Source: Bacteroidia bacterium (lineage in GTDB: Bacteria; Bacteroidota; Bacteroidia; Flavobacteriales; Flavobacteriaceae). From it: a DNA stretch of 64,000 nucleotides. Made by a program: the position numbers and the translations under genes. The DNA lies in assembly GCA_030427585.1 (NCBI GenBank), contig JAUIBW010000014.1, positions 1 to 64,000 of the forward strand. The letters run 5' to 3'. Shown piece by piece: positions 1-64,000 of the stretch. Under the pieces are notes generated by a model that was not told the origin of the DNA, did no database searches, and saw only the letters and a list, made by a program, of their open reading frames with translations. How positions within the stretch are numbered: the first letter of the stretch is position 1; each line of letters begins with the position of its first letter.

Positions 1-155
1 GATATCATGGGGTTGATGATCTTATTAATTCTCTAAAAATGATTCATGACTTTGCATTGTATCACACCGATTTGTGTTTTGATACCGAAGAAAAACAAGC
101 ACTACTAGACCTAAAAATCTTATGGCAAGGATTAGAACAGCTAGAAGCTTCTTAG
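1..155 (+). CDS. 3' end of a small protein of unknown function (copy A, cut by the window edge)
   Basis: The first 155 bases are the last ~51 codons of a gene nearly identical to the complete 86-aa gene at 2100-2360; the frame is the same and only the last few codons differ (GLEQLEAS here, GLEELETL there). The start lies outside the window. No known domain is recognised; the visible part is probably helical, with charged and hydrophobic residues alternating. The copy is intact up to its TAG stop and is followed by the same hairpin terminator as the full copy. Function unknown; the duplication itself is clear. Confidence 0.7.
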   Translation, partial: YHGVDDLINSLKMIHDFALYHTDLCFDTEEKQALLDLKILWQGLEQLEAS

Positions 156-178
156 CGCTGGATTTTTTAAAATGGTAT

Positions 179-208
179 AAAAATCTATCTGTAGGGGTAG
201 CTTTTTTT
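179..208 (+). terminator. Rho-independent terminator of copy A
   Basis: An A-rich arm followed by CTATC, a short loop, GGTAG and a run of seven T gives a hairpin with a T-tract 24 bases after the stop codon. The A/T flanks extend the stem, so it may act in both directions. Confidence 0.7.
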
Positions 209-320
209 GTGGTTCTAGTTTTGTGTAGTTGGTTTATTGTGGTCTTTTCTTCATATTGGGGCTAGCGAGACGTTAGTGGTAGGAGAGCATGTGAATTATG
301 ACAAACTGTTGTGAGGCGTT

Positions 321-767
321 TTAATATTTGTGTATTTTCAAGAATTCGTCATTTAAGTGGTCAAAATCACCGTCCATTGTTATTAACTCAGCTTGAGCCA
401 CGTATGCGGTTGCAGCAATCCAAATATCATTTTTACCCATATTTTTTGCTGAACTGTTAAGTGGTCTTTCTTTTAATTTACCTTGACTAAAAGCATCAAT
501 CGTATAATACGCTTCTATTAGTTTATCATCGGAGTTATTAATGTCTATGATAAATAGTTTTTCGAGTAATTTATTTAACGTTTGAATTTTTTTAATACCC
601 CAACCTCTTTTTTTTCCTAAAGCAAGTAATTCTGCTTTTGTGACTATAGATATAATAGAAATACTATCATCTTGATCAAGGGATAATTCATTTACAATTG
701 TTTTATAAATTTCGTGACCTCTTACAAAAGCTAAACAGATATTGGTGTCAAGTAAAAATCTCCTCAT
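321..767 (-). CDS. PIN-domain ribonuclease, VapC-like toxin
   Basis: A 148-aa protein with the layout of a PIN domain: the N-terminal LDTN motif (D7), E46 in the TKAELLALG stretch, D114 in KNDIWIAA, and D132/D134 in MDGDFDHL. These acidic residues form the metal site that cleaves RNA in VapC toxins. The length is normal for VapC. The ATG follows directly on the stop of the upstream gene (TAAATG), so the two are almost certainly co-translated. No short AbrB/Phd/RHH-type antitoxin is visible; the upstream partner is 305 aa, which is unusual. Toxin activity is inferred from the fold; a stand-alone PIN nuclease is possible. Confidence 0.8.
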   Translation of the reverse strand: MRRFLLDTNICLAFVRGHEIYKTIVNELSLDQDDSISIISIVTKAELLALGKKRGWGIKKIQTLNKLLEKLFIIDINNSDDKLIEAYYTIDAFSQGKLKERPLNSSAKNMGKNDIWIAATAYVAQAELITMDGDFDHLNDEFLKIHKY

Positions 768-1685
768 TTAAAGCATTTTTACTAAATCCTCAAATTTATC
801 TTCATCAGGCCATTTATCTACTATATCGGAAATACTATTTCCAAACTTCCGATCTATTTGATTTTTTATCTGATCCTCGACTGAAGTAGAAAATTTAGGC
901 TTTTTAGAAAAATAGGAATCAGCATCATTTGGTTGATGTATCTTATTTATTTCAATAACTGATGTCTTATTTGGCTTGTAGTGATTTATTCCAGTTATTG
1001 TTATTTTTTTACCCCAAAAAGGTGCAATGTCATCAGCAGAAAGGTCATTGGATAGGAAACCATTAATAACACCTTCGTCTGTAAGTATTTTAACTTTAAG
1101 TTTGCTGTATTTTAATTCTTCAACAATTCCATTTAGAACAACTGGTTCAGGATTTGGAGTTTCTTGTTCAAGTATTTTAATTTTGTTGAAGTCTTGTTTA
1201 TTTAATTCTAGCGCTTCAAAAGATCCCTCATTACTAATTGAAAAAATTTCATTATCGTTTAAAAACGCTTTTTTGAAATTTTTTAGTTCCTTAAGTAAGG
1301 ATTTATCTAATAATTCTGGATTAACACTATCTTTTTTAGCCTCTTTGAATGAAGAAACAAAAAGGGATATTGGTGTCTGTTCTTGTAAATCAAGCTGAGA
1401 TTCACTTCTAAAAATGTCCAATTGAAGATTATCCAAAGTCTCCTTAAATTTATTTGATTCAAGACATAATATAGTACTTCCTTTTTTTAATCCGCTTAAT
1501 GTAACCTGCAAGGAATTTTTAAGTGATTGTTTTTTTCTTCCTTTAGAAAGACTAACTCCTTTAAGTCGAATTTGAAGAGCTCCCTCGGCAATTTTTGAAA
1601 TACTTTCAGCAATATTAGTCAGCCGGATAAGGTCAATCTTCCCGTCTTCTTCTATTGCGTTCGATATTTTTATTTCGTAATTCAC
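768..1685 (-). CDS. Unknown protein, operon partner of the PIN-domain protein
   Basis: A 305-aa soluble protein with no signal peptide or membrane segment. The first ~100 residues include a basic patch (SKGRKKQSLKN); the stretch at about 185-260 alternates hydrophobic and polar residues (LKVKILTDEGVINGFL, then GKKITITGINHY), which suggests a small beta-barrel. The C-terminal ~40 residues are helical and charged. Its TAA stop abuts the ATG of the PIN gene, so it occupies the place of an antitoxin in a TA operon. It could be an atypical antitoxin, a regulator, or an RNA-binding partner. I do not recognise the family. Confidence 0.55.
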   Translation of the reverse strand: MNYEIKISNAIEEDGKIDLIRLTNIAESISKIAEGALQIRLKGVSLSKGRKKQSLKNSLQVTLSGLKKGSTILCLESNKFKETLDNLQLDIFRSESQLDLQEQTPISLFVSSFKEAKKDSVNPELLDKSLLKELKNFKKAFLNDNEIFSISNEGSFEALELNKQDFNKIKILEQETPNPEPVVLNGIVEELKYSKLKVKILTDEGVINGFLSNDLSADDIAPFWGKKITITGINHYKPNKTSVIEINKIHQPNDADSYFSKKPKFSTSVEDQIKNQIDRKFGNSISDIVDKWPDEDKFEDLVKML

Positions 1686-1811
1686 AATTGCAAGGTAAAA
1701 ATTTTATCTGTAGTATTTAAAATTATTATTTCCAATGATTCAAACAAAGATATATATTCACCATTACATAGAACCGTTTATAATGATCTGTAAACGTTTG
1801 TTGATGTTTTT

Positions 1812-1885
1812 TATACTGTAATTTTTCTAATACCGCTATGGGTTAACCCTATCTCAAAAGCTTCGGCATATAATCGATGACGTGG
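1812..1885 (-). pseudogene. Relic of a gene paralogous to the 124-aa gene at 5051-5425
   Basis: Read on the minus strand, this stretch encodes YAEAFEIGLTHSGIRK, nearly the same as the C-terminus of the 124-aa protein (YAEAFEIGLTDSGIRK). The upstream part of the gene is missing. Similarity also continues into the bases beyond the stop (around 1745-1800 versus about 4965-5050), so a DNA block was copied and then mostly lost. Confidence 0.7.
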
Positions 1886-2000
1886 ATTTGTAACTATTAG
1901 GTGTGCTTTATAATTCAAAAGTCGTATCTTCGCATTGCGAAACTTATCAAAATATTATTAATAATGCATTTATCATTCACTAGGTTTAAATAAAAATACT

Positions 2001-2077
2001 GGAGAGGCAAACGGGTGTAAGTCCCGAAGACCTTCAAGGCATCGCTTTGATGAGTTTCGCGGTGACCTCTCTTTTTT
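2001..2077 (+). ncRNA. Structured leader RNA with terminator and start-codon complement
   Basis: This segment starts 99 bases upstream of the small gene at 2100. GAGAGG (2002-2007) pairs with CCTCTC (2066-2071), and the closing arm runs straight into TTTTTT, so the outer helix is also a terminator. Inside are CGGG/CCCG (2012-2015/2023-2026) and an AAGGC/GCTTT hairpin with flanking pairs (about 2031-2050). TGAGTTTCGC (2051-2060) is perfectly complementary to GCGAAACTCA at 2102-2111, which begins in the ATG. The layout suits a riboswitch or cis-regulatory RNA. The GGTG-N3-AgTCC-like core faintly recalls a cobalamin riboswitch, but the rest does not fit. Confidence 0.6.
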
Positions 2078-2099
2078 ATTCATCTTAATCCATTAAATT

Positions 2100-2360
2100 A
2101 TGCGAAACTCAAATGGTCAATGTCCTTGTACTATAAACGAGGCGAATGAAACAACACTCACCAAATCTTTACATCCCAAAGAAGTAGATCTTTTAGGCTA
2201 CCTTAGATATCATGGGGTTGATGATCTTATTAATTCTCTAAAAATGATTCATGACTTTGCATTGTATCACACCGATTTGTGTTTTGATACCGAAGAAAAA
2301 CAAGCACTACTAGACCTAAAAATCTTATGGCAGGGATTAGAAGAATTAGAAACTTTGTAG
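2100..2360 (+). CDS. Small protein of unknown function (copy B, complete)
   Basis: An 86-aa protein starting MRNSNGQCPC, with a CPC motif near the N-terminus and no further cysteine until C61 in TDLCFD. The rest is rich in leucine, aspartate and histidine (DLLGYLRYHGVDDLINSLK) and is likely helical. There is no signal peptide or membrane segment. It sits behind the structured leader at 2001-2077 and its first codons are complementary to that leader. A second copy ends at position 155. The function is unknown; the CPC motif could bind metal or be redox-active, but this is a guess. Confidence 0.7.
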   Translation: MRNSNGQCPCTINEANETTLTKSLHPKEVDLLGYLRYHGVDDLINSLKMIHDFALYHTDLCFDTEEKQALLDLKILWQGLEELETL

Positions 2361-2416
2361 CGCTGGATTTTTTAAAATGGTATAAAAATCTATCTGTATG
2401 GGTAGCTTTTTTTGTG
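2206..2416 (+). repeat. Direct repeat, right copy (partner 1-211)
   Basis: Right-hand copy of the near-identical block that includes the end of the small gene and its terminator. The pair brackets the PIN-domain operon and the leader RNA, with about 2.2 kb between equivalent positions. Confidence 0.9.
2383..2412 (+). terminator. Rho-independent terminator of copy B
   Basis: Same hairpin as at 179-208: CTATC/GGTAG stem with A and T flanks, followed by seven T, 23 bases after the stop codon of the 86-aa gene. Confidence 0.7.
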
Positions 2417-2487
2417 GCTTTTATAACAAATTATGGGTTTTGTATTGGTTACTGGTGTTGATATTAGTTGTTTTTTCGTTAAAATGT

Positions 2488-2925
2488 TTAATCCATTACA
2501 ATTGGAATATCACTCACCACTTTCCATTGATTATTTTGATCTTGAATTAAGACAAGGTATTTATGCATATCTGATGTTGTTTCTGATATATAAAGAACAT
2601 CTACAATTGCTGTGTGTTCATAGATTTTTATATCCTTGACATTAATGTTATAATTTGTGCCACCTACTTTTTTTTCTTTCATCATTTGTAAATAGGTTTC
2701 TTTAGGGATGATAGTAACGTTTTTACTCCCTTTAAATCGATTTGCCACTACTCGGTAGTCTTTATGTAAGAGTTCGGTAAGTTGTTTAATATTTCTGTTT
2801 GCTGCTGCTTTTTCGATAGATGCTACTATCTCTTTGATTTGATTTTTCATATTGTTTTGATTTTGCGACATGCAGTTTAAAAAGGGAATAGCACTTAAAA
2901 AAACTATTAGAATTAATTGTCTCAT
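2488..2925 (-). CDS. Secreted NTF2-like (SnoaL/DUF4440-type) protein
   Basis: A 145-aa protein with an N-terminal hydrophobic signal segment (MRQLILIVFLSAIPFLNC). The mature part has the NTF2-like pattern: a first helix (IKEIVASIEKAAANRNIKQLTELL), HKDYRVVAN, and a C-terminal curved sheet ending WKVVSDIPIV. NTF2-like folds bind small molecules or act as enzymes, but no catalytic residues can be assigned. FLNC could be a weak lipobox. It appears to be a single-gene transcript; its neighbours point to no pathway. Two more NTF2-like proteins occur in the window (20260-20715 and the C-terminus of 28106-29635). Confidence 0.7.
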   Translation of the reverse strand: MRQLILIVFLSAIPFLNCMSQNQNNMKNQIKEIVASIEKAAANRNIKQLTELLHKDYRVVANRFKGSKNVTIIPKETYLQMMKEKKVGGTNYNINVKDIKIYEHTAIVDVLYISETTSDMHKYLVLIQDQNNQWKVVSDIPIVMD

Positions 2926-3002
2926 TTTTTGAGTTTTTATTAGTGCTCAAAACTATCGAGAAGTCTATCCTTTTCCTTTGACGAAAGTCACAAAATCAAT
3001 TG

Positions 3003-3572
3003 CTAAATCCTTTTCCGGATTCTACTCAATGATTCTCTACTTATCCCCAAATATGAAGCTAGATACTGAAGAGGGATCCGTTCAATTAATCTAGGGTGGT
3101 TTTCAAGAACATATAAATATCTTTCTTTAGGTGAGTGTGCTGTTAAAAGTGAAGCATATTTTTGTTCGCTTATCGTTAATTTTTCCAATATCATCCTTCC
3201 TAATTTTTGATAGAAATTAGATGTTTCGTAAAGGTCTGTCAATTTAGCTTTATCAATATAAAAAACGGTGCTTTCTTCTAATGCCTGAATATTTTTTTGG
3301 GAAGGTTTGTTATTGGCCATACTTTCAATTTCCCGCAGAAAGTCACTTTCAAAATAGAACGAAGTACTTATCTCTTTTCCGTTTTTATTTATGTAAAAAG
3401 TTCTGAGACATCCTTTGTACAAGAAAAATATACCCCGACAAATTTGGCCTTGTCTTAACAGGTATTCTTTTTTTTTGAGTTTTTTTGTTTCTAAGATAGA
3501 TTCAAAAATTTCCCAATCTTCATCTGTTATTTTTAAAATTCTGTCAAATGTATTTTTTAATGGTAAGTACAT
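3003..3572 (-). CDS. Crp/Fnr-family transcriptional regulator
   Basis: A 189-aa protein with an N-terminal cyclic-nucleotide-binding-like beta-roll (KKEYLLRQGQICRGIFFLYKG, then RTFYINKNGKEISTSFYFESDF) and a short C-terminal helix-turn-helix (IPLQYLASYLGISRESLSRIRKRI). The residues that contact cAMP in CRP are not conserved, as is usual for the many Bacteroidota members of this group. It lies just downstream of the PLP-enzyme gene on the same strand with a 90-base gap, so it may control that gene or an unlinked one. It is a relative of the protein at 5663-6232. Confidence 0.85.
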   Translation of the reverse strand: MYLPLKNTFDRILKITDEDWEIFESILETKKLKKKEYLLRQGQICRGIFFLYKGCLRTFYINKNGKEISTSFYFESDFLREIESMANNKPSQKNIQALEESTVFYIDKAKLTDLYETSNFYQKLGRMILEKLTISEQKYASLLTAHSPKERYLYVLENHPRLIERIPLQYLASYLGISRESLSRIRKRI

Positions 3573-3664
3573 TATCTTGTTTAATTACCGTCGACAATTA
3601 AATAGTTACAATATTATCTATATTCCTTTTATGTGGTACCTATATACTTTGCTGTGCGTAGTTT

Positions 3665-4654
3665 TTAATCATATAGATTATAATATGCATGAACTAAGGG
3701 CATTCCACCCGTATGTATAAATATTATTGTTTCATCTTTTCCGATTTTATTATTTCTAATATAATCTATCAGTCCAGCCATAGCTTTACTTGTATAGACG
3801 GGACATAGGAAAATCCCTTCTAATTCGGCAAGCATCTTGATTGCCCGTTTTCCTTTTTCGGTAGCAATTCCATATGCGTCACCAACAAAATTTGTATCTA
3901 TCTTGAAATTTGGTTTTATAGTTGAGTTTGGTTTAATGTTGTCGATAATTTCATTCATTAAAGATGTTACTATTCTATTGATTTCTATATTTTTATGAAG
4001 AACGCTAAAGCCTAAAACCCTTGTTTCAGTTTCGGCAATTGCAAATCCGGCAATAAGACCCGCCATAGTTCCACCACTTCCTGTTGGTGTGATTATATAA
4101 TCAGGTGCTTTTTCTTCTACATTTTTGAATTGCTGAATAATTTCATTCGCACAATCCAAATAGCCTAAAGAACCCAATAAGTTAGAACCTCCAAATGGGA
4201 TTATATACGGCACGTTTCCTTCTTCTCTCAAATTATCGGCAATTCTTTCCATTTCAGTTTGAAAATCATCTTCTTGTTCAATTGCAATGATATCGGCGCT
4301 CATTAACTTCATCAAAAGTGCGTTGCCATTTTTATTGAAAGTTGGGTTTTGTTCTGGGATCATTGTCTTACAAACCACAACAGATTTTAATCCAAGTTGA
4401 CAGGCTGCCCCAACAAGCTCACGGGCTGCGTTAGATTGAAAATGACCTGCGATAATTAATGTATCTGCTTTTTTATCAATCGCATCTGCAATAATTCGTT
4501 CATATTTTCTCAATTTATTTCCACCGCCCCCACGGCCACCTTCGTCATCTCTTTTAATATAAATTCTCGGGCCGAGGTTGTTCGACAAATTTGGTAAAAA
4601 CTCTAGGGAAGACTCCCGGTTTAATAATTTTACTTTATTATGGATTTTGTTCAT
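3665..4654 (-). CDS. PLP-dependent deaminase, D-cysteine desulfhydrase / ACC deaminase family
   Basis: A tryptophan-synthase-beta fold enzyme. GGGGNKLRKYE carries the PLP-binding lysine; QSNAARE and the phosphate-binding glycine loop TGSGGTMAGL fit D-cysteine desulfhydrase and ACC deaminase, which release ammonia (and sulfide) to give a 2-oxoacid. The usual histidine after QSN is alanine, so the substrate may differ. I prefer the ATG at 4654 (MNKIHNKVKL), since family members start close to this point; an in-frame ATG at 4684 would add ten residues and overlap the relic of another gene. Length (329-339 aa) is normal. The substrate is not determined. Confidence 0.8.
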   Translation of the reverse strand: MNKIHNKVKLLNRESSLEFLPNLSNNLGPRIYIKRDDEGGRGGGGNKLRKYERIIADAIDKKADTLIIAGHFQSNAARELVGAACQLGLKSVVVCKTMIPEQNPTFNKNGNALLMKLMSADIIAIEQEDDFQTEMERIADNLREEGNVPYIIPFGGSNLLGSLGYLDCANEIIQQFKNVEEKAPDYIITPTGSGGTMAGLIAGFAIAETETRVLGFSVLHKNIEINRIVTSLMNEIIDNIKPNSTIKPNFKIDTNFVGDAYGIATEKGKRAIKMLAELEGIFLCPVYTSKAMAGLIDYIRNNKIGKDETIIFIHTGGMPLVHAYYNLYD

Positions 4655-4667
4655 TAAATTCAGTTTT

Positions 4668-4841
4668 TTAGAGTTGCATACCATGGTAGTTTATCCCAAA
4701 ATTACTAAATGATCTGTTTAAAGAATTTCGAGCTAAAACATTAGATCTTTTAATTTCTATTACAACAAATTGATTGTACTCATCTTGTGCAAGAATATCA
4801 ACAAATCCAGATGACGCTCCAGTATGTTTTAAGTAATATTA
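4668..4841 (-). pseudogene. Fragment of a PD-(D/E)XK nuclease
   Basis: An open stretch of ~57 codons with no start codon reads GFVDILAQDEYNQFVVIEIK followed by RS. The D, then E-I-K spacing is the PD-(D/E)XK nuclease signature as found in NucS and related DUF91-type domains. The N-terminal half and the rest of the C-terminus are absent, with stop codons at both ends, and the tail overlaps the start of the PLP-enzyme gene. It is best read as the remnant of a deleted nuclease gene. Confidence 0.65.
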
Positions 4842-5050
4842 AGTATCAATTAGTTTAAATTATGCTCAACTATATCCAAATTGGAAGCAACATAATCCCT
4901 TATATTTATTTCGATATTTTGATTTTTTTTAAGCGATTATATTAAACTCCAAATGAATTGCACATAACAAAGATATATAGTTATCTCTAATAACTATACA
5001 ACCGTTTGTAATTACTTATTAATTATTTGCTAATGTTTGTCTGTGTTTTT

Positions 5051-5425
5051 TTACACTATAATTTCCTGGCGATGTTTTCTAATACCACTATCGGTTAATC
5101 CGATCTCAAAAGCTTCGGCATATACGTCATCGCGGGCTTCTAATTCGTTCCATGCATCGTTTAGTAGGCTCATTTCTATCCTGTCTAGATCAAAGACATC
5201 ATTATACTTTACCGTTTGATTTAATTGCTTCTTTTGATTTGGTTCCTGTAGCAATACACTAATGATCTTTTTTTGGATACCTTTAATAATGTCCTGATCC
5301 TCTTCGTGGTGGTCTTTAAGGTTATATTTTACTTCGAGATGCTCTAATAATCCTTGTACTATTTTTTCTTGTTCGATATTCTTAATTTCAGAAATTTCTC
5401 TGATTTTACGGTTTAATTTGTTCAT
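5051..5425 (-). CDS. Unknown 124-aa protein
   Basis: A hydrophilic, probably helical cytoplasmic protein with no signal peptide. The N-terminal half is charged (NRKIREISEIKNIEQEKIVQ) and the C-terminus contains LNDAWNELEARDDVYAEAFE followed by IGLTDSGIRKHRQ. No domain is recognised. A degraded copy of its C-terminus lies at 1812-1885, so it belongs to a locally duplicated, partly decaying accessory block. The ATG at 5425 is the only sensible start. Confidence 0.6.
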   Translation of the reverse strand: MNKLNRKIREISEIKNIEQEKIVQGLLEHLEVKYNLKDHHEEDQDIIKGIQKKIISVLLQEPNQKKQLNQTVKYNDVFDLDRIEMSLLNDAWNELEARDDVYAEAFEIGLTDSGIRKHRQEIIV

Positions 5426-5662
5426 TTTTTAAATCCCTTGTTTCTTGATGTAGCTAAAAATTATCTGTGATATGTTTTTAGGCACTAAACTACCACTCCC
5501 TTTTTAGATATTTTTACGGGAAACCGCAGCGCATGATAAAAGTTTAATTTTATGAGATTGAGAGAATTGCGGTTTTTAGAAAAATTGTACCAAAGCCATA
5601 CTATGTAAGAAAGTTTTTGCATATTTACCGCTGCAAACGCTACTCAAAAATGATTGATTTTT
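5426..5662. other. Intergenic region with a hairpin
   Basis: AAACCGCA (5521-5528) can pair with TGCGGTTT (about 5569-5576), followed by a short T-run. It lies between two divergent genes, so it may be a leader structure or a weak terminator. No promoter of the TTTG/TAnnTTTG type was found here. Confidence 0.3.
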
Positions 5663-6232
5663 ATGATAGAAGATATATTTAAAAAGATAACAGAAGAGTA
5701 TAGCAACATTAGTGCTGAAGCTATGTATGATTGGTCCGAAAAAATAAAAATTGTAGCGTATAAGAAAAGGGATATACTGGTAAAAGAAGGTGCATATTCG
5801 CATAAATTCTATTATATCATACAAGGTGCACTTAAAGCTTATTATAGGTCTGATGATAAAAAAATAACCGATTGGTTTGCATTAGAAAACGATTTTATTC
5901 CATCGACAACCGATCCTATACATGGTCGGCCCAGTTCTCATACTATAGAGGTGTTAGAAGACAGTACCTTGGTAACATTAGATCATGATGATTTAGAGGC
6001 CCTATGTAAAAAACATCATGATTTTGAGCATCTGTACCGAATTATTTTATCCAAAGTAATTTACCAACTTAGAGAGCGTATAGCCTCTCTTCAGTTTAGA
6101 ACGGTGCAACAACGGTACGATAGTTTGATTGATCTATATCCAAAAATAGAATCCCGTGTTCCCCTGGGGGATATTGCTTCTTTTTTGGGTATTACACAAG
6201 AAACATTAAGCAGGATTAGAGCATCGAAATAA
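5663..6232 (+). CDS. Crp/Fnr-family transcriptional regulator
   Basis: A 189-aa protein: N-terminal cNMP-binding-like roll (KRDILVKEGAYSHKFYYIIQ, then LKAYYRSDDKKITDWFALEN) and a C-terminal helix-turn-helix (GDIASFLGITQETLSRIRA). Key cAMP contacts are absent. The ATG at 5663 is chosen; an upstream in-frame TTG at 5654 would add only three residues. The methyltransferase gene follows 120 bases downstream on the same strand, and may be its target or operon partner. Confidence 0.85.
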   Translation: MIEDIFKKITEEYSNISAEAMYDWSEKIKIVAYKKRDILVKEGAYSHKFYYIIQGALKAYYRSDDKKITDWFALENDFIPSTTDPIHGRPSSHTIEVLEDSTLVTLDHDDLEALCKKHHDFEHLYRIILSKVIYQLRERIASLQFRTVQQRYDSLIDLYPKIESRVPLGDIASFLGITQETLSRIRASK

Positions 6233-6352
6233 GAATTTGATTTGGATCAAAACTTTGTGTTTGTTAAATCTCTAATTTTGCTCTCGAATGTTAAAAAGGG
6301 ACTATCATTCTGATATGTTGTTTGCCTTATTTTTCCTAATCCTGTTGATAAA

Positions 6353-7132
6353 ATGAAGAGAATACACCTATTTGAATTCGAAGACTTACCATGGTTCCCT
6401 AATTGGATTAGGATCTGTATGACTCGGCTAATTGTGGTAATGCATAAAAAATTTGGTACGGACCGGGATATGGCTATGCTACTTGCTGATCTTATTAAGC
6501 GTACCAAGATCACAAAAATTATTGATTTATGCTCGGGTAGTGGAGGGCCTATGCTTGATACGATAGTATTATTGAGAAATCAATATCATCTCGAAGATGT
6601 CGAATTGGTTTTATCAGACCTGTACCCTAATTTAGAAGCTGCAAAACGAATAAACAGCAGTAGCGGTTATATAAGTTATAGAACCACTCCTCTTGATGCG
6701 ACACATATTGATGATTCTATACAAGGGATATTTACGATGGTAGGTAGTTTTCATCATATGAGACCAGACCAGGCCAAAAGTATTTTAACAGCCGTACAAA
6801 GAAAAAAGCAACCGATTTGTATTATGGAAATCAATAAGAAATTTCCTTTCCTCTTATGGTGGCTTTTTATCCCTCTTAGTGCCGTTTTATGCCTTTTTAT
6901 TACACCATTGGTACGACCGTTAACGATCAGGCAGCTTATTTTTACCTATATAATTCCTGTAATTCCTTTATGTTTTGCCTGGGATGCCGTGATTACCAGT
7001 GGGAGAATATATCGGTTAGAAGATCTCGATGAGCTTTTGCAAGATAGTAAGGATGATACCTATATCTGGAAAAAAGAGGTTATAGAAGGGAAATCTGAAA
7101 AAATTTACCTAATAGGATATCCCAGGGAGTAG
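6353..7132 (+). CDS. SAM-dependent methyltransferase-like protein with membrane segments
   Basis: A 259-aa protein. Residues ~60-75 (KIIDLCSGSGGPMLDT) form the SAM-binding motif I of class I methyltransferases; LVLSDLYPN is motif II and GIFTMVGSFHHM the loop after motif III. After ~165 two hydrophobic stretches (FLLWWLFIPLSAVLCLF and LIFTYIIPVIPLCFAW) interrupt the fold, so the enzyme is probably membrane-attached. This suits methylation of a lipid or quinone-like substrate, but none can be named. It follows the Crp/Fnr gene and could be under its control. Confidence 0.7.
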   Translation: MKRIHLFEFEDLPWFPNWIRICMTRLIVVMHKKFGTDRDMAMLLADLIKRTKITKIIDLCSGSGGPMLDTIVLLRNQYHLEDVELVLSDLYPNLEAAKRINSSSGYISYRTTPLDATHIDDSIQGIFTMVGSFHHMRPDQAKSILTAVQRKKQPICIMEINKKFPFLLWWLFIPLSAVLCLFITPLVRPLTIRQLIFTYIIPVIPLCFAWDAVITSGRIYRLEDLDELLQDSKDDTYIWKKEVIEGKSEKIYLIGYPRE

Positions 7133-7172
7133 GGTATTGTATTTCGTAATCTCATCTTTTTTATGAACTACC

Positions 7173-7802
7173 TCAATGTATTTCTATAAAGATGTCTGTA
7201 TTGTCATTTTCTAACGGGGAAGGTTCGGGATGAGCATGTTCGATATCATAAATTCTACCCGATACTTTTTCTATTTTATACGAGGATTCCTGAAATTGTG
7301 ATATAACACTTACCGCATAATAACTCTCATGCTCTCTAATGATCATATCATCCTCAAAATCCTCTATATTAATAATACCAACTTCACTACTCTTATGAAT
7401 AGATTCGATTATAAATTGAGTATTCTTTTTTGTGTCTTCTGTGTGTTTAAAAAAAAGAATTTCCTTTTTATGATCAAAAGCTACAGGGTTAGAAACCGGA
7501 TGGCGAGAAGTTACTTTTTCTATTAGGAGTACCGTGGCATCAAAATAGAAAACAGTTTTTTGAGGTAGATATTTTATGGGATTATTAAAAGAAACAAAAA
7601 CCTCTTTACCATTGGTAGTTACTCTAATTTTAGAGAAATTTTCTGTACCGGCTTCTTTACCGACCAGCTGTAGAGCAGATAGCACGATAGTATCCTTGCC
7701 CGAAGCTATAATTTCTGACACTTCTTTATTCATTATTATATTTTGAGAAAAACAAGTAGTATGGTGTAGTAGAACTAGAGAGAATATGGTAAAACATTTC
7801 AT
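7173..7802 (-). CDS. Secreted protein of unknown function
   Basis: A 209-aa protein with a short signal peptide ending in TTCFSQ. The mature part is mostly beta-strand in character (FSKIRVTTNGKEVFVSFNNP, then KTVFYFDATVLLIEK) with an acidic C-terminus (DNTDIFIEIH). No family is recognised. It is convergent with the methyltransferase gene, with 40 bases between them. It is likely periplasmic or extracellular. Confidence 0.6.
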   Translation of the reverse strand: MKCFTIFSLVLLHHTTCFSQNIIMNKEVSEIIASGKDTIVLSALQLVGKEAGTENFSKIRVTTNGKEVFVSFNNPIKYLPQKTVFYFDATVLLIEKVTSRHPVSNPVAFDHKKEILFFKHTEDTKKNTQFIIESIHKSSEVGIINIEDFEDDMIIREHESYYAVSVISQFQESSYKIEKVSGRIYDIEHAHPEPSPLENDNTDIFIEIH

Positions 7803-8086
7803 TAACTTATTTTTTATGAGTACTAAACTACCGTAATGATTTTTATATTCCTAATAATAAGAAAAGGGACCGTTTGTTACCAATCCAAAAAATAGCAGAC
7901 AATTACTTCACAACAAATGTGGTTTCACTGAAAACAGGGTAGTGTAAACCTCGTATGACTTCTACTTTTGGATTCGAATAATTGATTCGTATTTAAAGCT
8001 TCTAATAACAATAGCAGGGGCTATCATGTGCTATAAGAGACATTCAATTACTGATATTCACACATTTAATTCTTAAATAACAGATC

Positions 8087-8794
8087 ATGAAAAAAACAAT
8101 TTTTAAAGTAATCACTATGGTAACGCTGGCAACTTTTATGAGTAGTTGTGAGAATGATGATGGTACTCTTGATGGTCTTGAAGGAGCATCAAAAAATATA
8201 TCTGTAGAGACTTCTACAATAGATAAATCTGCTACAAAAGCAGCTAATGGTTGCCATAACTGGAGTATTAAAGGATATGAAGGCCCTATGTGGATGGATT
8301 TTAGAACCCAAAAAGTATATCCTTATGTAAATACAATCACAATTGCTGAGGCAAATTGTAACGGAATCTGGGAAGCTACCGGAGGTTTTAAAATTATTGA
8401 TAATACTTATAATAAAAGAACAGTGCGGGTTAAAAGAATCAATAATAACGAAGGCAAGCTTTTTTTTATTACCAGCGATGGTGGTTATTCTGTTCTTACT
8501 TTTGATGCTTTTATTTACCCGGATATTACAGACCCTACAGCTCCATGCCCTACTAGTGAGCATGCCAAAATGAAACGAACAGGAAGAAGAACTCTTTATG
8601 CAGAGGGTTATAAGGGATATTATACCTACAAGTGGACTATCGTTAATAGAGGAAATACGTATTATGAAACAGGAAGAACAATTACATTACGTATTGGAAG
8701 TTCGGATGTAACCCTTACGGTATCCAAGAAGGATTGTGCTACACAAACAAGTGTTCGAAAAAACTTCTTTATCGATGCTAATCCTAATAATTAA
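8087..8794 (+). CDS. Lipoprotein, tandem paralogue 1
   Basis: A 235-aa protein with a lipoprotein signal peptide (TLATFMSSC, cysteine 21) followed by an acidic ENDDGTLDG linker as in Bacteroidota exported lipoproteins. The middle contains a GYEGPMW segment; the C-terminal ~90 residues contain YKWTIVN, YYETGRTITL and VTLTVSKKDC, an Ig/PKD-like beta-sandwich pattern. It is homologous to the next gene over the whole length, with best identity in the signal peptide and C-terminal domain. The function is unknown; a surface adhesin or secreted effector are possibilities. Confidence 0.7.
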   Translation: MKKTIFKVITMVTLATFMSSCENDDGTLDGLEGASKNISVETSTIDKSATKAANGCHNWSIKGYEGPMWMDFRTQKVYPYVNTITIAEANCNGIWEATGGFKIIDNTYNKRTVRVKRINNNEGKLFFITSDGGYSVLTFDAFIYPDITDPTAPCPTSEHAKMKRTGRRTLYAEGYKGYYTYKWTIVNRGNTYYETGRTITLRIGSSDVTLTVSKKDCATQTSVRKNFFIDANPNN

Positions 8795-8822
8795 TAATAG
8801 ACATCGGTTTAAAAAAACTAGA

Positions 8823-8922
8823 AGAGGCTTCTGAAAAGGTAATTCTAAGACTAGATTGTCGATCTTAGTTTATCGAAGGGCTCTGCTTGACATTGAAAAT
8901 ACCATTTTCAGACCTCTTTTTT
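8823..8922 (+). terminator. Long imperfect hairpin ending in a T-tract
   Basis: AGAGGCTTCTGAAAAGGTA (8823-8841) pairs with TACCATTTTCAGACCTCT (about 8900-8917), followed by TTTTTT. It lies 29 bases after the lipoprotein stop codon and probably ends its transcript. The inner part, with TTATCGAAGGGCTCTG, resembles the palindromic element at 21931-22063, so this is also a repeat-family member. Confidence 0.6.
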
Positions 8923-9186
8923 ATGATAAAGGCTTATGAAAAAATCTCAATTCTATCCAAATAGGTAGAGTAGTTTAAATTTCTAACTTTTAATAAATAT
9001 ACCAATAATATACATATTATTTCACGGTAAAAAAAGTATGTTAAAACTTTCAAAACATCTACATTTTTGATTTCAATAACTGATTAGTAACTAGATATTC
9101 CTAATGCAGTATAGCCATGGCTTGCTATGTTCTGTATTGAGTATTCTAATTATTCACAATTACACATTAATTCTTAAAAACAAACC

Positions 9187-9849
9187 ATGAAAAAAACAAT
9201 TTTTAAAACTCTTTCTGTTTTGATGCTAGCTATCTTTATAAGTAGCTGTGAAACCGATGATGGTACTCTTGATGCTACTCAGGAGCAATCAAAAGAAATG
9301 ATAACCGATAACGCTACTACGAAGATGCGACCTTTTGATGACCCATCTTTTACAATCGATGGATTTGACGGGCCTTATGATGTAATTAATGGGGAATATG
9401 TACCTCATATTGGAACTTATGTACGGGTAACTGCAAAGAATCCCTTTGGATTTTGGAAAACTACAGGATGTTTTGAGCAGATAGGATCACGATTTCTTAG
9501 AACGAGTAAAGAAAAAGGTTCAATTATACATTATGTAAAAAGGGAAGACGGAGGGTTTAATAGTGTTGGGCGTAATTTTATTGCAATTCCGGAAGTATCA
9601 ACACCGCCAGTATCATGCCCAAGCAGTGGACATACAATAATGGAACAAGTTTTTAATTCTGTTCTTGATGCCAAGAATTATGATACCAAGTACACTTATA
9701 AGTGGAAAGTTGTTCATAATAGCCGTACCACTTATAAAACAGGAAGAAGTGTTTTACTAAATAAAGGAGGGTCTACCGTTACTCTTTCTGTATCTAAAAA
9801 TGGATGCACCACTCAATCAAGTGGCCCTAAAAACTACTTTGTTAGGTAA
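9187..9849 (+). CDS. Lipoprotein, tandem paralogue 2
   Basis: A 220-aa lipoprotein (signal peptide with LAIFISSC, then ETDDGTLDA), paralogous to 8087-8794. The first seven codons and the ~20 bases before the ATG are almost the same in the two genes, so the duplication included the translation start region. The C-terminal beta-sandwich is shared (YKWKVVHNS, YKTGRSVLL, VTLSVSKNGC), with the cysteine kept in both. Each gene has its own upstream region and terminator and so is probably transcribed alone. The function is unknown. Confidence 0.7.
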   Translation: MKKTIFKTLSVLMLAIFISSCETDDGTLDATQEQSKEMITDNATTKMRPFDDPSFTIDGFDGPYDVINGEYVPHIGTYVRVTAKNPFGFWKTTGCFEQIGSRFLRTSKEKGSIIHYVKREDGGFNSVGRNFIAIPEVSTPPVSCPSSGHTIMEQVFNSVLDAKNYDTKYTYKWKVVHNSRTTYKTGRSVLLNKGGSTVTLSVSKNGCTTQSSGPKNYFVR

Positions 9850-9892
9850 AAGAGTGATCTAAATTTGATGTAAACAAAAATTACCCCTATTA

Positions 9893-9922
9893 AACAGGCT
9901 GTCTAAAATAACAGCCTGTTTT
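9893..9922 (+). terminator. Rho-independent terminator, bidirectional
   Basis: AACAGGCTGT (9893-9902) and ACAGCCTGTT form a strong stem with A and T flanks, between the convergent lipoprotein and aminotransferase genes. It can serve both. Confidence 0.85.
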
Positions 9923-9956
9923 AATTTTTACAATAAAAGTCTGAAAAATTAGGGTT

Positions 9957-11078
9957 CTATGATAAATTAAACCGCTCTTTTAAGGCTTGTTTAATGCGTT
10001 CTAAACCCGCCAGGATATATTCTTTACGTTCTCCAATCCCTATTCTAAAATGATGGTCCATCCCATAACAATCCCCTGCCAAAATAAATACACTTTTTTC
10101 TGTTCGTAACCATTCTGCCAGTTCGGTAGAATTAATATCTAAATTGTATTTTATAAATAACATTCCGCCACTCTTTGGGGGCACATATTCAAATAAATCT
10201 CCATATTGGTCGAGCCATTGCTTCACTACTATTAAATTTTCATTAAGCATGGTTCTGTTTCGAGTTAGTATTTCTTTACGTTTTTCGGGTCTTAATGCAA
10301 TTTCACCAATATAGTGACTCATAATTCCGGCAGTAATAGAGGTATAATCATGATATGCCCATGTATCTGCAATCAATGTTTCTGGTCCTATTAACCATCC
10401 CAAACGTAATCCGGGTAGAGCATAGGCTTTAGACAGCCCACCATTAACCATTACCTTATCATACATCCCGATAAAACTTGCTATGATTTCTCCGTTTAAT
10501 TCGGCTCCACGGTATACTTCATCACAATACACCCAGGCATCTACACGCTTTGCGATAGCTACAATTTCCTGCATTTCTTCAGAAGAAAGCGTGTATCCTG
10601 TAGGATTATTAGGATTACACAGCGCAATCATTTTTGTTTTTGAAGTGACCAGAGTTTTTAACTCTTCAAGATCGGGTTTCCATTTGTTTTCTTCACGCAA
10701 ATGAAACGCCCTGGGGATGCATCCCATTTCTTCGGCAATACCCCAAATCTGCATATAGTTGGGGACCATCATAACCACTTCGTCTCCTTTTTCTAGCAAC
10801 GTATGGCAAGCAATAAAATTGGCTTCAGAAGAACCATTGGTTACCAATACATTGTCTTCATTAGCACCATTGTACATGGCACTAATTCTTTTACGCAATG
10901 GGATAGAACCGTTGGTTTGCCCATATCCCAAAACAGTATTGGTAAGTGTAGCTATCTGATCTTTATCTAATAGTTCATTAAGCGTATAGGGATGAAAACC
11001 ACTTTCGGTAAGATTGTAATCTACCGTGTTTTCAAATAAAGATTGTACTCTTTCGAGCTCAAAAATTGGAATATTCAT
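9957..11078 (-). CDS. PLP-dependent aminotransferase, class I/II
   Basis: A 373-aa fold-type I aminotransferase. Visible motifs are NPNNPTGY (substrate/PLP pocket), YCDEVYRG (aspartate that pairs with the PLP nitrogen) and GGLSKAYALPGLRLGW, which holds the Schiff-base lysine and the following arginine. The C-terminal arginine for the substrate carboxylate fits FRIGIGER. It is the last gene of a four-gene operon, 4 bases after the cyclodeaminase-like gene. Together with the dehydratase- and reductase-like neighbours it likely works on one amino acid, but the substrate cannot be read from the sequence. Confidence 0.85.
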   Translation of the reverse strand: MNIPIFELERVQSLFENTVDYNLTESGFHPYTLNELLDKDQIATLTNTVLGYGQTNGSIPLRKRISAMYNGANEDNVLVTNGSSEANFIACHTLLEKGDEVVMMVPNYMQIWGIAEEMGCIPRAFHLREENKWKPDLEELKTLVTSKTKMIALCNPNNPTGYTLSSEEMQEIVAIAKRVDAWVYCDEVYRGAELNGEIIASFIGMYDKVMVNGGLSKAYALPGLRLGWLIGPETLIADTWAYHDYTSITAGIMSHYIGEIALRPEKRKEILTRNRTMLNENLIVVKQWLDQYGDLFEYVPPKSGGMLFIKYNLDINSTELAEWLRTEKSVFILAGDCYGMDHHFRIGIGERKEYILAGLERIKQALKERFNLS

Positions 11079-11082
11079 TCTA

Positions 11083-12039
11083 TTATATTTTGGTATTCAT
11101 ATATGTTTTATAAACAGCTTTTGCAATCATTATATCCTGTACTGCAACTCCTGTAAGGTCTACTATGGTTATTTGATGATCATTGGTACGCTGCAGGGCA
11201 GGATCCTGAATTGCATGACCAAGCTCAACGATTTTTTCTTCGGAAATTGTACCATCTTTAATGGCGCGGTATATTTCGCCTCTACTTTTGCTTTGCGGAA
11301 TACTATCTGCAATAACAATATCTGCCTTTTGAAGCACTTCGCTATGAAGTTCCTGCTTGTCTGAAGTATCAGAACCTACCGCTGTGATATGAGTACCCGG
11401 TAGGATATTTTTTGCATCGAGCAATGCAACTTCAGAAGGAGTAGTAGTAACAATTAAGGTACTGTTTTTTGCTACTTCGGCAGGGGTTTTGGCAATATGG
11501 ATATTAAAATCAGGACTCAATTCTGCTTTAAACTTCTCTGTATTTTCTAGTGTTCTTCCCCATAACCATACGGTTTTACAAGGATTGTTTTTCTGCAGAA
11601 ATTGCAATTGTAATTTGGCCTGTATCCCGGTACCTATAATACCGATGGCATTTATTTTTTTTGGTGCAAAATATATAGCTGCCAGAGCACCTGCTGCTGC
11701 TGTACGAATATCGGTAAGATATCCTTCGTCTAATAAAATAGCTACGGGCTGTCCTGTTTTTTGACTAAATATGAGCATCATTCCCTGGCTGGAAGCTAGC
11801 CCCAATTTTGAATTGTTATAAAAACCAGAGGCAATTTTGATAACATAAAAATCATCATTCTTTATATATCCATATTTAATATGTACATCCCCGGGAGGAT
11901 CTTCAAATAATAATTCACCTACAGGCGGAACCACCGTTTTTTCATTACTGTAATGTATAAAACCTTCTTCCATAGCCGCAACTACATCTACAGATTGTAT
12001 ACTTCTTTTAATGTCTTTTAGATTAATAATAGTCGCCAT
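11083..12039 (-). CDS. Ornithine cyclodeaminase / mu-crystallin family protein
   Basis: A 318-aa protein with the family N-terminal dimerisation half and a Rossmann NAD(P)-binding site at about residue 130 (IGIIGTGIQAKLQLQFL), followed by LWGRTLEN and ITAVGSDTSDKQEL. Family members are ornithine cyclodeaminases, ketimine reductases or alanine dehydrogenases. Its start overlaps the end of the dehydratase-like gene by 17 bases. Pairing with a threonine dehydratase-like gene recalls the eutB/eutC pair of ectoine degradation, but the other ectoine genes are missing here; a ketimine-reductase role is equally likely. Confidence 0.8.
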   Translation of the reverse strand: MATIINLKDIKRSIQSVDVVAAMEEGFIHYSNEKTVVPPVGELLFEDPPGDVHIKYGYIKNDDFYVIKIASGFYNNSKLGLASSQGMMLIFSQKTGQPVAILLDEGYLTDIRTAAAGALAAIYFAPKKINAIGIIGTGIQAKLQLQFLQKNNPCKTVWLWGRTLENTEKFKAELSPDFNIHIAKTPAEVAKNSTLIVTTTPSEVALLDAKNILPGTHITAVGSDTSDKQELHSEVLQKADIVIADSIPQSKSRGEIYRAIKDGTISEEKIVELGHAIQDPALQRTNDHQITIVDLTGVAVQDIMIAKAVYKTYMNTKI

Positions 12040-12988
12040 ATTTCACCATGATTTGGGTTAATAACTGATTGTCTATTTTTTTTCCTGTTAATACCAGAAC
12101 TACATTTTTGTCATGATACGCTTTGCTTTGTAATAGTGCTGCTACCGGCAAAGCAGCGGTGGGTTCGATTTCTACTTTATGATATTTCATCATAAACGCT
12201 ACGGCTTTTTTAATATCTTCTTCTTCAATAATCTCAAAACCAGATAAGTGTTTTTTACAAATATCAAAGGTGATGGTGTTATTTTCAATTCCGCCTGCCG
12301 ATGCATCTGCAATAGTGGATAATGTACTTGGAGGAACAATACCGTTTTGTAGTATCGATACATACATTTCTGAAGCATTTTTTGGTTGACAACCAATGAC
12401 TGAAATAGTATTATGGGTACTAAAATAAGTACTTATGCCCGATGCCAGTCCGCCACCGCCCACAGGTGTTAAAATAACATCTACTTCTGGTACTTGCTCT
12501 TCTATTTCGACAGCTATAGTACCTTGACCTTTAATAATTTCGGGGTCATTATAGGGGTGAATTAAAACACCATTGATATCTTTTGCATAAGCTCTTGCTT
12601 TTTCTTCGGTTTCCAGACTATTATCCCCATAAAAAATAATGCTCATCCCATATTGCTCAAGGGCTTTTATTTTTGCATCACTTGTTTTTTTCGGAAGGAA
12701 TAATACACTTTTAAATCCAAATTTTTCTGAAGCATAACCAAACGCTGCCGCATGATTACCTGTAGATGCTGCTACAAAAGTTTTGTCAAAAACATTTTCG
12801 TCTAAACTGCGTATTTTGGTAAGAACGCCTCGTATTTTAAACGATCCTGTATATTGTAAAAACTCCATTTTAAGAAATACATTTGCGCCGGATATTTTAC
12901 TTAGTTCCGGAGAATGAACCATAGGTGTTCTATTCAAATCAGGCTTGCTGATTTTGTAAGCATCAATTATATCTGTAGCCCGTATCAT
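12023..12988 (-). CDS. Threonine dehydratase / serine racemase family PLP enzyme
   Basis: A 321-aa fold-type II PLP enzyme. YTGSFKIRG contains the Schiff-base lysine, STGNHAAAFGYA the substrate loop, and PVGGGGLASGIS the glycine loop that holds the PLP phosphate. There is no C-terminal ACT domain, so it is the short catabolic type (TdcB, serine racemase, or EutB-like hydroxy-amino-acid dehydratase). It overlaps the upstream peptidase gene by 4 bases (ATGA) and the downstream gene by 17. It probably removes water and ammonia from, or racemises, a beta-hydroxy amino acid supplied by the peptidase. Confidence 0.8.
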   Translation of the reverse strand: MIRATDIIDAYKISKPDLNRTPMVHSPELSKISGANVFLKMEFLQYTGSFKIRGVLTKIRSLDENVFDKTFVAASTGNHAAAFGYASEKFGFKSVLFLPKKTSDAKIKALEQYGMSIIFYGDNSLETEEKARAYAKDINGVLIHPYNDPEIIKGQGTIAVEIEEQVPEVDVILTPVGGGGLASGISTYFSTHNTISVIGCQPKNASEMYVSILQNGIVPPSTLSTIADASAGGIENNTITFDICKKHLSGFEIIEEEDIKKAVAFMMKYHKVEIEPTAALPVAALLQSKAYHDKNVVLVLTGKKIDNQLLTQIMVKYGDYY

Positions 12989-14469
12989 TCTTTTGAATTT
13001 AGAAAGTTTTGATCTATCGCTTCAATAGACTTCTGGATTAATTTGACCACGTTTTTATAGTATTCCGGATGTGTTTCTTCGACGTCATCGGTTGCCTGGT
13101 GGTACCCCGGGTGATCTTCTTCGCTAAAAGTAATATTGGGAATCCCTTTCCTGAAAAAAGGACCATTATCTGAAGAGAACATCCAATACTCTTTGGTTTT
13201 ATCTTCCGGATCATCATGACCATAAGAAACGGTTAACGGACTATCTTTTGCAATACTTTCGATTATAGGTTTAAATTGAGGATAAGGATAGGTACCAACT
13301 ACATATATTTCGTTTTTAGGATTACGACTAATCATATCCATATTGATATTGAGTTTGATATCTGATAATAGAACAGGAGGGTTATCTACAAAATGTTTAG
13401 AACCAAACAAGCCTAATTCTTCGGCATCGAAAGCAGCAAAAAGAATAGAATGTTGAGGTTGGTTTTTAGAAAAATATTTTGCCAGGACCAATAGGGCAGA
13501 AGTACCAGAAGCATTATCATCTGCACCATTGTATATTGTATCGTTTATCACCCCAAGGTGATCATAATGCGCACCAATAACGATATATTTTTTGGGATAC
13601 GTTTTTCCTTTTATGTAGCCTGTAAAGTTAGTCCCTGTTCTTTCTTTTTTGGTTTTTCTATCTTTAAAAGTAAAAGAAGAAGCATAGTCATCATTAAATT
13701 TTTCAAGACCGATAGAAGTAAAATAGGATCGAATAAAATCTTGCGCTTTTTGATTGTTTCCTGTACCTCTTCCTAAATACTGATCTGATGATATTTGTCT
13801 TTGAATATCTAGTAATTCGGTTGTTTCTATTCCCAAATCCGTTACTACATCATACTTTTTTATTTCGTTAGCTGTCATCCAGTGAATACTATCTGCAGGA
13901 GCTGCTTCTAATGTATACCAATAAAATGTCGTAGGAATGTTCATTTCGGTATAGTAGTTTAGGTATTTTTTATGCTCTTCATGGTCTTTCGGAAAATCTA
14001 ATGCTACACTATCTGCTCCAGACCATGAATGTACTCCCAGCTTAGCTGTAGCGTGAATATTTCGTTTTTCTCCTGCCAAAAACATATCTGTTCCGCCAGA
14101 AGCTACCATTCCGTTTTTGGGAATGTAAGTGTTGATGTGGTGTTTCCTGATTTCGCGAGAAGCAAGAAGATTTATTTCATCGTCAATAGACCCGGGAACC
14201 TCTTCCATTACCAATGTGGTTACTTCTGGATTTTCGAATAGGATTTCTTTAATATCATATAGTGTATTAGCATAAATAACACCTTTCATATATAAGGTGT
14301 CTTTGGTAGTCTGATTTTCTTTAAAATAAAATTCTGCTACCTGATCGCCTTCCATTTTCATCAATATTCTTTGCCCAAACGATGTGCTATATAAAATCTG
14401 GGGAAAGAAATACAAAGTGACGACAGAAACAATGATAATTGCCACAAATGCGATGATACCTTTTTTCAT
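12985..14469 (-). CDS. M28 peptidase with N-terminal ClpP/SPP-like domain
   Basis: A 494-aa protein. Residues 5-25 are a hydrophobic anchor or signal. Residues ~45-210 resemble periplasmic ClpP/crotonase-fold proteins (VPGSIDDEIN, then MVASGGTDMFLAG with S124 where a serine nucleophile would sit, then HSWSG). Residues ~225-490 are an M28 aminopeptidase with di-zinc ligands H301 and D303 (GAHYDHLG), D317 (NGADDNASG), E350/E351 (DAEELG), and a late HPGYHQATDD histidine. It starts a four-gene operon with amino-acid-converting enzymes, so peptide breakdown feeding those is likely. The two-domain layout is uncommon. It probably acts in the periplasm, membrane-bound. Confidence 0.8.
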   Translation of the reverse strand: MKKGIIAFVAIIIVSVVTLYFFPQILYSTSFGQRILMKMEGDQVAEFYFKENQTTKDTLYMKGVIYANTLYDIKEILFENPEVTTLVMEEVPGSIDDEINLLASREIRKHHINTYIPKNGMVASGGTDMFLAGEKRNIHATAKLGVHSWSGADSVALDFPKDHEEHKKYLNYYTEMNIPTTFYWYTLEAAPADSIHWMTANEIKKYDVVTDLGIETTELLDIQRQISSDQYLGRGTGNNQKAQDFIRSYFTSIGLEKFNDDYASSFTFKDRKTKKERTGTNFTGYIKGKTYPKKYIVIGAHYDHLGVINDTIYNGADDNASGTSALLVLAKYFSKNQPQHSILFAAFDAEELGLFGSKHFVDNPPVLLSDIKLNINMDMISRNPKNEIYVVGTYPYPQFKPIIESIAKDSPLTVSYGHDDPEDKTKEYWMFSSDNGPFFRKGIPNITFSEEDHPGYHQATDDVEETHPEYYKNVVKLIQKSIEAIDQNFLNSKE

Positions 14470-14502
14470 AATAGTAATGTATTAATTAATACCAGATGCA
14501 AT

Positions 14503-14556
14503 AAAAAAACCTCCGTACACCAAATCAACTTTTGTTGATTAAGGTATACGGAGGTT
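14503..14556 (-). terminator. Strong hairpin terminator in the operon leader (possible attenuator)
   Basis: On the minus strand AACCTCCGTATACC and GGTGTACGGAGGTT form a 14-bp stem, extended by ATCAAC/GTTGAT, directly followed by seven T. It ends 34 bases before the ATG at 14469 and ~170 bases after the stop of the gene at 14730. Given a promoter-like sequence and a tiny reading frame upstream of it, it may work as an attenuator; the simpler reading is a terminator for the upstream gene. Confidence 0.75.
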
Positions 14557-14594
14557 TTCCGTAAGAAATTCACTTGTTTTTCCGATGTTCTTCC

Positions 14595-14621
14595 TTAAGT
14601 TAAAAAACAAGAGTGTAACAT
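14595..14621 (-). CDS. Possible 8-codon leader peptide
   Basis: ATG TTA CAC TCT TGT TTT TTA ACT TAA encodes MLHSCFLT about 40 bases before the terminator hairpin. It overlaps an arm (CTTGTTTTT) that can pair with AAAAACAAG downstream, so its translation could alter folding. There is no clear run of one amino acid to identify the signal. Speculative. Confidence 0.25.
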   Translation of the reverse strand: MLHSCFLT

Positions 14622-14645
14622 ACTGTTACTATATTTCTGTCTATA

Positions 14646-14677
14646 CAAATATAGAAAAAAATAATTCAGTAGATAAA
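14646..14677 (-). promoter_or_regulatory. Candidate promoter for the 14469-9957 operon
   Basis: On the minus strand TATATTTG (14646-14653) matches the Bacteroidota -7 box TAnnTTTG, with TTTA 20 bases upstream in place of TTTG. Transcription would begin ~15-20 bases before the leader reading frame. Confidence 0.45.
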
Positions 14678-14729
14678 AATTAGGAGTAGAGTTTCTGATC
14701 TGTTTGAATAAGTGAAATTTTGTAGGACA

Positions 14730-15167
14730 TCATTTTTTTTGAATAAAATAAATATCTACATAATCGGTAACTTCACTACAAGGGTTATCCATCTCCTGAA
14801 GCCTCCAGTATTTTCTGTTTCTCTTTACTTTAAAATTAAATTCTCCTTCTCTTTTGCAAGGTTTCCCGTTGTTTATAAAGTCTACCTGGGTCTCAATAGT
14901 ACCATTAAACACAAGGTGTTTTGCAGAGCGAGGAGTAATAGTGCCTTTAATTGTTAAGAAATCACTGTTTTCTTTACTATTTTGATGGCCCTCTATTGTG
15001 TATACATTGTCGTTATCTGTTTTTTCAATCTTGGCAGTTCCAAAATAGTCCCATGAAATCCATTGAACAGACAGATAATGATTACCTACCATAATTTTAT
15101 CTAAGTCGTTTTGCGAAAAAGAAAATAATGGTAAGAGCATTAAAAGAATTAAAATTATTTTTTTCAT
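14730..15167 (-). CDS. Small secreted protein of unknown function
   Basis: A 145-aa protein with a clear signal peptide (MKKIILILLMLLPLFSFSQ). The mature part looks all-beta (HYLSVQWISW, AKIEKTDNDNVYTIEG, HLVFNGTIETQVDFI), as in small lipocalin- or lectin-like folds. Two cysteines (in KPCKREG and NPCSEV) could form a disulfide. No family is recognised. It is monocistronic by spacing. Confidence 0.6.
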   Translation of the reverse strand: MKKIILILLMLLPLFSFSQNDLDKIMVGNHYLSVQWISWDYFGTAKIEKTDNDNVYTIEGHQNSKENSDFLTIKGTITPRSAKHLVFNGTIETQVDFINNGKPCKREGEFNFKVKRNRKYWRLQEMDNPCSEVTDYVDIYFIQKK

Positions 15168-15311
15168 ATGTTCTCACGTTAATTATTTACTATATATCTT
15201 ATGACCAAAGATAGGTATCATACATGATTTGCATCACCTTGTTTTCAGTGAAATCTTTGTGTTAATACTTGTATTGACAGTACGTTGGAATTGTTTTCTA
15301 CAATATTATTT

Positions 15312-16088
15312 TTATAACATCTTTCCTAAAATTTCTTTCATCATTTTGGCTGCCAGAAATGCTGTCATATTTTGAAAATCTCTGTTAGGATTGTATTCTA
15401 CGATATCGGCACCAATAATTTGACCTTTGATATTATGAATTAAATCAATTACTTGTCTAGAGGATAGTCCCCCTGGTTCGTGATGTGAAACTCCGGGCGC
15501 ATAAGCCGGGTCAAAACCATCCATATCCAGTGAGATATATACAGGGTTATCAAATTTAGATATTTTGGTTATATCGAGATTTTTCATTTGATGAATTTCG
15601 ACATTAAATTTTTCTGCCTGCACTGCCTGATGGGGGTTTAATGTTCTAATTCCTACCTGAACTAATCTGGCAGCGAATCCGCTTTCCATAATTCTTGCAA
15701 AAGGACAAGCGTGGGAGTATTTATCACCTTCATAATGATCATACAAATCAGAATGTGCATCGATGTGTAAAATATCTAATTTCGGATATTTTTTGTGATG
15801 TGCCTTTATGATAGGAAAGGTAATAGAGTGATCCCCTCCCAAGGTAAAAACTTTGGTTTGGGATGTTAAATGATTTGAAGTTATGGTTTCAATATCGAAA
15901 TAGTCTGAAATATCAAAATCTCCTTTATCGCTTATTCGGGAATCTTCGATCGTGATTCCGTTTTCGGTAAATAAATTAAGGGAACCGCAGTGTAATGCTT
16001 CTCTAATTAATGGAGGAGCAAGTCCAGGGCCTTGCTGAAAAGAAGATTTTTTATCAAATTGTATTCCTTGTATGACAATTTTACTCAT
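15312..16088 (-). CDS. Ureohydrolase (arginase/agmatinase family)
   Basis: A 258-aa enzyme with the manganese-binding motifs of the family: GGDHSITFP, IDAHSDLYDH and SLDMDGFDPAYAPG. The family hydrolyses the guanidino group of agmatine, arginine, formiminoglutamate or guanidino acids, giving urea or formamide. The short N-terminus (LAPPLIREAL) is nearer to agmatinase/formimidoylglutamase-like members than to classical arginase. It lies 13 bases downstream of a ketopantoate-reductase-like gene and probably shares its transcript. The substrate is not certain. Confidence 0.8.
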   Translation of the reverse strand: MSKIVIQGIQFDKKSSFQQGPGLAPPLIREALHCGSLNLFTENGITIEDSRISDKGDFDISDYFDIETITSNHLTSQTKVFTLGGDHSITFPIIKAHHKKYPKLDILHIDAHSDLYDHYEGDKYSHACPFARIMESGFAARLVQVGIRTLNPHQAVQAEKFNVEIHQMKNLDITKISKFDNPVYISLDMDGFDPAYAPGVSHHEPGGLSSRQVIDLIHNIKGQIIGADIVEYNPNRDFQNMTAFLAAKMMKEILGKML

Positions 16089-16101
16089 TTATTTTTGGGT
16101 A

Positions 16102-16974
16102 TTAATTCTGATTTATTTGCCTAAGTAATTTACAAATAGTATTGTTGATTGGTGTTGCAATTTTATTTCGCAAAGCTACCTTTTCTATTGCCCCGTTTTT
16201 TGCATTAACTTCTATGATGTTTCCGGTTAACCGATCAGATAACATCGAGCTCCCTTTTGTTTTTGAGTAAGTCGTTATTTTATGTAATATTTCAGACTCG
16301 AAACTATTCTTGATTATAGCTCCGTCTGATTTTGCTACTTCGATTCCTTCCCTCAATACATTTTTTAAGAGATCAACTACTTCCTGGTTTTCGAAAACAG
16401 AGCATGTTCTTCCGGTTAGACATAGTATGGATCCCAGTGCGGAACTTTCTATTAATTTTTTCCAATTTTCAGTTTTGTAATCTGGTACTTCTATTATTTG
16501 TATATCATTTTTGACAAAAAGCGTTCTGAATTGTTTTGCTAACTCGCTTTTTTGGACTTTGAGTATTGGTTTTGAGAATTGTAGGTAATACTCATCTTCA
16601 ATAGGTTGTGTTGGGCAATCAATCATACATTCCAAAATATTTTCATCTTTGGTAAAAGACATGATAGGTGCTTTTAATTCTATACCATTTCTTATCACAA
16701 CAACTTTGATATGTACTCCAATTAATTGAGCCAGTTGTTCTTTAGCTGCTTCAAAATGATATTCTTTTAGACATATTATTAACCAATCAAGTTCCTCTGA
16801 CCTTTCTTTTTCAGAAGTAATGGGTATTTCTATTTTTTCATCCTGAAACTGTACTTTAATTTTTGATTTAGGGGTTTTGGTGTAATAGAAGATTTCATTT
16901 TCAGGATGTGCCACTAATATTCGTGACATTACAGAACCTATTGCCCCCAAACCTAATACTCCGATTCTTTTCAT
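16102..16974 (-). CDS. Ketopantoate reductase-like protein (ApbA/PanE family)
   Basis: A 290-aa protein with an N-terminal Rossmann motif (GVLGLGAIGSVMSRIL), an IRNGIE stretch in place of the PanE N-G-L/N motif, and a C-terminal helical domain (ENWKKLIESSALGSI) like the PanE K-N pocket. PanE reduces 2-dehydropantoate in pantothenate synthesis; related proteins reduce other 2-oxoacids or act on opine-like substrates. I start at the ATG at 16974; an in-frame TTG at 16989 would add five residues. The coupling to a ureohydrolase suggests a role outside pantothenate synthesis. Confidence 0.7.
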   Translation of the reverse strand: MKRIGVLGLGAIGSVMSRILVAHPENEIFYYTKTPKSKIKVQFQDEKIEIPITSEKERSEELDWLIICLKEYHFEAAKEQLAQLIGVHIKVVVIRNGIELKAPIMSFTKDENILECMIDCPTQPIEDEYYLQFSKPILKVQKSELAKQFRTLFVKNDIQIIEVPDYKTENWKKLIESSALGSILCLTGRTCSVFENQEVVDLLKNVLREGIEVAKSDGAIIKNSFESEILHKITTYSKTKGSSMLSDRLTGNIIEVNAKNGAIEKVALRNKIATPINNTICKLLRQINQN

Positions 16975-17037
16975 ATATTCTTTTTGCAAGATGCTATGTT
17001 GACATGAAAGATACTCATGCGTTTATATAATATGATT

Positions 17038-17850
17038 TTAATATTCATAAAATTCTTTTATCGTAAAATCATCTGCATTTTGTTTTGGTCTAAGTAGTGC
17101 ATTTAGATAGTATCTGTGAAAATAACCGTTTAACACTACAATTCTTTGATCTTTATATTCTTTTGTGAAATGAAGAATATTTTTTGACATTGTTTTATTC
17201 CTAAGCTGCCAAAAATCGGATGCACGTTTATAACCTTCGAGGTAGCTAATGCTATCTCCATCTGCTTTTTTATGATATGTAGTTTTAAAAGCAGGGATAT
17301 TTGCCATTATTTCCCCCAGCTTTTGATATTGAAAATCCTGTCTTATGCTTGATACACTATCAGTTTTTGAGTTATTAAATGCTTTTGGACCCAAATAGGC
17401 AAAAGAATTTAAGGTATCGTTTATTGCCAGAAATTCTTTGTAAACCTTTTCTTCTTGCGGATTAAGCCCTCCATTTTCATATAGACTGTCGAGCATTTTA
17501 AAAGCTTTATTATCAGTTGGTCTGGAACCTATTTTGATTCTATGCTCGTTTCGCCCTGTAAAATCATATGGTCTGACCTTTACATCAAAAGTGTTCATGT
17601 ATTTTATTGTAGCAATATTCTCATTACTATCCCAGGCCTTTTTGAATTTAAAATCTGTCGTAAAAAAAGAAGAATCACATTCATATAGGATAAGATCGGG
17701 TTTTATTTTGACCAAAATGGTATATAAACTATCCGAATTAAAATTTTCTACAGGTTGATGAACGGTTCCCAAAAGAATTAACTCTGTATTTTTCTTACTA
17801 CAAGATAATATCATAAAACAGCTAAGAAGGAGAATAATATTTTTGTTCAT
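17038..17850 (-). CDS. Lipoprotein, DUF5694/TraB-like
   Basis: A 270-aa protein with a lipoprotein signal (LLSCFMILSC). The start of the mature part, LILLGTVHQPVENFNSDSL, and KPDLILYECDSSFF resemble the TraB/GumN-like group, where a GTxH motif and a later glutamate are thought to be part of a metalloprotease-like site. The tail IVVLNGYFHRYYLN also fits. It is monocistronic by spacing. The activity of these proteins is not established. Confidence 0.65.
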   Translation of the reverse strand: MNKNIILLLSCFMILSCSKKNTELILLGTVHQPVENFNSDSLYTILVKIKPDLILYECDSSFFTTDFKFKKAWDSNENIATIKYMNTFDVKVRPYDFTGRNEHRIKIGSRPTDNKAFKMLDSLYENGGLNPQEEKVYKEFLAINDTLNSFAYLGPKAFNNSKTDSVSSIRQDFQYQKLGEIMANIPAFKTTYHKKADGDSISYLEGYKRASDFWQLRNKTMSKNILHFTKEYKDQRIVVLNGYFHRYYLNALLRPKQNADDFTIKEFYEY

Positions 17851-17959
17851 ACAGTTTTTTTATTTTAGATAGCGACCAATGATTAATTATAGACACCAAT
17901 GTAATTATAATTTTTAAGTATTGTGAATATGGCCAAGAGAATTGTATATACCAAGAAAT

Positions 17960-17992
17960 AAAACAAGTAGCACATAAAGCACTACTTGTTTT
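17960..17992. terminator. Hairpin terminator in the 17851-18169 gap
   Basis: AAAACAAGTAG and CTACTTGTTTT form an 11-bp stem around CACATAAAGCA. It is symmetric; on the minus strand it would end the transcript of the sigma/membrane-protein operon (stop at 18170). Nothing else was seen in the gap. Confidence 0.7.
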
Positions 17993-18169
17993 AAAATATA
18001 CTAATGTTCGTTTGATTGATGATAATTAATTTAAAGAAGTAAATAAATAACTATATTCTTTAAAAAAAGAAGATACTAAAGAAGATCCTCTTTTCTAAAG
18101 ATACTATGGTTTAGCGATTGTTACAGTTTTGCACTTTTAAATTGAAATAAAAGTTAAACAAGGAAGATT

Positions 18170-18775
18170 TTACATTTCATTTTCCTCAATAATTTTATTT
18201 TTTAGCTTGATGATTTCTAAAAGCATTCGTATTTCTTTTTGAATACTGCTTCTAACGAACTTAATAAAGATAATAGCACCAATAACATAAGAAACATCTA
18301 TCAATACCATTTGCCATGTAGTAAAGTATAAACTAAACTCTGGAGTGATCATGTAAAAACCAATCGTGTACAATGCAATAATGGTTATAGTGACTGGTCC
18401 ATGAATACGTTTTCTAAACTTATAAAAAGCTATTGTATTGTTGGTTGTTTTTAATACATCATCTACGACATCAATTTTTTTTGATTTTAGAACACTACCG
18501 CATTCGATTAGTATTCGTAGCAATAATCCTCCTATCATTAAAGCTACTCCGATTCTACTTACTATTTCTTTTACCGGAGCGACATAGTAGAAAAAGGCAG
18601 ATATTCCTATTAAGGTGATTGATAGTATTATGATATTTCCATAGTGAAAACGGATATTAGAATTTTTCTTCGATGAAATAGAAGATAGTGTGTCTTCTCG
18701 TATTTCAGAATTACTTTCGATATCTTTTCTGTTTTTTTGCCACTTACGTTGCAATTCATCAAATTCATTACTCAT
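18170..18775 (-). CDS. Membrane protein, probable partner of the ECF sigma factor
   Basis: A 201-aa protein with a cytoplasmic N-terminus of ~45 residues (MSNEFDELQRKWQKNRKD), then four hydrophobic segments (about 45-65, 72-92, 125-145 and 152-172), and a charged C-terminal helix. Its start overlaps the sigma gene by 8 bases. The place after a sigma gene and the charged N-terminal tail suit an anti-sigma factor, but no ZAS or RskA-type domain is recognised. It is likely in the inner membrane. Confidence 0.6.
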   Translation of the reverse strand: MSNEFDELQRKWQKNRKDIESNSEIREDTLSSISSKKNSNIRFHYGNIIILSITLIGISAFFYYVAPVKEIVSRIGVALMIGGLLLRILIECGSVLKSKKIDVVDDVLKTTNNTIAFYKFRKRIHGPVTITIIALYTIGFYMITPEFSLYFTTWQMVLIDVSYVIGAIIFIKFVRSSIQKEIRMLLEIIKLKNKIIEENEM

Positions 18776-19262
18776 GATCTAGTATTTTTTTAAGTCGTTT
18801 CTTTATTCTGTGAATTTTTACCCTAACATTGGTAGGTTTAATACCCAAAACATGGGATATAGTTTCGTAGTCCTGACCTTCTAAAACCATCATAATAATT
18901 AATCTATCTAATTCTTCTAACTGGCCTATGGCTACATATAATCCTTGTTCTTGATCTGTTTCCTGGTACTGTGATTCATCAACCAGTACATGCTCTATTT
19001 TTTCAAAGGATAATCTATTTTTCTTTTTTTCCTTTCTGATATATTGCAGGCATGTATTTACTGTAATTCTATATACCCAGGTTTTATGAGTGGATTGTCC
19101 TTTAAAGTTTTCAAGGGCATTCCAGATGTTAATGAATACTTCTTGAGAAAGATCATTAGCCAGATCTATATCTCCTTTCATAAAACCGAGACACATTTGC
19201 TGAACCATAGGGTAACACTGGCGATATACAGTCTCAAAAAGCTGTTGGTTCTTCTTACTCAT
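18768..19262 (-). CDS. ECF-type RNA polymerase sigma factor
   Basis: A 164-aa sigma-70 family protein. Region 2 is seen at ~10-75 (DIDLANDLSQEVFINIWNAL, TWVYRITVNTCLQYIRK) and region 4 at ~105-160 (LEELDRLIIMMVLEGQDYET and the helix-turn-helix HVLGIKPTNVRVKIHRIKKR). It overlaps the hydrolase gene upstream and the membrane-protein gene downstream by 8 bases each, so the three are one translational unit. A hydrolase as first gene of a sigma operon is unusual. Confidence 0.9.
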   Translation of the reverse strand: MSKKNQQLFETVYRQCYPMVQQMCLGFMKGDIDLANDLSQEVFINIWNALENFKGQSTHKTWVYRITVNTCLQYIRKEKKKNRLSFEKIEHVLVDESQYQETDQEQGLYVAIGQLEELDRLIIMMVLEGQDYETISHVLGIKPTNVRVKIHRIKKRLKKILDHE

Positions 19263-20094
19263 TTGCCAGGAAAGCGTTTACTTTTGTATACAACCATTCG
19301 GGTTGATCAAACATTATAAAATGTTTACTGCCTGAAGCTATTTCTATAGATTTGTTTGATAAAGTAGCATATTGTTTTTCATAATTAGACTTTGCAATTT
19401 CTACAGAAGGAAACGATGCTCCCAGGATTAAAGTTTTTGCAGTTACTTTGTTTAGAATTTTTCTTAAATCAAGCTTCAATAAATCGGTATATCCATATAC
19501 ATAAGTTTCGCGATCAGCTTCTATAATCCAATTGATCAAAACATCTATTTTATCTTTGTTATTTGTCATGTTTTGTGCCATCATGGTAGCGGTTTGTTTA
19601 AACTGTGCATCTTCCATTTGTAACATTTGGTTGTTATAAGGACTATCATATTGCAGTTGACTTTCTGGTACCCCAGGCATCATTAATTCTCGCATACACG
19701 GGATAGCGTCTACAATAATTAATCTGGTAATAGTATCAGGCAGTGCAGCAGCAAGATCAATGGCTAGGTTTCCTCCCATACTATGTCCAATAATGGTTAC
19801 TTTAGTAAGATTCTTATCTTTAATATAGGCGATCAATTCTTTTTTAATAGTATCATACCATGGCATCTCAATAGGTGGGTTGCCATTAAAACCAGCATAC
19901 GAAATAAGATGAGCTTCGTTTTTTGTAGTTAAGTGCTCAACTGTTTCGTTCCATATCGATCCTGGAGTGGTAAAGCCAGGCAAAAATAACACAGGCTTTC
20001 CTTGTCCAACTATTTCGGTGGTAATAGCCGATGTTTGACTAAATCCCAGGTTAAAGATAACTAATGCAAAAAGGGTAATTCTAAATGTTTTCAT
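19255..20094 (-). CDS. Secreted alpha/beta hydrolase
   Basis: A 279-aa protein with a signal peptide (ALVIFNLGFSQ) and the alpha/beta hydrolase fold: LFLPGFTTPGSIW (oxyanion-hole region), GHSMGGNLAI (nucleophile elbow serine), and a late SGSKHFIMFDQPEW that supplies the catalytic histidine. The substrate is unknown (ester, lactone or amide). It is the first gene of the operon with the ECF sigma factor and its membrane partner. It may produce or destroy a signal sensed by that pair, which is inference. Confidence 0.8.
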   Translation of the reverse strand: MKTFRITLFALVIFNLGFSQTSAITTEIVGQGKPVLFLPGFTTPGSIWNETVEHLTTKNEAHLISYAGFNGNPPIEMPWYDTIKKELIAYIKDKNLTKVTIIGHSMGGNLAIDLAAALPDTITRLIIVDAIPCMRELMMPGVPESQLQYDSPYNNQMLQMEDAQFKQTATMMAQNMTNNKDKIDVLINWIIEADRETYVYGYTDLLKLDLRKILNKVTAKTLILGASFPSVEIAKSNYEKQYATLSNKSIEIASGSKHFIMFDQPEWLYTKVNAFLANE

Positions 20095-20259
20095 GTCTCT
20101 ATTTTTATTGTATTTCTATTTAATTTTTCCCTTTGATGCAGAAAGTTGTGGATTGTTACACCGGGGATAAAAAATAGAAGCAAATAAAAAAGCTCTGCTA
20201 GCATCTGCTTAATAGCAGGCTATTAAAAGTGTATAGCGCTAGCTTATGATAAATGGAGA

Positions 20260-20715
20260 CTAATGTTTGGAGGAATCGTTAAATTGCCAAAGAACATTTA
20301 CAATTTTCCATGTACCATTTATTTTTGCAATATGCATATAGTCAATCCATTCATCTGCAATAAGTTTTACAGAAGCCGTTTTATCATAAATATCTAATAT
20401 GATGACCTCTTTTTTTGGGTTTACAGGAAACTTATCTCCATTACTGTTGTAGAACTCCGAGAGGATTATCATAAAATCCGTAAACGTTTCTCGAAGATAT
20501 TCTTTGTTTGTCGCTTTATTTTTCCAAAAAGTCCTCTTTACCATTCTGGGATGGGCAGCACGTTCAAATTGTTTAGGGTTTACATTGTGTTGCGCTTCGA
20601 GATAATCAAGGGCTACTTGTTTGATAGCCAAAGAATCCTGTTGGGATTGTGCATTTGTTCGATACGCCAATACACTAATACCAGATACCAAAGCAATTTT
20701 AAGTATATATTTCAT
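20260..20715 (-). CDS. Secreted NTF2-like protein (putative lumazine-binding type)
   Basis: A 151-aa protein with a signal peptide ending in TNAQS and an NTF2-like domain: VALDYLEAQHNVNPKQFERA, HPRMVKRTFW, ASVKLIADEWIDYMHIAKIN and GTWKIVNVLWQ. This matches the group annotated as putative lumazine-binding, common in Bacteroidota next to hydrolases; the true ligand is unknown. It lies 165 bases upstream of the alpha/beta hydrolase gene on the same strand and may be co-expressed. Confidence 0.75.
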   Translation of the reverse strand: MKYILKIALVSGISVLAYRTNAQSQQDSLAIKQVALDYLEAQHNVNPKQFERAAHPRMVKRTFWKNKATNKEYLRETFTDFMIILSEFYNSNGDKFPVNPKKEVIILDIYDKTASVKLIADEWIDYMHIAKINGTWKIVNVLWQFNDSSKH

Positions 20716-20812
20716 GATAGAGGCCTTAATATTTTACTCCTAAAAGTATAAGATATCTAATAATTAAGTTTGAAAATTTTCTTAAATATTTATGCACTAT
20801 TGCATATTATTT

Positions 20813-21919
20813 TTATTGCTGTGAGGTAAAATATCCTTTTGGTGAGGTTCCCATCAATTTTTTGAAAGATTTATTAAATGTAGTTTTAGAATTAAAACCA
20901 GCTTCCTGAGCCAGTCCAAAAAAGGTTAAGTTTTTTGCTTTATCTGTTTGTGTTAATTCTACAAATTCTTTAATTCGATGATAATTAATATACTCAAAGA
21001 AGTTCATGCCAATATTTTCGTTCAATAATCGAGCTATTTCGGGGCTACTTACTCCCAGCATATCAGCAAGCTCTGCTTTTAATAATTTTCTATTGAGATA
21101 CGGTTTTTTCTCTATCATTAACCGATCTAATTTGGCTTGCAACTGATCAAGATCTGATTTAGATAATTTGGATTGCGCATACTTTTTTTGAACCTGAGCA
21201 GGGACAATTTTAAATAAATCAGGGGAAATCATACCGTAATAAGCGATAAAAAGAATGATTAATGCAATACTTAACCAAATTGTCTCTCTTGCTTTTCTTT
21301 CTATCATTTCGAATCCAAAAATACTAATGAAATACACGATTCCCCAAGATAGCAGACAAATGCCAATTGCAATTAGGAAATTAAGAAAAAACTGTGTTTT
21401 TACAGTATAGCTTAATTCATTACGTAACTCTTTTCTGAAAGAAAGAAATAATTGTAGGCTCATTATCCAATATGTAATATTGAAAAGTAACCCTATGCCT
21501 ATAAAAATAGTTATGGTACGAAATAGTTCTCCGCTTTTAATTCTTGCTCCAATAACTTCGTCTGTAGGAAGCATAAACATAAAAACAACAAAAATGATAT
21601 AGAAAAACCCGGGAAGGTAGTGTAACAAATCCTGGTACGAAAAACGTTTTTGTAATAAAGAAGATTTGGTAAACAAGTAAATTGTAGATCCAAATAAAAG
21701 TGTTGCAAACTCTGAAAAGGCAATCAACCGGAAGTTTTTACCAAAGATATCTGATATATAAAGGACTCGACCCGATAGGCCAATCATAAGAACCAGAACC
21801 AAAAAAGCGATATATCCATTGATGTTTTTTCTGTTTTTTGGCGAAAAAAGGTAAATACATAGTAAAAATAAACTCTGGAAATACCCAAAATATACGAGTT
21901 GATTTAAAAGTGTTTGCAT
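20813..21919 (-). CDS. AraC-family regulator with membrane-spanning sensor part
   Basis: A 368-aa protein. The first ~220 residues hold about seven hydrophobic segments (YFGYFQSLFLLCIYLF, GYIAFLVLVLMIGLSG, FYIIFVVFMFMLP and others). The C-terminal ~100 residues are an AraC-type double helix-turn-helix (LKAELADMLGVSSPEIARLL, and FGLAQEAGFNSKTTFNKSFK with MGTSPKGYF). Such membrane AraC proteins are frequent in Flavobacteriia. The target is unknown; the nearest candidates are the gene at 22082-22783 or the hydrolase operon. A palindromic repeat lies just upstream. Confidence 0.85.
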   Translation of the reverse strand: MQTLLNQLVYFGYFQSLFLLCIYLFSPKNRKNINGYIAFLVLVLMIGLSGRVLYISDIFGKNFRLIAFSEFATLLFGSTIYLFTKSSLLQKRFSYQDLLHYLPGFFYIIFVVFMFMLPTDEVIGARIKSGELFRTITIFIGIGLLFNITYWIMSLQLFLSFRKELRNELSYTVKTQFFLNFLIAIGICLLSWGIVYFISIFGFEMIERKARETIWLSIALIILFIAYYGMISPDLFKIVPAQVQKKYAQSKLSKSDLDQLQAKLDRLMIEKKPYLNRKLLKAELADMLGVSSPEIARLLNENIGMNFFEYINYHRIKEFVELTQTDKAKNLTFFGLAQEAGFNSKTTFNKSFKKLMGTSPKGYFTSQQ

Positions 21920-21930
21920 ATTGATATGTT

Positions 21931-22063
21931 AGAGGTTGTCTAAAAAGTATATCCGGTGTCATATTGAGCCTGTCGAAATATTTTTATTGTATTGATAATC
22001 AATATAGGTTTCGACAAGCTCAACCTGACAAATCAAAATGTAATGACTTTTTATACAGCCTCT
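21931..22063. repeat. Nested palindromic intergenic element
   Basis: Outer arms AGAGGTTGTCTAAAAAGT (21931-21948) and ACTTTTTATACAGCCTCT (22046-22063) pair with two mismatches. Inside are TGTCATATTGAGCCTGTCGA (from 21957) and TTTCGACAAGCTCAACCTGA (from 22009), again inverted. It is a REP/MITE-like unit; the element at 8823-8922 has a similar layout and the inner sequence recurs inside purL (56167-56189). Confidence 0.75.
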
Positions 22064-22081
22064 TTTATAGGTCTAAAATAG

Positions 22082-22783
22082 TTACTTAATCTGAAACTGG
22101 TTCACATGTTTCACTGAACTATGATCCATTTTTAGATTTTCTTTATAAAATTGCTCAAAAGCAGCTTTGTTTTTCCAGGTGGTAATGACCAAATAATCTG
22201 GATTATAGTGATATCCAAAAGGAGATGCACCTTCTGTAAACTCAACTTGTGTTTGACCACCCGCCTTTTTCATTTTTTGCATCCATCTTTGTTTGAATTT
22301 TTGAAAAGAAGATTTGTCTTTATACCAATACGCAGTAACAATATTAAATTTTTCAGGATTAATACTAAAAGAAAGATCTTCTTTTAATTCGTAATAAGTA
22401 AGACCAAATGTAGACCAGATATTTCTTCTTTCTTCATGAAAATCAGGCATTGTTTTTTGAATATCCTGTAAGAATTTTTCTCGCCCGTTTAGGGTATCCC
22501 AATACCCCAAAATCATACTTTCGGGATGATAATTACCTTGAGTCGGGCTTCCTTTTATGGCAACACCAGGTAAACGATGGTATCCCATTTTTTCGGCAAC
22601 AGGAAATGCGGTTTTAAAGTAATTCTGTAGTTTTTGTTTAGTGTCGGGTTTGGTGTTTATAAAAATAATATCAAATACATGCCCTTTTTTTAAGGTATAT
22701 GTTTTTGTCTTTGATTGTGCATTCAGGGACGTAAAATTAACAGTGAAAAAGAGTGTTAATAATGAGATTTTTAAAAGCTTCAT
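22082..22783 (-). CDS. Secreted protein with dimeric alpha/beta-barrel-like repeats
   Basis: A 233-aa protein with a signal peptide (TVNFTSLNAQS). The mature part seems to contain two similar halves: HVFDIIFINTKPDTKQKLQN with MILGYWDTLNGREKFL, and FNIVTAYWYKDKSSFQKFKQ with YLVITTWKNKAAFEQF. This resembles the NIPSNAP/ABM type of dimeric alpha+beta barrel. No active site is assigned. It is monocistronic. A -7-like box (TACATTTG on the minus strand, 22823-22830) lies ~40 bases upstream. Confidence 0.55.
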   Translation of the reverse strand: MKLLKISLLTLFFTVNFTSLNAQSKTKTYTLKKGHVFDIIFINTKPDTKQKLQNYFKTAFPVAEKMGYHRLPGVAIKGSPTQGNYHPESMILGYWDTLNGREKFLQDIQKTMPDFHEERRNIWSTFGLTYYELKEDLSFSINPEKFNIVTAYWYKDKSSFQKFKQRWMQKMKKAGGQTQVEFTEGASPFGYHYNPDYLVITTWKNKAAFEQFYKENLKMDHSSVKHVNQFQIK

Positions 22784-22862
22784 ATCATTCTTCAGTTTTA
22801 ATTAATGAATTTTTTTACAAGACAAATGTATAGGCTATCGTCTGGGAAATGAAGAATAATAA

Positions 22863-23103
22863 GGGAAAAAAGGGACATATACCGTATGTGTACTTTTATT
22901 TGAGGGTGAAATTGCGAAAACTGGTAGTGCAGAGATGATCCAATTAAAATCTATGAACTCTAAGTACGAACGAAGTACGTGTTTAATTGGTATTCGTTTT
23001 GTTATTGACTTAAGAGAAAATGAGGATAGCGATACCTATTGCAATACTACAGCTTATTATTAAGATCCTCATTTTTTACTTTTTTGACCTTTATAACATT
23101 TAA
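22863..23103 (+). other. Possible mini-genes or structured RNA in the 22784-23165 gap
   Basis: Two overlapping small frames are visible. 22863-23063 is open for 66 codons, with an ATG at 22935 giving 42 aa (MIQLKSMNSKYERS...). 23020-23103 encodes 27 aa of hydrophobic sequence (MRIAIPIAILQLIIKILIFY...). CCAATTAAA (22940-22948) pairs with TTTAATTGG (22982-22990), and AAATGAGGAT with ATCCTCATTT (23018-23027 and about 23064-23073). The hydrophobic peptide resembles small membrane peptides or type I toxins. I cannot tell which, if any, is expressed. Confidence 0.25.
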
Positions 23104-23165
23104 TATATTAAAATCAGTTTTTCTGGTTTTAGCTTACTTTTTAAGGAGTATTTTTACATTACTTA

Positions 23166-23687
23166 TCACTTAGAAATAGAAAAAATAATATTATCCGGGT
23201 TATCACTATCTATTCTATCTTCAATATGATTGAAATTATTTCTTATGAGTAGTTTCTTTGAAGGCTCATTGTTTTTATGTGTAAACGCTTCTATACGATC
23301 TAATTCCAAAGTTTTAAATCCATAATTCAGGATACTTATCAGCGCCTCATTCATGATTCCTTGTTTATAAAAATCAGGATGTAAATCGTAGCCTACTTCT
23401 GCTATTTTTTTGTCTTCAGAGAAATTCCACAGACAGATAGTACCAATAAGTTCTGGATGATCTTTTACCGTTATTCCCCAAAATAACCAATCTTGCTGAT
23501 CAATACCTTTATTAATTTTATTGATGAAATTAATTGCTTCTTCGGTTGTGTCTGTTTTAGGTCTTTTTACATAGGTGTTAACGATTTCATTAGATCGTAA
23601 AAAGAGAATCACTTGATCATCAGTTTCTTTTAATTGTCTTAAAAATAACCTTTCGGTTTGAAGTTCTGGCAAAGAGGTAATTTTCAT
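23166..23687 (-). CDS. GNAT-family N-acetyltransferase (RimJ/RimL type)
   Basis: A 173-aa protein of the RimJ/RimL-like group: TERLFLRQLKETDDQVILFL at the start, the acetyl-CoA loop region EVGYDLHPDFYKQGIMNEAL (the usual Q/R-x-x-G-x-G is degenerate here), and the closing IEAFTHKNNEPSKKLLIRNN. It transfers acetyl from acetyl-CoA to an amine, either a protein N-terminus or a small molecule. Monocistronic by spacing; a terminator lies between it and the precursor-peptide gene. Confidence 0.85.
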   Translation of the reverse strand: MKITSLPELQTERLFLRQLKETDDQVILFLRSNEIVNTYVKRPKTDTTEEAINFINKINKGIDQQDWLFWGITVKDHPELIGTICLWNFSEDKKIAEVGYDLHPDFYKQGIMNEALISILNYGFKTLELDRIEAFTHKNNEPSKKLLIRNNFNHIEDRIDSDNPDNIIFSISK

Positions 23688-23786
23688 TATTCAAGATTCT
23701 TTTTTGAGCCTAATGTATTCAAAAAGAATTATATTCTTATATACATTTAAAATTATTGGCAATTATTTTTAACTATATACTATATA

Positions 23787-23820
23787 AAAACAGCCAAAAA
23801 TTTAAACCTTTGGCTGTTTT
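23787..23820 (-). terminator. Rho-independent terminator of the precursor-peptide gene
   Basis: AAAACAGCCAAA and TTTGGCTGTTTT form a 12-bp stem 26 bases after the stop of the small gene at 23846; on the minus strand it is followed by a run of T. This makes the small gene a separate transcript. Confidence 0.85.
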
Positions 23821-23845
23821 GTAGCTTTAGAAATAGCTTATCTAT

Positions 23846-24019
23846 TTAACAATCATTTCTATGCGAAATACACGTTCCTGTTGCACAAGCAAAGTTGCAA
23901 TTTGGAGCAATGCTAGAATCACAATCACCTGTGCCAGTGCCTCCTTTAATTTTTTGCGCACTAAACTTAGAAATCGTGTTTTTGTTGAGCTTGAGTTTTT
24001 TTAACTGCTTTTTTTTCAT
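23846..24019 (-). CDS. Lanthipeptide-type RiPP precursor peptide
   Basis: A 57-aa peptide. The leader MKKKQLKKLKLNKNTISKF ending in KIKGG matches the class I lanthipeptide / GG-type natural-product leaders of Bacteroidota: a lysine-rich start, LKLNKxTISxL-like core, and a double glycine at 26-27 as cleavage site. The ~30-residue core has five cysteines (C33, C41, C45, C50, C57) and several Ser/Thr (TGTG, SS, T, T, S) that could be dehydrated and cross-linked. No LanB/LanC, radical SAM enzyme, or peptidase-containing ABC transporter gene is within the window; modification would have to come from elsewhere. It is followed by its own strong terminator. It was found by reading the 520-base gap between the GNAT and TauE/SafE genes. 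Confidence 0.8.
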   Translation of the reverse strand: MKKKQLKKLKLNKNTISKFSAQKIKGGTGTGDCDSSIAPNCNFACATGTCISHRNDC

Positions 24020-24207
24020 GATATATATTTAATTTGATTAACTATCTAAATGTATCAAATTAGCAGTGTTATTTTTTAGCAATCGCATTAATTAACTAAA
24101 AATTTAACTATGACAGGCATTAACTTATTCAGTAAAATAGTTGTTATATGAAGTTTTTACCCAATGTATTTAATGATAATAATCCCCGGTTTTTATATCA
24201 CTGGTAA

Positions 24208-24933
24208 TTATTTGAATAAAATTACCAACCCTCCAATTGCTGTCATGATTAAGATAAATTTTCGATATTGGTGATCTTTAAACCGCTTTACGACTTTAAG
24301 TCCAATTATGAATCCTAGTATAACTCCCGGAATCAAATATAAATCCACAGTTAACGATTGTGCATTTATAGTATCCCAGCTAAAGATATGAAATGGTAGT
24401 TTAAACAGGTTAATGATAAAAAAAAGCCAGGCAGCAGTACCGATAAATTCATTCTTTGGCATTCGGGTTGCCATAAAAAAGATATTGGTAAATGCTCCTG
24501 CCAGGTTTCCTATCATTGTGGTAAAACCTGCAGCAAATCCAGCGGTACTAATAAACCAAAGTTTGTCAGGGAAGTTTTTCTTGTCATACCGTTCTCCAAA
24601 AAACATGATGACCACACTGATAATGATGATGACGGCCATTCCTTTTTTAAATATATATTCAGGAAGGTCTTTCCCCACAAAAACGGCTACCAGAACTCCA
24701 CCAATCATCCATGGGAGAAATCGGAAGAGATATTTCCAACGGGCATGGCGGTTATAGTACAGTACAGCCAAAACATCTGCAAAAATTAAAAGAGGTAATA
24801 GTATTCCTGTAGATGCTTTTGCACCATGTGCCAATGCCATAAGGGTTACCACCACAATCCCCATTCCTTTAAGCCCCGATTTAGATACACCCAATATAAA
24901 AGCAGCAGTAAACGGAATAAGGTAAGAGGCCAT
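24208..24933 (-). CDS. TauE/SafE-family anion exporter
   Basis: A 241-aa integral membrane protein with about seven to eight hydrophobic segments and the family's repeat motif (LGVSKSGLKGMG near the start and AAGFTTMIGNLAGAFTNIF in the second half). Members export sulfite, sulfoacetate or related organic anions across the inner membrane. It is 9 bases downstream of the M1 peptidase gene and likely shares its transcript, though a functional link is not obvious. Confidence 0.85.
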   Translation of the reverse strand: MASYLIPFTAAFILGVSKSGLKGMGIVVVTLMALAHGAKASTGILLPLLIFADVLAVLYYNRHARWKYLFRFLPWMIGGVLVAVFVGKDLPEYIFKKGMAVIIIISVVIMFFGERYDKKNFPDKLWFISTAGFAAGFTTMIGNLAGAFTNIFFMATRMPKNEFIGTAAWLFFIINLFKLPFHIFSWDTINAQSLTVDLYLIPGVILGFIIGLKVVKRFKDHQYRKFILIMTAIGGLVILFK

Positions 24934-24942
24934 TTTATAATA

Positions 24943-26565
24943 CTACAGTTCTTTTACATCTACATAAAAATTAGGATCTACAGTAAGTTTATTTCCTTTA
25001 ATATCTTTTGTCTGCCAATTGGCATTAGGTTGTATCCATTCTGGGTTGCCATCAATGAAGAGACGTACAGGCATATCAAATTTATCTATGATATTACTAT
25101 AACGATATTTTAATTTACCGTTTTTAAAGTTATATTCGAGAACAGGTATTTTTATAGTTCTTAGATACTGATCAAAAAACTGGGTTAAATCGATGTTAGT
25201 TTCTTTACTGATATAATCTTCGATCTGTTTTGTTGTCACTGTCTTATGATAAAATGTAGCATTAAGCCCTCTTAGGACAGATCTCCATTTTTCATCATCT
25301 TCTATAAGTTGTCGAAGTGTGTGTAACATATTTGATCCTTTAAGGTACATATCACCTGATCCTTCATTATTTACATTATATGTTCCTATAATTGGGGAAT
25401 CATTTTGGATTTTTTTTCTGGTTCCTATAACATATTCTGAAGCGGCCTTTTTTCCATAATGATAATCAAGAAAAAGACTTTCAGAATATGCTGTAAAACC
25501 TTCATGAATCCACATGTCTGCAGCATCCTTATAGGTAATATTATTAGCAAACCATTCATGACCAGATTCATGAATAATAATAAAATCAAATTTCAATCCC
25601 CATCCTGATCCAGAAAGGTCATTACCAAGATATCCATTTGTATATTTGTTTCCATAAGTGACAGAGCTTTGATGTTCCATCCCAAGATAAGGTACTTCTA
25701 CCAGTTTATAGCTATCTTCATAAAATGGGTAAGGGCCAAACCAATGTTCAAAGGCTTTCATCATCTTTGGGGCATCTTTAAATTGTTTTTTTGCTTTTTC
25801 CAGGTTGTCTCTTAATACATAATAATCCATATCGAGTTTACCTTTTTCTCCTTCATATTGTTCTCCAAAATGCACATAATTCCCGATATTGATATTTACA
25901 CCGTAGTTATTGATAGGATTACTAACGAACCAATGATATGTTTTGGTATCATTGTCATGTTTTTCTGTTTCACGCAATCGACCATTAGATACATTCATAA
26001 GAGTAGATGGTACATTAACACTAATTAGCAAACTATCTACTTCATCATACATATGATCTTTGTTGGGCCACCAAACGCTGGCTCCTAATCCCTGGCATGA
26101 GGAAGCCACAAAATGTTTTCCATTTTGATCTTTTTTCCATGAAATACCGCCATCCCAAGGTGCCTGAACGGCTTCGCGAGGCTTACCACTATAGTATACT
26201 TCTATTGTATTTTTGCTATTTTCTTTTTGTGCTCTTGATAGTGTTATAAAATGAGCATTTCCTTCAGATATTACTTGTAATGGTTTATTATCCTGAAGTA
26301 CTTTTTCTATTTTTAAAGGGGGTTGCAGATCGATTTGCATTACGTTATGCTCTTTCAATACTTTATAATGAATTGTATTTTTTCCTGAAATGGTTTTTTT
26401 ATCCGGGTCTACAGCAATATCAAGATGGTAGTAGGTTAAATCCCACCAAGCTCTTTCGGCAGTTATTGACCCTCGTAATGAATCTTGCCTGGTAAATTGT
26501 GACTCTTGTGCAGATAGTAGAGTAAGGCTTAAAATGCTAAAGGCTATAGTATAGAATGTCTTCAT
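24943..26565 (-). CDS. M1-family aminopeptidase
   Basis: A 540-aa secreted protein (signal peptide ending LLSAQE). The N-terminal beta domain (YYHLDIAVDPDKKTISGKNT) is followed by the GLGAS/GxMEN-like region (LGMEHQSSVTYGN) and the zinc motif HESGHEWFANN with the third ligand in WIHEGFTAYSES. The C-terminal helical domain is short. M1 enzymes remove N-terminal residues from peptides, here in the periplasm or outside. It is followed by the TauE/SafE gene at 9 bases, and an M28 peptidase gene lies upstream, so the region is devoted to peptide use. Confidence 0.9.
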   Translation of the reverse strand: MKTFYTIAFSILSLTLLSAQESQFTRQDSLRGSITAERAWWDLTYYHLDIAVDPDKKTISGKNTIHYKVLKEHNVMQIDLQPPLKIEKVLQDNKPLQVISEGNAHFITLSRAQKENSKNTIEVYYSGKPREAVQAPWDGGISWKKDQNGKHFVASSCQGLGASVWWPNKDHMYDEVDSLLISVNVPSTLMNVSNGRLRETEKHDNDTKTYHWFVSNPINNYGVNINIGNYVHFGEQYEGEKGKLDMDYYVLRDNLEKAKKQFKDAPKMMKAFEHWFGPYPFYEDSYKLVEVPYLGMEHQSSVTYGNKYTNGYLGNDLSGSGWGLKFDFIIIHESGHEWFANNITYKDAADMWIHEGFTAYSESLFLDYHYGKKAASEYVIGTRKKIQNDSPIIGTYNVNNEGSGDMYLKGSNMLHTLRQLIEDDEKWRSVLRGLNATFYHKTVTTKQIEDYISKETNIDLTQFFDQYLRTIKIPVLEYNFKNGKLKYRYSNIIDKFDMPVRLFIDGNPEWIQPNANWQTKDIKGNKLTVDPNFYVDVKEL

Positions 26566-26684
26566 CTATGGTATGTTTATTCTCAATTATTATATTTATA
26601 TGTTTAACTGTTAGATCAGTAGAATTCGCATAATAATCAATTTTGTATTAGTTTCGAAATTATTAGCGGACTCTTTTTTGTACT

Positions 26685-28022
26685 TTATCTAAAAGTTTCT
26701 GATGGAAATACAACCGGGCTCTCATGGCCATTTTTTCCGACAGTGGCTATTCCGAAGAAGAAATTGTCAATAACAATGCCACTTAGAAGAAAATTGTCTA
26801 CATTTCCTACAAAACGGCTATGATCCCATGTAGGAGAAGTCGTATCTCTCCAGTATATTTTGTAACCTTTGATGTTAGGATCGTTGGCTTTTTTCCATTT
26901 AAATTTTACTGAAGGCTCTACAATCCCGCCTATTTTTACTTCGGATGGGGCAGGGGGAGCCCAGGCAATGCTTGCTAAATTTATAGCATTAACTGCGGTA
27001 AGTTTGGCTGCGTAATCAAAATTAACATGCTCTACAATGTCTCCGTATTTGATTCCGTTTTCTTCACGAATATTTTGATGTTGTTGCGTATAATTTTCAT
27101 GTGCTTCCATAATTCGAATTCCGGCATAGCCTAAATCATTGAAAGGCCTGTGATGCCCACCACGCCCAAAACGATCTAAACGATAAATCATCATTGGGTT
27201 CATCTCTGGCATATAGGTTTTTACATTTTTATGCACATATCGAGCCAATTGACGTGAAACCCCATCAACTTCTCCACCATAAAAACGTCTACGTTTTACC
27301 GTTTTTTCATCATCGGTAAGGTTGGTAGGCTCAGAAAATATTCTAAAAGCTCGATTATCAATAACTCCGTCTACTCCTTTAATATTTCCAATCATATCAT
27401 TATTAAGTATTCCTATAATATCCCAGCCTTTGTTTTTAGCGTATTTTGCTAATCCACCACCACCGAAGAGGCCTTGTTCTTCTCCAGACAATCCAACATA
27501 AATAATACTGTTCTCAAAAGTGTATTTTGATAATACTCTTGCGGCTTCAATGGTTCCTGCCATCCCGCTAGCATTATCATTTGCACCAGGAGCATCGGTA
27601 GTAAAATCCATAGTATCACTGGCCCGAGAATCGATATCTCCACTCATAATAATATAACGATTAGGATACTTTGTTCCTTTTTGTATAGCTACTACATTTA
27701 CAACCCAAGCATCATGAGGTACTCTGGAGCCCATATCTTTGGTTACGAAATCTTTTTGATAAAATACATCTAAACAATTTTTGCACTGTTTAGAGATATT
27801 TTCGAATTCTGTTTTGATCCACCTTCGGGCTGCTCCAATACCTCGTGTTTGAGAGATAGTATCACTAAATGTATTACGAGTTCCGAAATTTGCTAATTTT
27901 TTAATATCGGTTTTAATTCTATCTGCAGAAACTGCATTGATGATATCATAAATACGTTGATCTGTTTGCGCGGTTAAAATGGTAGTTAATACAAGTAGGG
28001 TAGTAGTAAAAAATGTTTTCAT
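26685..28022 (-). CDS. Secreted M28-family peptidase with C-terminal FnIII-like domain
   Basis: A 445-aa protein with signal peptide (TTILTAQ). The M28 core shows GANDNASG (D149), SGEEQGLFG (E181/E182), LNNDMIGN and a late EAHENYTQQH. At the first zinc ligand, where most M28 peptidases have HYD, this one has GDIDSR (D129), so the site may be altered or use aspartate. Residues ~355-445 (PSEVKIGGIVEPSVKFKWKK, KGYKIYWRDT) look like a fibronectin type III domain. It is probably exported to degrade peptides. The start at 28022 is well placed for the signal peptide. Confidence 0.85.
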   Translation of the reverse strand: MKTFFTTTLLVLTTILTAQTDQRIYDIINAVSADRIKTDIKKLANFGTRNTFSDTISQTRGIGAARRWIKTEFENISKQCKNCLDVFYQKDFVTKDMGSRVPHDAWVVNVVAIQKGTKYPNRYIIMSGDIDSRASDTMDFTTDAPGANDNASGMAGTIEAARVLSKYTFENSIIYVGLSGEEQGLFGGGGLAKYAKNKGWDIIGILNNDMIGNIKGVDGVIDNRAFRIFSEPTNLTDDEKTVKRRRFYGGEVDGVSRQLARYVHKNVKTYMPEMNPMMIYRLDRFGRGGHHRPFNDLGYAGIRIMEAHENYTQQHQNIREENGIKYGDIVEHVNFDYAAKLTAVNAINLASIAWAPPAPSEVKIGGIVEPSVKFKWKKANDPNIKGYKIYWRDTTSPTWDHSRFVGNVDNFLLSGIVIDNFFFGIATVGKNGHESPVVFPSETFR

Positions 28023-28105
28023 TTGTATGAATTTGATCGCCTAATTTAAAGAAAAGAGACAAGTAATGATGATCTCTTAACAAATATATAAGATGTTGAT
28101 ATACA

Positions 28106-29635
28106 TCACTGAATAAAAACAACTTTGGCTATTTTCTCATTTTTTACTTCATAAATTGCAATGGCGCTATAATGTTGTTTATTAATAGTCAAGAATTCTT
28201 CATCAATTACAACATTACCCATAACGATCCTGTTTTTGATTTTACAATTAAGATCAGGTGTGTTATTAAAGAAATCGGCATATCCTTTTTTGATATTTTC
28301 ATGACCTTTATATAAAAATTTATAAGGAAAATTGTAGACTTTTATATCTTCGGTATACGTAGCAACAAAAGCATCAATGTCTCTTGTGTTGTATGCATAG
28401 AGTTGTTTATCAATGATGTTTATAGTACTTTTTTCAATAGTATTATCATGTTGAGGTCTAATAAAAGTAACCTTGGCAATCTTTCCATTTTTAATTTCAT
28501 ATATAGAAATAACCCTTACTTTTCGATCACTATACGTAACATATTCTTCGTCGATTACTTTATTACCAAGTACAATACGATGTTTTATTTCACAAAATAA
28601 ATTAGGTTGATTCTTAAATTTTTTGTCATAATATAGGCGCATAGCTTCTTTGCCCTTATATCGTACTGTATTTGGGAAGTCATAAATTAATACATTGTCA
28701 TTATATGTAGCTAAAAAAGCATCTATATCTCTGGCATTATAAGCATCTAATTGTTTTTGAACAATATGTTCGGGAGATACATCCGATACTACAGCGAGCA
28801 TATTTCCGGTAGTATTTGTTGCTATTCTGGAAATATTACCAATTTCTTTATCCATAAAAGTATAAAAGATGTTCCAGCCGGCATCTGTTTTTGGATTAAA
28901 CTTAAAAATCTGGTTTTGTTTTCCCATTAGGATAGTACCATCTGGTAACCAACACATATCTTCCGATCCTGGTATTGTATTTGTGATTTTTTTGGTAGCT
29001 CCGGTAATAGGATCAATCGATCTAATTTCCCAATTTTTATTCTCTTTACTGATATAGCTAATTAGATTCGAATTTGGTATTTTATGTAATGACCTTCCTA
29101 CTTTTTTCTGAAAAGTATGATTGGTATTTTCTTTTATGTTAGATACTACTAATGACATTGCGTTATCTTCGAGTACCGATGAAACCAATATATCTTGATT
29201 AAACCAGGTATGATACCCTACTTTAAGTCCTTCTAATAGAATTTTAGATTCTCCTGTTTTATAGTTATAACGATATAGGAGTTGTTTACCATCCTGATCA
29301 AGACGAATAGAAGAAACTTCATTTTTTCCCGGGATTTTAGTAGGAGAGTATTCACTACCGTTTTTGGTTTCTGTAATCCAATCTACATTAGCTTTTTTAC
29401 TATCATATACAGCTATATCTGTTTGTTCATTACGTGTAGAGGAAAACAAAACCATGTTATCATTAAAGATATAGGGTTGATTATCATACCCTTTGTTGTT
29501 AGATATGTTTCTTTGATTGTTAAGTTTGATTGTATCTCCTTTTTTGATGATATCAAAAAGATATACTTCAGTATCGGTTTGTGAGAAAGTGGATATTGTA
29601 GTGAGCACTACCAAAAGAACAATTGTGTGTTTCAT
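28106..29635 (-). CDS. TolB/WD40-like protein fused to two NTF2-like domains
   Basis: A 509-aa secreted protein (signal ending ISTFSQ). Residues ~30-300 contain PD40/TolB-type propeller repeats (NMVLFSSTRNEQTDIAVYDS, SIRLDQDGKQLLYRY, PGSEDMCWLPDGTILMGK). Residues ~315-410 and ~415-509 are two homologous SnoaL/NTF2-like domains: QLDAYNARDIDAFLATYND and QLYAYNTRDIDAFVATYTED open them, and IYEIKNGKIAKVTFI and IYEVKNEKIAKVVFI close them. The tandem is a recent-looking internal duplication. The function is unknown; propeller binding plus small-molecule pocket is a reasonable reading. Confidence 0.7.
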   Translation of the reverse strand: MKHTIVLLVVLTTISTFSQTDTEVYLFDIIKKGDTIKLNNQRNISNNKGYDNQPYIFNDNMVLFSSTRNEQTDIAVYDSKKANVDWITETKNGSEYSPTKIPGKNEVSSIRLDQDGKQLLYRYNYKTGESKILLEGLKVGYHTWFNQDILVSSVLEDNAMSLVVSNIKENTNHTFQKKVGRSLHKIPNSNLISYISKENKNWEIRSIDPITGATKKITNTIPGSEDMCWLPDGTILMGKQNQIFKFNPKTDAGWNIFYTFMDKEIGNISRIATNTTGNMLAVVSDVSPEHIVQKQLDAYNARDIDAFLATYNDNVLIYDFPNTVRYKGKEAMRLYYDKKFKNQPNLFCEIKHRIVLGNKVIDEEYVTYSDRKVRVISIYEIKNGKIAKVTFIRPQHDNTIEKSTINIIDKQLYAYNTRDIDAFVATYTEDIKVYNFPYKFLYKGHENIKKGYADFFNNTPDLNCKIKNRIVMGNVVIDEEFLTINKQHYSAIAIYEVKNEKIAKVVFIQ

Positions 29636-29792
29636 TGTTTTTGTTTTCTAAAATACATTGAAATATTGACGTTATTCTTAAGTAAATGTTAATGAACGTA
29701 TTTAGCCTTTTTTAATTTGCTAAAAAATGTTGTTTTTAGCTTTGTTAAGAATGATATCTATATTTGATTTTTAGAAAAAATAAAATTAATCA

Positions 29793-29822
29793 AAAAACCC
29801 AGAGCGTTAGCTCCGGGTTTTC
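29793..29822 (-). terminator. Rho-independent terminator of the SusCD operon
   Basis: AAAACCC, GAGC, loop GTTA, GCTC, GGGTTTT form a strong stem ~65 bases after the stop codon at 29885; on the minus strand it is followed by TTTTTT. This defines the end of the SusC-SusD-metallopeptidase-DUF4302 transcript. Confidence 0.85.
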
Positions 29823-29884
29823 GAAAGTTGAGTTAGAAAGGCTATTGAGGGAACAATAGTTTATTGTGTATATTGTTGATAAGA

Positions 29885-31222
29885 TTAGATTCCATACACA
29901 GAGAATCTAAAATTGGGGAAATTCACACTTGTAAGTTGAAATGATGGATTTGAAGCAAAAGTACTTTCATCAGTTTCTTGTATGTACCATCCCCCTGCAT
30001 CGATTAACAAGAGAAGTACACTTACTACATCATCTACAGGATCTGTAGCACCAAGAAATGTAAGTGTAAGTTTTTCCCCAGGGTTTTTTGTAAAATTAAA
30101 AGCAGCAGTTAGAGGTCCGTTAGGCCCAGAAACTCCTCTAAACTCTATACCGTGTACACCTGCACCAAATTGATTCATTCTAATATCTAAACCAAATGCG
30201 TTAACACTTTTAAGTAGGTGTAAAAAGTCGGGAGAAGTTCGCTGTAGGTAAAATTGCGAAGTATCATCAAAATATAAATATCTTGGGAACCTTGTATCAA
30301 AAGCATCTACATCAGTAGAAAATAAAGCAGGAACAGGACCTGTAGCAACAGGTGCCAAATCATAACCAATCACAGTATTTAATCCACCATCTGTAGAAAC
30401 AAAAGTATTGGTAGCCTCATCAAAAGTAAAAGTAGAAATATCTAAGCCGTTTACCTGTAAAGCGGTTCCGAAATTAAATCCAACGTCTGTACCTGCTATA
30501 GGGTAATTCGTAGATGTTATATTTCCTGTTGATTGATCAAAAGTTGTAATTACTCCTACTCTGGCAGATTCGGCATAAGCAAATGTACCGTGAAATAAAG
30601 GAGGATCTGTAGGCGCTGCATTAGGATCTGTAACAATTATATTTCTAAGGAAACGATTACTATCATGACCTAAAGCAATCTCTTCGTAAGAATCTCTCGC
30701 ATTTGTAACCCGTTCTTTTTCTCCTTGAGTTGCTTTTTCGAATACAACTATAGTGATATCATCTTCATCGGTATCGGTTTTACTTCTAAACTCGATTCGA
30801 TCTGCCTCGACTTTTTGGAAAATAAATTCGAATTCTGCTTTTAAATTAAACCCATTGATTTCGAAAAGATTATGAAAAGTAGAGTAGTTTTCGAATACTA
30901 ATTCTGGAAAATGGGCTTTTCCTACTCTATAAGTTGTTTCAAGATCTTGTGCTCCCAGAGCATGATCAGAAACAATTTCTACAGTATTATCAGTATTAAA
31001 ATCTAAGAAAATGTTATAAAAACCTACGCTGTTATTGGGTTGGTAAACAAGTTTCCATCCAAATTCAGAATCAGTAAGTGTTTTTTTATAATTTTCTAAA
31101 AGAGCATCAACACGGCTATCGACGTCTTGATCAAATAACGGTTCTACTTCATTATCGTTACTACAGGCCATAAAACCCAGAGTAATCAATAGTAACGTAT
31201 ATATTTTTATGTTTTTTAACAT
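29885..31222 (-). CDS. DUF4302-type lipoprotein
   Basis: A 445-aa lipoprotein (ITLGFMACSNDNE). The mature start SRVDALLENYKKTLTDSEFGW followed by KLVYQPNN is the hallmark of the DUF4302 group, surface lipoproteins that accompany SusCD pairs together with a zinc metallopeptidase. It is the last gene of the operon, 17 bases after the metallopeptidase gene. It is expected on the cell surface; the function is not known. Confidence 0.75.
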   Translation of the reverse strand: MLKNIKIYTLLLITLGFMACSNDNEVEPLFDQDVDSRVDALLENYKKTLTDSEFGWKLVYQPNNSVGFYNIFLDFNTDNTVEIVSDHALGAQDLETTYRVGKAHFPELVFENYSTFHNLFEINGFNLKAEFEFIFQKVEADRIEFRSKTDTDEDDITIVVFEKATQGEKERVTNARDSYEEIALGHDSNRFLRNIIVTDPNAAPTDPPLFHGTFAYAESARVGVITTFDQSTGNITSTNYPIAGTDVGFNFGTALQVNGLDISTFTFDEATNTFVSTDGGLNTVIGYDLAPVATGPVPALFSTDVDAFDTRFPRYLYFDDTSQFYLQRTSPDFLHLLKSVNAFGLDIRMNQFGAGVHGIEFRGVSGPNGPLTAAFNFTKNPGEKLTLTFLGATDPVDDVVSVLLLLIDAGGWYIQETDESTFASNPSFQLTSVNFPNFRFSVYGI

Positions 31223-31239
31223 GTCTTTCTAATGTTTAA

Positions 31240-32175
31240 TTAGTTAATACTGTTTAAAAATTCGTCTCTTAATGTTAAAAGATCGATTCCGACATCTTCT
31301 TTCATGTATTTTACTACAGCGTCATATTTTTGTTTAATACGAGCTTTACCCGTATTTATTTCGGCACAATTAGCCGGAGCTCCTGGATCAGAACAGTCAA
31401 TAGGGGTGATATAAGTAGTTTCAAAAACAGCAGGATCAGTCGTAACAATACGAGCTATGATTTCTGCAAAATCTTCTCCAACTGCAGAAGTACCATAAGG
31501 AGTTACCATACCTCTTACAATTGCGTTGTTTATTGATCCTGCACTATTTTCGTCTCCACCTACAATTAGAGATGTCCATGTTCCTTGCGATGTATAGTCA
31601 TCACTTGAGATTTTGAAAAAAGACTCTACATCAAAATTGAAATTCTGATCTACAATATGTGCAAATTCATGATGTAAGGTTCTAAATGTTTGTATAATCC
31701 ATGCAGTATTATCTGGGGCAAAGTTATTAGCTTGTGTAAGTGTAACTCTTACTCCGGCATCTGCAACTCCAAGTGTGATCGTACCATCACCATTGAATAG
31801 AGGAGAACCTATTAATACAATTTCTGCAGGGAAATACGTTTTTAAGAAATTTTCTCCCTGATCTGAAGCTTTGTTATAAGGCTCTATCCATGCTTGCTTA
31901 ATTAATTCGGCAATGGGTTGTACCACATCTCTGCGTGGTGGTACAGCAGATTTTGTAGGATCTATATATCGATCTACAAATTTATATATTACATTACACC
32001 CATAAGGATCTCTAAACTCTTGTTTAAGGAATATATCAAGCGGATCAGTTGATTCAACTTCTCCTTCAAAAATAGTCGTTGGTTGTAACGTTTCTTCTCT
32101 ATCACATCCAGATATTACTATTAAACCTAGGATGATAAACAATATTTGTTTTATTAAAATTTTTGATGTTTTCAT
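31240..32175 (-). CDS. Zinc-binding metallopeptidase lipoprotein of the SusCD locus
   Basis: A 311-aa lipoprotein (ILGLIVISGCDREE) with an HEXXH-type motif in TLHHEFAHIVDQ at about residue 170, and downstream acidic residues (EDFAEIIARIV) that may complete the zinc site. This family sits after SusD in many Bacteroidota loci thought to process proteins or peptides at the cell surface. It lies 12 bases downstream of the SusD gene. This supports a peptide or glycoprotein substrate for the locus, rather than a simple glycan. Confidence 0.8.
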   Translation of the reverse strand: MKTSKILIKQILFIILGLIVISGCDREETLQPTTIFEGEVESTDPLDIFLKQEFRDPYGCNVIYKFVDRYIDPTKSAVPPRRDVVQPIAELIKQAWIEPYNKASDQGENFLKTYFPAEIVLIGSPLFNGDGTITLGVADAGVRVTLTQANNFAPDNTAWIIQTFRTLHHEFAHIVDQNFNFDVESFFKISSDDYTSQGTWTSLIVGGDENSAGSINNAIVRGMVTPYGTSAVGEDFAEIIARIVTTDPAVFETTYITPIDCSDPGAPANCAEINTGKARIKQKYDAVVKYMKEDVGIDLLTLRDEFLNSIN

Positions 32176-32187
32176 AATTAATATTTT

Positions 32188-33669
32188 TTATCTAGGGTTT
32201 GGGGTTAATCCAAATGAAATAGCATCATCAGGAATTTGTATTGCTTTTCTTAGATCGTTTGCAGTAAGTTCAAAAGTTCCTCCACCTTCACTTACAGGTA
32301 ATACATGAGTAACAGGAAGATTAAATCTTTTGATATCAAACCAGCGTAATCCATGATCTATAAACTCCTTTTTTCTCTCGTCTAATAATAATTGAGTAAT
32401 AGCATCGGTTTCGCTACTTGCAGAATAAAATGTAACAAGAGCGGCAAGGTCGTTATATTGATTTCCTGCATATCTATTATTAGCAATCAAATTAATATCT
32501 GCCAATGCTGCAGCCTGATCACCAAGAAATAAGTTAGCTTCGGCTCTGTTTAATATTACTTCTTCTCCTTTTAACTCTTGAGAAATATGATATGCTAATC
32601 CCGAATTAGAAGAAAGATTTTCTCTAAAGAAATATTCTCTAAGTCTAGAAAGGTATCTGGCATCTGTAGCTACATTCCAGATTCCTGTAGATGTTCTTGC
32701 ATCTGCCACGTTAAATATATTTGCGAATGTATTGTTAATACCAGCACTATTTAATCTATACCCGATACTACGACGTTGGAATGTGCTAAATTTTTGAACA
32801 ACTAATACATTACTTTCGTCTTCTGGGCTACCATATTTATCGGCAATATCATTATAACCCGATCCTGTAAGCGTAGCATAATCTTTAATATAGGTCTGTG
32901 GAGAACCTCCAAGAAATAAATCACTATATGTTTTACACTTAGCATAATCTCTTTTCCATAAGTAAAACCTTGATGCAAAAGCCTGAGCAGCTTTTTTAGT
33001 AAAATGATACTTTTTTGTCCCCGAGAAAAAATCATCCTTGATTAGGGCTAATCCTTCTAATAAATCTTTTTCAACAAGGTTGTAAACTTCAGCCACTGTA
33101 TTACGCGTGTAAGTTGGTAGAAATTCGGTCTCAGGCTTTAATACATAAGGTACTCCTAAATTTGAAGAAGCATTTTGATCATAATGCATACCAAACATGT
33201 TTACTAACATGAAATGGTTATATGCTCTAGCAAGAAGAGCCTCGCCTTTTACTGCATTTTTTAAATCTTGATCTCCTTCGAGATTATCAATTACAGCCAA
33301 TACTTCATTGGTCTGTGCAATAGCTTCATAGGTTTGATCCCAAAAATACGTTGGAGTATCTTGAAAAATAGCGGTTACATTATCCCAGGTATATATCTGA
33401 GTATCCTGAAGTCTAATTGTATTTCCTCCTGAAGTTTGTATAACTCCTCCAGAATCTGGATTTCCTGTTGGTCCTACTAAGTCTGTGTATGCATCTGTAA
33501 AAGCATAACTACCTTGTGAGTAAGCATCTGCTACCACTTTGGCAGCTTTTTCAACAGTATCTAATTCTAATCTATCATCTGGAGCTTCATCCAAATAATT
33601 CTCACAACTTGAACCAATGGTTACAAGAAGTAGTAGTAATATATATGATGTTAATTTATAATTGTTCAT
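32188..33669 (-). CDS. SusD/RagB-family nutrient-binding lipoprotein
   Basis: A 493-aa lipoprotein. I start at MNNYKLTSYILLLLLVTIGS (33669), which gives a proper signal and lipobox cysteine (SSCENYLDEAPDDRLE); starting earlier would overlap the SusC gene and spoil the signal. The TPR-like helices (ALLARAYNHFMLVNMFG), the conserved ending ERKKEFIDHGLRWFDIKR, and the final LTPNPR are typical. SusD acts as a lid on SusC at the outer membrane. It is 13 bases after SusC. Length is at the short end of normal. Confidence 0.9.
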   Translation of the reverse strand: MNNYKLTSYILLLLLVTIGSSCENYLDEAPDDRLELDTVEKAAKVVADAYSQGSYAFTDAYTDLVGPTGNPDSGGVIQTSGGNTIRLQDTQIYTWDNVTAIFQDTPTYFWDQTYEAIAQTNEVLAVIDNLEGDQDLKNAVKGEALLARAYNHFMLVNMFGMHYDQNASSNLGVPYVLKPETEFLPTYTRNTVAEVYNLVEKDLLEGLALIKDDFFSGTKKYHFTKKAAQAFASRFYLWKRDYAKCKTYSDLFLGGSPQTYIKDYATLTGSGYNDIADKYGSPEDESNVLVVQKFSTFQRRSIGYRLNSAGINNTFANIFNVADARTSTGIWNVATDARYLSRLREYFFRENLSSNSGLAYHISQELKGEEVILNRAEANLFLGDQAAALADINLIANNRYAGNQYNDLAALVTFYSASSETDAITQLLLDERKKEFIDHGLRWFDIKRFNLPVTHVLPVSEGGGTFELTANDLRKAIQIPDDAISFGLTPNPR

Positions 33670-33682
33670 AATTAATCTTTTT

Positions 33683-36600
33683 TTAGAATCCAACATTAAG
33701 TGAAAGAGATACAGTTTTAGGCACTGGTAATGCAGCTCCTCCAGAATTAAAGAATTCGGGATCCTGGCCATTTAACCCTTTGTCAGAGTATAGTAAGAAT
33801 AAATTCTCTCCTTGTATACGAATTCTAGCAGAAGTAAGACCTAATTTTTCAGCATATGAAGAAGGTACAGAGTATCCTAATGCTATAGATCTCATACGTG
33901 CATATGTTCCGTCTACTACCCTTAGGTCACTATTGTTATATAACTGGTATGCATTATCTCCTGCAAATACCACTCCATTATTTACAAAACCATTAAGTTC
34001 ACTAATAATAACACGATTATCCAGAATAGCAGGAATATTGGTTACGTTTTCATCTCCCGGAACAGCCCATCTGTTTATTAATTCTCCAGGAAGAGAGTTA
34101 AAATCTGTATATGCAGCATCGAAATTACTATTTAAACGAATTTTGTAATCGAATTTAAATGAAATATTTGCTGATAAAGAAAAACCACCGTACTCAAAAG
34201 TATTGTTAAATCCACCAGCTCCTCTAGGTTGCGTAGGTCCTTCATATTTTAATACTTTTTCAATATCTTCTCTACTTTGAAGATCTATATTGGTTACTCT
34301 ATTATTATCTGCATCAAAGAATGTTGGGATACCAAATTCATTTAAACCAGCGAATCGAACAGAGTATAATGCAGAGATTTCACGACCTGTAAATGGAGCT
34401 CCAGATGGAGATATCAAATCTACCATACGAGGCTCAAATTTAAGTTCTTTTACTTCTTCGGTGTTATAACCTACATTAAGGTTTGTAGACCATTTAAACT
34501 TATCAGTTCTTAGGTTTACTGTAGATATAGCAAATTCATATCCTTCAACATCTAAATCGGCATAGTTTCCTCTTTTAAAAGCTTCACCACCAACACCACT
34601 GGTTTTGATATCTCCGATAAGATCAAAAGATTTACGAGTATAGTATCCTAATTCACCAGCAACACGACTATTAAACATAGAAAATTCTAATCCAACACTA
34701 AATTCTTTAAGCTTTTCAAAAGTCAAATCAGAGTTTTCTAACGAATTAATGCTAATTACACTTTCTTGATCCTGAGGACGCAATGGTGTTTGACCTCTTA
34801 AATCAAGAGAAGCACTTGTGTTTGATGGACCTCTACCTCCTGACAAACCATAGGTAGCTTTTAGTTTTAAAAGATTCACCCATTCTGCCTTAAAGAAATC
34901 TTCTTTATCGATATTCCATGCTCCACTTATATTATAGTTTGTAAGATATCTTGCATCTGGGCTTGATCCTTGTAAGTTAGATCCATCATATCTTAGTGTA
35001 CCGTTAAGAGTATATTTGTTATTTAGAGTATATCCTGCATTGAAGAAGAAACCAGTAAAACGATCTCTAAAGTTCGCAATATCAAAATATTGGTCGTTAT
35101 TATCAATTGCCTGATCAATAGCATCGGGATTGGTATTAATTAGATATCCATTATCATAAGAGATACCAATACCATTGTATTCTCTACGTTGTCTTGTAGA
35201 AGATTTTATTTCTTGCCCTAAAAGGAATGTAAATTGATGATTATCTCCTATGTATGGATTCCAAGAAATAGAATTTCTCCAGTATACATAGTCTAAAATA
35301 TCTTCATTAAAAATATTTATACCACCTTCTGGTAATATAGAGTATGGAGGTCTGGTTAAATTATCTCTATCCTGATATAAGAAAGGGTTTACATTTGCCA
35401 AAACGCCTTCATCTGCTCTAAATGCTTCTGCCTGGTTAGACTTATCACCAATGATATGCTCTCTTTGCGTAATTGCTTTACGGTAGTTAAAAGTAGAAGT
35501 AGCCGTTAAATTATTCGCAATCTTATAATTTAAATCTGTTTGAAATGTGATGTCGGTTACATCAATATCAATATAGTTGTTTTCTAATTCATGAATGATG
35601 TTAAAAGGTGCATAGTTTTTTCTAAAAAACTCTAAGTTCCCATTTTCATCATATGGAGTAACACTTCTACTGTTGGTTAAAGAAAAACTATATGGGTTGA
35701 TTTCGAATTCACGCTCAAATTCTCCAGTTAATGGATTTAGTGATCTATCATTTGTTCCTGGAGCTTTTTGTTTTCTAAAACTACCCGTTAATGATGTATT
35801 TATCGAGAACTTGTCAGAAAGGTTAAATTTAGTATTTAGTTTTGTGGTGTATCGCTGAGCATTATCACCAATAGTTTGTCCTTGATCATTAAGGTAACTT
35901 GCAGAGAAATAGTAAATCGCATCATCACTTCCTCCAGATACACTTAAAGAATGCGTCTGTTGTAATGAAAAGTCATTAAAAAGTGTTTTAAACCAATCTG
36001 TATTGGCTACCTGGTAACGTCTGAAAAAACTATCTGCTAATTCTCCGTTAGCTCCAATCTCTACATCATTAGTTCTTCTTAAGTTATAATACTGACCTAA
36101 AACACCGTAAGATTCTGCAAGCTGAGCCGTAGTAAGGTCTATTAATCCTTTATCTACTAATTCTGCATATACAGATAATTCTTGTTGAGAATTTAATACA
36201 TTAAAATTTGTATATCGGGGTCTTAATCGATAAGCAAAATTATTGCTGTAGTTTACACTTAATCCACCTCTTTTACCTTTTTTTGTTGTAATTACGATTA
36301 CACCATTTTTTGCACGTGCTCCATACAATGCTGTAGCAGAAGCATCTTTTAGAATAGAGAAACTCTGAATATCATCAGGGTTTAATCCAGCAATAGAAGA
36401 ACCAATTAATGAATTAATATCTCCAGAAGCTAAATCCTGTTGATCTAATTCAACATTGTCTTCCAGAATTACTCCGTCAACTACCCAGATTGGGTTATTG
36501 TTACCATTAAGAGAGGTATTACCTCTAATTCTAATTCTTGGTGATGCACCAAATGAACCAGAAACGTTATCTACAACAACACCTGCATCTCTACCTTCTA

Positions 36601-37384
36601 AAAGTCTAGAGGCATCAGAAACACCTTCAATTTTAATATCTTCTAGGTTAAGTTTTGTGGCAACTCCGGCAAAAAGGCGACGATCTACTTTTTTATAACC
36701 ATCTGTGATTATAACTTCATCTAGTGCTTCAACAGATTCGTTAAGTACAATAGTAAACGTTGTTTTGTTTTTGTCGGTAATCGTAATAGTTTGAGTTTCG
36801 TAACCTAAGTTTTCGATTTTAAGTATATCTGATACCGAAACTCGCATCGTAAAATTTCCATCAAAGTCTGTAACTACTCCTTGGGTAGTTCCTTGAATAG
36901 ACACAGTAGATCCGGGGATGGGGAGACCGTTTTTGTCAACTACCTGCCCACTAATTTCAAACCCTTTTTGAGGTTTAATAAGTGCAGACTGTCGTTTTTT
37001 GATTGTTGGGATATTAGAATCAACTGCTTTTTTTACTAATACGATTTGCTTATCTACTATTTTATAAGAAACATTGGTGTTCCTAAATATTCTATCCAAA
37101 ATGTATTCTACTCTTTTGTTAGAAACCTTAAGGGATATCTTTCTTTTAGTATTTACTTCAGCATCTTTAAAAAATACTTTAAATTCAGTTTTTTGTTGTA
37201 TTAAATCAAATATTCTCTCAATTGTATAGTTTTTCACATCTAGTGAAATCTTGGTGTTTTGAGAATACGTATTTGCATTTATTCTAAATAGAGACAATAT
37301 AATTAGGAGTATTGTTAGCCTCATTTTCAAATTAAATATTAATTTTGCCACACCATTTGTGTGGTTTTGTATAATTATTTTCAT
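33683..37384 (-). CDS. SusC/RagA TonB-linked outer-membrane transporter with STN domain
   Basis: About 1233 aa. I start at MKIIIQNHTN (37384), since the signal segment MRLTILLIILSLFRINANTY follows; an ATG at 37414 is also possible. Domains in order: STN (~45-100, IERIFDLIQQKTEFKVFF), carboxypeptidase-regulatory-like (~155-230, SGQVVDKNGLPIPGSTVSIQ), plug (~245-370, DASRLLEGRDAGVVVDNVSG, SFSILKDASATALYGARAKN), then the beta-barrel to the final SLSLNVGF. The STN domain shows FecI/FecR-type signalling, matching the FecR and sigma genes upstream. It imports a large substrate, possibly peptide-derived, across the outer membrane. Confidence 0.95.
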   Translation of the reverse strand: MKIIIQNHTNGVAKLIFNLKMRLTILLIILSLFRINANTYSQNTKISLDVKNYTIERIFDLIQQKTEFKVFFKDAEVNTKRKISLKVSNKRVEYILDRIFRNTNVSYKIVDKQIVLVKKAVDSNIPTIKKRQSALIKPQKGFEISGQVVDKNGLPIPGSTVSIQGTTQGVVTDFDGNFTMRVSVSDILKIENLGYETQTITITDKNKTTFTIVLNESVEALDEVIITDGYKKVDRRLFAGVATKLNLEDIKIEGVSDASRLLEGRDAGVVVDNVSGSFGASPRIRIRGNTSLNGNNNPIWVVDGVILEDNVELDQQDLASGDINSLIGSSIAGLNPDDIQSFSILKDASATALYGARAKNGVIVITTKKGKRGGLSVNYSNNFAYRLRPRYTNFNVLNSQQELSVYAELVDKGLIDLTTAQLAESYGVLGQYYNLRRTNDVEIGANGELADSFFRRYQVANTDWFKTLFNDFSLQQTHSLSVSGGSDDAIYYFSASYLNDQGQTIGDNAQRYTTKLNTKFNLSDKFSINTSLTGSFRKQKAPGTNDRSLNPLTGEFEREFEINPYSFSLTNSRSVTPYDENGNLEFFRKNYAPFNIIHELENNYIDIDVTDITFQTDLNYKIANNLTATSTFNYRKAITQREHIIGDKSNQAEAFRADEGVLANVNPFLYQDRDNLTRPPYSILPEGGINIFNEDILDYVYWRNSISWNPYIGDNHQFTFLLGQEIKSSTRQRREYNGIGISYDNGYLINTNPDAIDQAIDNNDQYFDIANFRDRFTGFFFNAGYTLNNKYTLNGTLRYDGSNLQGSSPDARYLTNYNISGAWNIDKEDFFKAEWVNLLKLKATYGLSGGRGPSNTSASLDLRGQTPLRPQDQESVISINSLENSDLTFEKLKEFSVGLEFSMFNSRVAGELGYYTRKSFDLIGDIKTSGVGGEAFKRGNYADLDVEGYEFAISTVNLRTDKFKWSTNLNVGYNTEEVKELKFEPRMVDLISPSGAPFTGREISALYSVRFAGLNEFGIPTFFDADNNRVTNIDLQSREDIEKVLKYEGPTQPRGAGGFNNTFEYGGFSLSANISFKFDYKIRLNSNFDAAYTDFNSLPGELINRWAVPGDENVTNIPAILDNRVIISELNGFVNNGVVFAGDNAYQLYNNSDLRVVDGTYARMRSIALGYSVPSSYAEKLGLTSARIRIQGENLFLLYSDKGLNGQDPEFFNSGGAALPVPKTVSLSLNVGF

Positions 37385-37506
37385 ATTTTTAATATGATTT
37401 AATGATTGAACCATTGTTAAATTACGCTTACTCTAAATCGGGAGATGTTGCAGCATTTCTCGATTTTTTCGTTTTCTAGTCATTTTGGAAACATACTTTT
37501 TTTGCT

Positions 37507-38676
37507 TTAGGGGTTAATAATTATTTCATTTTCTTTGATGATGAAATTAAAGAAGGTATTGCTCTTAAATGTTTTTAATACATCTTCTATGCTTTCTACA
37601 TCGAACTGACCTGTAAATTTTTCTTTCTTTATTTTTTGGTAATTAATTGTTATTTTCTTGTCGTAAGACCTCTCTAGTTTCTTAATGATATTCTCAAAAC
37701 TTTCATTTTTAAACAGTAATATCCCATCAACCCAAGCGGTATAATTTTCTGTTTTTACTGTAGAAATATTCAAATTCTGACCTGATTTTAAAAGACTGGC
37801 TTTTTGATTTGGTTTAAGTATTTTATCGGTGTCTTTATTAAATCGTTCTTTGTTTTTAAATACACCAACACTACCTTCTACCAGAACAACCTCAGAAAAT
37901 GGATCATCAGCATAAGAAGAAACATTAAATTTTGTTCCTAAAACTTCAGTTTTAATGCCATTAGTAGATACAACGAACGGAGCTTCTTCATTTCTGGCAA
38001 CTTCAAAATAAGCTTCACCAGATAATTCTACTTCACGAACTTGCCCGGCAACAAAATTTACAGGGAATTTTAATGTAGAACCTGCATTAACATGAACCGA
38101 CGTACCGTCAGATAATTCTAATTGAAACTTTCTTCCATAAGGAACTTTTAGCGTATTGATCTTTGGCTTTACTTCGCCGATGTTATTTTTTTCGTTGTGA
38201 TATACTATTTTACCTTTTTCTTGAATTCCTACTACAGTGCCATCGTTATTTTTAATTTCTTTAAATAATTCATTTTCCTGTATGGTTTCAAGACTACCAT
38301 CACTTAGTTGTAATGTTACTTCATTTAAAGTAGAATCAGTATCAAAAAAAGTATTGTTGTAGTACAAAGTGATACTAATTATAAGCCCTACAAAAACTGC
38401 AGCATATTTTAAATAATTATTAATTCTATTTTTGCGGATTTTAGTATGAGATTTTGTACTTTGTATATGTTTTTGGAATAATGATGATGCTTTTTTATTA
38501 TCAAAATCATTTTTGCCTAATTGGATGTAATGATCAGTGATAATGTATTTTTTAAATTCATTTAAGTTTTCTTCATCATTCAATAACTTTTTGAACTCGG
38601 TGAGTTCTCGTTCGGACATCTCATTATTTAGGTATTTAAGTATTTGATTTATATCCAAATCATTATTTTTTTTCAT
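37507..38676 (-). CDS. FecR-type anti-sigma factor
   Basis: A 389-aa protein. The cytoplasmic N-terminus (~1-85, DINQILKYLNNEMSERELTE) precedes one membrane helix (~90-110, YLKYAAVFVGLIISITLYY). The periplasmic FecR domain (VPYGRKFQLELSDGTSVHVN, VELSGEAYFEVARNEEAPF, VLGTKFNVSSYADD) and a C-terminal secretin-like STN-binding segment (SFENIIKKLERSYDKKITIN) follow. It relays SusC occupancy to the sigma factor, which is divergent here, encoded on the other strand 200 bases away. It is upstream of SusC by 90 bases on the same strand. Confidence 0.92.
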   Translation of the reverse strand: MKKNNDLDINQILKYLNNEMSERELTEFKKLLNDEENLNEFKKYIITDHYIQLGKNDFDNKKASSLFQKHIQSTKSHTKIRKNRINNYLKYAAVFVGLIISITLYYNNTFFDTDSTLNEVTLQLSDGSLETIQENELFKEIKNNDGTVVGIQEKGKIVYHNEKNNIGEVKPKINTLKVPYGRKFQLELSDGTSVHVNAGSTLKFPVNFVAGQVREVELSGEAYFEVARNEEAPFVVSTNGIKTEVLGTKFNVSSYADDPFSEVVLVEGSVGVFKNKERFNKDTDKILKPNQKASLLKSGQNLNISTVKTENYTAWVDGILLFKNESFENIIKKLERSYDKKITINYQKIKKEKFTGQFDVESIEDVLKTFKSNTFFNFIIKENEIIINP

Positions 38677-38878
38677 GCGAATTATTGGCTTATTTATAGT
38701 TAAGACTTGAAAAAAATAAAAAACCCTTACTTCTGAAACTTTTTTTTTTATTATTTATGTAAAGTTTTTGTTAATTGTTTTGTGAGAGGGTTTAAAAATG
38801 AGTTAAAAAAAGAGTGCTATAAAGAACGAGACCCAAATAAAGGAACTTAAGAAAGGTAATGAATTTGTATACAGGCAT

Positions 38879-39352
38879 TTGTATGAAATGTACTATAACG
38901 AACTATGTTCTTATATCTATAGCTTATCAAGGAATAAACAACAGGCAGAAGATGTTGTTCAGAATGTAATGCTTAAAATTTGGAAGAATAAAAAAAAATT
39001 AAATATTAATACTTCTATCAAAAATTATTTATACAAAGCATGTTATTATGAATTGATAGATACGTACAATAAGAATAAAAAAGAATTAAATTATATAGAA
39101 CAAATACAAAAAAATACTTTAGACATTTTTGTAGAAGAGGATAATGATTTTATCAAGAAGAAAATACGCCTTGTTCAGGCCGAAATCGAAAAACTTCCCC
39201 CAAAATGTAAAGAAGTGTTTATTTTAAATAAAATTCAAGGATTTAAATATAAAGAAGTAGCAGAACAATTAGATATTTCTATAAAAACCGTTGAAGCTCA
39301 AATGTCAAAAGCTATGTCAAGAATTAAAGGAGCTTTAGAACTTGTTGATTAA
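38879..39352 (+). CDS. ECF sigma factor of the SusCD locus (N-terminus interrupted by a stop)
   Basis: Region 2 (NELCSYIYSLSRNKQQAEDV, IKNYLYKACYYELIDTY) and region 4 (EIEKLPPKCKEVFILNKIQG, helix-turn-helix EVAEQLDISIKTVEAQMSKA) are intact and match FecI-like factors. The natural N-terminus seems to lie further upstream: in the same frame 38807-38878 reads KKSAIKNETQIKELKKGNEF, then VYRH, as in related sigma factors, preceded by ATG AGT TAA at 38798-38806. So codon 3 is a stop. No ATG exists in frame between; the given start is TTG (an ATG at 38888 is the alternative). The gene is either damaged or uses an unusual start. Confidence 0.8.
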   Translation: MYEMYYNELCSYIYSLSRNKQQAEDVVQNVMLKIWKNKKKLNINTSIKNYLYKACYYELIDTYNKNKKELNYIEQIQKNTLDIFVEEDNDFIKKKIRLVQAEIEKLPPKCKEVFILNKIQGFKYKEVAEQLDISIKTVEAQMSKAMSRIKGALELVD

Positions 39353-39401
39353 GTATTTCTTATTAAAAAGAATACTTACAAACCTATTAGTAGTTAGATA
39401 C

Positions 39402-40556
39402 TTATTTTCTTAATGTATATATTCCTAAAATTGGCCCTATACTTAAAAATACATAAAGCATAGTATTATCTAATTTTCCTGTTAAAAAAGATAATAGCTG
39501 AATACTAATTATAGTAATAGCAAACCCAATACAATTAATAATGGTAAGAGCAGTACCTCTTAATTCGGGTGGTACAGCAGCAGCCACCATTGTTGAGAAT
39601 TGAGGAGAATCAGAAATAACTAACATTCCCCAGACACATAAAGCAATTAAAAATAATTCGGGAGGTAATAGAAAAAGCAGGGGAGAAGCAAGACAAAATA
39701 TTCCAGAAATTAATAATGAGTTATATGCTACTTTTCTACTACCTGTTTTTAATGAAATCAAACCACCCAGAATACAAGAAATAAAACCAACACCTATAAT
39801 AATAAAAGACCAAAATGGTACCTTTAGTTGTATAGATTGTAAGCGAGAATACGTTTTAAGGATAATAGGGATAAATCCCCAAAATGCATAGAGTTCCCAC
39901 ATATGTCCAAAATATCCAAAAGCAGCTTTTTTAAAACTAGGAATGTTAAAAAGTTGTGTGACTATCCCAAGCTGAAGTTTAGAAACATATTTTCTGTATG
40001 GACCATCCGGAACCAAAAACCACATTGCAGATCCTCCAATAAATGCTAAGATAGATGTGCTAATAATTACTGCTTTATAATCGCTGCTCCAGGAAAACTG
40101 ATTAATTAGGTGTGGGAAAGCTGTCCCCAGTACCAAAGCGCCTACAAGATATCCAAGCGCTTTTCCGAGTCCATCTTTATAATAATCAGAAGCTATTTTC
40201 ATACCAATAGGATATATTCCGGCAAGGAAAAAACCAGTGCCAAATCTTGCAGTAAGTAAATTAAAAACTGTGATATCAGGAATAAGTAATGATAAGTTGC
40301 TAAGCCCTCCCAATAAAGCACAAATCATAAATATACGAGAAGGAGAAAACCGATCGGCTAATGTTAATAAAGCAAAAGTGAGTGTTCCTATAATAAACCC
40401 AAATTGCACAAAAGATAAAAGATATCCCAGAATATTAAATCCAACATTAAACTGGGAGGCAAGATCATCGATAACAGCATTACCAGCAAACCATAGCGAA
40501 GTACAAAAAAACTGCGAAATGATAATCACCGGGAGTATGTAGAATTTTAATTTCAA
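39402..40556 (-). CDS. MFS transporter
   Basis: A 384-aa protein with 11-12 hydrophobic helices (YILPVIIISQFFCTSLWF, GFIIGTLTFALLTLADRFSP with an RFSPSR loop like the MFS motif A, FGTGFFLAGIYPIGM). The start appears to be TTG at 40556, because the only nearby ATG is out of frame. It follows the CBM9-like lipoprotein gene by 4 bases and so is co-transcribed. The substrate is unknown; together with a carbohydrate-binding protein, a sugar is conceivable. Confidence 0.8.
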   Translation of the reverse strand: MKLKFYILPVIIISQFFCTSLWFAGNAVIDDLASQFNVGFNILGYLLSFVQFGFIIGTLTFALLTLADRFSPSRIFMICALLGGLSNLSLLIPDITVFNLLTARFGTGFFLAGIYPIGMKIASDYYKDGLGKALGYLVGALVLGTAFPHLINQFSWSSDYKAVIISTSILAFIGGSAMWFLVPDGPYRKYVSKLQLGIVTQLFNIPSFKKAAFGYFGHMWELYAFWGFIPIILKTYSRLQSIQLKVPFWSFIIIGVGFISCILGGLISLKTGSRKVAYNSLLISGIFCLASPLLFLLPPELFLIALCVWGMLVISDSPQFSTMVAAAVPPELRGTALTIINCIGFAITIISIQLLSFLTGKLDNTMLYVFLSIGPILGIYTLRK

Positions 40557-40560
40557 TACA

Positions 40561-41355
40561 TTATTCTTCTAAAATGATTGTACCAAAAACATCTGCATTA
40601 ATCCATCCCAGGTTTTTTTCTTCTCCCGGGATAAAAACAGAGCCTATAAAATTTTCTCTTTCTTTGCTGCCATCATTATCATTGTAAGCAATAGCAAAAC
40701 CTATTTTCTGATCTTTTTTTAAGATCATTGGGTCATTAACTTTTCCTTCTTCATAAGTATCATCATATATTATAATTTCAAATTCCCATACAGATACATC
40801 ACCATTAGTAACACGTTTAGAATGAACATGATTGTTATATAGTAAAGGTTTTTTATGTTCATCCAGGTCTACTACATTTCCATCTAATGCTACATGATAA
40901 GCAAATGCATTATTAGAATATTGATGATCCCCACCAGAGTTATCTGCGTCAATAAAAATTTCTACACAGTCATCATCCCACCATAAACGTAACGGATCTT
41001 TGTTTTGATCAAATAAAACATCATCCTTAATTTCGACTAATACATACAGTGCTTCTGGAGTCCAGACCACTTTATATCTTCCAAAAAAATCATTAAATGT
41101 ATATGGCGCTCCCAACCATCTTTGATCAAAACCATACCAAATAGCTTCTTTCCAAATAGGATCATCCATTTTACCATCTAGTTTAGGAACAATTACTGCT
41201 TTTTTAACTTTTCTAATTTGATGATCAATTTTAACGTTCTGTCTCCGTAAATCTTTATGATCTATAACTGCCAGCTCATCTTTAGTCGAGTTAGGAAGGT
41301 TTTTTTTACAACTTAGTATAAATAATAAAATGAATAATAAAAGTATTCTTTTCAT
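40561..41355 (-). CDS. CBM9-like lipoprotein
   Basis: A 264-aa protein from the ATG at 41355 (MKRILLLFILLFILSC, with lipobox cysteine); an earlier ATG would spoil the signal. The mature part has the family 9 carbohydrate-binding-like pattern: KLDGKMDDPIWKEAIWYGFD, KVVWTPEALYVLVEIKDDVL, and DDCVEIFIDADNSGGDHQY with a likely calcium site. Such domains bind sugars or are parts of surface enzymes. It shares a transcript with the MFS transporter. Confidence 0.8.
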   Translation of the reverse strand: MKRILLLFILLFILSCKKNLPNSTKDELAVIDHKDLRRQNVKIDHQIRKVKKAVIVPKLDGKMDDPIWKEAIWYGFDQRWLGAPYTFNDFFGRYKVVWTPEALYVLVEIKDDVLFDQNKDPLRLWWDDDCVEIFIDADNSGGDHQYSNNAFAYHVALDGNVVDLDEHKKPLLYNNHVHSKRVTNGDVSVWEFEIIIYDDTYEEGKVNDPMILKKDQKIGFAIAYNDNDGSKERENFIGSVFIPGEEKNLGWINADVFGTIILEE

Positions 41356-41817
41356 AACGAGATTTAGTGACATAATCATGATAAATGTAGTGAACAAAAT
41401 TTAAAAAAATAGTTGTAGTATATAAATAAGTGATAATCATTTGTGTTTCTAGTTATAGATTACGGGATAACCAGAAATAGATATTTAATATTCATATGAC
41501 ATTAAAAAATGGATTGAGTTAAGTTGTGATTTCAGGAAGTATTCAGTAAAGCTTAACTTCTTATTTTAAAATAAAATACTAGTTTTTTTTATTTTGTGTA
41601 GGTAATAAAGAAAGAACTAGGAGATATATAGACAGAATTTAGGGACTAAATAAATAAGAGTAGTAGTTTTTGGTTATTATTGTTTAGGAAGAAAAAAATA
41701 TGAAATATCCTGTTTTTGTTTTTAAATTATGATGCTAAAATTTTATACTTCATTTTAGAATGAAATAAAAAAAATATGGCCGTTTTACTTTTGTGTTATA
41801 CAAAAACCAGCAAGTAG
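41356..41817. other. Intergenic region between divergent transcripts
   Basis: About 460 bases of very AT-rich DNA. The only signal I can support is a -7 box TACTTTTG at 41786-41793 on the plus strand, ~25 bases before the OsmC start; no clear TTTG partner lies 19-21 bases upstream. No small gene or hairpin terminator is visible. Confidence 0.35.
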
Positions 41818-42291
41818 ATGAAACATTCGGCAAGAGTATTTTGGAAGAAAAATCAACACGAAGTTTTTAAAGACGGGAAATATAGCAGGAGGCATACCTG
41901 GTATTTTGATGGAGGTACAGAAGTACCAGCTTCTTCTTCTCCAGATATAATTCCTACTCCAATGTCTGATGCGTCCGCCGTGGACCCTGAAGAAGCATTT
42001 TTAGCAGCTGTTTCGAGTTGTCACATGCTATTTTTTCTTTCTATTGCTTCAAAGAAAAAATATGTTGTAGAGCACTATGAAGATCATGCTGTAGGGCAGT
42101 TAAAAGAAATAAAAGGGAAGAAAGCAATTACTACAATTACATTATGCCCTAAGGTAATTTTTAAAGGGAAGTATCCTTCAATAAAAACTATAGAGCAAAT
42201 GCATAATCTAGCACATTCTAATTGCTTTATCGCGAATTCTATCAAAGCAAATATTCAAATTAAACTTAATATGAAACCAAATATAAAATGA
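41818..42291 (+). CDS. OsmC-family protein
   Basis: A 157-aa protein of the OsmC/Ohr fold: PEEAFLAAVSSCHMLFFLSIA contains the first reactive cysteine and HNLAHSNCFIANSIKANI the second. These cysteines reduce organic hydroperoxides in family members. The spacing and the AVSSCH motif place it with the OsmC-like proteins of unknown substrate. It heads a small group with the ACT and DinB genes (gaps 10-130 bases) and likely shares their promoter. Confidence 0.85.
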   Translation: MKHSARVFWKKNQHEVFKDGKYSRRHTWYFDGGTEVPASSSPDIIPTPMSDASAVDPEEAFLAAVSSCHMLFFLSIASKKKYVVEHYEDHAVGQLKEIKGKKAITTITLCPKVIFKGKYPSIKTIEQMHNLAHSNCFIANSIKANIQIKLNMKPNIK

Positions 42292-42424
42292 ACCATAACA
42301 ATTGAGTGATACCAACCAAGATGTTCAATGGCGAAATCAAAGATTTACGAATACCTTAACTAAAAGTAACCAACAGATGAGTAATTCCATCTGGCAACTA
42401 AAAAAAACAATAAAAAAAGAACAG

Positions 42425-42817
42425 ATGAAAAATTTAGCAATTAAGTTATACAACAAACCCGGGGCTTTGGCAGAAATGGGAGAGGTTTTAGGAAATGCAG
42501 GAGTAAGCCTTGAGGGAGGAGGAGTTTTTGTGCATAACAATATAGGAATAGCCAATTTTTTGGTAAAAGATGCAGAAAAAGGAAAGAAAGCATTAGAATC
42601 TTACGGGATTGAAGTTTTTGCGGTAAATGAAGTGCTAATTCAAAAATTAGATCAGGAAGTACCTGGGCAATTAGGGAAAATTTGTCGTTTGATGGAAAAA
42701 AACAATATTAATATAATAACACAATATAGTGATCACGATAATCAGTTAATATTAGTTGTAGACGATTATGAAAAAGGAAAAGTTGTTTCAGAGAATTGGA
42801 GCAGAGGAATATATTAA
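42425..42817 (+). CDS. ACT-domain protein
   Basis: A 130-aa protein from the ATG at 42425 (MKNLAIKLYNKPGALAEMGE). An in-frame start at 42302 would add 41 poorly coding residues, so I prefer the later one. Two ACT-like halves can be seen: NKPGALAEMGEVLGNAGVSL and EVPGQLGKICRLMEKNNINI. ACT domains bind amino acids to regulate enzymes; a stand-alone protein may bind one as a sensor. The DinB gene starts 10 bases after its stop. Confidence 0.75.
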   Translation: MKNLAIKLYNKPGALAEMGEVLGNAGVSLEGGGVFVHNNIGIANFLVKDAEKGKKALESYGIEVFAVNEVLIQKLDQEVPGQLGKICRLMEKNNINIITQYSDHDNQLILVVDDYEKGKVVSENWSRGIY

Positions 42818-42827
42818 AACACATATA

Positions 42828-43298
42828 ATGAATTCGATAGATATTATTTTATTAAACTGTACAGAGACAAGAAGGCGAAGTATTAAACTTTGGAAAGGAA
42901 TACCAGAAGAATATTTTGATTGGAAACCAGATAAAAATGCATTCTCTATTATTGAAATGATTAGGCATGTGTTAGAAGCAGAGCATTTATTTCATAAAAT
43001 AATTGAGAACAGAGGGAATCTGGGAAATTATCATTCTCCGTGGCAAGGAACAGAGTATGTAGATTTGGAGTTTGAGTTAGAGATAGCAAAGCGTTATAGA
43101 AAGAGTTTTCTTGATATGATAGAGGGGTTAACAGAGGCAGATCTCGAAAACATAAGAATAGAAAGAACAGAAGTGGGACAGAGCAAAAAGCTTGGGGACT
43201 ATTTAAATAGAATTGTGTTTCATGAAGCAGTACATATGGGACAGATGCTTGATTATTTAAGAACACTTAGGGTGAAAAGACCTAAAATATGGGATTAA
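42828..43298 (+). CDS. DinB-family protein
   Basis: A 156-aa protein from MNSIDIILLNCTETRRRS (42828); an earlier start at 42768 would overlap the ACT gene by 50 bases. It has the four-helix DinB pattern with three putative metal-binding histidines: MIRHVLEAEHLFH, and HEAVHMGQMLDYL near the end. DinB-like proteins include thiol transferases (bacillithiol-type) and many of unknown role. With OsmC it may belong to a redox-related group. Confidence 0.75.
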   Translation: MNSIDIILLNCTETRRRSIKLWKGIPEEYFDWKPDKNAFSIIEMIRHVLEAEHLFHKIIENRGNLGNYHSPWQGTEYVDLEFELEIAKRYRKSFLDMIEGLTEADLENIRIERTEVGQSKKLGDYLNRIVFHEAVHMGQMLDYLRTLRVKRPKIWD

Positions 43299-43395
43299 AA
43301 ATGATGATATCGCTTATATTATAGTAAATTCATAGCGCAAATGGTATTGTATTAGTTTTGTGTATTGAAATCAGATCATATTGTGATAATAGTAA

Positions 43396-44085
43396 ATGGA
43401 AGAATTTGAAAATAAATTTGCTCAGATCGCCTCGTTGTTAGGAGATAAATCTCGATCTGTTATGCTATGGTGCTTATTAGATGGTAGAGCATATACAGCT
43501 CTTGAGTTATCTGTGTGTGCCAATATCTCTGCACAATCAGCAAGTAATCATTTAAAAAAGTTAATCCGAGCTAATATATTGCAGGTAGAAAAACAAGGAA
43601 GACATCGCTATTATAGGTATGCGACTTCAGAAGTAGCTCAGGTCATTGAATCTATGGCAGGTCTAGTATCTATGAATGATGAATATACCAGAATTAAAAA
43701 GCCAGAACTTAATGGTATAACATATGCCAGAACCTGTTATGATCATTTGGCTGGGAAAATAGGCGTAAGAATTACTGATGCTTTACTAAATAATGGTATG
43801 GTAGAGATTGTAGAGCGAACCTATAAAATTACTTCAACAGGAAAGAGTTGGTTTCAGGATGTTGGTATTAATATCGATGATGTAATGTCACAAAAACGAT
43901 CTTTTGCCCACCCGTGTTTAGATTGGAGCGAACGTAGACACCATCTGGCAGGTGCATTGGGAGCCTCTTTTCTTACAATGATGTTACAAAATGACTGGAT
44001 ACGGAGGAAGAAAGATTCTAGAGAGATTTTGGTAACAGGAAAAGGGAAGCTAGAATTGAAAACAAGACTAAATCTGGACATATAA
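43396..44085 (+). CDS. ArsR-family transcriptional regulator
   Basis: A 229-aa protein. The N-terminal ~90 residues are an ArsR-type winged helix (LLGDKSRSVMLWCLLDGRAY, ELSVCANISAQSASNHLKKL, VEKQGRHRYYRYATSEVAQ). The C-terminal half contains CYDHLAGKIGVRITDALL, HPCLDWSERRHHLAGALG, and a second basic end. Cysteines and histidines in this half could bind metal or sense redox state. It follows the OsmC-ACT-DinB group by 97 bases and may regulate it. Its length is twice that of minimal ArsR proteins, as in the extended forms. Confidence 0.8.
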   Translation: MEEFENKFAQIASLLGDKSRSVMLWCLLDGRAYTALELSVCANISAQSASNHLKKLIRANILQVEKQGRHRYYRYATSEVAQVIESMAGLVSMNDEYTRIKKPELNGITYARTCYDHLAGKIGVRITDALLNNGMVEIVERTYKITSTGKSWFQDVGINIDDVMSQKRSFAHPCLDWSERRHHLAGALGASFLTMMLQNDWIRRKKDSREILVTGKGKLELKTRLNLDI

Positions 44086-44202
44086 AAATCGCCTTTTGAA
44101 TAAAAAATCTGTGTATTTGTCTCTAATGCAAATCACTAAAAAGTGGACACAACCAATATCTAATTGGGGGTTGATACTAAATCAGTTCTTAACTATATTT
44201 GA

Positions 44203-44240
44203 AAAAAGGGTTCAACTGTAAATCAGTCAAACCCGCTTTT
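44203..44240. terminator. Terminator between the convergent ArsR and acyl-CoA dehydrogenase genes
   Basis: GGGTT, CAACTG, loop, CAGTCA, AACCC form an interrupted stem, flanked by A-run and TTTTA, serving both strands. Confidence 0.6.
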
Positions 44241-44313
44241 ATTTATTTACACAAAATATTGGACAGTGTCAATACATTATAATGTTTTGTATTCTTTCTT
44301 TTATTTTAATTGA

Positions 44314-46125
44314 TTATCCAATAAAATACCCGTTTTCTTTGGCAATTTTGTCTGCAATTTTGGTTCTTAAGGCAACTACATTTGGTTGATTTGTATATTT
44401 AGTAAAACGCTTAAGTCCCATTAACATCATTCGTTGTTCATCTCCTTCAGCAAAAGAAACTATTCCTTCTTTTCCTTTTTTAATAACAATATCTACTGCA
44501 TTGTATAAATATAATTGAGACATTGCTATTTGGGTTTCCTGGGCTTCCTCACCAAAGCGTTTTGCATTTTTTTCGGTACGCAAGATTGCAGATTCTGCCA
44601 TGTAGATTTCTATTAAAATATCTGAAGCAGCTAATAATAATTGTTGATGTTCCTCGAGTTGTGGTCCAAATTTTTGAACAGCAGCTCCTGCAACCATCAA
44701 AAATACTTTTTTAAGCTTAGCTATAATTTCTTTTTCTTCAGAAAATAGAACTGAATAATCAGGAGTATCAAAAGATGGAATACCTGTAAGTTCATCTGCA
44801 ACTTTCATGGCAGGACCAAGAAGATCTACATGGCCTTTCATTGCTTTTTTTACTAGCATTCCTACCGCAAGCATACGATTGATTTCGTTGGTTCCTTCAT
44901 AAATACGAGAAATACGGGCATCTCTCCAGGCAGACTCCATAGGGGTATCTGCAGAGAATCCCATACCACCAAAAATTTGTACACCTTCATCGGTACAACT
45001 TTGTACATCTTCAGAAACGGCAACTTTAAGAATAGAACACTCGATCGCATATTCTTCGACACCTTTTAGTTCTGCTTCCTGATGTGTATTTCCTTCCGCT
45101 TGACGGATAGCAATTCTATCTTCGATATTTTTTGCTGCTCTGTAACTTGCAGATTCATCGGCATATGTATTGGTAGCCATTTCAGCAATTTTAGCTTTAA
45201 TAGCACCAAAATTCATAATAGGTGTTTTAAACTGGATACGCTCATTAGCATATTTAGTAGCTTCACCAATCACACGACGTTGTGCATCAAGACAGGCAGC
45301 AGCAAGTTTGATACGACCTACATTTAGTGCATTCATTGCTATTTTAAAACCATTACCTCTTTCTGATAACATATTTTCTACCGGCACTTTGGTATCACTA
45401 AAGAATACCTGACGGGTAGAAGAGGAGTGAATACCTAGTTTCTTTTCTTCGTCACCAAGAGAAATCCCATTTGATGGATCATTTTCGACGATAAACCCTG
45501 TGATATTTTTATCATCTTCAATACGGGCAAAGACAATAAATAAACTACAGAAGCCAGCATTAGATATCCACATTTTTTGACCAGAAATCAAATAATGTGT
45601 ACCATCTTCAGAAAGAACGGCTTTTGTTTTACCAGAATTAGCATCTGATCCTGCACCTGGTTCTGTTAAGCAGTATGCTCCAAACCACTCACCGGTAGCA
45701 AGCTTAGGGACATATTTTTTCTTTTGCTCTTCATTACCATATAGAGTGATTGGCATAGTACCGATACCAGTATGAGCTCCAAAAGCAGTACTAAACGATC
45801 CGGTAGCGCCAGAGATATAATCACAAACTAACATGGTAGATACAAACCCCATTCCCAGTCCATCATATGCTTCGGGTACAGAAACTCCTAAAAGTCCAAG
45901 TTCACCGGCTTTACGCATGCATTCTTCTGTAAATGCATAGTCTTTACTTTCGAATCGTTCCCAATGCGCCCACAGTTCACGGTCTACAAATTCTTTAGCA
46001 CTATCACGCATCATTCTTTGCTCTTCAGAAAAATCTTCTGGAGTAAATACATCTTCACAATTTGTTTCTTTAACAAGGAATTGTCCTCCTCTAAGAATAT
46101 CTTTATTTATAGTTTTATCACTCAT
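44314..46125 (-). CDS. Acyl-CoA dehydrogenase
   Basis: A 603-aa flavoenzyme for the first step of fatty-acid beta-oxidation (acyl-CoA to trans-2-enoyl-CoA). Visible: FAD/substrate region YCLTEPGAGSDANSGKT, SGQKMWISNAGF, the middle domain, and the C-terminal helical domain with SILKVAVSEDVQSCTDEGVQ, IFGGMGFSADTPMESAWRDA and RISRIYEGTNEINRM. The glutamate in YEGTNE is the likely catalytic base position. The extra ~180 C-terminal residues place it in the VLCAD-like long form. It is the last gene of the MarR-FadB-thiolase cluster. Confidence 0.92.
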   Translation of the reverse strand: MSDKTINKDILRGGQFLVKETNCEDVFTPEDFSEEQRMMRDSAKEFVDRELWAHWERFESKDYAFTEECMRKAGELGLLGVSVPEAYDGLGMGFVSTMLVCDYISGATGSFSTAFGAHTGIGTMPITLYGNEEQKKKYVPKLATGEWFGAYCLTEPGAGSDANSGKTKAVLSEDGTHYLISGQKMWISNAGFCSLFIVFARIEDDKNITGFIVENDPSNGISLGDEEKKLGIHSSSTRQVFFSDTKVPVENMLSERGNGFKIAMNALNVGRIKLAAACLDAQRRVIGEATKYANERIQFKTPIMNFGAIKAKIAEMATNTYADESASYRAAKNIEDRIAIRQAEGNTHQEAELKGVEEYAIECSILKVAVSEDVQSCTDEGVQIFGGMGFSADTPMESAWRDARISRIYEGTNEINRMLAVGMLVKKAMKGHVDLLGPAMKVADELTGIPSFDTPDYSVLFSEEKEIIAKLKKVFLMVAGAAVQKFGPQLEEHQQLLLAASDILIEIYMAESAILRTEKNAKRFGEEAQETQIAMSQLYLYNAVDIVIKKGKEGIVSFAEGDEQRMMLMGLKRFTKYTNQPNVVALRTKIADKIAKENGYFIG

Positions 46126-46222
46126 TTTTTTTATAAGATTTTAGCAATTAATAGTGAGTGTTGAGTAGTAAGATAGTTTGTACAGCATTCTCAATACTCA
46201 AATCTCATATCTCAATTCTAGT

Positions 46223-47413
46223 TTAATTTAAAAATTCATAAATACCAGCGGCACCTTGTCCTGTACCTACACACATGGTTACCATTCCGTATTTGCCTTT
46301 CATATCACGTTTACGCATTTCGTCAAATAATTGAACAGAAAGTTTTCCTCCAGTACATCCTAATGGATGTCCTAATGCAATAGCACCACCATTAACATTT
46401 ACGATGTCTTGATTAAGGCCTAGTTCTCTGATTACAGCAAGGGATTGAGATGCAAAGGCTTCGTTGAGCTCTATAAGTTCTATGTCATCTTGTTTTAACC
46501 CGGCTTGTTTTAAGGCTTTCGGAATAGCTTTTACAGGGCCAATACCCATAATTCTTGGTTCTACACCGGCAGCCGCATAGTTAACAAGTCTTGCAATTGG
46601 TTCGAGATTTAATTCTTTTACCATTTCTTCACTCATAACCATAACAAAAGCAGCACCATCACTCATTTGCGAAGAATTACCGGCAGTTACGCTTCCCCCT
46701 GCTGCAAATACAGGTCTTAATTTTCCTAAAACCTCTTTACTGGTTCCTGCACGAGGTCCTTCATCTTTGGATACTGTATATGATTTGGTAGCTTTTTTTC
46801 CATTTTCATCAACGTAGGTTTGTTCTACATTAATAGGAACAATTTGATCCTGAAAACGATTTTCTGCCTGAGCTTTTAAGGCTTTCATATGGGAGTTGTA
46901 TGCAAACTCATCCTGATCTTCGCGCGATACATTAAATTGATTGGCTACGGCTTCTGCAGTATTTCCCATCCCCCAATAATAATCTTCGTGTCCTGATTTG
47001 GCCAAGTCATAATTAAGTTCTGTTTTATATCCTGTCATAGGAACAGAGCTCATGCTTTCTGCTCCACCAGCGATAATACAATCGGCCATTCCTGCCTGAA
47101 TTTTTGCTGTGGCAATACCAATAGTTTCAATCCCTGAAGAACAAAACCTGTTTACAGTTACTCCTGGGACATCAATTGAATTTAACCCCATTAAAGAGAT
47201 AAGACGAGCCATATTAAGTCCTTGAGATCCTTCTGGCATAGCATTACCCACAATTACATCGTCAATACGTTCTTTATCCAATTGAGGTAATTCTTTCATC
47301 ATATGCTGAATAGTCTCAGCGGCCAATTCATCTGTTCTTTTAAATCTGAACACTCCGCGAGGAGCTTTTCCTACGGCTGTTCTATATGCTTTTACTATAT
47401 ATGCTGTTTTCAT
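46223..47413 (-). CDS. fadA: Acetyl-CoA acyltransferase (thiolase)
   Basis: A 396-aa thiolase that performs the last step of beta-oxidation. NRFCSSGIETIGIA carries the nucleophile cysteine; NGGAIALGHPLGCTGGKL the histidine; and MVTMCVGTGQGAAGIYE the second active-site cysteine. Normal length. It lies between the acyl-CoA dehydrogenase and the FadB-type gene, interrupted by the four-helix-bundle gene. Confidence 0.92.
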   Translation of the reverse strand: MKTAYIVKAYRTAVGKAPRGVFRFKRTDELAAETIQHMMKELPQLDKERIDDVIVGNAMPEGSQGLNMARLISLMGLNSIDVPGVTVNRFCSSGIETIGIATAKIQAGMADCIIAGGAESMSSVPMTGYKTELNYDLAKSGHEDYYWGMGNTAEAVANQFNVSREDQDEFAYNSHMKALKAQAENRFQDQIVPINVEQTYVDENGKKATKSYTVSKDEGPRAGTSKEVLGKLRPVFAAGGSVTAGNSSQMSDGAAFVMVMSEEMVKELNLEPIARLVNYAAAGVEPRIMGIGPVKAIPKALKQAGLKQDDIELIELNEAFASQSLAVIRELGLNQDIVNVNGGAIALGHPLGCTGGKLSVQLFDEMRKRDMKGKYGMVTMCVGTGQGAAGIYEFLN

Positions 47414-47453
47414 TGTTTTATAGTATTGAGTATTGAGATGTAAGTATTGAGAT

Positions 47454-47801
47454 TTATAATCTTTTTTGAAATGAATAATTCATTTTCTGTATTTCAACAC
47501 ATAATTCAATAACTTGTTCTACTTTTTCTTTACTTATTATATTTAATTCTATTACTAATATTAATTGTGTATGGAGTTCATAACATGAACCATTAGCAAT
47601 ACTTAAAAAATGTTTAAATTCTTTATTTGAATTTCTTCCAGCACCTTCTGCAATGTTAGAAGAAACAGAAATAGCACTACGTTTTATTTGAGAAACTAAG
47701 CCATATTTTTCATTAGAAGGAAGCTGACTAGCAAGTTGGTATACAGATTTGGCTAAATCAATTGATTTTTTCCATATTTTTAAATCTTCAACTTTGTGCA
47801 T
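47454..47801 (-). CDS. Four-helix-bundle protein (S23/IVS-type)
   Basis: A 115-aa protein of the 23S rRNA intervening-sequence / S23 family: MHKVEDLKIWKKSIDLAKSV, IKRSAISVSSNIAEGAGRNS, HFLSIANGSCYELHTQL. The family forms a pentameric four-helix bundle; its role is unknown and its genes are often found as isolated insertions. Here it sits between two beta-oxidation genes, flanked on both sides by short sequences with repeated TATTGAG / CTCAATA, which suggests insertion into the operon. Confidence 0.85.
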   Translation of the reverse strand: MHKVEDLKIWKKSIDLAKSVYQLASQLPSNEKYGLVSQIKRSAISVSSNIAEGAGRNSNKEFKHFLSIANGSCYELHTQLILVIELNIISKEKVEQVIELCVEIQKMNYSFQKRL

Positions 47802-47836
47802 TACTTATCTAATTACTCGATACTAAATTCTCAATA

Positions 47837-50242
47837 CTAATTACGTAATGGTTTTCCTTTTTTAAGCATATGTTCGATACGCTCAAGAGTTTTACGTTCT
47901 GTACAAAGTGACAAGAAAGCTTCACGTTCTAGATCCAGTAAGTATTGCTCTGTTACTAATGTTGGTTCTGATAAATCTCCTCCTGCCATTACATAGCCCA
48001 GTTTATTAGCAATTTTATGATCATGCTCAGAGATATATTTACTAGCTTCCATAGCATCAGTTCCTACTAAGAACATACCTAATGCTTGTTTCCCTAAGAC
48101 TTTTACATCCTTACGTTTTACAGGCTGTGTGTATCCTTGTTCTGCCATTAGTTTTGCATGAGCTTTTGCCGTAGCAATCTGGCGATCTTTGTTCACCACT
48201 ACAATATCTTTTCCTTTTTGAAGAATATTGGTATCATATGCTTCATAAGCAGAAGTAGATACTTTGGCCATACCTATAGTTAAGAAATGCTCTTGTAATA
48301 CATTGAGTTCTACATCATTTTTCTTAAAAGTATCTGAGGCTCTTAATGCCATTTCTTTAGAACCGCCACCACCGGGGATAACACCAACACCAAATTCTAC
48401 GAGTCCTATATATGTTTCTGCAGCAGCTACTACTTTATCGGCATGCATAGAAAGTTCACATCCACCACCAAGTGTCATACCATGAGGTGCAGCAATTGTA
48501 GGGATTGCAGAATAACGCATACGCATCATAGAATCCTGGAAATATTTAATTGCCATATTAAGCTCATCATATTCTTGCTCAACCGCCATCATAAATATCA
48601 TTCCGATATTTGCACCTACAGAGAAGTTTGCGGCTTGATTACCAACGACCAATCCTTGAAAATCCTTCTCGGCAATATCGATAGCTTTGTTTAGTCCGGC
48701 TAATACATCACCACCAATAGTGTTCATTTTACTTTGAAATTCTACATTTAAGATTCCATCACCAAGATCTTCTACTACAACTCCGCTATTTTTAAATACT
48801 TCTGAAGATTTTCGAATATTATCCAGAATGATAAACGCGTCTTGCCCTGGTACTTTTACTTGTTCTTTTTTAGGAATATCATAGAAAAATGTAGCTCCGT
48901 TATTTACGGTATAAAAGGAAGCATTACCTGATGTGGTCATATCTAGTACCCATGAAGCAGGTTCATACCCTTCTGCACGCATCATTTCGATTCCTTTTTC
49001 CACTCCGACAGCATCCCAAATTTGGAAAGGACCATGCTCCCAACCAAAACCAGCTTTCATTGCGTCGTCAATTTTATATAAATCATCTGTAATTTCAGGA
49101 ATACGATTAGATACATATGCGAATAATGCAGATAAATTTTTACGATAAAATTCTCCAGCTTTATCTTTACCTGATACTAATACTTTAAAACGATCTACTA
49201 CCTTGTCGATAGTTTTTGTCATTTCAAGTGTAGCAAAAGAGGCTCTTTTCTTTTCTCTATACTCTAAAGTATCTAAGTCCAAAGACAAGATTTCTCTTTT
49301 CCCATCGGCACCAACATTCTTTTTATAAAATCCCTGTTTGGTTTTACTTCCTAACCATTTGTTTTTCATCATAGTGTTGATGAAATCAGGGAGTTTGAAT
49401 AATTCGTGACGTTCGTCATCTGTACAATTATCAGCAATACCGTTAGCGACATGAACCAAAGTATCGAGACCGACCACATCTACAGTACGGAATGTGGCAG
49501 ATTTTGGACGACCAATTACAGGACCAGTAAGTTTATCTACTTCTTCTATTGTTAATCCCATTTCTTTTACCATATGAAATAAACTCATAATGCTAAAGAT
49601 TCCTATTCTATTACCAATAAAAGCAGGAGTGTCTTTTGCAACTACTGAGGTTTTTCCCAGGTATTGTTCTCCATATCCATTAAGAAAATCTAAAACTTCC
49701 TGAGAAGTATTTGGACCAGGAATGATTTCAAATAATTTAAGATAACGAGCAGGGTTAAAGAAATGAGTTCCGCAGAAATGCTTTTGGAAATCTTCACTTC
49801 TTCCTTCGCTCATAAATTGAATAGGGATACCAGAAGTATTAGAGGTAATTAATGTACTTGGTGTTCTGTGTTTTTCAAGATTTTCAAAAACTATTTTTTT
49901 GATATCTAATCTTTCTACAACAACTTCTATAATCCAATCTACATCTGCAACTTTAGCGATATCATCTTCTAGGTTTCCTGTAGTGATTCGATTTGCAAAT
50001 TTTTGATGGTATATAGGAGAGGGTTTGGATTTAAGAGCAGCGGTAAGTGAATCATTTACTAATCGATTACGGACCACTTTGCTTTCTAGAGTAAGGCCTT
50101 TCGCTTTTTCTTTGTCGTTAAGTTCTCGAGGGACTATGTCTAATAATAGTACTTCGACACCAATATTAGCGAAATGACATGCAATACCGGATCCCATAAT
50201 TCCTGAGCCGATAACTGCAACTTTTTTAATGATTCTTTTCAT
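47837..50242 (-). CDS. Bifunctional 3-hydroxyacyl-CoA dehydrogenase / enoyl-CoA hydratase
   Basis: An 801-aa beta-oxidation enzyme with the dehydrogenase first: NAD-binding VIGSGIMGSGIACHFANIG, catalytic region GTHFFNPARYLKLFEIIPGP and DTPAFIGNRIGIF at ~5-290, and a second dehydrogenase-like helical part to ~420. The hydratase is C-terminal (~480-680): GNQAANFSVGANIGMIFM, AAPHGMTLGGGCELSMHADK, GVGVIPGGGGSKEM. This order is reverse to E. coli FadB and common in Bacteroidota. It follows the MarR gene by 17 bases and so begins the catalytic part of the operon. Confidence 0.92.
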   Translation of the reverse strand: MKRIIKKVAVIGSGIMGSGIACHFANIGVEVLLLDIVPRELNDKEKAKGLTLESKVVRNRLVNDSLTAALKSKPSPIYHQKFANRITTGNLEDDIAKVADVDWIIEVVVERLDIKKIVFENLEKHRTPSTLITSNTSGIPIQFMSEGRSEDFQKHFCGTHFFNPARYLKLFEIIPGPNTSQEVLDFLNGYGEQYLGKTSVVAKDTPAFIGNRIGIFSIMSLFHMVKEMGLTIEEVDKLTGPVIGRPKSATFRTVDVVGLDTLVHVANGIADNCTDDERHELFKLPDFINTMMKNKWLGSKTKQGFYKKNVGADGKREILSLDLDTLEYREKKRASFATLEMTKTIDKVVDRFKVLVSGKDKAGEFYRKNLSALFAYVSNRIPEITDDLYKIDDAMKAGFGWEHGPFQIWDAVGVEKGIEMMRAEGYEPASWVLDMTTSGNASFYTVNNGATFFYDIPKKEQVKVPGQDAFIILDNIRKSSEVFKNSGVVVEDLGDGILNVEFQSKMNTIGGDVLAGLNKAIDIAEKDFQGLVVGNQAANFSVGANIGMIFMMAVEQEYDELNMAIKYFQDSMMRMRYSAIPTIAAPHGMTLGGGCELSMHADKVVAAAETYIGLVEFGVGVIPGGGGSKEMALRASDTFKKNDVELNVLQEHFLTIGMAKVSTSAYEAYDTNILQKGKDIVVVNKDRQIATAKAHAKLMAEQGYTQPVKRKDVKVLGKQALGMFLVGTDAMEASKYISEHDHKIANKLGYVMAGGDLSEPTLVTEQYLLDLEREAFLSLCTERKTLERIEHMLKKGKPLRN

Positions 50243-50259
50243 TTTTTAACTTCGAGTTG

Positions 50260-50715
50260 TTAAGGTTTTATAGATTCTTGTTTTGAGTAAATTTTTTTGG
50301 ATGAAATCAGGTCATTTATGATTTGAAACACTTCTAAGAAAATATCTAATTTTTCTTGTGAGACATGTTTTCTTACCGTAGCATCAAAAGTAAAAACCAC
50401 TTCTTTAGAGAAATTTCTCATTTCTACACCAAACGGAGTGAGATAAATCAATACACCACGTCCATCCTGAGGGTTTTTCTTTCTGAAAATCAATCCTTTT
50501 TCTTCCATGGTTTTCAAAGTGCGTGATAAACTTGTTGCTTCCATTCCCATTTTGGGGCCTAATGAAGTAGAAGGTGTACCGCTTTCTGGGTCTATGCTTA
50601 GTAATGCAAATCCAGTAGCCATTGTACTTCCTTTTTTGCTGGCTTCTTCATTATACATCTTAGCAACAGCCATCCAGGTTGCTCTAAGTGCATAATCGAT
50701 TGTCTTTTCTCTCAT
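50260..50715 (-). CDS. MarR-family transcriptional regulator
   Basis: A 151-aa winged-helix repressor: TSTSLGPKMGMEATSLSRTL is the recognition region, and KGLIFRKKNPQDGRGVLIYL the wing. The MarR family binds small ligands, often acyl-CoA or phenolic compounds. It heads the beta-oxidation gene group and lies 36 bases downstream of a perfect palindrome (50752-50771), a likely operator. It probably senses fatty acids or acyl-CoA. Confidence 0.9.
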   Translation of the reverse strand: MREKTIDYALRATWMAVAKMYNEEASKKGSTMATGFALLSIDPESGTPSTSLGPKMGMEATSLSRTLKTMEEKGLIFRKKNPQDGRGVLIYLTPFGVEMRNFSKEVVFTFDATVRKHVSQEKLDIFLEVFQIINDLISSKKIYSKQESIKP

Positions 50716-50751
50716 TCAAAAAAAATATTATAAATGTAAAGGTAAGAAAAT

Positions 50752-50771
50752 TTATTATGCGTGCATAATAA
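50752..50771. promoter_or_regulatory. Palindromic operator candidate before the MarR operon
   Basis: TTATTATGCGTGCATAATAA: two perfect 9-base arms around a central GT. It is 37 bases upstream of the MarR start. A close match (ATTATGCATGCATAG) lies before the acyl-CoA ligase gene at 52809-52828. Confidence 0.7.
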
Positions 50772-50827
50772 ATAAAGTAAAAAATTGAGAAAAGTTGACG
50801 TAATTTACACTTTTTTATCGAATTAAT

Positions 50828-50855
50828 AAAAAAACTCCCCATAAATGAGGAGTTT
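50828..50855 (-). terminator. Terminator of the acyl-CoA ligase gene
   Basis: On the minus strand AAACTCC, loop, GGAGTTT, then seven T, ~55 bases after the stop at 50910. It separates the ligase transcript from the MarR operon. Confidence 0.75.
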
Positions 50856-50909
50856 ACTGATTAACAGTTAAAGCTTACATACGTTTTGCGTTGTAATCAG
50901 TTAATTGAA

Positions 50910-52682
50910 TTAGCCATAAATTTTAGAATAAAGATCTTTGTATTTTTCTTTTATTACTTTTCTTTTTAATTTCATAGTAGGAGTGAGGTGACCTGCATCA
51001 ATACTCCATTCATCTGATGTAAGTTCGAAGCGTTTAACACGTTCCCATTTTCCAAACTTTTTATTATGTTCATCAATTTCTTCTTGGTAACGGTCAATGA
51101 TTGTTTGATTTTTAAGAGCTTCTTGCATAGAGTTACCTATTTGTATTCCCTTACGCTCTGCCCATTCTTTTAAAAACTCAAAATTTGGTTGTATAAACGC
51201 TGCAGGCATTTTTTCTCCTTCACCAATTACCATTATTTGCTCTATAAAACGAGATTGTTTCATGGCATTTTCTATTAATTGCGGAGCGACATATTTACCT
51301 CCAGAAGTTTTAAACATTTCTTTTTTACGATCTGTAATACGCAAAAATCCATCATTGTCGACTTCACCAATATCTCCGGTATGGAAATACCCGTTTTTTA
51401 ATACCTCTTTGGTTTTTTCTTCATCCTTATAATACCCTAACATTACTTGAGGACCTTTTACCAAAATCTCACCATCTTCTGCTATTTTTACTTCGGTTTC
51501 AGGGATCATTCTTCCTACAGTGCCTATTTTCATTCCTCTGTTTCCTGTTTCATTTACAGAAATTACGGGAGACGTTTCGGTAAGCCCATATCCTTCCATA
51601 ACACCCATCCCAGCTGCGTTAAATATTCGTGCAAGTCTTGGTTGTAGCGCAGCACTACCAGAAGCAATTAGTTTTAAATTACCTCCTAGAGCTTCTTGCC
51701 ATTTACTAAAAATAAGCTTTCGGGCGAGACCTAATTTTTTCTCATACCACCAGCCATTTGCTCCATAGGGTTCATATTTTAATCCCAGGTCTACAGCCCA
51801 AAAGAATAATTTCTTTTTAATCCCTGTGAGATCAGCTCCTTTGGCAATAATTTTGTCATATACTTTTTCTAGTAATCTAGGTACTGCAGTCATTACCTCG
51901 GGTTTAACTTCCTTTAGGTTATCACTAATAGTTTCTAAAGATTCTGCAAAATATATACCAACACCACGATATTGATATAGATACATTAACATTCTTTCAT
52001 AAATATGACATACCGGAAGAAAGCTTAGAGCTTTTGTTTCTCCATCTACAATAGGGAATCGGGTAGAGCTGTTTATAGCATTGCTCACTACATTTTTATG
52101 ACTCAACATTACGCCTTTAGGTCTTCCGGTTGTTCCCGAAGTGTATATTAAAGTAGCAAGGTCATCTTCTTTTACAGAAGCCATAATTTCTTCTACTTCA
52201 GATTGATTGCTATCGTCTTTACCTAATTCGAGAACTTCATTCCAACTTTTACAGCCCGAAATGTCATTATAAGAATAGACTTCTTTTAATGAAGGTACGT
52301 TAGCCTTAATGTTTTTTACTTTTTGAAATACTTCTTCGTCAGAAACAAAACAGTATGTTGATTCAGAATGATTTAAAACGTACTCATAATCTTCTTGTGA
52401 AATGGTAGGGTAAATAGGAACATCTTGTGCACCAATTTGAAGAACACCTATATCAGTGATATTCCATTCTGTTCTGTTATTAGAAGATATAATTGCTATT
52501 TTATCATTAGGTTTTACTCCTAATCGTAACAAACCACGGCTAATTTGATTTGCTTTTTCTACATACTCCTTAGTAGAGGTTGCAATCCATTCACCATTAT
52601 ATTTAGTTATTAAAGACTTGTCTAAATTAAATTTTTCTAATTGATAATGTGGGAAATCAAATAATCTCGTAATTTTTGTCAT
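50910..52682 (-). CDS. fadD: Long-chain acyl-CoA synthetase
   Basis: A 590-aa AMP-forming ligase that activates fatty acids to acyl-CoA. Motifs: TLIYTSGTTGRPKGVMLSHK (P-loop), MEGYGLTETSPVI (A4/A5), GYFHTGDIGEVDNDGFLRIT (hinge aspartate) and DRKKEMFKTSGGKYVAP. The long C-terminal part puts it in the eukaryote-like ACSL group frequent in Bacteroidota. It is monocistronic, with its own palindrome upstream matching the MarR operator, so it is likely co-regulated with the beta-oxidation operon. Confidence 0.92.
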   Translation of the reverse strand: MTKITRLFDFPHYQLEKFNLDKSLITKYNGEWIATSTKEYVEKANQISRGLLRLGVKPNDKIAIISSNNRTEWNITDIGVLQIGAQDVPIYPTISQEDYEYVLNHSESTYCFVSDEEVFQKVKNIKANVPSLKEVYSYNDISGCKSWNEVLELGKDDSNQSEVEEIMASVKEDDLATLIYTSGTTGRPKGVMLSHKNVVSNAINSSTRFPIVDGETKALSFLPVCHIYERMLMYLYQYRGVGIYFAESLETISDNLKEVKPEVMTAVPRLLEKVYDKIIAKGADLTGIKKKLFFWAVDLGLKYEPYGANGWWYEKKLGLARKLIFSKWQEALGGNLKLIASGSAALQPRLARIFNAAGMGVMEGYGLTETSPVISVNETGNRGMKIGTVGRMIPETEVKIAEDGEILVKGPQVMLGYYKDEEKTKEVLKNGYFHTGDIGEVDNDGFLRITDRKKEMFKTSGGKYVAPQLIENAMKQSRFIEQIMVIGEGEKMPAAFIQPNFEFLKEWAERKGIQIGNSMQEALKNQTIIDRYQEEIDEHNKKFGKWERVKRFELTSDEWSIDAGHLTPTMKLKRKVIKEKYKDLYSKIYG

Positions 52683-52808
52683 AAGTTGTTTAAAAATAAT
52701 TTTGTAGCCTTCTAAAACTCTTTTTAGATGGTTGTTTTTTTAGGTAATTAAGTAATCAATTTACAGATAAACAAATTAGAATATACCATTACTTAAGAAC
52801 TTAAAATA

Positions 52809-52828
52809 ACTATTATGCATGCATAGTT
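52809..52828. promoter_or_regulatory. Palindromic operator candidate before the acyl-CoA ligase gene
   Basis: AACTATTATGCATGCATAGT contains the perfect palindrome TATGCATGCATA and shares 13 of 15 bases with the site at 50752-50771. It is ~127 bases upstream of the ligase start. The shared motif suggests control by the MarR-family protein. Confidence 0.65.
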
Positions 52829-52983
52829 TTGCAAATTATAAAAAATCTAATAATACACAACTCTAAGATATAAAAAAAAGAAGCTGAAATTTGTTAACCT
52901 CTAACTATTTTATCGTTTTTAATGAAATATTTGTTGTTTAAAGACTTAAAAATAGCATTAACAAAATTTATGGAAGAAAAAAC

Positions 52984-53541
52984 TTAATATCTTATTAAAT
53001 CATTTTTTATTTGTTCAAAATTTTTAACTACCATTTTTTCATTGGTCGGAATCATATTTTTCCAAACCCAATTGTAGTGTTCGATTATTTTTTTAGCTTT
53101 TAAATGTGGTCTGTCTCCAGTGGTATGACCATCTGCTACTACGGTTATATTATAGTCTTTTGTTAAAGCAGATTGGACAGTAGATTCTACACAAAAATCT
53201 GTTGCACAACCTGTAATAAATAACTCATTAATATTTAAGTCGTTTAGTTTTGATTGAAGCTTTGATTTATAAAATATATCATTTACATATTTGTCTACAA
53301 AAAGGTCTGCTGTTTTAGTTTCTAAATCATCTAGTAATTGCCACTCTATTGTATTTGGTATAAACTCTTTCATTTTTGTACCATCATGTTGAATAAAAAA
53401 CACAGGAGAATGAGAGGCTCTAAATAACTCTGCAAGCATATTAATCCTACTTACAACTCCTTTTGTATCAAATCGTGGAGTTTTTGAAGTAAAAGAACCC
53501 TTTTACATATCAATAATTAAGAGCGCTTTTCTGTTTTTCAT
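52984..53541 (-). pseudogene. Isochorismatase-family hydrolase interrupted by an in-frame stop
   Basis: The gene starts at 53541, its ATG overlapping the purL stop (ATGA). It reads MKNRKALLIIDM, then TAA at 53503-53505 where the family has glutamine (IDMQ), then KGSFTSKTPRFDTKGV and on through VFFIQHDGT and TGCATDFCVESTVQSAL (catalytic cysteine) to the end. One change, CAA to TAA, explains the break. A shorter protein could start at the ATG at 53439, but it would lack the catalytic aspartate of the first strand. The intact family hydrolyses amide or ether bonds in small molecules (e.g. nicotinamidase-like). It is probably inactive now. Confidence 0.85.
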
Positions 53542-56500
53542 TCAGCAATATTTTTCTCTATCCATTTTCGAGCATTTACAAAGGCTTCGATCCATGGTGA
53601 TACTTCATCACGCCTCTTCTGTGGATAGTTAGCCCAATTCCATTGGAATATTGAACGTTCAATGTGAGGCATCATTACCAAATGACGACCAGTTTTATCT
53701 GTCATCATAGCCGTATTATAATCTGATCCATTAGGATTAGATGGGTATCCTTCATATCCATATTTTGCTACTATGTTATATTGATCTTCGGATAGTGGTA
53801 GATCAAACTTTCCTTCGCCATGAGAAATCCATACTCCCAATGTACTTCCTGCCAAAGTAGATAGCATTACAGAATTATTGTCCTGTACTTTTACAGAAGT
53901 GAAACTACTCTCATGCTTATGAGAATCATTATAGGTTAGTTTACCATGTTTTTTATGTTCTGGATTGATAACTTCCAGTTCCATAAATAACTGGCAACCG
54001 TTGCAAATACCTACCGATAAAGTATCTTCTCTTTTGAAGAAGTTTTTTAAAGCTGTATTTGCTTTTTCGTTATATAAAAAAGCACCTGCCCATCCTTTGG
54101 CAGATCCTAAAACATCACTGTTAGAGAAACCTCCTACGGCTCCAATAAACTGAATGTCTTCTAATGTTTCACGACCCGAAATCAAATCGGTCATATGCAC
54201 ATCCTTTACATCAAAACCAGCCAAATACATGGCATTAGCAATTTCGCGTTCAGAATTACTTCCTTTTTCACGTATGATCGCTGCTTTTGGTCTTGGTTTT
54301 GTGGTGTCTATTACTGGTTTCTTTCCTGTAAAATGAGATGGAAAAGAGTAGAGAAGGGGTTGGTTTGCATAATTATCAAACCGATCTTTTGCTAAATTAT
54401 TTGCTGTTTGTTTTTGATCTAATAAGAAAGAAGTTGTATACCATGTATTTCTTAATTCTTCTATAGGAAGATCAAAGGAGTCATTTTGATTTTTTATGAT
54501 TAAAGAAGCTTCTTCTTTTACTGTACCAATATTGAAAAACTCAATATTGTTTTTAGAGAGTATAGATTCGATATCTGAATTTGAAGCACTTTGAAAAACG
54601 ATTCCCGAATTTTCTGCAAACAATAACTTAATCGAATCTGATTCTCCGATTTTAGAAAGATCTAGTTCTGCTCCAAGATTACGATCGGCAAAGCATAACT
54701 CTAATAATGTAGTAATTAAACCTCCCGAAGCAACATCATGACCCGCTACAATTTTATCTTCTTTAATTAGGTGTTGAATTACATTAAAAGTTTTCTTAAA
54801 ACCAGCAGCATCTTTAATATTAGGTGCCTCATCACCAATTTTATTTAATATTTGTGCAAATGAGGAACCACCAAGCTGATGTGTATCATTAGACAGGTTA
54901 ATATAATAGATATCTCCACCACCGTTTTTTTGTAAAACAGGTTCAATAACTCTGGTGATGTCATTACAATGTGCAGCAGCAGATATCACTACGGTTCCCG
55001 GAGCAATAACTTCTTCATTTGCATATTTTTGTTTCATCGATAGTGAATCTTTACCTGTAGGCACATTAATTCCTAAATCAATAGCAAAATCTGAAATTGC
55101 TTTTACCGCTTTATATAGTCTGGCATCTTCACCTTCATTTTTACAAGGCCACATCCAGTTTGCAGATAAAGAAACTGAAGATAATCCATCTTTAAGAGGA
55201 GCCCAGATAATATTGGTTAACGCTTCGGCAATTGAATTTTTACTACCAGCTTCCGGGTCAATCAAACCAGAGATAGGAGAGTGCCCTATACTGGTGGCAA
55301 CACCTTCTTTACCATTATAATCTAGAGCCATTACGCCACAATTGTTTAGTGGTAATTGCAGAGGTCCGGCACATTGTTGTTTGGCTACTTTTCCTCCAAC
55401 GCAACGGTCTACTTTGTTGGTTAACCAATCTTTACAAGCAACGGCTTCTAATTGTAAAACTTGATTTAAATAATTGCTAAAATTATCTAAGCTATAGGTA
55501 ATTTTATCATAATTACGATCTATAGTATTATCGGTCATTATTGTTTTTGGGGAGCTGCCAAACATATCTTCTAATGCCAAATCCATTGGAGTATCTCCTT
55601 TGGTCTTGGATAGAAAGGTAAAGCGATGATCACCTGTAACATCTCCTACTTCGTACATGGGTGAGCGTTCTCGCTCGGCAATACGTTGTAGTATTTCTAT
55701 ATTTTGTTGCCCTATAACTAATCCCATACGTTCCTGGGATTCATTACCGATGATTTCTTTTGCAGACAATGTAGGATCACCAACCGGTAGTTTATCTAAA
55801 TCGATTTTCCCTCCGGTTTCTTCTACCAATTCAGAAAGACAGTTAAGATGCCCTCCTGCACCGTGATCATGTATCGACACAATTGTATTTTCTTCACTTT
55901 CTACCATACCTCTAATTGCATTAGAAGCACGTTTTTGCATTTCTGGATTAGAGCGTTGTATGGCATTTAATTCGATACCACTGCTAAACTCTCCCGTATC
56001 TGCAGAGGATACTGCTGCACCCCCCATACCTATTCGGTAGTTTTCTCCGCCAAGGATTACGATTTTATCTCCTTTTTGGGGTACTGCTTTGATTGCTTGT
56101 TCGGCTTTACCGTATCCAATCCCACCAGCTTGCATAATTACCTTGTCGAAACCAAGTTTACGAGTTGTCCCACTGAGCTTGTCGAAGTGTTCTTCATGTT
56201 CGAAAGTGAGTACAGATCCTGTAATTAGAGGCTGACCAAATTTATTTCCAAAATCAGAAGCCCCATTAGAAGCTTTTATTAAAATATCCATTGGAGTTTG
56301 GTATAGCCAATCTCTTTCTGTCATGGCTTGCTCCCATGGACGGTTATTTTCTAAACGCGAGTACGATGTCATGTATACTGCGGTACCAGCAAGAGGTAAA
56401 GATCCTTTTCCACCGGCAAGACGATCTCTGATTTCACCTCCGGATCCTGTTGCAGCTCCGTTAAATGGTTCTACGGTAGTAGGAAAATTATGTGTTTCCG

Positions 56501-57236
56501 CTTTAAGCGAAATCACACTATTAAATTCAGTTTCCTGATAAAAATCAGGCTTATCAGCAGTTTTTGGGGCAAACTGAGTAACTTTTGGTCCTTTTATAAA
56601 GGCTACATTATCTTTATAAGCAGAAACAATATCGTTTGGATGTGTCTCTGATGTCTTTTTGATGAGTTTAAAAAGTGAAGTAGGTTGTTCTTCTCCATCA
56701 ATCACAAAGGTCCCGTTAAATATTTTATGACGACAATGTTCAGAATTTACTTGCGAAAATCCAAAAACTTCTGAGTCTGTAAGTTGTCTCCCTATTTTTT
56801 TGCTAACTCCTTCGAGGTATTCTATCTCTTCATCACTAAGCGCTAAACCTTCGGCAATATTATAGGCAGCAATATCATCAATTTCTATAATCGATTCTGG
56901 TTCTATATCTATCGTATAGATATCCTGATCTAATTTGCTGTACTTTTGAGAGAGCATAGGATCAAAATCAACATAATCTTTTGTAACACCCCGAAATTCT
57001 TCTATTCGTATAATGCCTTCTATACCCATATTCTGAGTAATCTCTACGGCATTGGTACTCCACGGAGTAATCATTGCGGCACGTGGACCAACAAAAAAAG
57101 CGTCAATAGACGCCGCAGATAATTGAGGTTGGTTGCCAAATAACCAGGTTAATTTTTTTATGGTTTCAGGGGAGATTTCATTGGCGGTTTGAACTGCAAA
57201 TACTTTCTCGTTTTGGTTTCCGAAGAAATGAATCAT
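53538..57236 (-). CDS. purL: Phosphoribosylformylglycinamidine synthase
   Basis: A 1232-aa large-type FGAR amidotransferase, step four of purine synthesis: FGAR + ATP + glutamine to FGAM. Order: N-terminal PurS-like part, two FGAM synthase halves (SQVNSEHCRHKIFNGTFV, AETHNFPTTVEPFNGAATGS, GGAAVSSADT; VDRCVGGKVAKQQCAGPLQL; ASGGLITTLLELCF), and a C-terminal glutaminase with nucleophile cysteine in SVGICNGCQLFMEL. At residues ~350-357 the sequence EEHFDKLSGTTRKLG has ~8-9 extra residues whose DNA matches an intergenic palindrome (see 56167-56189). The frame is intact, so the enzyme is presumably functional. Confidence 0.95.
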   Translation of the reverse strand: MIHFFGNQNEKVFAVQTANEISPETIKKLTWLFGNQPQLSAASIDAFFVGPRAAMITPWSTNAVEITQNMGIEGIIRIEEFRGVTKDYVDFDPMLSQKYSKLDQDIYTIDIEPESIIEIDDIAAYNIAEGLALSDEEIEYLEGVSKKIGRQLTDSEVFGFSQVNSEHCRHKIFNGTFVIDGEEQPTSLFKLIKKTSETHPNDIVSAYKDNVAFIKGPKVTQFAPKTADKPDFYQETEFNSVISLKAETHNFPTTVEPFNGAATGSGGEIRDRLAGGKGSLPLAGTAVYMTSYSRLENNRPWEQAMTERDWLYQTPMDILIKASNGASDFGNKFGQPLITGSVLTFEHEEHFDKLSGTTRKLGFDKVIMQAGGIGYGKAEQAIKAVPQKGDKIVILGGENYRIGMGGAAVSSADTGEFSSGIELNAIQRSNPEMQKRASNAIRGMVESEENTIVSIHDHGAGGHLNCLSELVEETGGKIDLDKLPVGDPTLSAKEIIGNESQERMGLVIGQQNIEILQRIAERERSPMYEVGDVTGDHRFTFLSKTKGDTPMDLALEDMFGSSPKTIMTDNTIDRNYDKITYSLDNFSNYLNQVLQLEAVACKDWLTNKVDRCVGGKVAKQQCAGPLQLPLNNCGVMALDYNGKEGVATSIGHSPISGLIDPEAGSKNSIAEALTNIIWAPLKDGLSSVSLSANWMWPCKNEGEDARLYKAVKAISDFAIDLGINVPTGKDSLSMKQKYANEEVIAPGTVVISAAAHCNDITRVIEPVLQKNGGGDIYYINLSNDTHQLGGSSFAQILNKIGDEAPNIKDAAGFKKTFNVIQHLIKEDKIVAGHDVASGGLITTLLELCFADRNLGAELDLSKIGESDSIKLLFAENSGIVFQSASNSDIESILSKNNIEFFNIGTVKEEASLIIKNQNDSFDLPIEELRNTWYTTSFLLDQKQTANNLAKDRFDNYANQPLLYSFPSHFTGKKPVIDTTKPRPKAAIIREKGSNSEREIANAMYLAGFDVKDVHMTDLISGRETLEDIQFIGAVGGFSNSDVLGSAKGWAGAFLYNEKANTALKNFFKREDTLSVGICNGCQLFMELEVINPEHKKHGKLTYNDSHKHESSFTSVKVQDNNSVMLSTLAGSTLGVWISHGEGKFDLPLSEDQYNIVAKYGYEGYPSNPNGSDYNTAMMTDKTGRHLVMMPHIERSIFQWNWANYPQKRRDEVSPWIEAFVNARKWIEKNIAE
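56167..56189. repeat. REP-like core sequence inside purL
   Basis: CACTTCGACAAGCTCAGTGG on the minus strand matches the arm TTTCGACAAGCTCAACCTGA of the intergenic element at 21931-22063 (TTCGACAAGCTCA identical). Here it codes in frame for HFDKLSG in purL, in a place where related PurL proteins appear to have no residues. Confidence 0.65.
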
Positions 57237-57353
57237 ACTTCGATTATTTGTGTTGATTTTTATTAAGCTGCAAATTTACTACTTTCTTACTAAAATCTGA
57301 TAAAAAACTAAGATAGAATCCCAGAGTTATTCACTAAATTTTGAACAGTCTCC

Positions 57354-57414
57354 CTTGCAGCGTTGCAGATGGGGCTTGCAGTGCTGTAAACGGGTACTGC
57401 AGTGTTGTAATAGG
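57354..57414. repeat. Three tandem ~20-base repeats between rsmB and purL
   Basis: Three adjacent units: CTTGCAGCGTTGCAGATGGG, CTTGCAGTGCTGTAAACGGG, TACTGCAGTGTTGTAATAGG. They share the form TGCAGNGNTGNA-N3-RGG and are more GC-rich than their surroundings. No promoter or terminator is evident in this gap. Confidence 0.55.
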
Positions 57415-57428
57415 AAGTATTTAATTCA

Positions 57429-58640
57429 TTATTTGTTATTTTCTAATAATGCCATATAGAACCCGTCATATCCCGATTGGTGCGCAAGTATTTTTTTGTC
57501 TTTAACCAGAGTGAAATTACTTCCTGTTTCTTTAGAAAGAAAGTTCTTTACCTGATTCTGATTTTCAGAAGGTAAAATAGAACAGGTTGCATATACCAAT
57601 TTACCTCCCGGTTTTACCATTTTAGAATATTGCTCTAATATTTCGGCTTGTGTATGTCTAATTTTATCTAAAAACTCAGGTTGCAATTTCCATTTAGCAT
57701 CTGGGTTTCGTCGTAAAACTCCCAAACCACTGCATGGGGCATCGATAAGAACACGATCTGCTTTACCGTGTAGCTTTTTGATATCTTTTGTGCTTTCAAT
57801 GATTCTGGTTTCGATATTATGGGCACCATCTCTACGAGCTCTTCTTTTAAGCTCTTTAAGTTTATTACCATAAATATCCATAGCAATAACCTGTCCTTTA
57901 TTTTGCATTAATGCTGCTAAATGAAGGCTTTTACCACCTGCACCTGCGCAGGTATCCACAACGCGTTGCCCCGGCTGTACTTCTAAAAAATCGGCTACCA
58001 ATTGAGAAGAAGCATCCTGTACTTCAAATAATCCATTTTTGAATGCTTTTGTGGTAAAGACATTAATTCTTTCGATAAGTCGAAGTGCGTTTGGATATCC
58101 TTTAATAAATTCGGTATCGATATTTTCGTCTTCTAATAGACTTCTAAGTTTTTCTCTTGATGTTTTTAAAGTATTTGCACGAAGAATTACGGGAGCCTGC
58201 TCATTAAGTGCATTAATTTCTTTGTCCCACAGTTTACCAAGTTCTTGTTCTCCTAATTGATCCATCCAATCGGGAATAGATTCTTTAAATTTTCTTATTT
58301 TACTTAATTCATCAAAACGTCCTTTGATACGACGAGTAGGTGTAGGGCCAATTTGTTTCCAATCGGGTAAGGAAATCCCCCTTAGCGTAGCCCACACCGC
58401 AAAAACCCTCCATAGGTTCTCTCTAGAGAAAGGTTCTTTTACTTCAGCTATTTCGGTATATAGGCGTTTCCATCTTACAATTTCATATACGGTTTCTGCA
58501 ATAAAACTACGATCACGCGATCCCCATCTTTTGTCTCGTTTCAGTAATTTCTGAACCACTTTATCTGCATAACTTCCTTCATTAAATATTTCGTGTAATC
58601 CATCTATAACAGCAAAGACAAGATTTCTATGTAAACGCAT
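57429..58640 (-). CDS. rsmB: RsmB/NOP-family rRNA cytosine-C5 methyltransferase
   Basis: A 403-aa protein from MRLHRNLVFAVIDGLHEIF (58640; an ATG at 58664 would add eight residues). The N-terminal NusB-like helices are followed by the SAM-binding motif VVDTCAGAGGKSLHLAALM, IDAPCSGLGVLRRNPDAKWK (motif IV with one cysteine) and LVYATCSILPSENQNQV (motif VI with the catalytic cysteine). The family makes m5C967 in 16S rRNA, at the ribosome. Convergent or tandem partners give no further hint. RsmB versus another NOP member is not fully certain. Confidence 0.8.
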   Translation of the reverse strand: MRLHRNLVFAVIDGLHEIFNEGSYADKVVQKLLKRDKRWGSRDRSFIAETVYEIVRWKRLYTEIAEVKEPFSRENLWRVFAVWATLRGISLPDWKQIGPTPTRRIKGRFDELSKIRKFKESIPDWMDQLGEQELGKLWDKEINALNEQAPVILRANTLKTSREKLRSLLEDENIDTEFIKGYPNALRLIERINVFTTKAFKNGLFEVQDASSQLVADFLEVQPGQRVVDTCAGAGGKSLHLAALMQNKGQVIAMDIYGNKLKELKRRARRDGAHNIETRIIESTKDIKKLHGKADRVLIDAPCSGLGVLRRNPDAKWKLQPEFLDKIRHTQAEILEQYSKMVKPGGKLVYATCSILPSENQNQVKNFLSKETGSNFTLVKDKKILAHQSGYDGFYMALLENNK

Positions 58641-58724
58641 TGTATTATTTTTTAAGGTGTGCAAAGGTAGACCTTTGTGATCAAATACTATTATATTTGA
58701 CTATAATTATTGATATTACAACCT

Positions 58725-59789
58725 ATGAAACTAATCTATACCTTATTATTTGTTTTTACTTTTGTTTTTTGCATTACAGAAGAGAAAGTGGTTACTCACC
58801 ATTTTTCTAAAGTTAAAATAGAAACTATTTTAAAAGATGCTGTAAGTATACGAGCCTTAGATATATATAATGATACTTTGATTGGTTTTGGGTATAATAG
58901 AGGGTATGGATTTATAAATCTTGCTACAAAAAAGAAGACTATGATCGAGTTTTCGGAAACTGATACTATAGAAAAAAAGAAAAACTGGATTGCAGAACAA
59001 CGTGCTGTTAGTTTTACCGATAAGTCGTTTTTTTGCCTTGGAGTAAGTTCTCCTGCACGATTAAGAAAAATAGATATAGAAAGTAAAGAGGAAAAAATAG
59101 TATATACCGAAATGCACGAAAAGGCGTTCTATGATGCAATCGCGTTTTGGAATGCTAATGAAGGAATTGCAATGGGAGATCCTACAGATAGGTGTTTGTC
59201 TATACTTATTACAAGAGATGGAGGAGACACTTGGAAAAAGATTTCTTGCGAAAGCTTACCCAAAACTTTTGTTGGAGAAGCAGCATTTGCAGCGAGTAAT
59301 GGAAACATCGCAATTATAGGTGATAAAACATGGATAGCTACAGGAGGAATTAAGTCTAGGGTATTTTTCTCTCCTGATAAAGGGAAAACTTGGGAAGTTT
59401 ATGATACACCTATCATACAAGGGAAAGAAACTACGGGAGCGTATTCTATTGATTTTTATGACGAGAATAACGGTGTTATTTACGGAGGAGATTATACAGC
59501 TCCAGAAGATAATAAGGCAAACAAAGCGATTACAAAAGATGGAGGGAAAACCTGGGAATTAGTGTCAGATGGTAGTGGATCGGGATATAAGAGCTGTATA
59601 CGATATGTACCTAATGGTGGCGGTAAAGAAATGGTAGCTGCTGGATTTGCAGGAATATCGATTTCTAATGATCTTGGAAGAAGTTGGAAAGAATTAAGTA
59701 AAGAAGGTTTTTATACGGTTAGATTTATAAATGATAGTACTGCAATAGCAGCAGGTAAAGGAAGAATTGCTAAGCTTATTTTTAAATAA
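58725..59789 (+). CDS. BNR/YCF48-like secreted protein
   Basis: A 354-aa protein from MKLIYTLLFVFTFVFCITEE (58725), with signal peptide. It contains BNR/YCF48-type propeller repeats: SILITRDGGDTWKKIS, VFFSPDKGKTWEVYDT, AITKDGGKTWELVSDGSGSG, ISNDLGRSWKELS. The aspartate-box motif (S/T-x-D-x-G-x-T-W) is clear. Such proteins are often called oxidoreductases in annotation, with little proof; sialidase-like or assembly functions are known in relatives. It is divergent from rsmB. Confidence 0.8.
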   Translation: MKLIYTLLFVFTFVFCITEEKVVTHHFSKVKIETILKDAVSIRALDIYNDTLIGFGYNRGYGFINLATKKKTMIEFSETDTIEKKKNWIAEQRAVSFTDKSFFCLGVSSPARLRKIDIESKEEKIVYTEMHEKAFYDAIAFWNANEGIAMGDPTDRCLSILITRDGGDTWKKISCESLPKTFVGEAAFAASNGNIAIIGDKTWIATGGIKSRVFFSPDKGKTWEVYDTPIIQGKETTGAYSIDFYDENNGVIYGGDYTAPEDNKANKAITKDGGKTWELVSDGSGSGYKSCIRYVPNGGGKEMVAAGFAGISISNDLGRSWKELSKEGFYTVRFINDSTAIAAGKGRIAKLIFK

Positions 59790-59790
59790 A

Positions 59791-59818
59791 AAAAAGAGGT
59801 TTATAACAACCTCTTTTT
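59791..59818. terminator. Bidirectional terminator
   Basis: AAAAAGAGGTT, loop TATAAC, AACCTCTTTTT, directly after the stop at 59789 and before the convergent gene at 59838. Confidence 0.85.
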
Positions 59819-59837
59819 CCGTTTTCTTATAATAATT

Positions 59838-60284
59838 TTAGTGTCTTTTTCTTCGTCCCTTAATTCTTGCAAGCATACGTTTGTGAAAATCTGCTTCTGC
59901 TTTTATAAGTTTTAGAATTTTCTTTTTAGGTATGGTCTTTTTTAAATTGATAATCAATTTTTTTCGGGATTGTGATTTCTGTTCTTCTATCTCCAGAAAA
60001 CTGTCTATAGTATCTTCAACTTCTTTATCATTCAGGCCAGTAGGAGTATCGCTAGCTTCTCTTATACTTTTAATTAATTTACGTTCTTGACTTCTAAGTT
60101 TTCTAATGGTCTCTTCATAGGCATTATAAATAGGCCAGAATAGCTGCGCTTCTTCACTGGTTAACTCTAATTTTTCGGTAATATATGCAATTTTAAATGC
60201 CTTTATTTTTTCTCTTGACCCATGTTGAGCAAAAGCACCTATAGAAAAACAGGTAAAGCAAATAAGTAAAACGATCTTTTTCAT
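59838..60284 (-). CDS. Periplasmic CpxP/Spy-like protein
   Basis: A 148-aa protein with a signal peptide (FSIGAFAQ) and a highly charged, all-helical mature part: FKIAYITEKLELTSEEAQLF, WPIYNAYEETIRKLR, KLIINLKKTIPKKKILKLIK. The LTSEEAQLFWP stretch is typical of CpxP/Spy-like or zinc-resistance-associated periplasmic proteins of Bacteroidota. It is last in an operon with the ECF sigma gene and a membrane protein, and probably senses envelope stress with them. Confidence 0.7.
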   Translation of the reverse strand: MKKIVLLICFTCFSIGAFAQHGSREKIKAFKIAYITEKLELTSEEAQLFWPIYNAYEETIRKLRSQERKLIKSIREASDTPTGLNDKEVEDTIDSFLEIEEQKSQSRKKLIINLKKTIPKKKILKLIKAEADFHKRMLARIKGRRKRH

Positions 60285-60392
60285 GTGTTTGTTTTATTGT
60301 TTTAGAGGTCACATGGGATCTTTGACGATTAAAAGAATTATAGATTGGTGCTTTAATAATTATTTTAATCGAGTCGGTTTCATGTGTTTATT

Positions 60393-60917
60393 TTATTCTG
60401 TAAATATAATGTCATCATCTAAATCCTCTTCTGATAAATATTCTAATAAGATTTTATCATCGATTAATTCTTTTTCGAATGTTTCCGAATATATAATATC
60501 ATCATCTAATAGCGCTGCTATTTCGGCAGTACTTAATTCAATACCTTCTTCGTTAAAATAAGCATCTATATCTACAATTTCAATAGTATCAAAATTTACT
60601 TCTGATTCTTTTGGTATGGATATAGATATGATAATAGCAATCATTGCGGCAATACCAGAGAAGTATAAAATATTTCTTCTGGTTTGTAATGAGATAAGTT
60701 TCCCTTTTGGGGTGTCATTATCAATTTTTTGCAATATAGTATCTTTAAGAGTGTCAAAATAGTCTTCGGGAGCATTAAAACCCGAATTCATTTTAGAACT
60801 CCTCTGGCTATCGGTATCTGAATCAATTTTTTCAAAAAGTTTGTTTTCAAAACTTTCAAAATAGCCTTCGGGTACTTTAAAACCGTCATTGTTGTTATGT
60901 GATTTATCTTTTTTCAC
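60393..60917 (-). CDS. Membrane protein, probable anti-sigma factor
   Basis: A 174-aa protein starting with GTG at 60917. Two similar N-terminal segments (FKVPEGYFESFENKLFEKID and FNAPEDYFDTLKDTILQKID) make up a cytoplasmic region, followed by one membrane helix (NILYFSGIAAMIAIIISISI) and an acidic C-terminus (EIVDIDAYFNEEGIELSTAE, LSEEDLDDDIIF). The doubled VPEGYFE motif is common in Bacteroidota proteins paired with ECF sigma factors. It is 31 bases after the sigma gene. Confidence 0.75.
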   Translation of the reverse strand: MKKDKSHNNNDGFKVPEGYFESFENKLFEKIDSDTDSQRSSKMNSGFNAPEDYFDTLKDTILQKIDNDTPKGKLISLQTRRNILYFSGIAAMIAIIISISIPKESEVNFDTIEIVDIDAYFNEEGIELSTAEIAALLDDDIIYSETFEKELIDDKILLEYLSEEDLDDDIIFTE

Positions 60918-60948
60918 TGATAGTTAGACTTTTTTAATATAAAAAGGT

Positions 60949-61497
60949 TTAGTCTTTTTTTAAAAACTCTTCAATTTTTTTTGAGGCTAAATGATATGAA
61001 GCTTTTAATGCTCCTTCACTGGTTTCTAAAATTTCTGACATCTCTCTGTATTTTAGCTCCTGAAAATATTTCATATTAAAAACCTGTTGTTGTTTTTGCG
61101 GTAGTGTGGCTATGGCCTTTTGCAACTCTAATTGTATTTGATCTCCTTCATAATATACATCTGCTTCGAGATTTTGGGTTAACTGCAAACTTAACTCTTC
61201 ATTGCTAATATTATATTTTTTTGCTTTTTGATTAAGAAAAGTAATAGACTCATTCGTTGCTATGCGATACAACCAGGTGTATAATTTACTATCTCCTTTA
61301 AATTTTTTTATATTCTTATACACTTTAATAAACACATTTTGTAATATATCATCTGTATCATCATGATTTTTTACCATATTCCTGATATGCCAATAAAGCC
61401 GTTGTTGATATATAGTAACAAGCTTACCGAAAGCAATATTTACATGCTCTTCTGATTGTAAGGTAATAAGTAGTTCTTGTTCTTCTTGAGTGTTCAA
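60949..61497 (-). CDS. ECF-type RNA polymerase sigma factor
   Basis: A 182-aa protein from a TTG at 61497 (MNTQEEQELLITLQSEEHVN); an earlier TTG at 61527 would add ten hydrophobic residues. Region 2 (YWHIRNMVKNHDDTDDILQN, TWLYRIATNESITFL) and region 4 (ELQKAIATLPQKQQQVFNMK, REMSEILETSEGALKASYHL) are intact. It drives an operon with the membrane protein and the CpxP/Spy-like protein. It is divergent from the four small-RNA genes, so the shared upstream region may contain regulatory sites for both. Confidence 0.9.
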   Translation of the reverse strand: MNTQEEQELLITLQSEEHVNIAFGKLVTIYQQRLYWHIRNMVKNHDDTDDILQNVFIKVYKNIKKFKGDSKLYTWLYRIATNESITFLNQKAKKYNISNEELSLQLTQNLEADVYYEGDQIQLELQKAIATLPQKQQQVFNMKYFQELKYREMSEILETSEGALKASYHLASKKIEEFLKKD

Positions 61498-61672
61498 AAG
61501 TAAAATTAGTTTTATTGAAAAGATCAACTATTTGACCCTTAATACTACTATATGACTAATGTACATAAAAAAGGTTTAATTAATTTAAAAATATTATTTT
61601 GTAGGATTTTTGTAGGAATAAATGTTAAAAAACATGATTATTTACTTTTTTTATAGATAAAATGCATTTTTA

Positions 61673-61703
61673 TTTGGTGAATTGAAAATAATTACTATCT
61701 TTA
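61673..61703 (+). promoter_or_regulatory. Promoter of small RNA copy 1
   Basis: TTTG (61673-61676), 19 bases, TATCTTTA (61696-61703). It fits the Bacteroidota housekeeping promoter. ATAAAAT lies ~12 bases further upstream, as in the other copies. Confidence 0.75.
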
Positions 61704-61708
61704 CAGTG

Positions 61709-61838
61709 TAATTAATTATTGAGTTCTTTCATTTCCCCCAAGATGAAAGTTTTTATAAAAGTGAGTTTTAATTTTAGAGTAAGCCCCTAAATTAAGATGA
61801 TTTGTGTGAAGAAAAAGAGTGCGAAAGCACTCTTTTTT
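61709..61838 (+). ncRNA. Small RNA, copy 1
   Basis: Expected ~130-nt transcript. CTTTCAT (61726-61732) and ATGAAAG (61743-61749) form a hairpin that exposes TTCCCCCAAG; a second C-rich stretch (AAGCCCC) follows at about 61780-61788. The 3' end is the terminator AAAGAGTGC-GAAA-GCACTC plus TTTTTT (61814-61838). The ends are inferred from the promoter and terminator. No known RNA family was recognised. Confidence 0.75.
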
Positions 61839-61966
61839 ATGTTTTATACTTTTATAGTTTAAGTTAAGTTATATTTTATAAATGTAAGTAAAAGACTACA
61901 AAATTATTATTTTTATTTATTTTTTAAAGTTTAAATACATTATTTTTGGATAAAATGAACTTTTTA

Positions 61967-61997
61967 TTTGGTAGATTAAAAATAATTACTATCTTTA
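61967..61997 (+). promoter_or_regulatory. Promoter of small RNA copy 2
   Basis: TTTG (61967-61970), 19 bases, TATCTTTA (61990-61997), identical boxes to copy 1. Confidence 0.75.
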
Positions 61998-62002
61998 CAG
62001 TG

Positions 62003-62132
62003 TAATAATGATTGAGTTCTTTCATTTCCCCCAAGATGAAAGTTTTTATAAAAGTGAGTTTTAATTTTAGAGTAAGCCCCTAAATTAAGATGATTTGTGT
62101 GAAGAGAAAGAGTGCGAAAGCACTCTTTTTTT
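62003..62132 (+). ncRNA. Small RNA, copy 2
   Basis: Same layout as copy 1: CTTTCAT/ATGAAAG hairpin with C5 loop, AAGCCCC, and terminator at 62107-62132. It differs from copy 1 by an A-to-G change in AAGAGAAAG before the terminator and by small changes near the 5' end. Confidence 0.75.
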
Positions 62133-62247
62133 CTATTTTCTATTTATGTTATAAAATTAAAATTGTAAGTTAAATACTACAAATATTATAGTTTAATTTG
62201 AATTGTAATGTTAAAAAACATAATTATTGGATAAAATGCATTTTTTA

Positions 62248-62278
62248 TTTGGTGGATTAAAAATAATTGCTATCTTTA
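62248..62278 (+). promoter_or_regulatory. Promoter of small RNA copy 3
   Basis: TTTG (62248-62251), 19 bases, TATCTTTA (62271-62278). Confidence 0.75.
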
Positions 62279-62283
62279 CAGTG

Positions 62284-62412
62284 TAATAATGATTGAGTTC
62301 TTTCATTTCCCCCAAGATGAAAGTTTTTATAAAAGTGAGTTTTAATTTTAGAATAAGCCCCTAAATTAAGATGATTTGTGTGAAGAGAAAGAGTGCAAAA
62401 GCACTCTTTTTT
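62284..62412 (+). ncRNA. Small RNA, copy 3
   Basis: Same layout; the terminator loop is AAAA in place of GAAA, with the stem GAGTGC/GCACTC unchanged (62388-62412). The C-rich hairpin is identical to copies 1 and 2. Confidence 0.75.
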
Positions 62413-62560
62413 CTGTTTCATACCGTTGATAGCCTTTATTTGATGAAAATGTATTATTTATTTAATTAATATTTTGTAAGTTTTATACTACAAAAATTAT
62501 TAATAATTTCTAGTTAACACTGATGAAAAGTGTTTTTTATAGATAAAATTCAACTTTTTA

Positions 62561-62592
62561 TTTGTGTGTACCGGATTTTTGTAGTATATTTA
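62561..62592 (+). promoter_or_regulatory. Promoter of small RNA copy 4
   Basis: TTTG (62561-62564), 20 bases, TATATTTA (62585-62592). The spacer sequence is different from the other three, but boxes and distance are kept; this argues that the promoter is under selection. Confidence 0.7.
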
Positions 62593-62597
62593 CACCA

Positions 62598-62729
62598 TAA
62601 TTAAAGAAAGTTAGTCTTTCTATCCCCCCAAGATGGAAGATATTAATAAGAGTGAGTTTTAATTTTAGAATAAGCCCCTAAATTAAGATGATTTGTGTGA
62701 AGAAAAAGAGTGCGAAAGCACTCTTTTTT
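62598..62729 (+). ncRNA. Small RNA, copy 4 (diverged)
   Basis: The 5' part differs strongly, yet a hairpin is still formed (TCTTTCTAT 62615-62623 with ATGGAAGA 62633-62640, one bulge), again exposing a run of six C. From GTGAGTTTTAATTTTAGAAT onward it matches copy 3. The terminator is at 62705-62729. Transcription would run toward the convergent ABC transporter gene. Confidence 0.7.
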
Positions 62730-62760
62730 ATTTATATAGTTACTATTACCGAAGATTTGC

Positions 62761-64000
62761 CTATTCTAATGATTGCATATTAACCAACTTTTGATAGATA
62801 CCATCTTTAAAAATAAGCTCGTCGTGTGTTCCTTGTTCAACAATTTTTCCTTTTTGCATTACAACGATTAAATCTGAATTTTGTATTGTAGATAGCCTAT
62901 GAGCAATTACTATACTTGTTCTATTTTTCATCATGTTTTCTAATGCAGATTGTACCAATCGTTCACTTTCGGTATCTAAGGCAGAAGTGGCTTCATCCAG
63001 AATCATAATCGGAGGATTTTTTAATACTGCACGAGCTATAGATAATCGTTGTTTCTGTCCACCACTAATCTTATTACCGCTATCCCCTATATTAGTTTCA
63101 ATACCAGCCGGTAAATCTTTTACAAATTCCCAGGCATTGGCAATTTTTAAAGCTTTTATAATTTCTTCGTCCGATGCCGTAGGATCTCCAACCAGTAAAT
63201 TGTTTTTTATAGACTCATTAAACAAAATAGAGTCCTGGGTAACCAATCCCATTAAATCTCGTAGAGAATGTTTGGTGAGATCTTTGATATCTACGTCATC
63301 TATCTTTATGCTTCCTTTGTTTACATCATAAAAACGAGTAACCAGATTGGCGATAGTAGATTTGCCACTACCAGACTGACCAACCAGGGCAACAGAACTA
63401 CCTTTGGGTACTTTTAAAGAAAAATTATTTAGAACATACTCATCTTCATACTTAAAAGAGATATTTTCTATACTAATATCAGAAGTAAATTCTTTTTTCT
63501 CTTTTGCATCCGGATGATCCTGTAGAGGAGAGGTGGTATTTAATATTTCGAGTACACGCTCTGCAGCTGCATTACCTTTTTTAACTCCATAATTGGCTTT
63601 TGAAATCGCCTTAGCAGGAGTTAAAATGTTATATGCTAAACCGATATAGGCTAAAAACATTTCTGATTCTAAGGAACCATCTATAAAAACAAGTCTTCCA
63701 CCATACCATAATAATACAGAGATAACACAAATACCAAGGAATTCACTTGTTGGTGATGCTAGATTCTGCCTGTTTAATAAGGTGTTCGAATAACTGAAAA
63801 ACCTTTTAGTAGATTGCTTAAACTTTTTTCCAAAAATCCCTTCAGCATTAAACCCTTTAATTACTTTTAATCCGCCAAGAGTTTCTTCAACAATAGATAG
63901 AAAAAAACCTTGTTCTTGTTGAACTTTGTCAGAATGCTTTTTCAGTGTTTTACCAATTAATGAAATTAAAAACCCTGAGATCGGGATAAAAATAAATACA
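62761..64000 (-). CDS. ABC transporter, fused permease and ATPase (MsbA-like), 5' part outside the window
   Basis: The frame is open from 62761 to the window edge (~413 codons). The visible part holds the end of the membrane domain (LSIVEETLGGLKVIKGFNAE, LLWYGGRLVFIDGS, FLAYIGLAYNILTPAKAI) and the complete ATPase: Walker A GQSGSGKST, Q-loop VTQDSILF, signature SGGQKQRLSIARA, Walker B IMILDEATSALD, and H-loop IAHRLST. It is a half-size exporter of the MsbA/LmrA group, which moves lipids or drugs across the inner membrane. The visible ATG at 63660 is internal. Lipid A-core export (msbA) is one possibility. Confidence 0.9.
   Translation of the reverse strand, partial: VFIFIPISGFLISLIGKTLKKHSDKVQQEQGFFLSIVEETLGGLKVIKGFNAEGIFGKKFKQSTKRFFSYSNTLLNRQNLASPTSEFLGICVISVLLWYGGRLVFIDGSLESEMFLAYIGLAYNILTPAKAISKANYGVKKGNAAAERVLEILNTTSPLQDHPDAKEKKEFTSDISIENISFKYEDEYVLNNFSLKVPKGSSVALVGQSGSGKSTIANLVTRFYDVNKGSIKIDDVDIKDLTKHSLRDLMGLVTQDSILFNESIKNNLLVGDPTASDEEIIKALKIANAWEFVKDLPAGIETNIGDSGNKISGGQKQRLSIARAVLKNPPIMILDEATSALDTESERLVQSALENMMKNRTSIVIAHRLSTIQNSDLIVVMQKGKIVEQGTHDELIFKDGIYQKLVNMQSLE

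Follow-up and report, generated by a model that had tools for sequence, protein, structure and literature searches.

Introduction

In Listeria, redundant UCCC sites of the small RNA (sRNA) LhrC, located in loop A, in a single-stranded stretch and in the terminator loop, bind an mRNA; all five copies require a two-component system, and the pairing of LhrC with lapB covers the Shine-Dalgarno site, as set out in the available part of that description (PMC4132741). Within the Bacteroidota, the FopS sRNAs of Bacteroides thetaiotaomicron comprise 14 members at several loci, each of about 65-70 nt with a seed near the 5' end, and are bound by RbpB, according to the accessible portion of the report (PMC11697453). 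In Flavobacterium psychrophilum, two protease mRNAs reach their normal levels only with the sRNA Rfp18, and pairing with mRNAs is predicted for its third stem-loop, as stated in an excerpt of the source paper (PMC9723704).

Here, we analyse a window of 64,000 nt (contig JAUIBW010000014.1) from a bacterium whose genus, by inference, is Aquimarina, and which carries four near-identical sRNA units in tandem (61719-62731, + strand). Flavobacteriaceae make up a large share of marine and freshwater bacteria, and their regulation at the RNA level is little known. Flavobacteria rarely use Shine-Dalgarno sites, and the usual explanation of C-rich loops is that they pair with such sites. C-rich loops that persist where Shine-Dalgarno sites are rare would thus need a partner of another kind. 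No paper on an Aquimarina sRNA was found in the open-licence literature, judged by titles and the starts of abstracts.

Results

Four tandem units with two 5' subtypes

The array lies between two genes of the - strand that serve as synteny markers: an ECF sigma-factor gene (60949-61527; Pfam Sigma70_r2 and Sigma70_r4_2), which is syntenic in relatives, and an ABC-transporter gene that runs off the window (62761-63999; Pfam ABC_tran and ABC_membrane). Counted from hairpin 1 to the terminator, the four copies occupy 61719-61840, 62012-62133, 62293-62414 and 62610-62731, all on the + strand, and score 147.6, 145.4, 145.5 and 135.7 bits, respectively, with our model R1; the transcript of copy 1 would start at about 61709. 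Each copy is predicted to fold into a first hairpin with a CCCCC or CCCCCC loop (hairpin 1; 61726-61749, 62019-62042, 62300-62323 and 62614-62641) and a second hairpin with AAGCCCC. The latter (61766-61797 in copy 1) and its AAGCCCC belong to a 51-nt core, located at 61761-61811, 62054-62104, 62335-62385 and 62652-62702. A terminator scan returned four sites, one for each copy (61811-61838, 62103-62132, 62385-62412 and 62702-62729), against a mean of 0.1 in shuffled sequences, and the fold z-scores of the four copies are -5.55, -5.43, -4.51 and -4.21.

Bacteroidota promoters carry TTTG near -33. All four units have a promoter of this housekeeping kind, with TTTG, a spacer of 19-20 and TAnnTTTA: TTTG-19-TATCTTTA precedes copies 1-3 (61673-61703, 61967-61997 and 62248-62278) and TTTG-20-TATATTTA precedes copy 4 (62561-62592). 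The final base is A and not the G of TAnnTTTG, the Bacteroidota -7 box given in the available excerpt of PMC9723704. A sigma-70 scan, whose consensus is that of E. coli, did not match the array promoters.

Copy 4 is a separate 5' subtype, with another promoter and hairpin 1 on the same core. As a direct-repeat family (D2, 119 nt), the remaining copies are 97, 97 and 86% identical to copy 1. Over promoter and hairpin 1, copies 1-3 are mutually 94-98% identical and copy 4 is only 58-60% identical to them, while core and terminator keep 96-99% identity across all four. The original prediction had described four units with a promoter, a C-run hairpin, AAGCCCC and a terminator, a hairpin in copy 4 with both arms altered but still pairing, and a 15-codon frame in copies 1-3; sequence, predicted folds and terminator scan agree with it on the units, sequence and fold on the copy 4 hairpin, and the frame is present in the sequence.

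Conservation within Aquimarina

A DNA search with copy 1 matched 65 of the 66 genus genomes, giving several matches (2-11) in 51 and a single match in 14; the remaining genome gave none. A second search, of 16 genomes whose matches were few or weaker, returned at least one in each. A 24-letter core pattern occurs in 84 stretches of named genome contigs, 83 of them from Aquimarina and one from an uncultured Flavobacteriaceae bacterium. The usual neighbours are found somewhere in 49 of these 84 stretches and are not seen in 35, some of which are cut short; other sites of genus copies include a FecR-type locus and gaps adjoining DUF456, DUF58, Band_7 and lipocalin-like genes. In 12 one-copy genomes (L433-L444), neither flanking gene was found within up to 1.5 kb on either side, some stretches being shorter, and hairpin 1 is altered or unclear. 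The core-bearing RNA of four of them (L433, L434, L438 and L439) lies near a gene resembling, by eye, the one at 57429-58664 of the window, and not in the sigma-ABC gap. Model R1 with strict filters matched 2/249 family genomes, both of the same genus.

Five near relatives (L009, L010, L011, L013 and L014) share the copy-4 subtype, in six copies whose 5' part is 88-97% identical to copy 4 and 59-65% identical to copies 1-3; by this comparison, the subtype predates these species.

A frame starting in hairpin 1 was found in 104/110 genus copies, some copies being cut by locus ends, and gives 45 different peptides, of which the two commonest, both of 15 residues, account for 28/104. An upstream ATG is present in 76 genus copies, with many lengths, including an 18-residue frame in some. 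Conservation peaks in the core, across frames. We rejected the peptide-coding reading on these grounds: the peptides differ and the frame is not conserved. Double changes occur at only 6/34 pairs of the genus alignment because the sequences are so alike.

A shorter RNA in the same gap of other genera

In a sample of 100 family genomes, one per genus and our own included, 87 have the sigma gene at an E-value of at most 1e-30; the best locus of each of the 86 other genomes was examined. The ABC gene lies within 1000 nt and in the same orientation in 70 of them; the other 16, in which it was not found or was more than 1000 nt distant, were excluded from the count. Among the 70 syntenic gaps, 41 contain a C-loop hairpin (at least 6 pairs, a C-run loop, sRNA strand), against an average of 1.5 (at most 6) in 200 dinucleotide shuffles, the loop pattern behind this number having been widened after inspection of the data; the strict CCCCAA loop gives 37/70, against a mean of 0.1 and a maximum of 2. 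The 41 include one gap whose hairpin resembles another terminator (L251) and leave out one with a shorter C-loop stem (L171). All of them fall among the 47 gaps of at least 230 nt and none among the 23 shorter ones, which account for most of the 29 gaps without a hairpin. On the opposite strand, 10/70 gaps have a hairpin, and eight of these are G-loop terminators. A rescan of the 16 excluded loci found a hairpin of the C-loop kind in L179 and dissimilar hairpins in L229, L271 and L273. In many sister genera, CCCAA or CCCCAA occurs in both hairpin 1 and the terminator loop.

Model R2, built from the short RNAs, matched six genera of the order sample, five of which had not been used in building it (E-values of 2.5e-12 to 5.1e-7 in those five), and every match lies between the sigma and ABC genes. 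These are 6 of 296 genomes of the order, with 16 candidates scored per genome, and therefore we claim no absence from R2. Its best match in the Aquimarina array has an E-value of 2, and three unrelated places of the window score better (0.026-0.048). As R2 does not pick out the Aquimarina copies, their kinship with the short RNA is argued from place, promoter, repeats and loop. In one genus (g128, probably Flavobacterium by inference), no ABC gene was found beside the sigma gene in 8/8 genomes, and no C-loop hairpin was found on the sRNA strand in the 900 nt upstream in any of the eight.

The loop is invariant and the stem covaries

We extracted 42 units, two of them hand-placed; L171 and L251 were not extracted, and three G-loop units were left out of the alignment (A3). 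In the 39 aligned units, no run other than CCCC is invariant, and AA comes next to it, on its 3' side, in at least 90%. Hairpin 1 is paired in 93.5% of cells, against 77.1% in shuffles and 29-74% with slid partners, although the paired percentage is biased upward, the structure being drawn from the same sequences, and related rows inflate the contrast with shuffles. For both reasons the safer measure is the count of pairs changed on both sides, which is 9/9 (4.4 in shuffles), with 78 doubly changed cells (18.6 in shuffles). Folding returned the drawn structure for five sister units and for two G-loop terminators.

An RNA function of the array units, as had been predicted, is strongly supported at the sequence level, because the core is conserved genus-wide, the frame is not, and the stems covary in relatives.

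Direct repeats upstream of the promoters

Before each window copy lie two direct-repeat half sites (61636-61666, 61929-61959, 62210-62240 and 62522-62552): a downstream one, GATAAAAT, and a degenerate partner exactly 20 bp upstream. In the other genera, 37 of the 41 C-loop loci have GAYnAA direct repeats ahead of the hairpin, against 0-2 loci in 50 shuffles, with half sites spaced by 19-21 bp (20 or 21 in 41/43 pairs). A fuller repeat pattern occurs 20 times in 18/100 family genomes, 0 times in its reversed control and 0 times in our own genome. Eight of the 20 occurrences are the sRNA locus, and the others stand before a CAP-like lipoprotein gene (two genomes) or near further genes, as judged by eye. 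In our own genome, a wider motif of the upstream element matched 6 places, including two within the array, and its control matched 7.

The repeat pair was also seen near lipoprotein and other genes in L197, L198, L202, L204, L205, L207, L208, L209, L210, L215 and L216, and a regulator with a wider regulon may therefore bind it. In L211, at about 1500-1620, the leader of a CAP-like lipoprotein gene has its own CCCCAA-loop hairpin behind the same direct repeats. A spacing of two helical turns is a habit of LytTR-type regulators; our search of open-licence papers for LytTR literature found nothing.

A neighbouring RNA with a GGGG loop

Eight of the 70 loci (L191, L196, L233, L236, L241, L254, L256 and L261) have GCGGGGGC in a terminator, which folds with a GGGG tetraloop in 8/8; downstream of it lie a -7-like box and then a C-loop hairpin. 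In these two-unit loci, the GGGG terminator loop of the first RNA is complementary to the C-loops alongside. A G precedes CCCC in 14/15 C-loops of the two-unit loci and in 6/33 elsewhere, so that GGGGC is able to pair with GCCCC. The eight loci are probably related, and hence not independent events.

Candidate targets

Gene starts were taken from a simple ORF caller, here and in the hairpin sample below. TTGGGG, looked for at -25 to +5 of the starts of 1350 genes (1.66 Mb, a third of the genome), was found at two and is not enriched, with the 14 other arrangements of its letters giving 0-3 matches in the same regions. Both genes resemble sensor kinases by eye, one a LytS-type kinase and the other a TPR kinase. 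Among the closest matches only (15 and 18 orthologs, respectively), GGGG precedes the LytS-type kinase gene in 9 of the 14 with a usable start, the fifteenth (L383) having none, and TTGGGG precedes the TPR kinase gene in 4/18, where the usual sequence is TTGAGGG. Conservation is partial, and the two kinases therefore stay leads. In the seven closest LytS-type orthologs (L369-L375), TTTGGGGAA stands directly 5' of the histidine-kinase start codon, as a candidate target. In most of the 18 TPR histidine-kinase orthologs (L399-L416), the start codon lies at GAGGGATG or GGGGGATG, with CATCCC some 20 nt further downstream; the two elements could form a fold that covers the start codon.

The complement of the second loop (TTAGGGGCTTA), with at most 1 mismatch, gave 60 matches, four of them the array, against 97 in the reversed control, and its two exact sites outside the array both lie within reading frames; with fewer matches than the control, targeting through this sequence was rejected. 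In a 464-kb sample of the genome, CCCCAA hairpins number 13, four of them in the array.

Comparison with known RNA families

At gathering score, Rfam 15 (including Flavo-1 and 6S) gave no match in the window, in 20 of the first 29 loci from sister genera and in 7 additional genus loci. Lax matches in the window reach at most 21.8 bits, the cut-offs of the families concerned ranging from 43 to 80.4 bits. The strongest lax match overall, to MicX on the sRNA strand of sister locus L219 (E-value 0.0049, 28.8 bits against a cut-off of 75), is taken for chance. Membership of an Rfam family was rejected, since the lax matches fall far below the cut-offs. A phage or viral origin was rejected as well, with no match in phage records or viral contigs.

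Discussion

Sequence comparison defines a non-coding sRNA family of Flavobacteriaceae with its own predicted promoters and terminators. In the other genera read, the RNA is short and in most cases a single copy, and in Aquimarina it forms tandem arrays with an added 51-nt core. The family is conserved and apparently undescribed; that no known family would be recognised had been predicted, and both the Rfam searches at gathering score and the searches of open-licence literature bear this out. The original prediction had also proposed a search of related genomes and named the lack of the C-loop in relatives as a ground for dropping it: the unit is present nearly genus-wide and the C-loop is kept in many relatives, so that this ground falls away. 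The finding is real and larger than was then stated, since, as read from the sequences, the direct repeats and the shorter RNA in the sigma/ABC gap of other genera are additions to it; the mode of action is what we infer below.

The reading that we favour, and consider somewhat better than an even bet, is that these are activator-controlled trans-acting sRNAs whose C-rich loops pair with G-rich RNA, in the manner of LhrC or FopS. It draws on the matches across the genus, the gaps with C-loop hairpins, the R2 matches in five further genera, the covariation, the invariant CCCC, the direct repeats, the lack of a conserved frame, the GGGG-loop neighbours and the analogy with LhrC. Against it count the lack of TTGGGG enrichment at the 1350 gene starts, the second-loop complements that do not exceed their control, the partial conservation of both kinase candidates, the C-loop hairpin in the L211 leader, the failure of R2 to pick out the Aquimarina copies and the 29 of 70 gaps in which no hairpin was seen. 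An activator would bind both direct repeats, about two helical turns apart, and recruit the housekeeping RNA polymerase. The exposed C-rich loops, with CCCCAA in hairpin 1 and often again in the terminator loop, and AAGCCCC in the Aquimarina core, would initiate base pairs with target RNAs at G-rich stretches, most of them close to the start of translation, and reduce the translation of these RNAs. Tandem copies would raise the dose, and the two 5' subtypes would permit separate tuning with the core unchanged. In one group of genera, the neighbouring RNA with a GGGG terminator loop may serve as a sponge.

The main rival is protein sequestration, in which the CCCCAA hairpins are decoys for an RNA-binding protein whose mRNA targets share the C-loop. 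We regard it as unlikely, though it accounts for a loop that alone is invariant while the stems drift, for tandem copies and more than one C-loop in each RNA (the terminator loop being one of them in many genera), and for the C-loop hairpin in the L211 mRNA leader, which a protein-binding model predicts. Against it, the GGGG-loop partner beside the C-loop RNAs in eight loci favours RNA-RNA pairing, CCCCAA hairpins are scarce in the genome sample, where the array supplies four of them, and the conservation of the Aquimarina core far exceeds a loop motif. It is improbable that the RNA is a divergent form of Rfp18, which is likewise a structured flavobacterial sRNA conserved beyond the species with a stem-loop predicted to pair with mRNAs, in the accessible part of its description (PMC9723704); against it, the RNA was not found at the sigma locus in eight genomes of the probable Flavobacterium.

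Two further readings dispense with an sRNA altogether. A DNA repeat, structural or mobile, that yields no RNA, such as a spreading promoter-terminator cassette, would fit the 35 core-bearing stretches in which the usual neighbours are not seen, some of them cut short, but we deem it very improbable in view of the compensatory changes in the stems, the retention of promoter and terminator, the syntenic copy across genera and the lack of any phage or viral match. That the units are mRNAs for a peptide of 15-18 residues is hardly credible: the 15-codon frame of copies 1-3, the two commonest peptides and the 18-residue frames speak for it, yet the 104 copies encode 45 peptides, many shortened by indels, and conservation is highest in the core, across frames.

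It is tempting to extend the pairing reading, although we hold the extension to be doubtful. RNAs with interchangeable stems and a fixed CCCCAA loop would be met by adjacent sponges with a fixed GGGG loop, and the same activator would also drive mRNAs for surface lipoproteins, at least one of them with a C-loop in its leader. If true, this would be regulation by loop-to-loop contact in bacteria that seldom use Shine-Dalgarno pairing. Within the family, the sRNA is conserved, its locus is defined and its loop is fixed; it has a likely activator site, and one group also has a likely RNA antagonist.

Several described systems share features with this locus. CsrB and RsmZ, whose GGA hairpins are decoy sites for CsrA, resemble it in an invariant loop motif, drifting stems and repeats within and between RNAs, but the invariant letters here are CCCC, with AA in at least 90%, and not GGA. 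Rfp18 is a structured sRNA of the same bacterial family that is conserved between species, as the available excerpt has it (PMC9723704). FopS, in the portion of its description at hand (PMC11697453), likewise consists of paralogous Bacteroidota sRNAs with housekeeping-type promoters and a shared seed, R1, which GibS has as well, whereas the present RNAs form tandem arrays with C-loops in hairpins. LhrC1-5 of Listeria monocytogenes are multicopy sRNAs with redundant C-rich sites, placed under one two-component system and pairing with mRNA in the part of the work available to us. Multiple copies per genome are likewise seen here (51/66 genus genomes with 2-11 matches), and C-rich loops that include the terminator loop are found in many sister genera; the window copies differ in having no such terminator loop, their second C-site lying in the core. 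The two systems belong to different phyla, Rfam gathering scores, the one measure applied, reveal no kinship in sequence, and nothing in the available descriptions of LhrC corresponds to the 51-nt core or to the GGGG-loop partner. In its logic, LhrC is the closest of the described systems.
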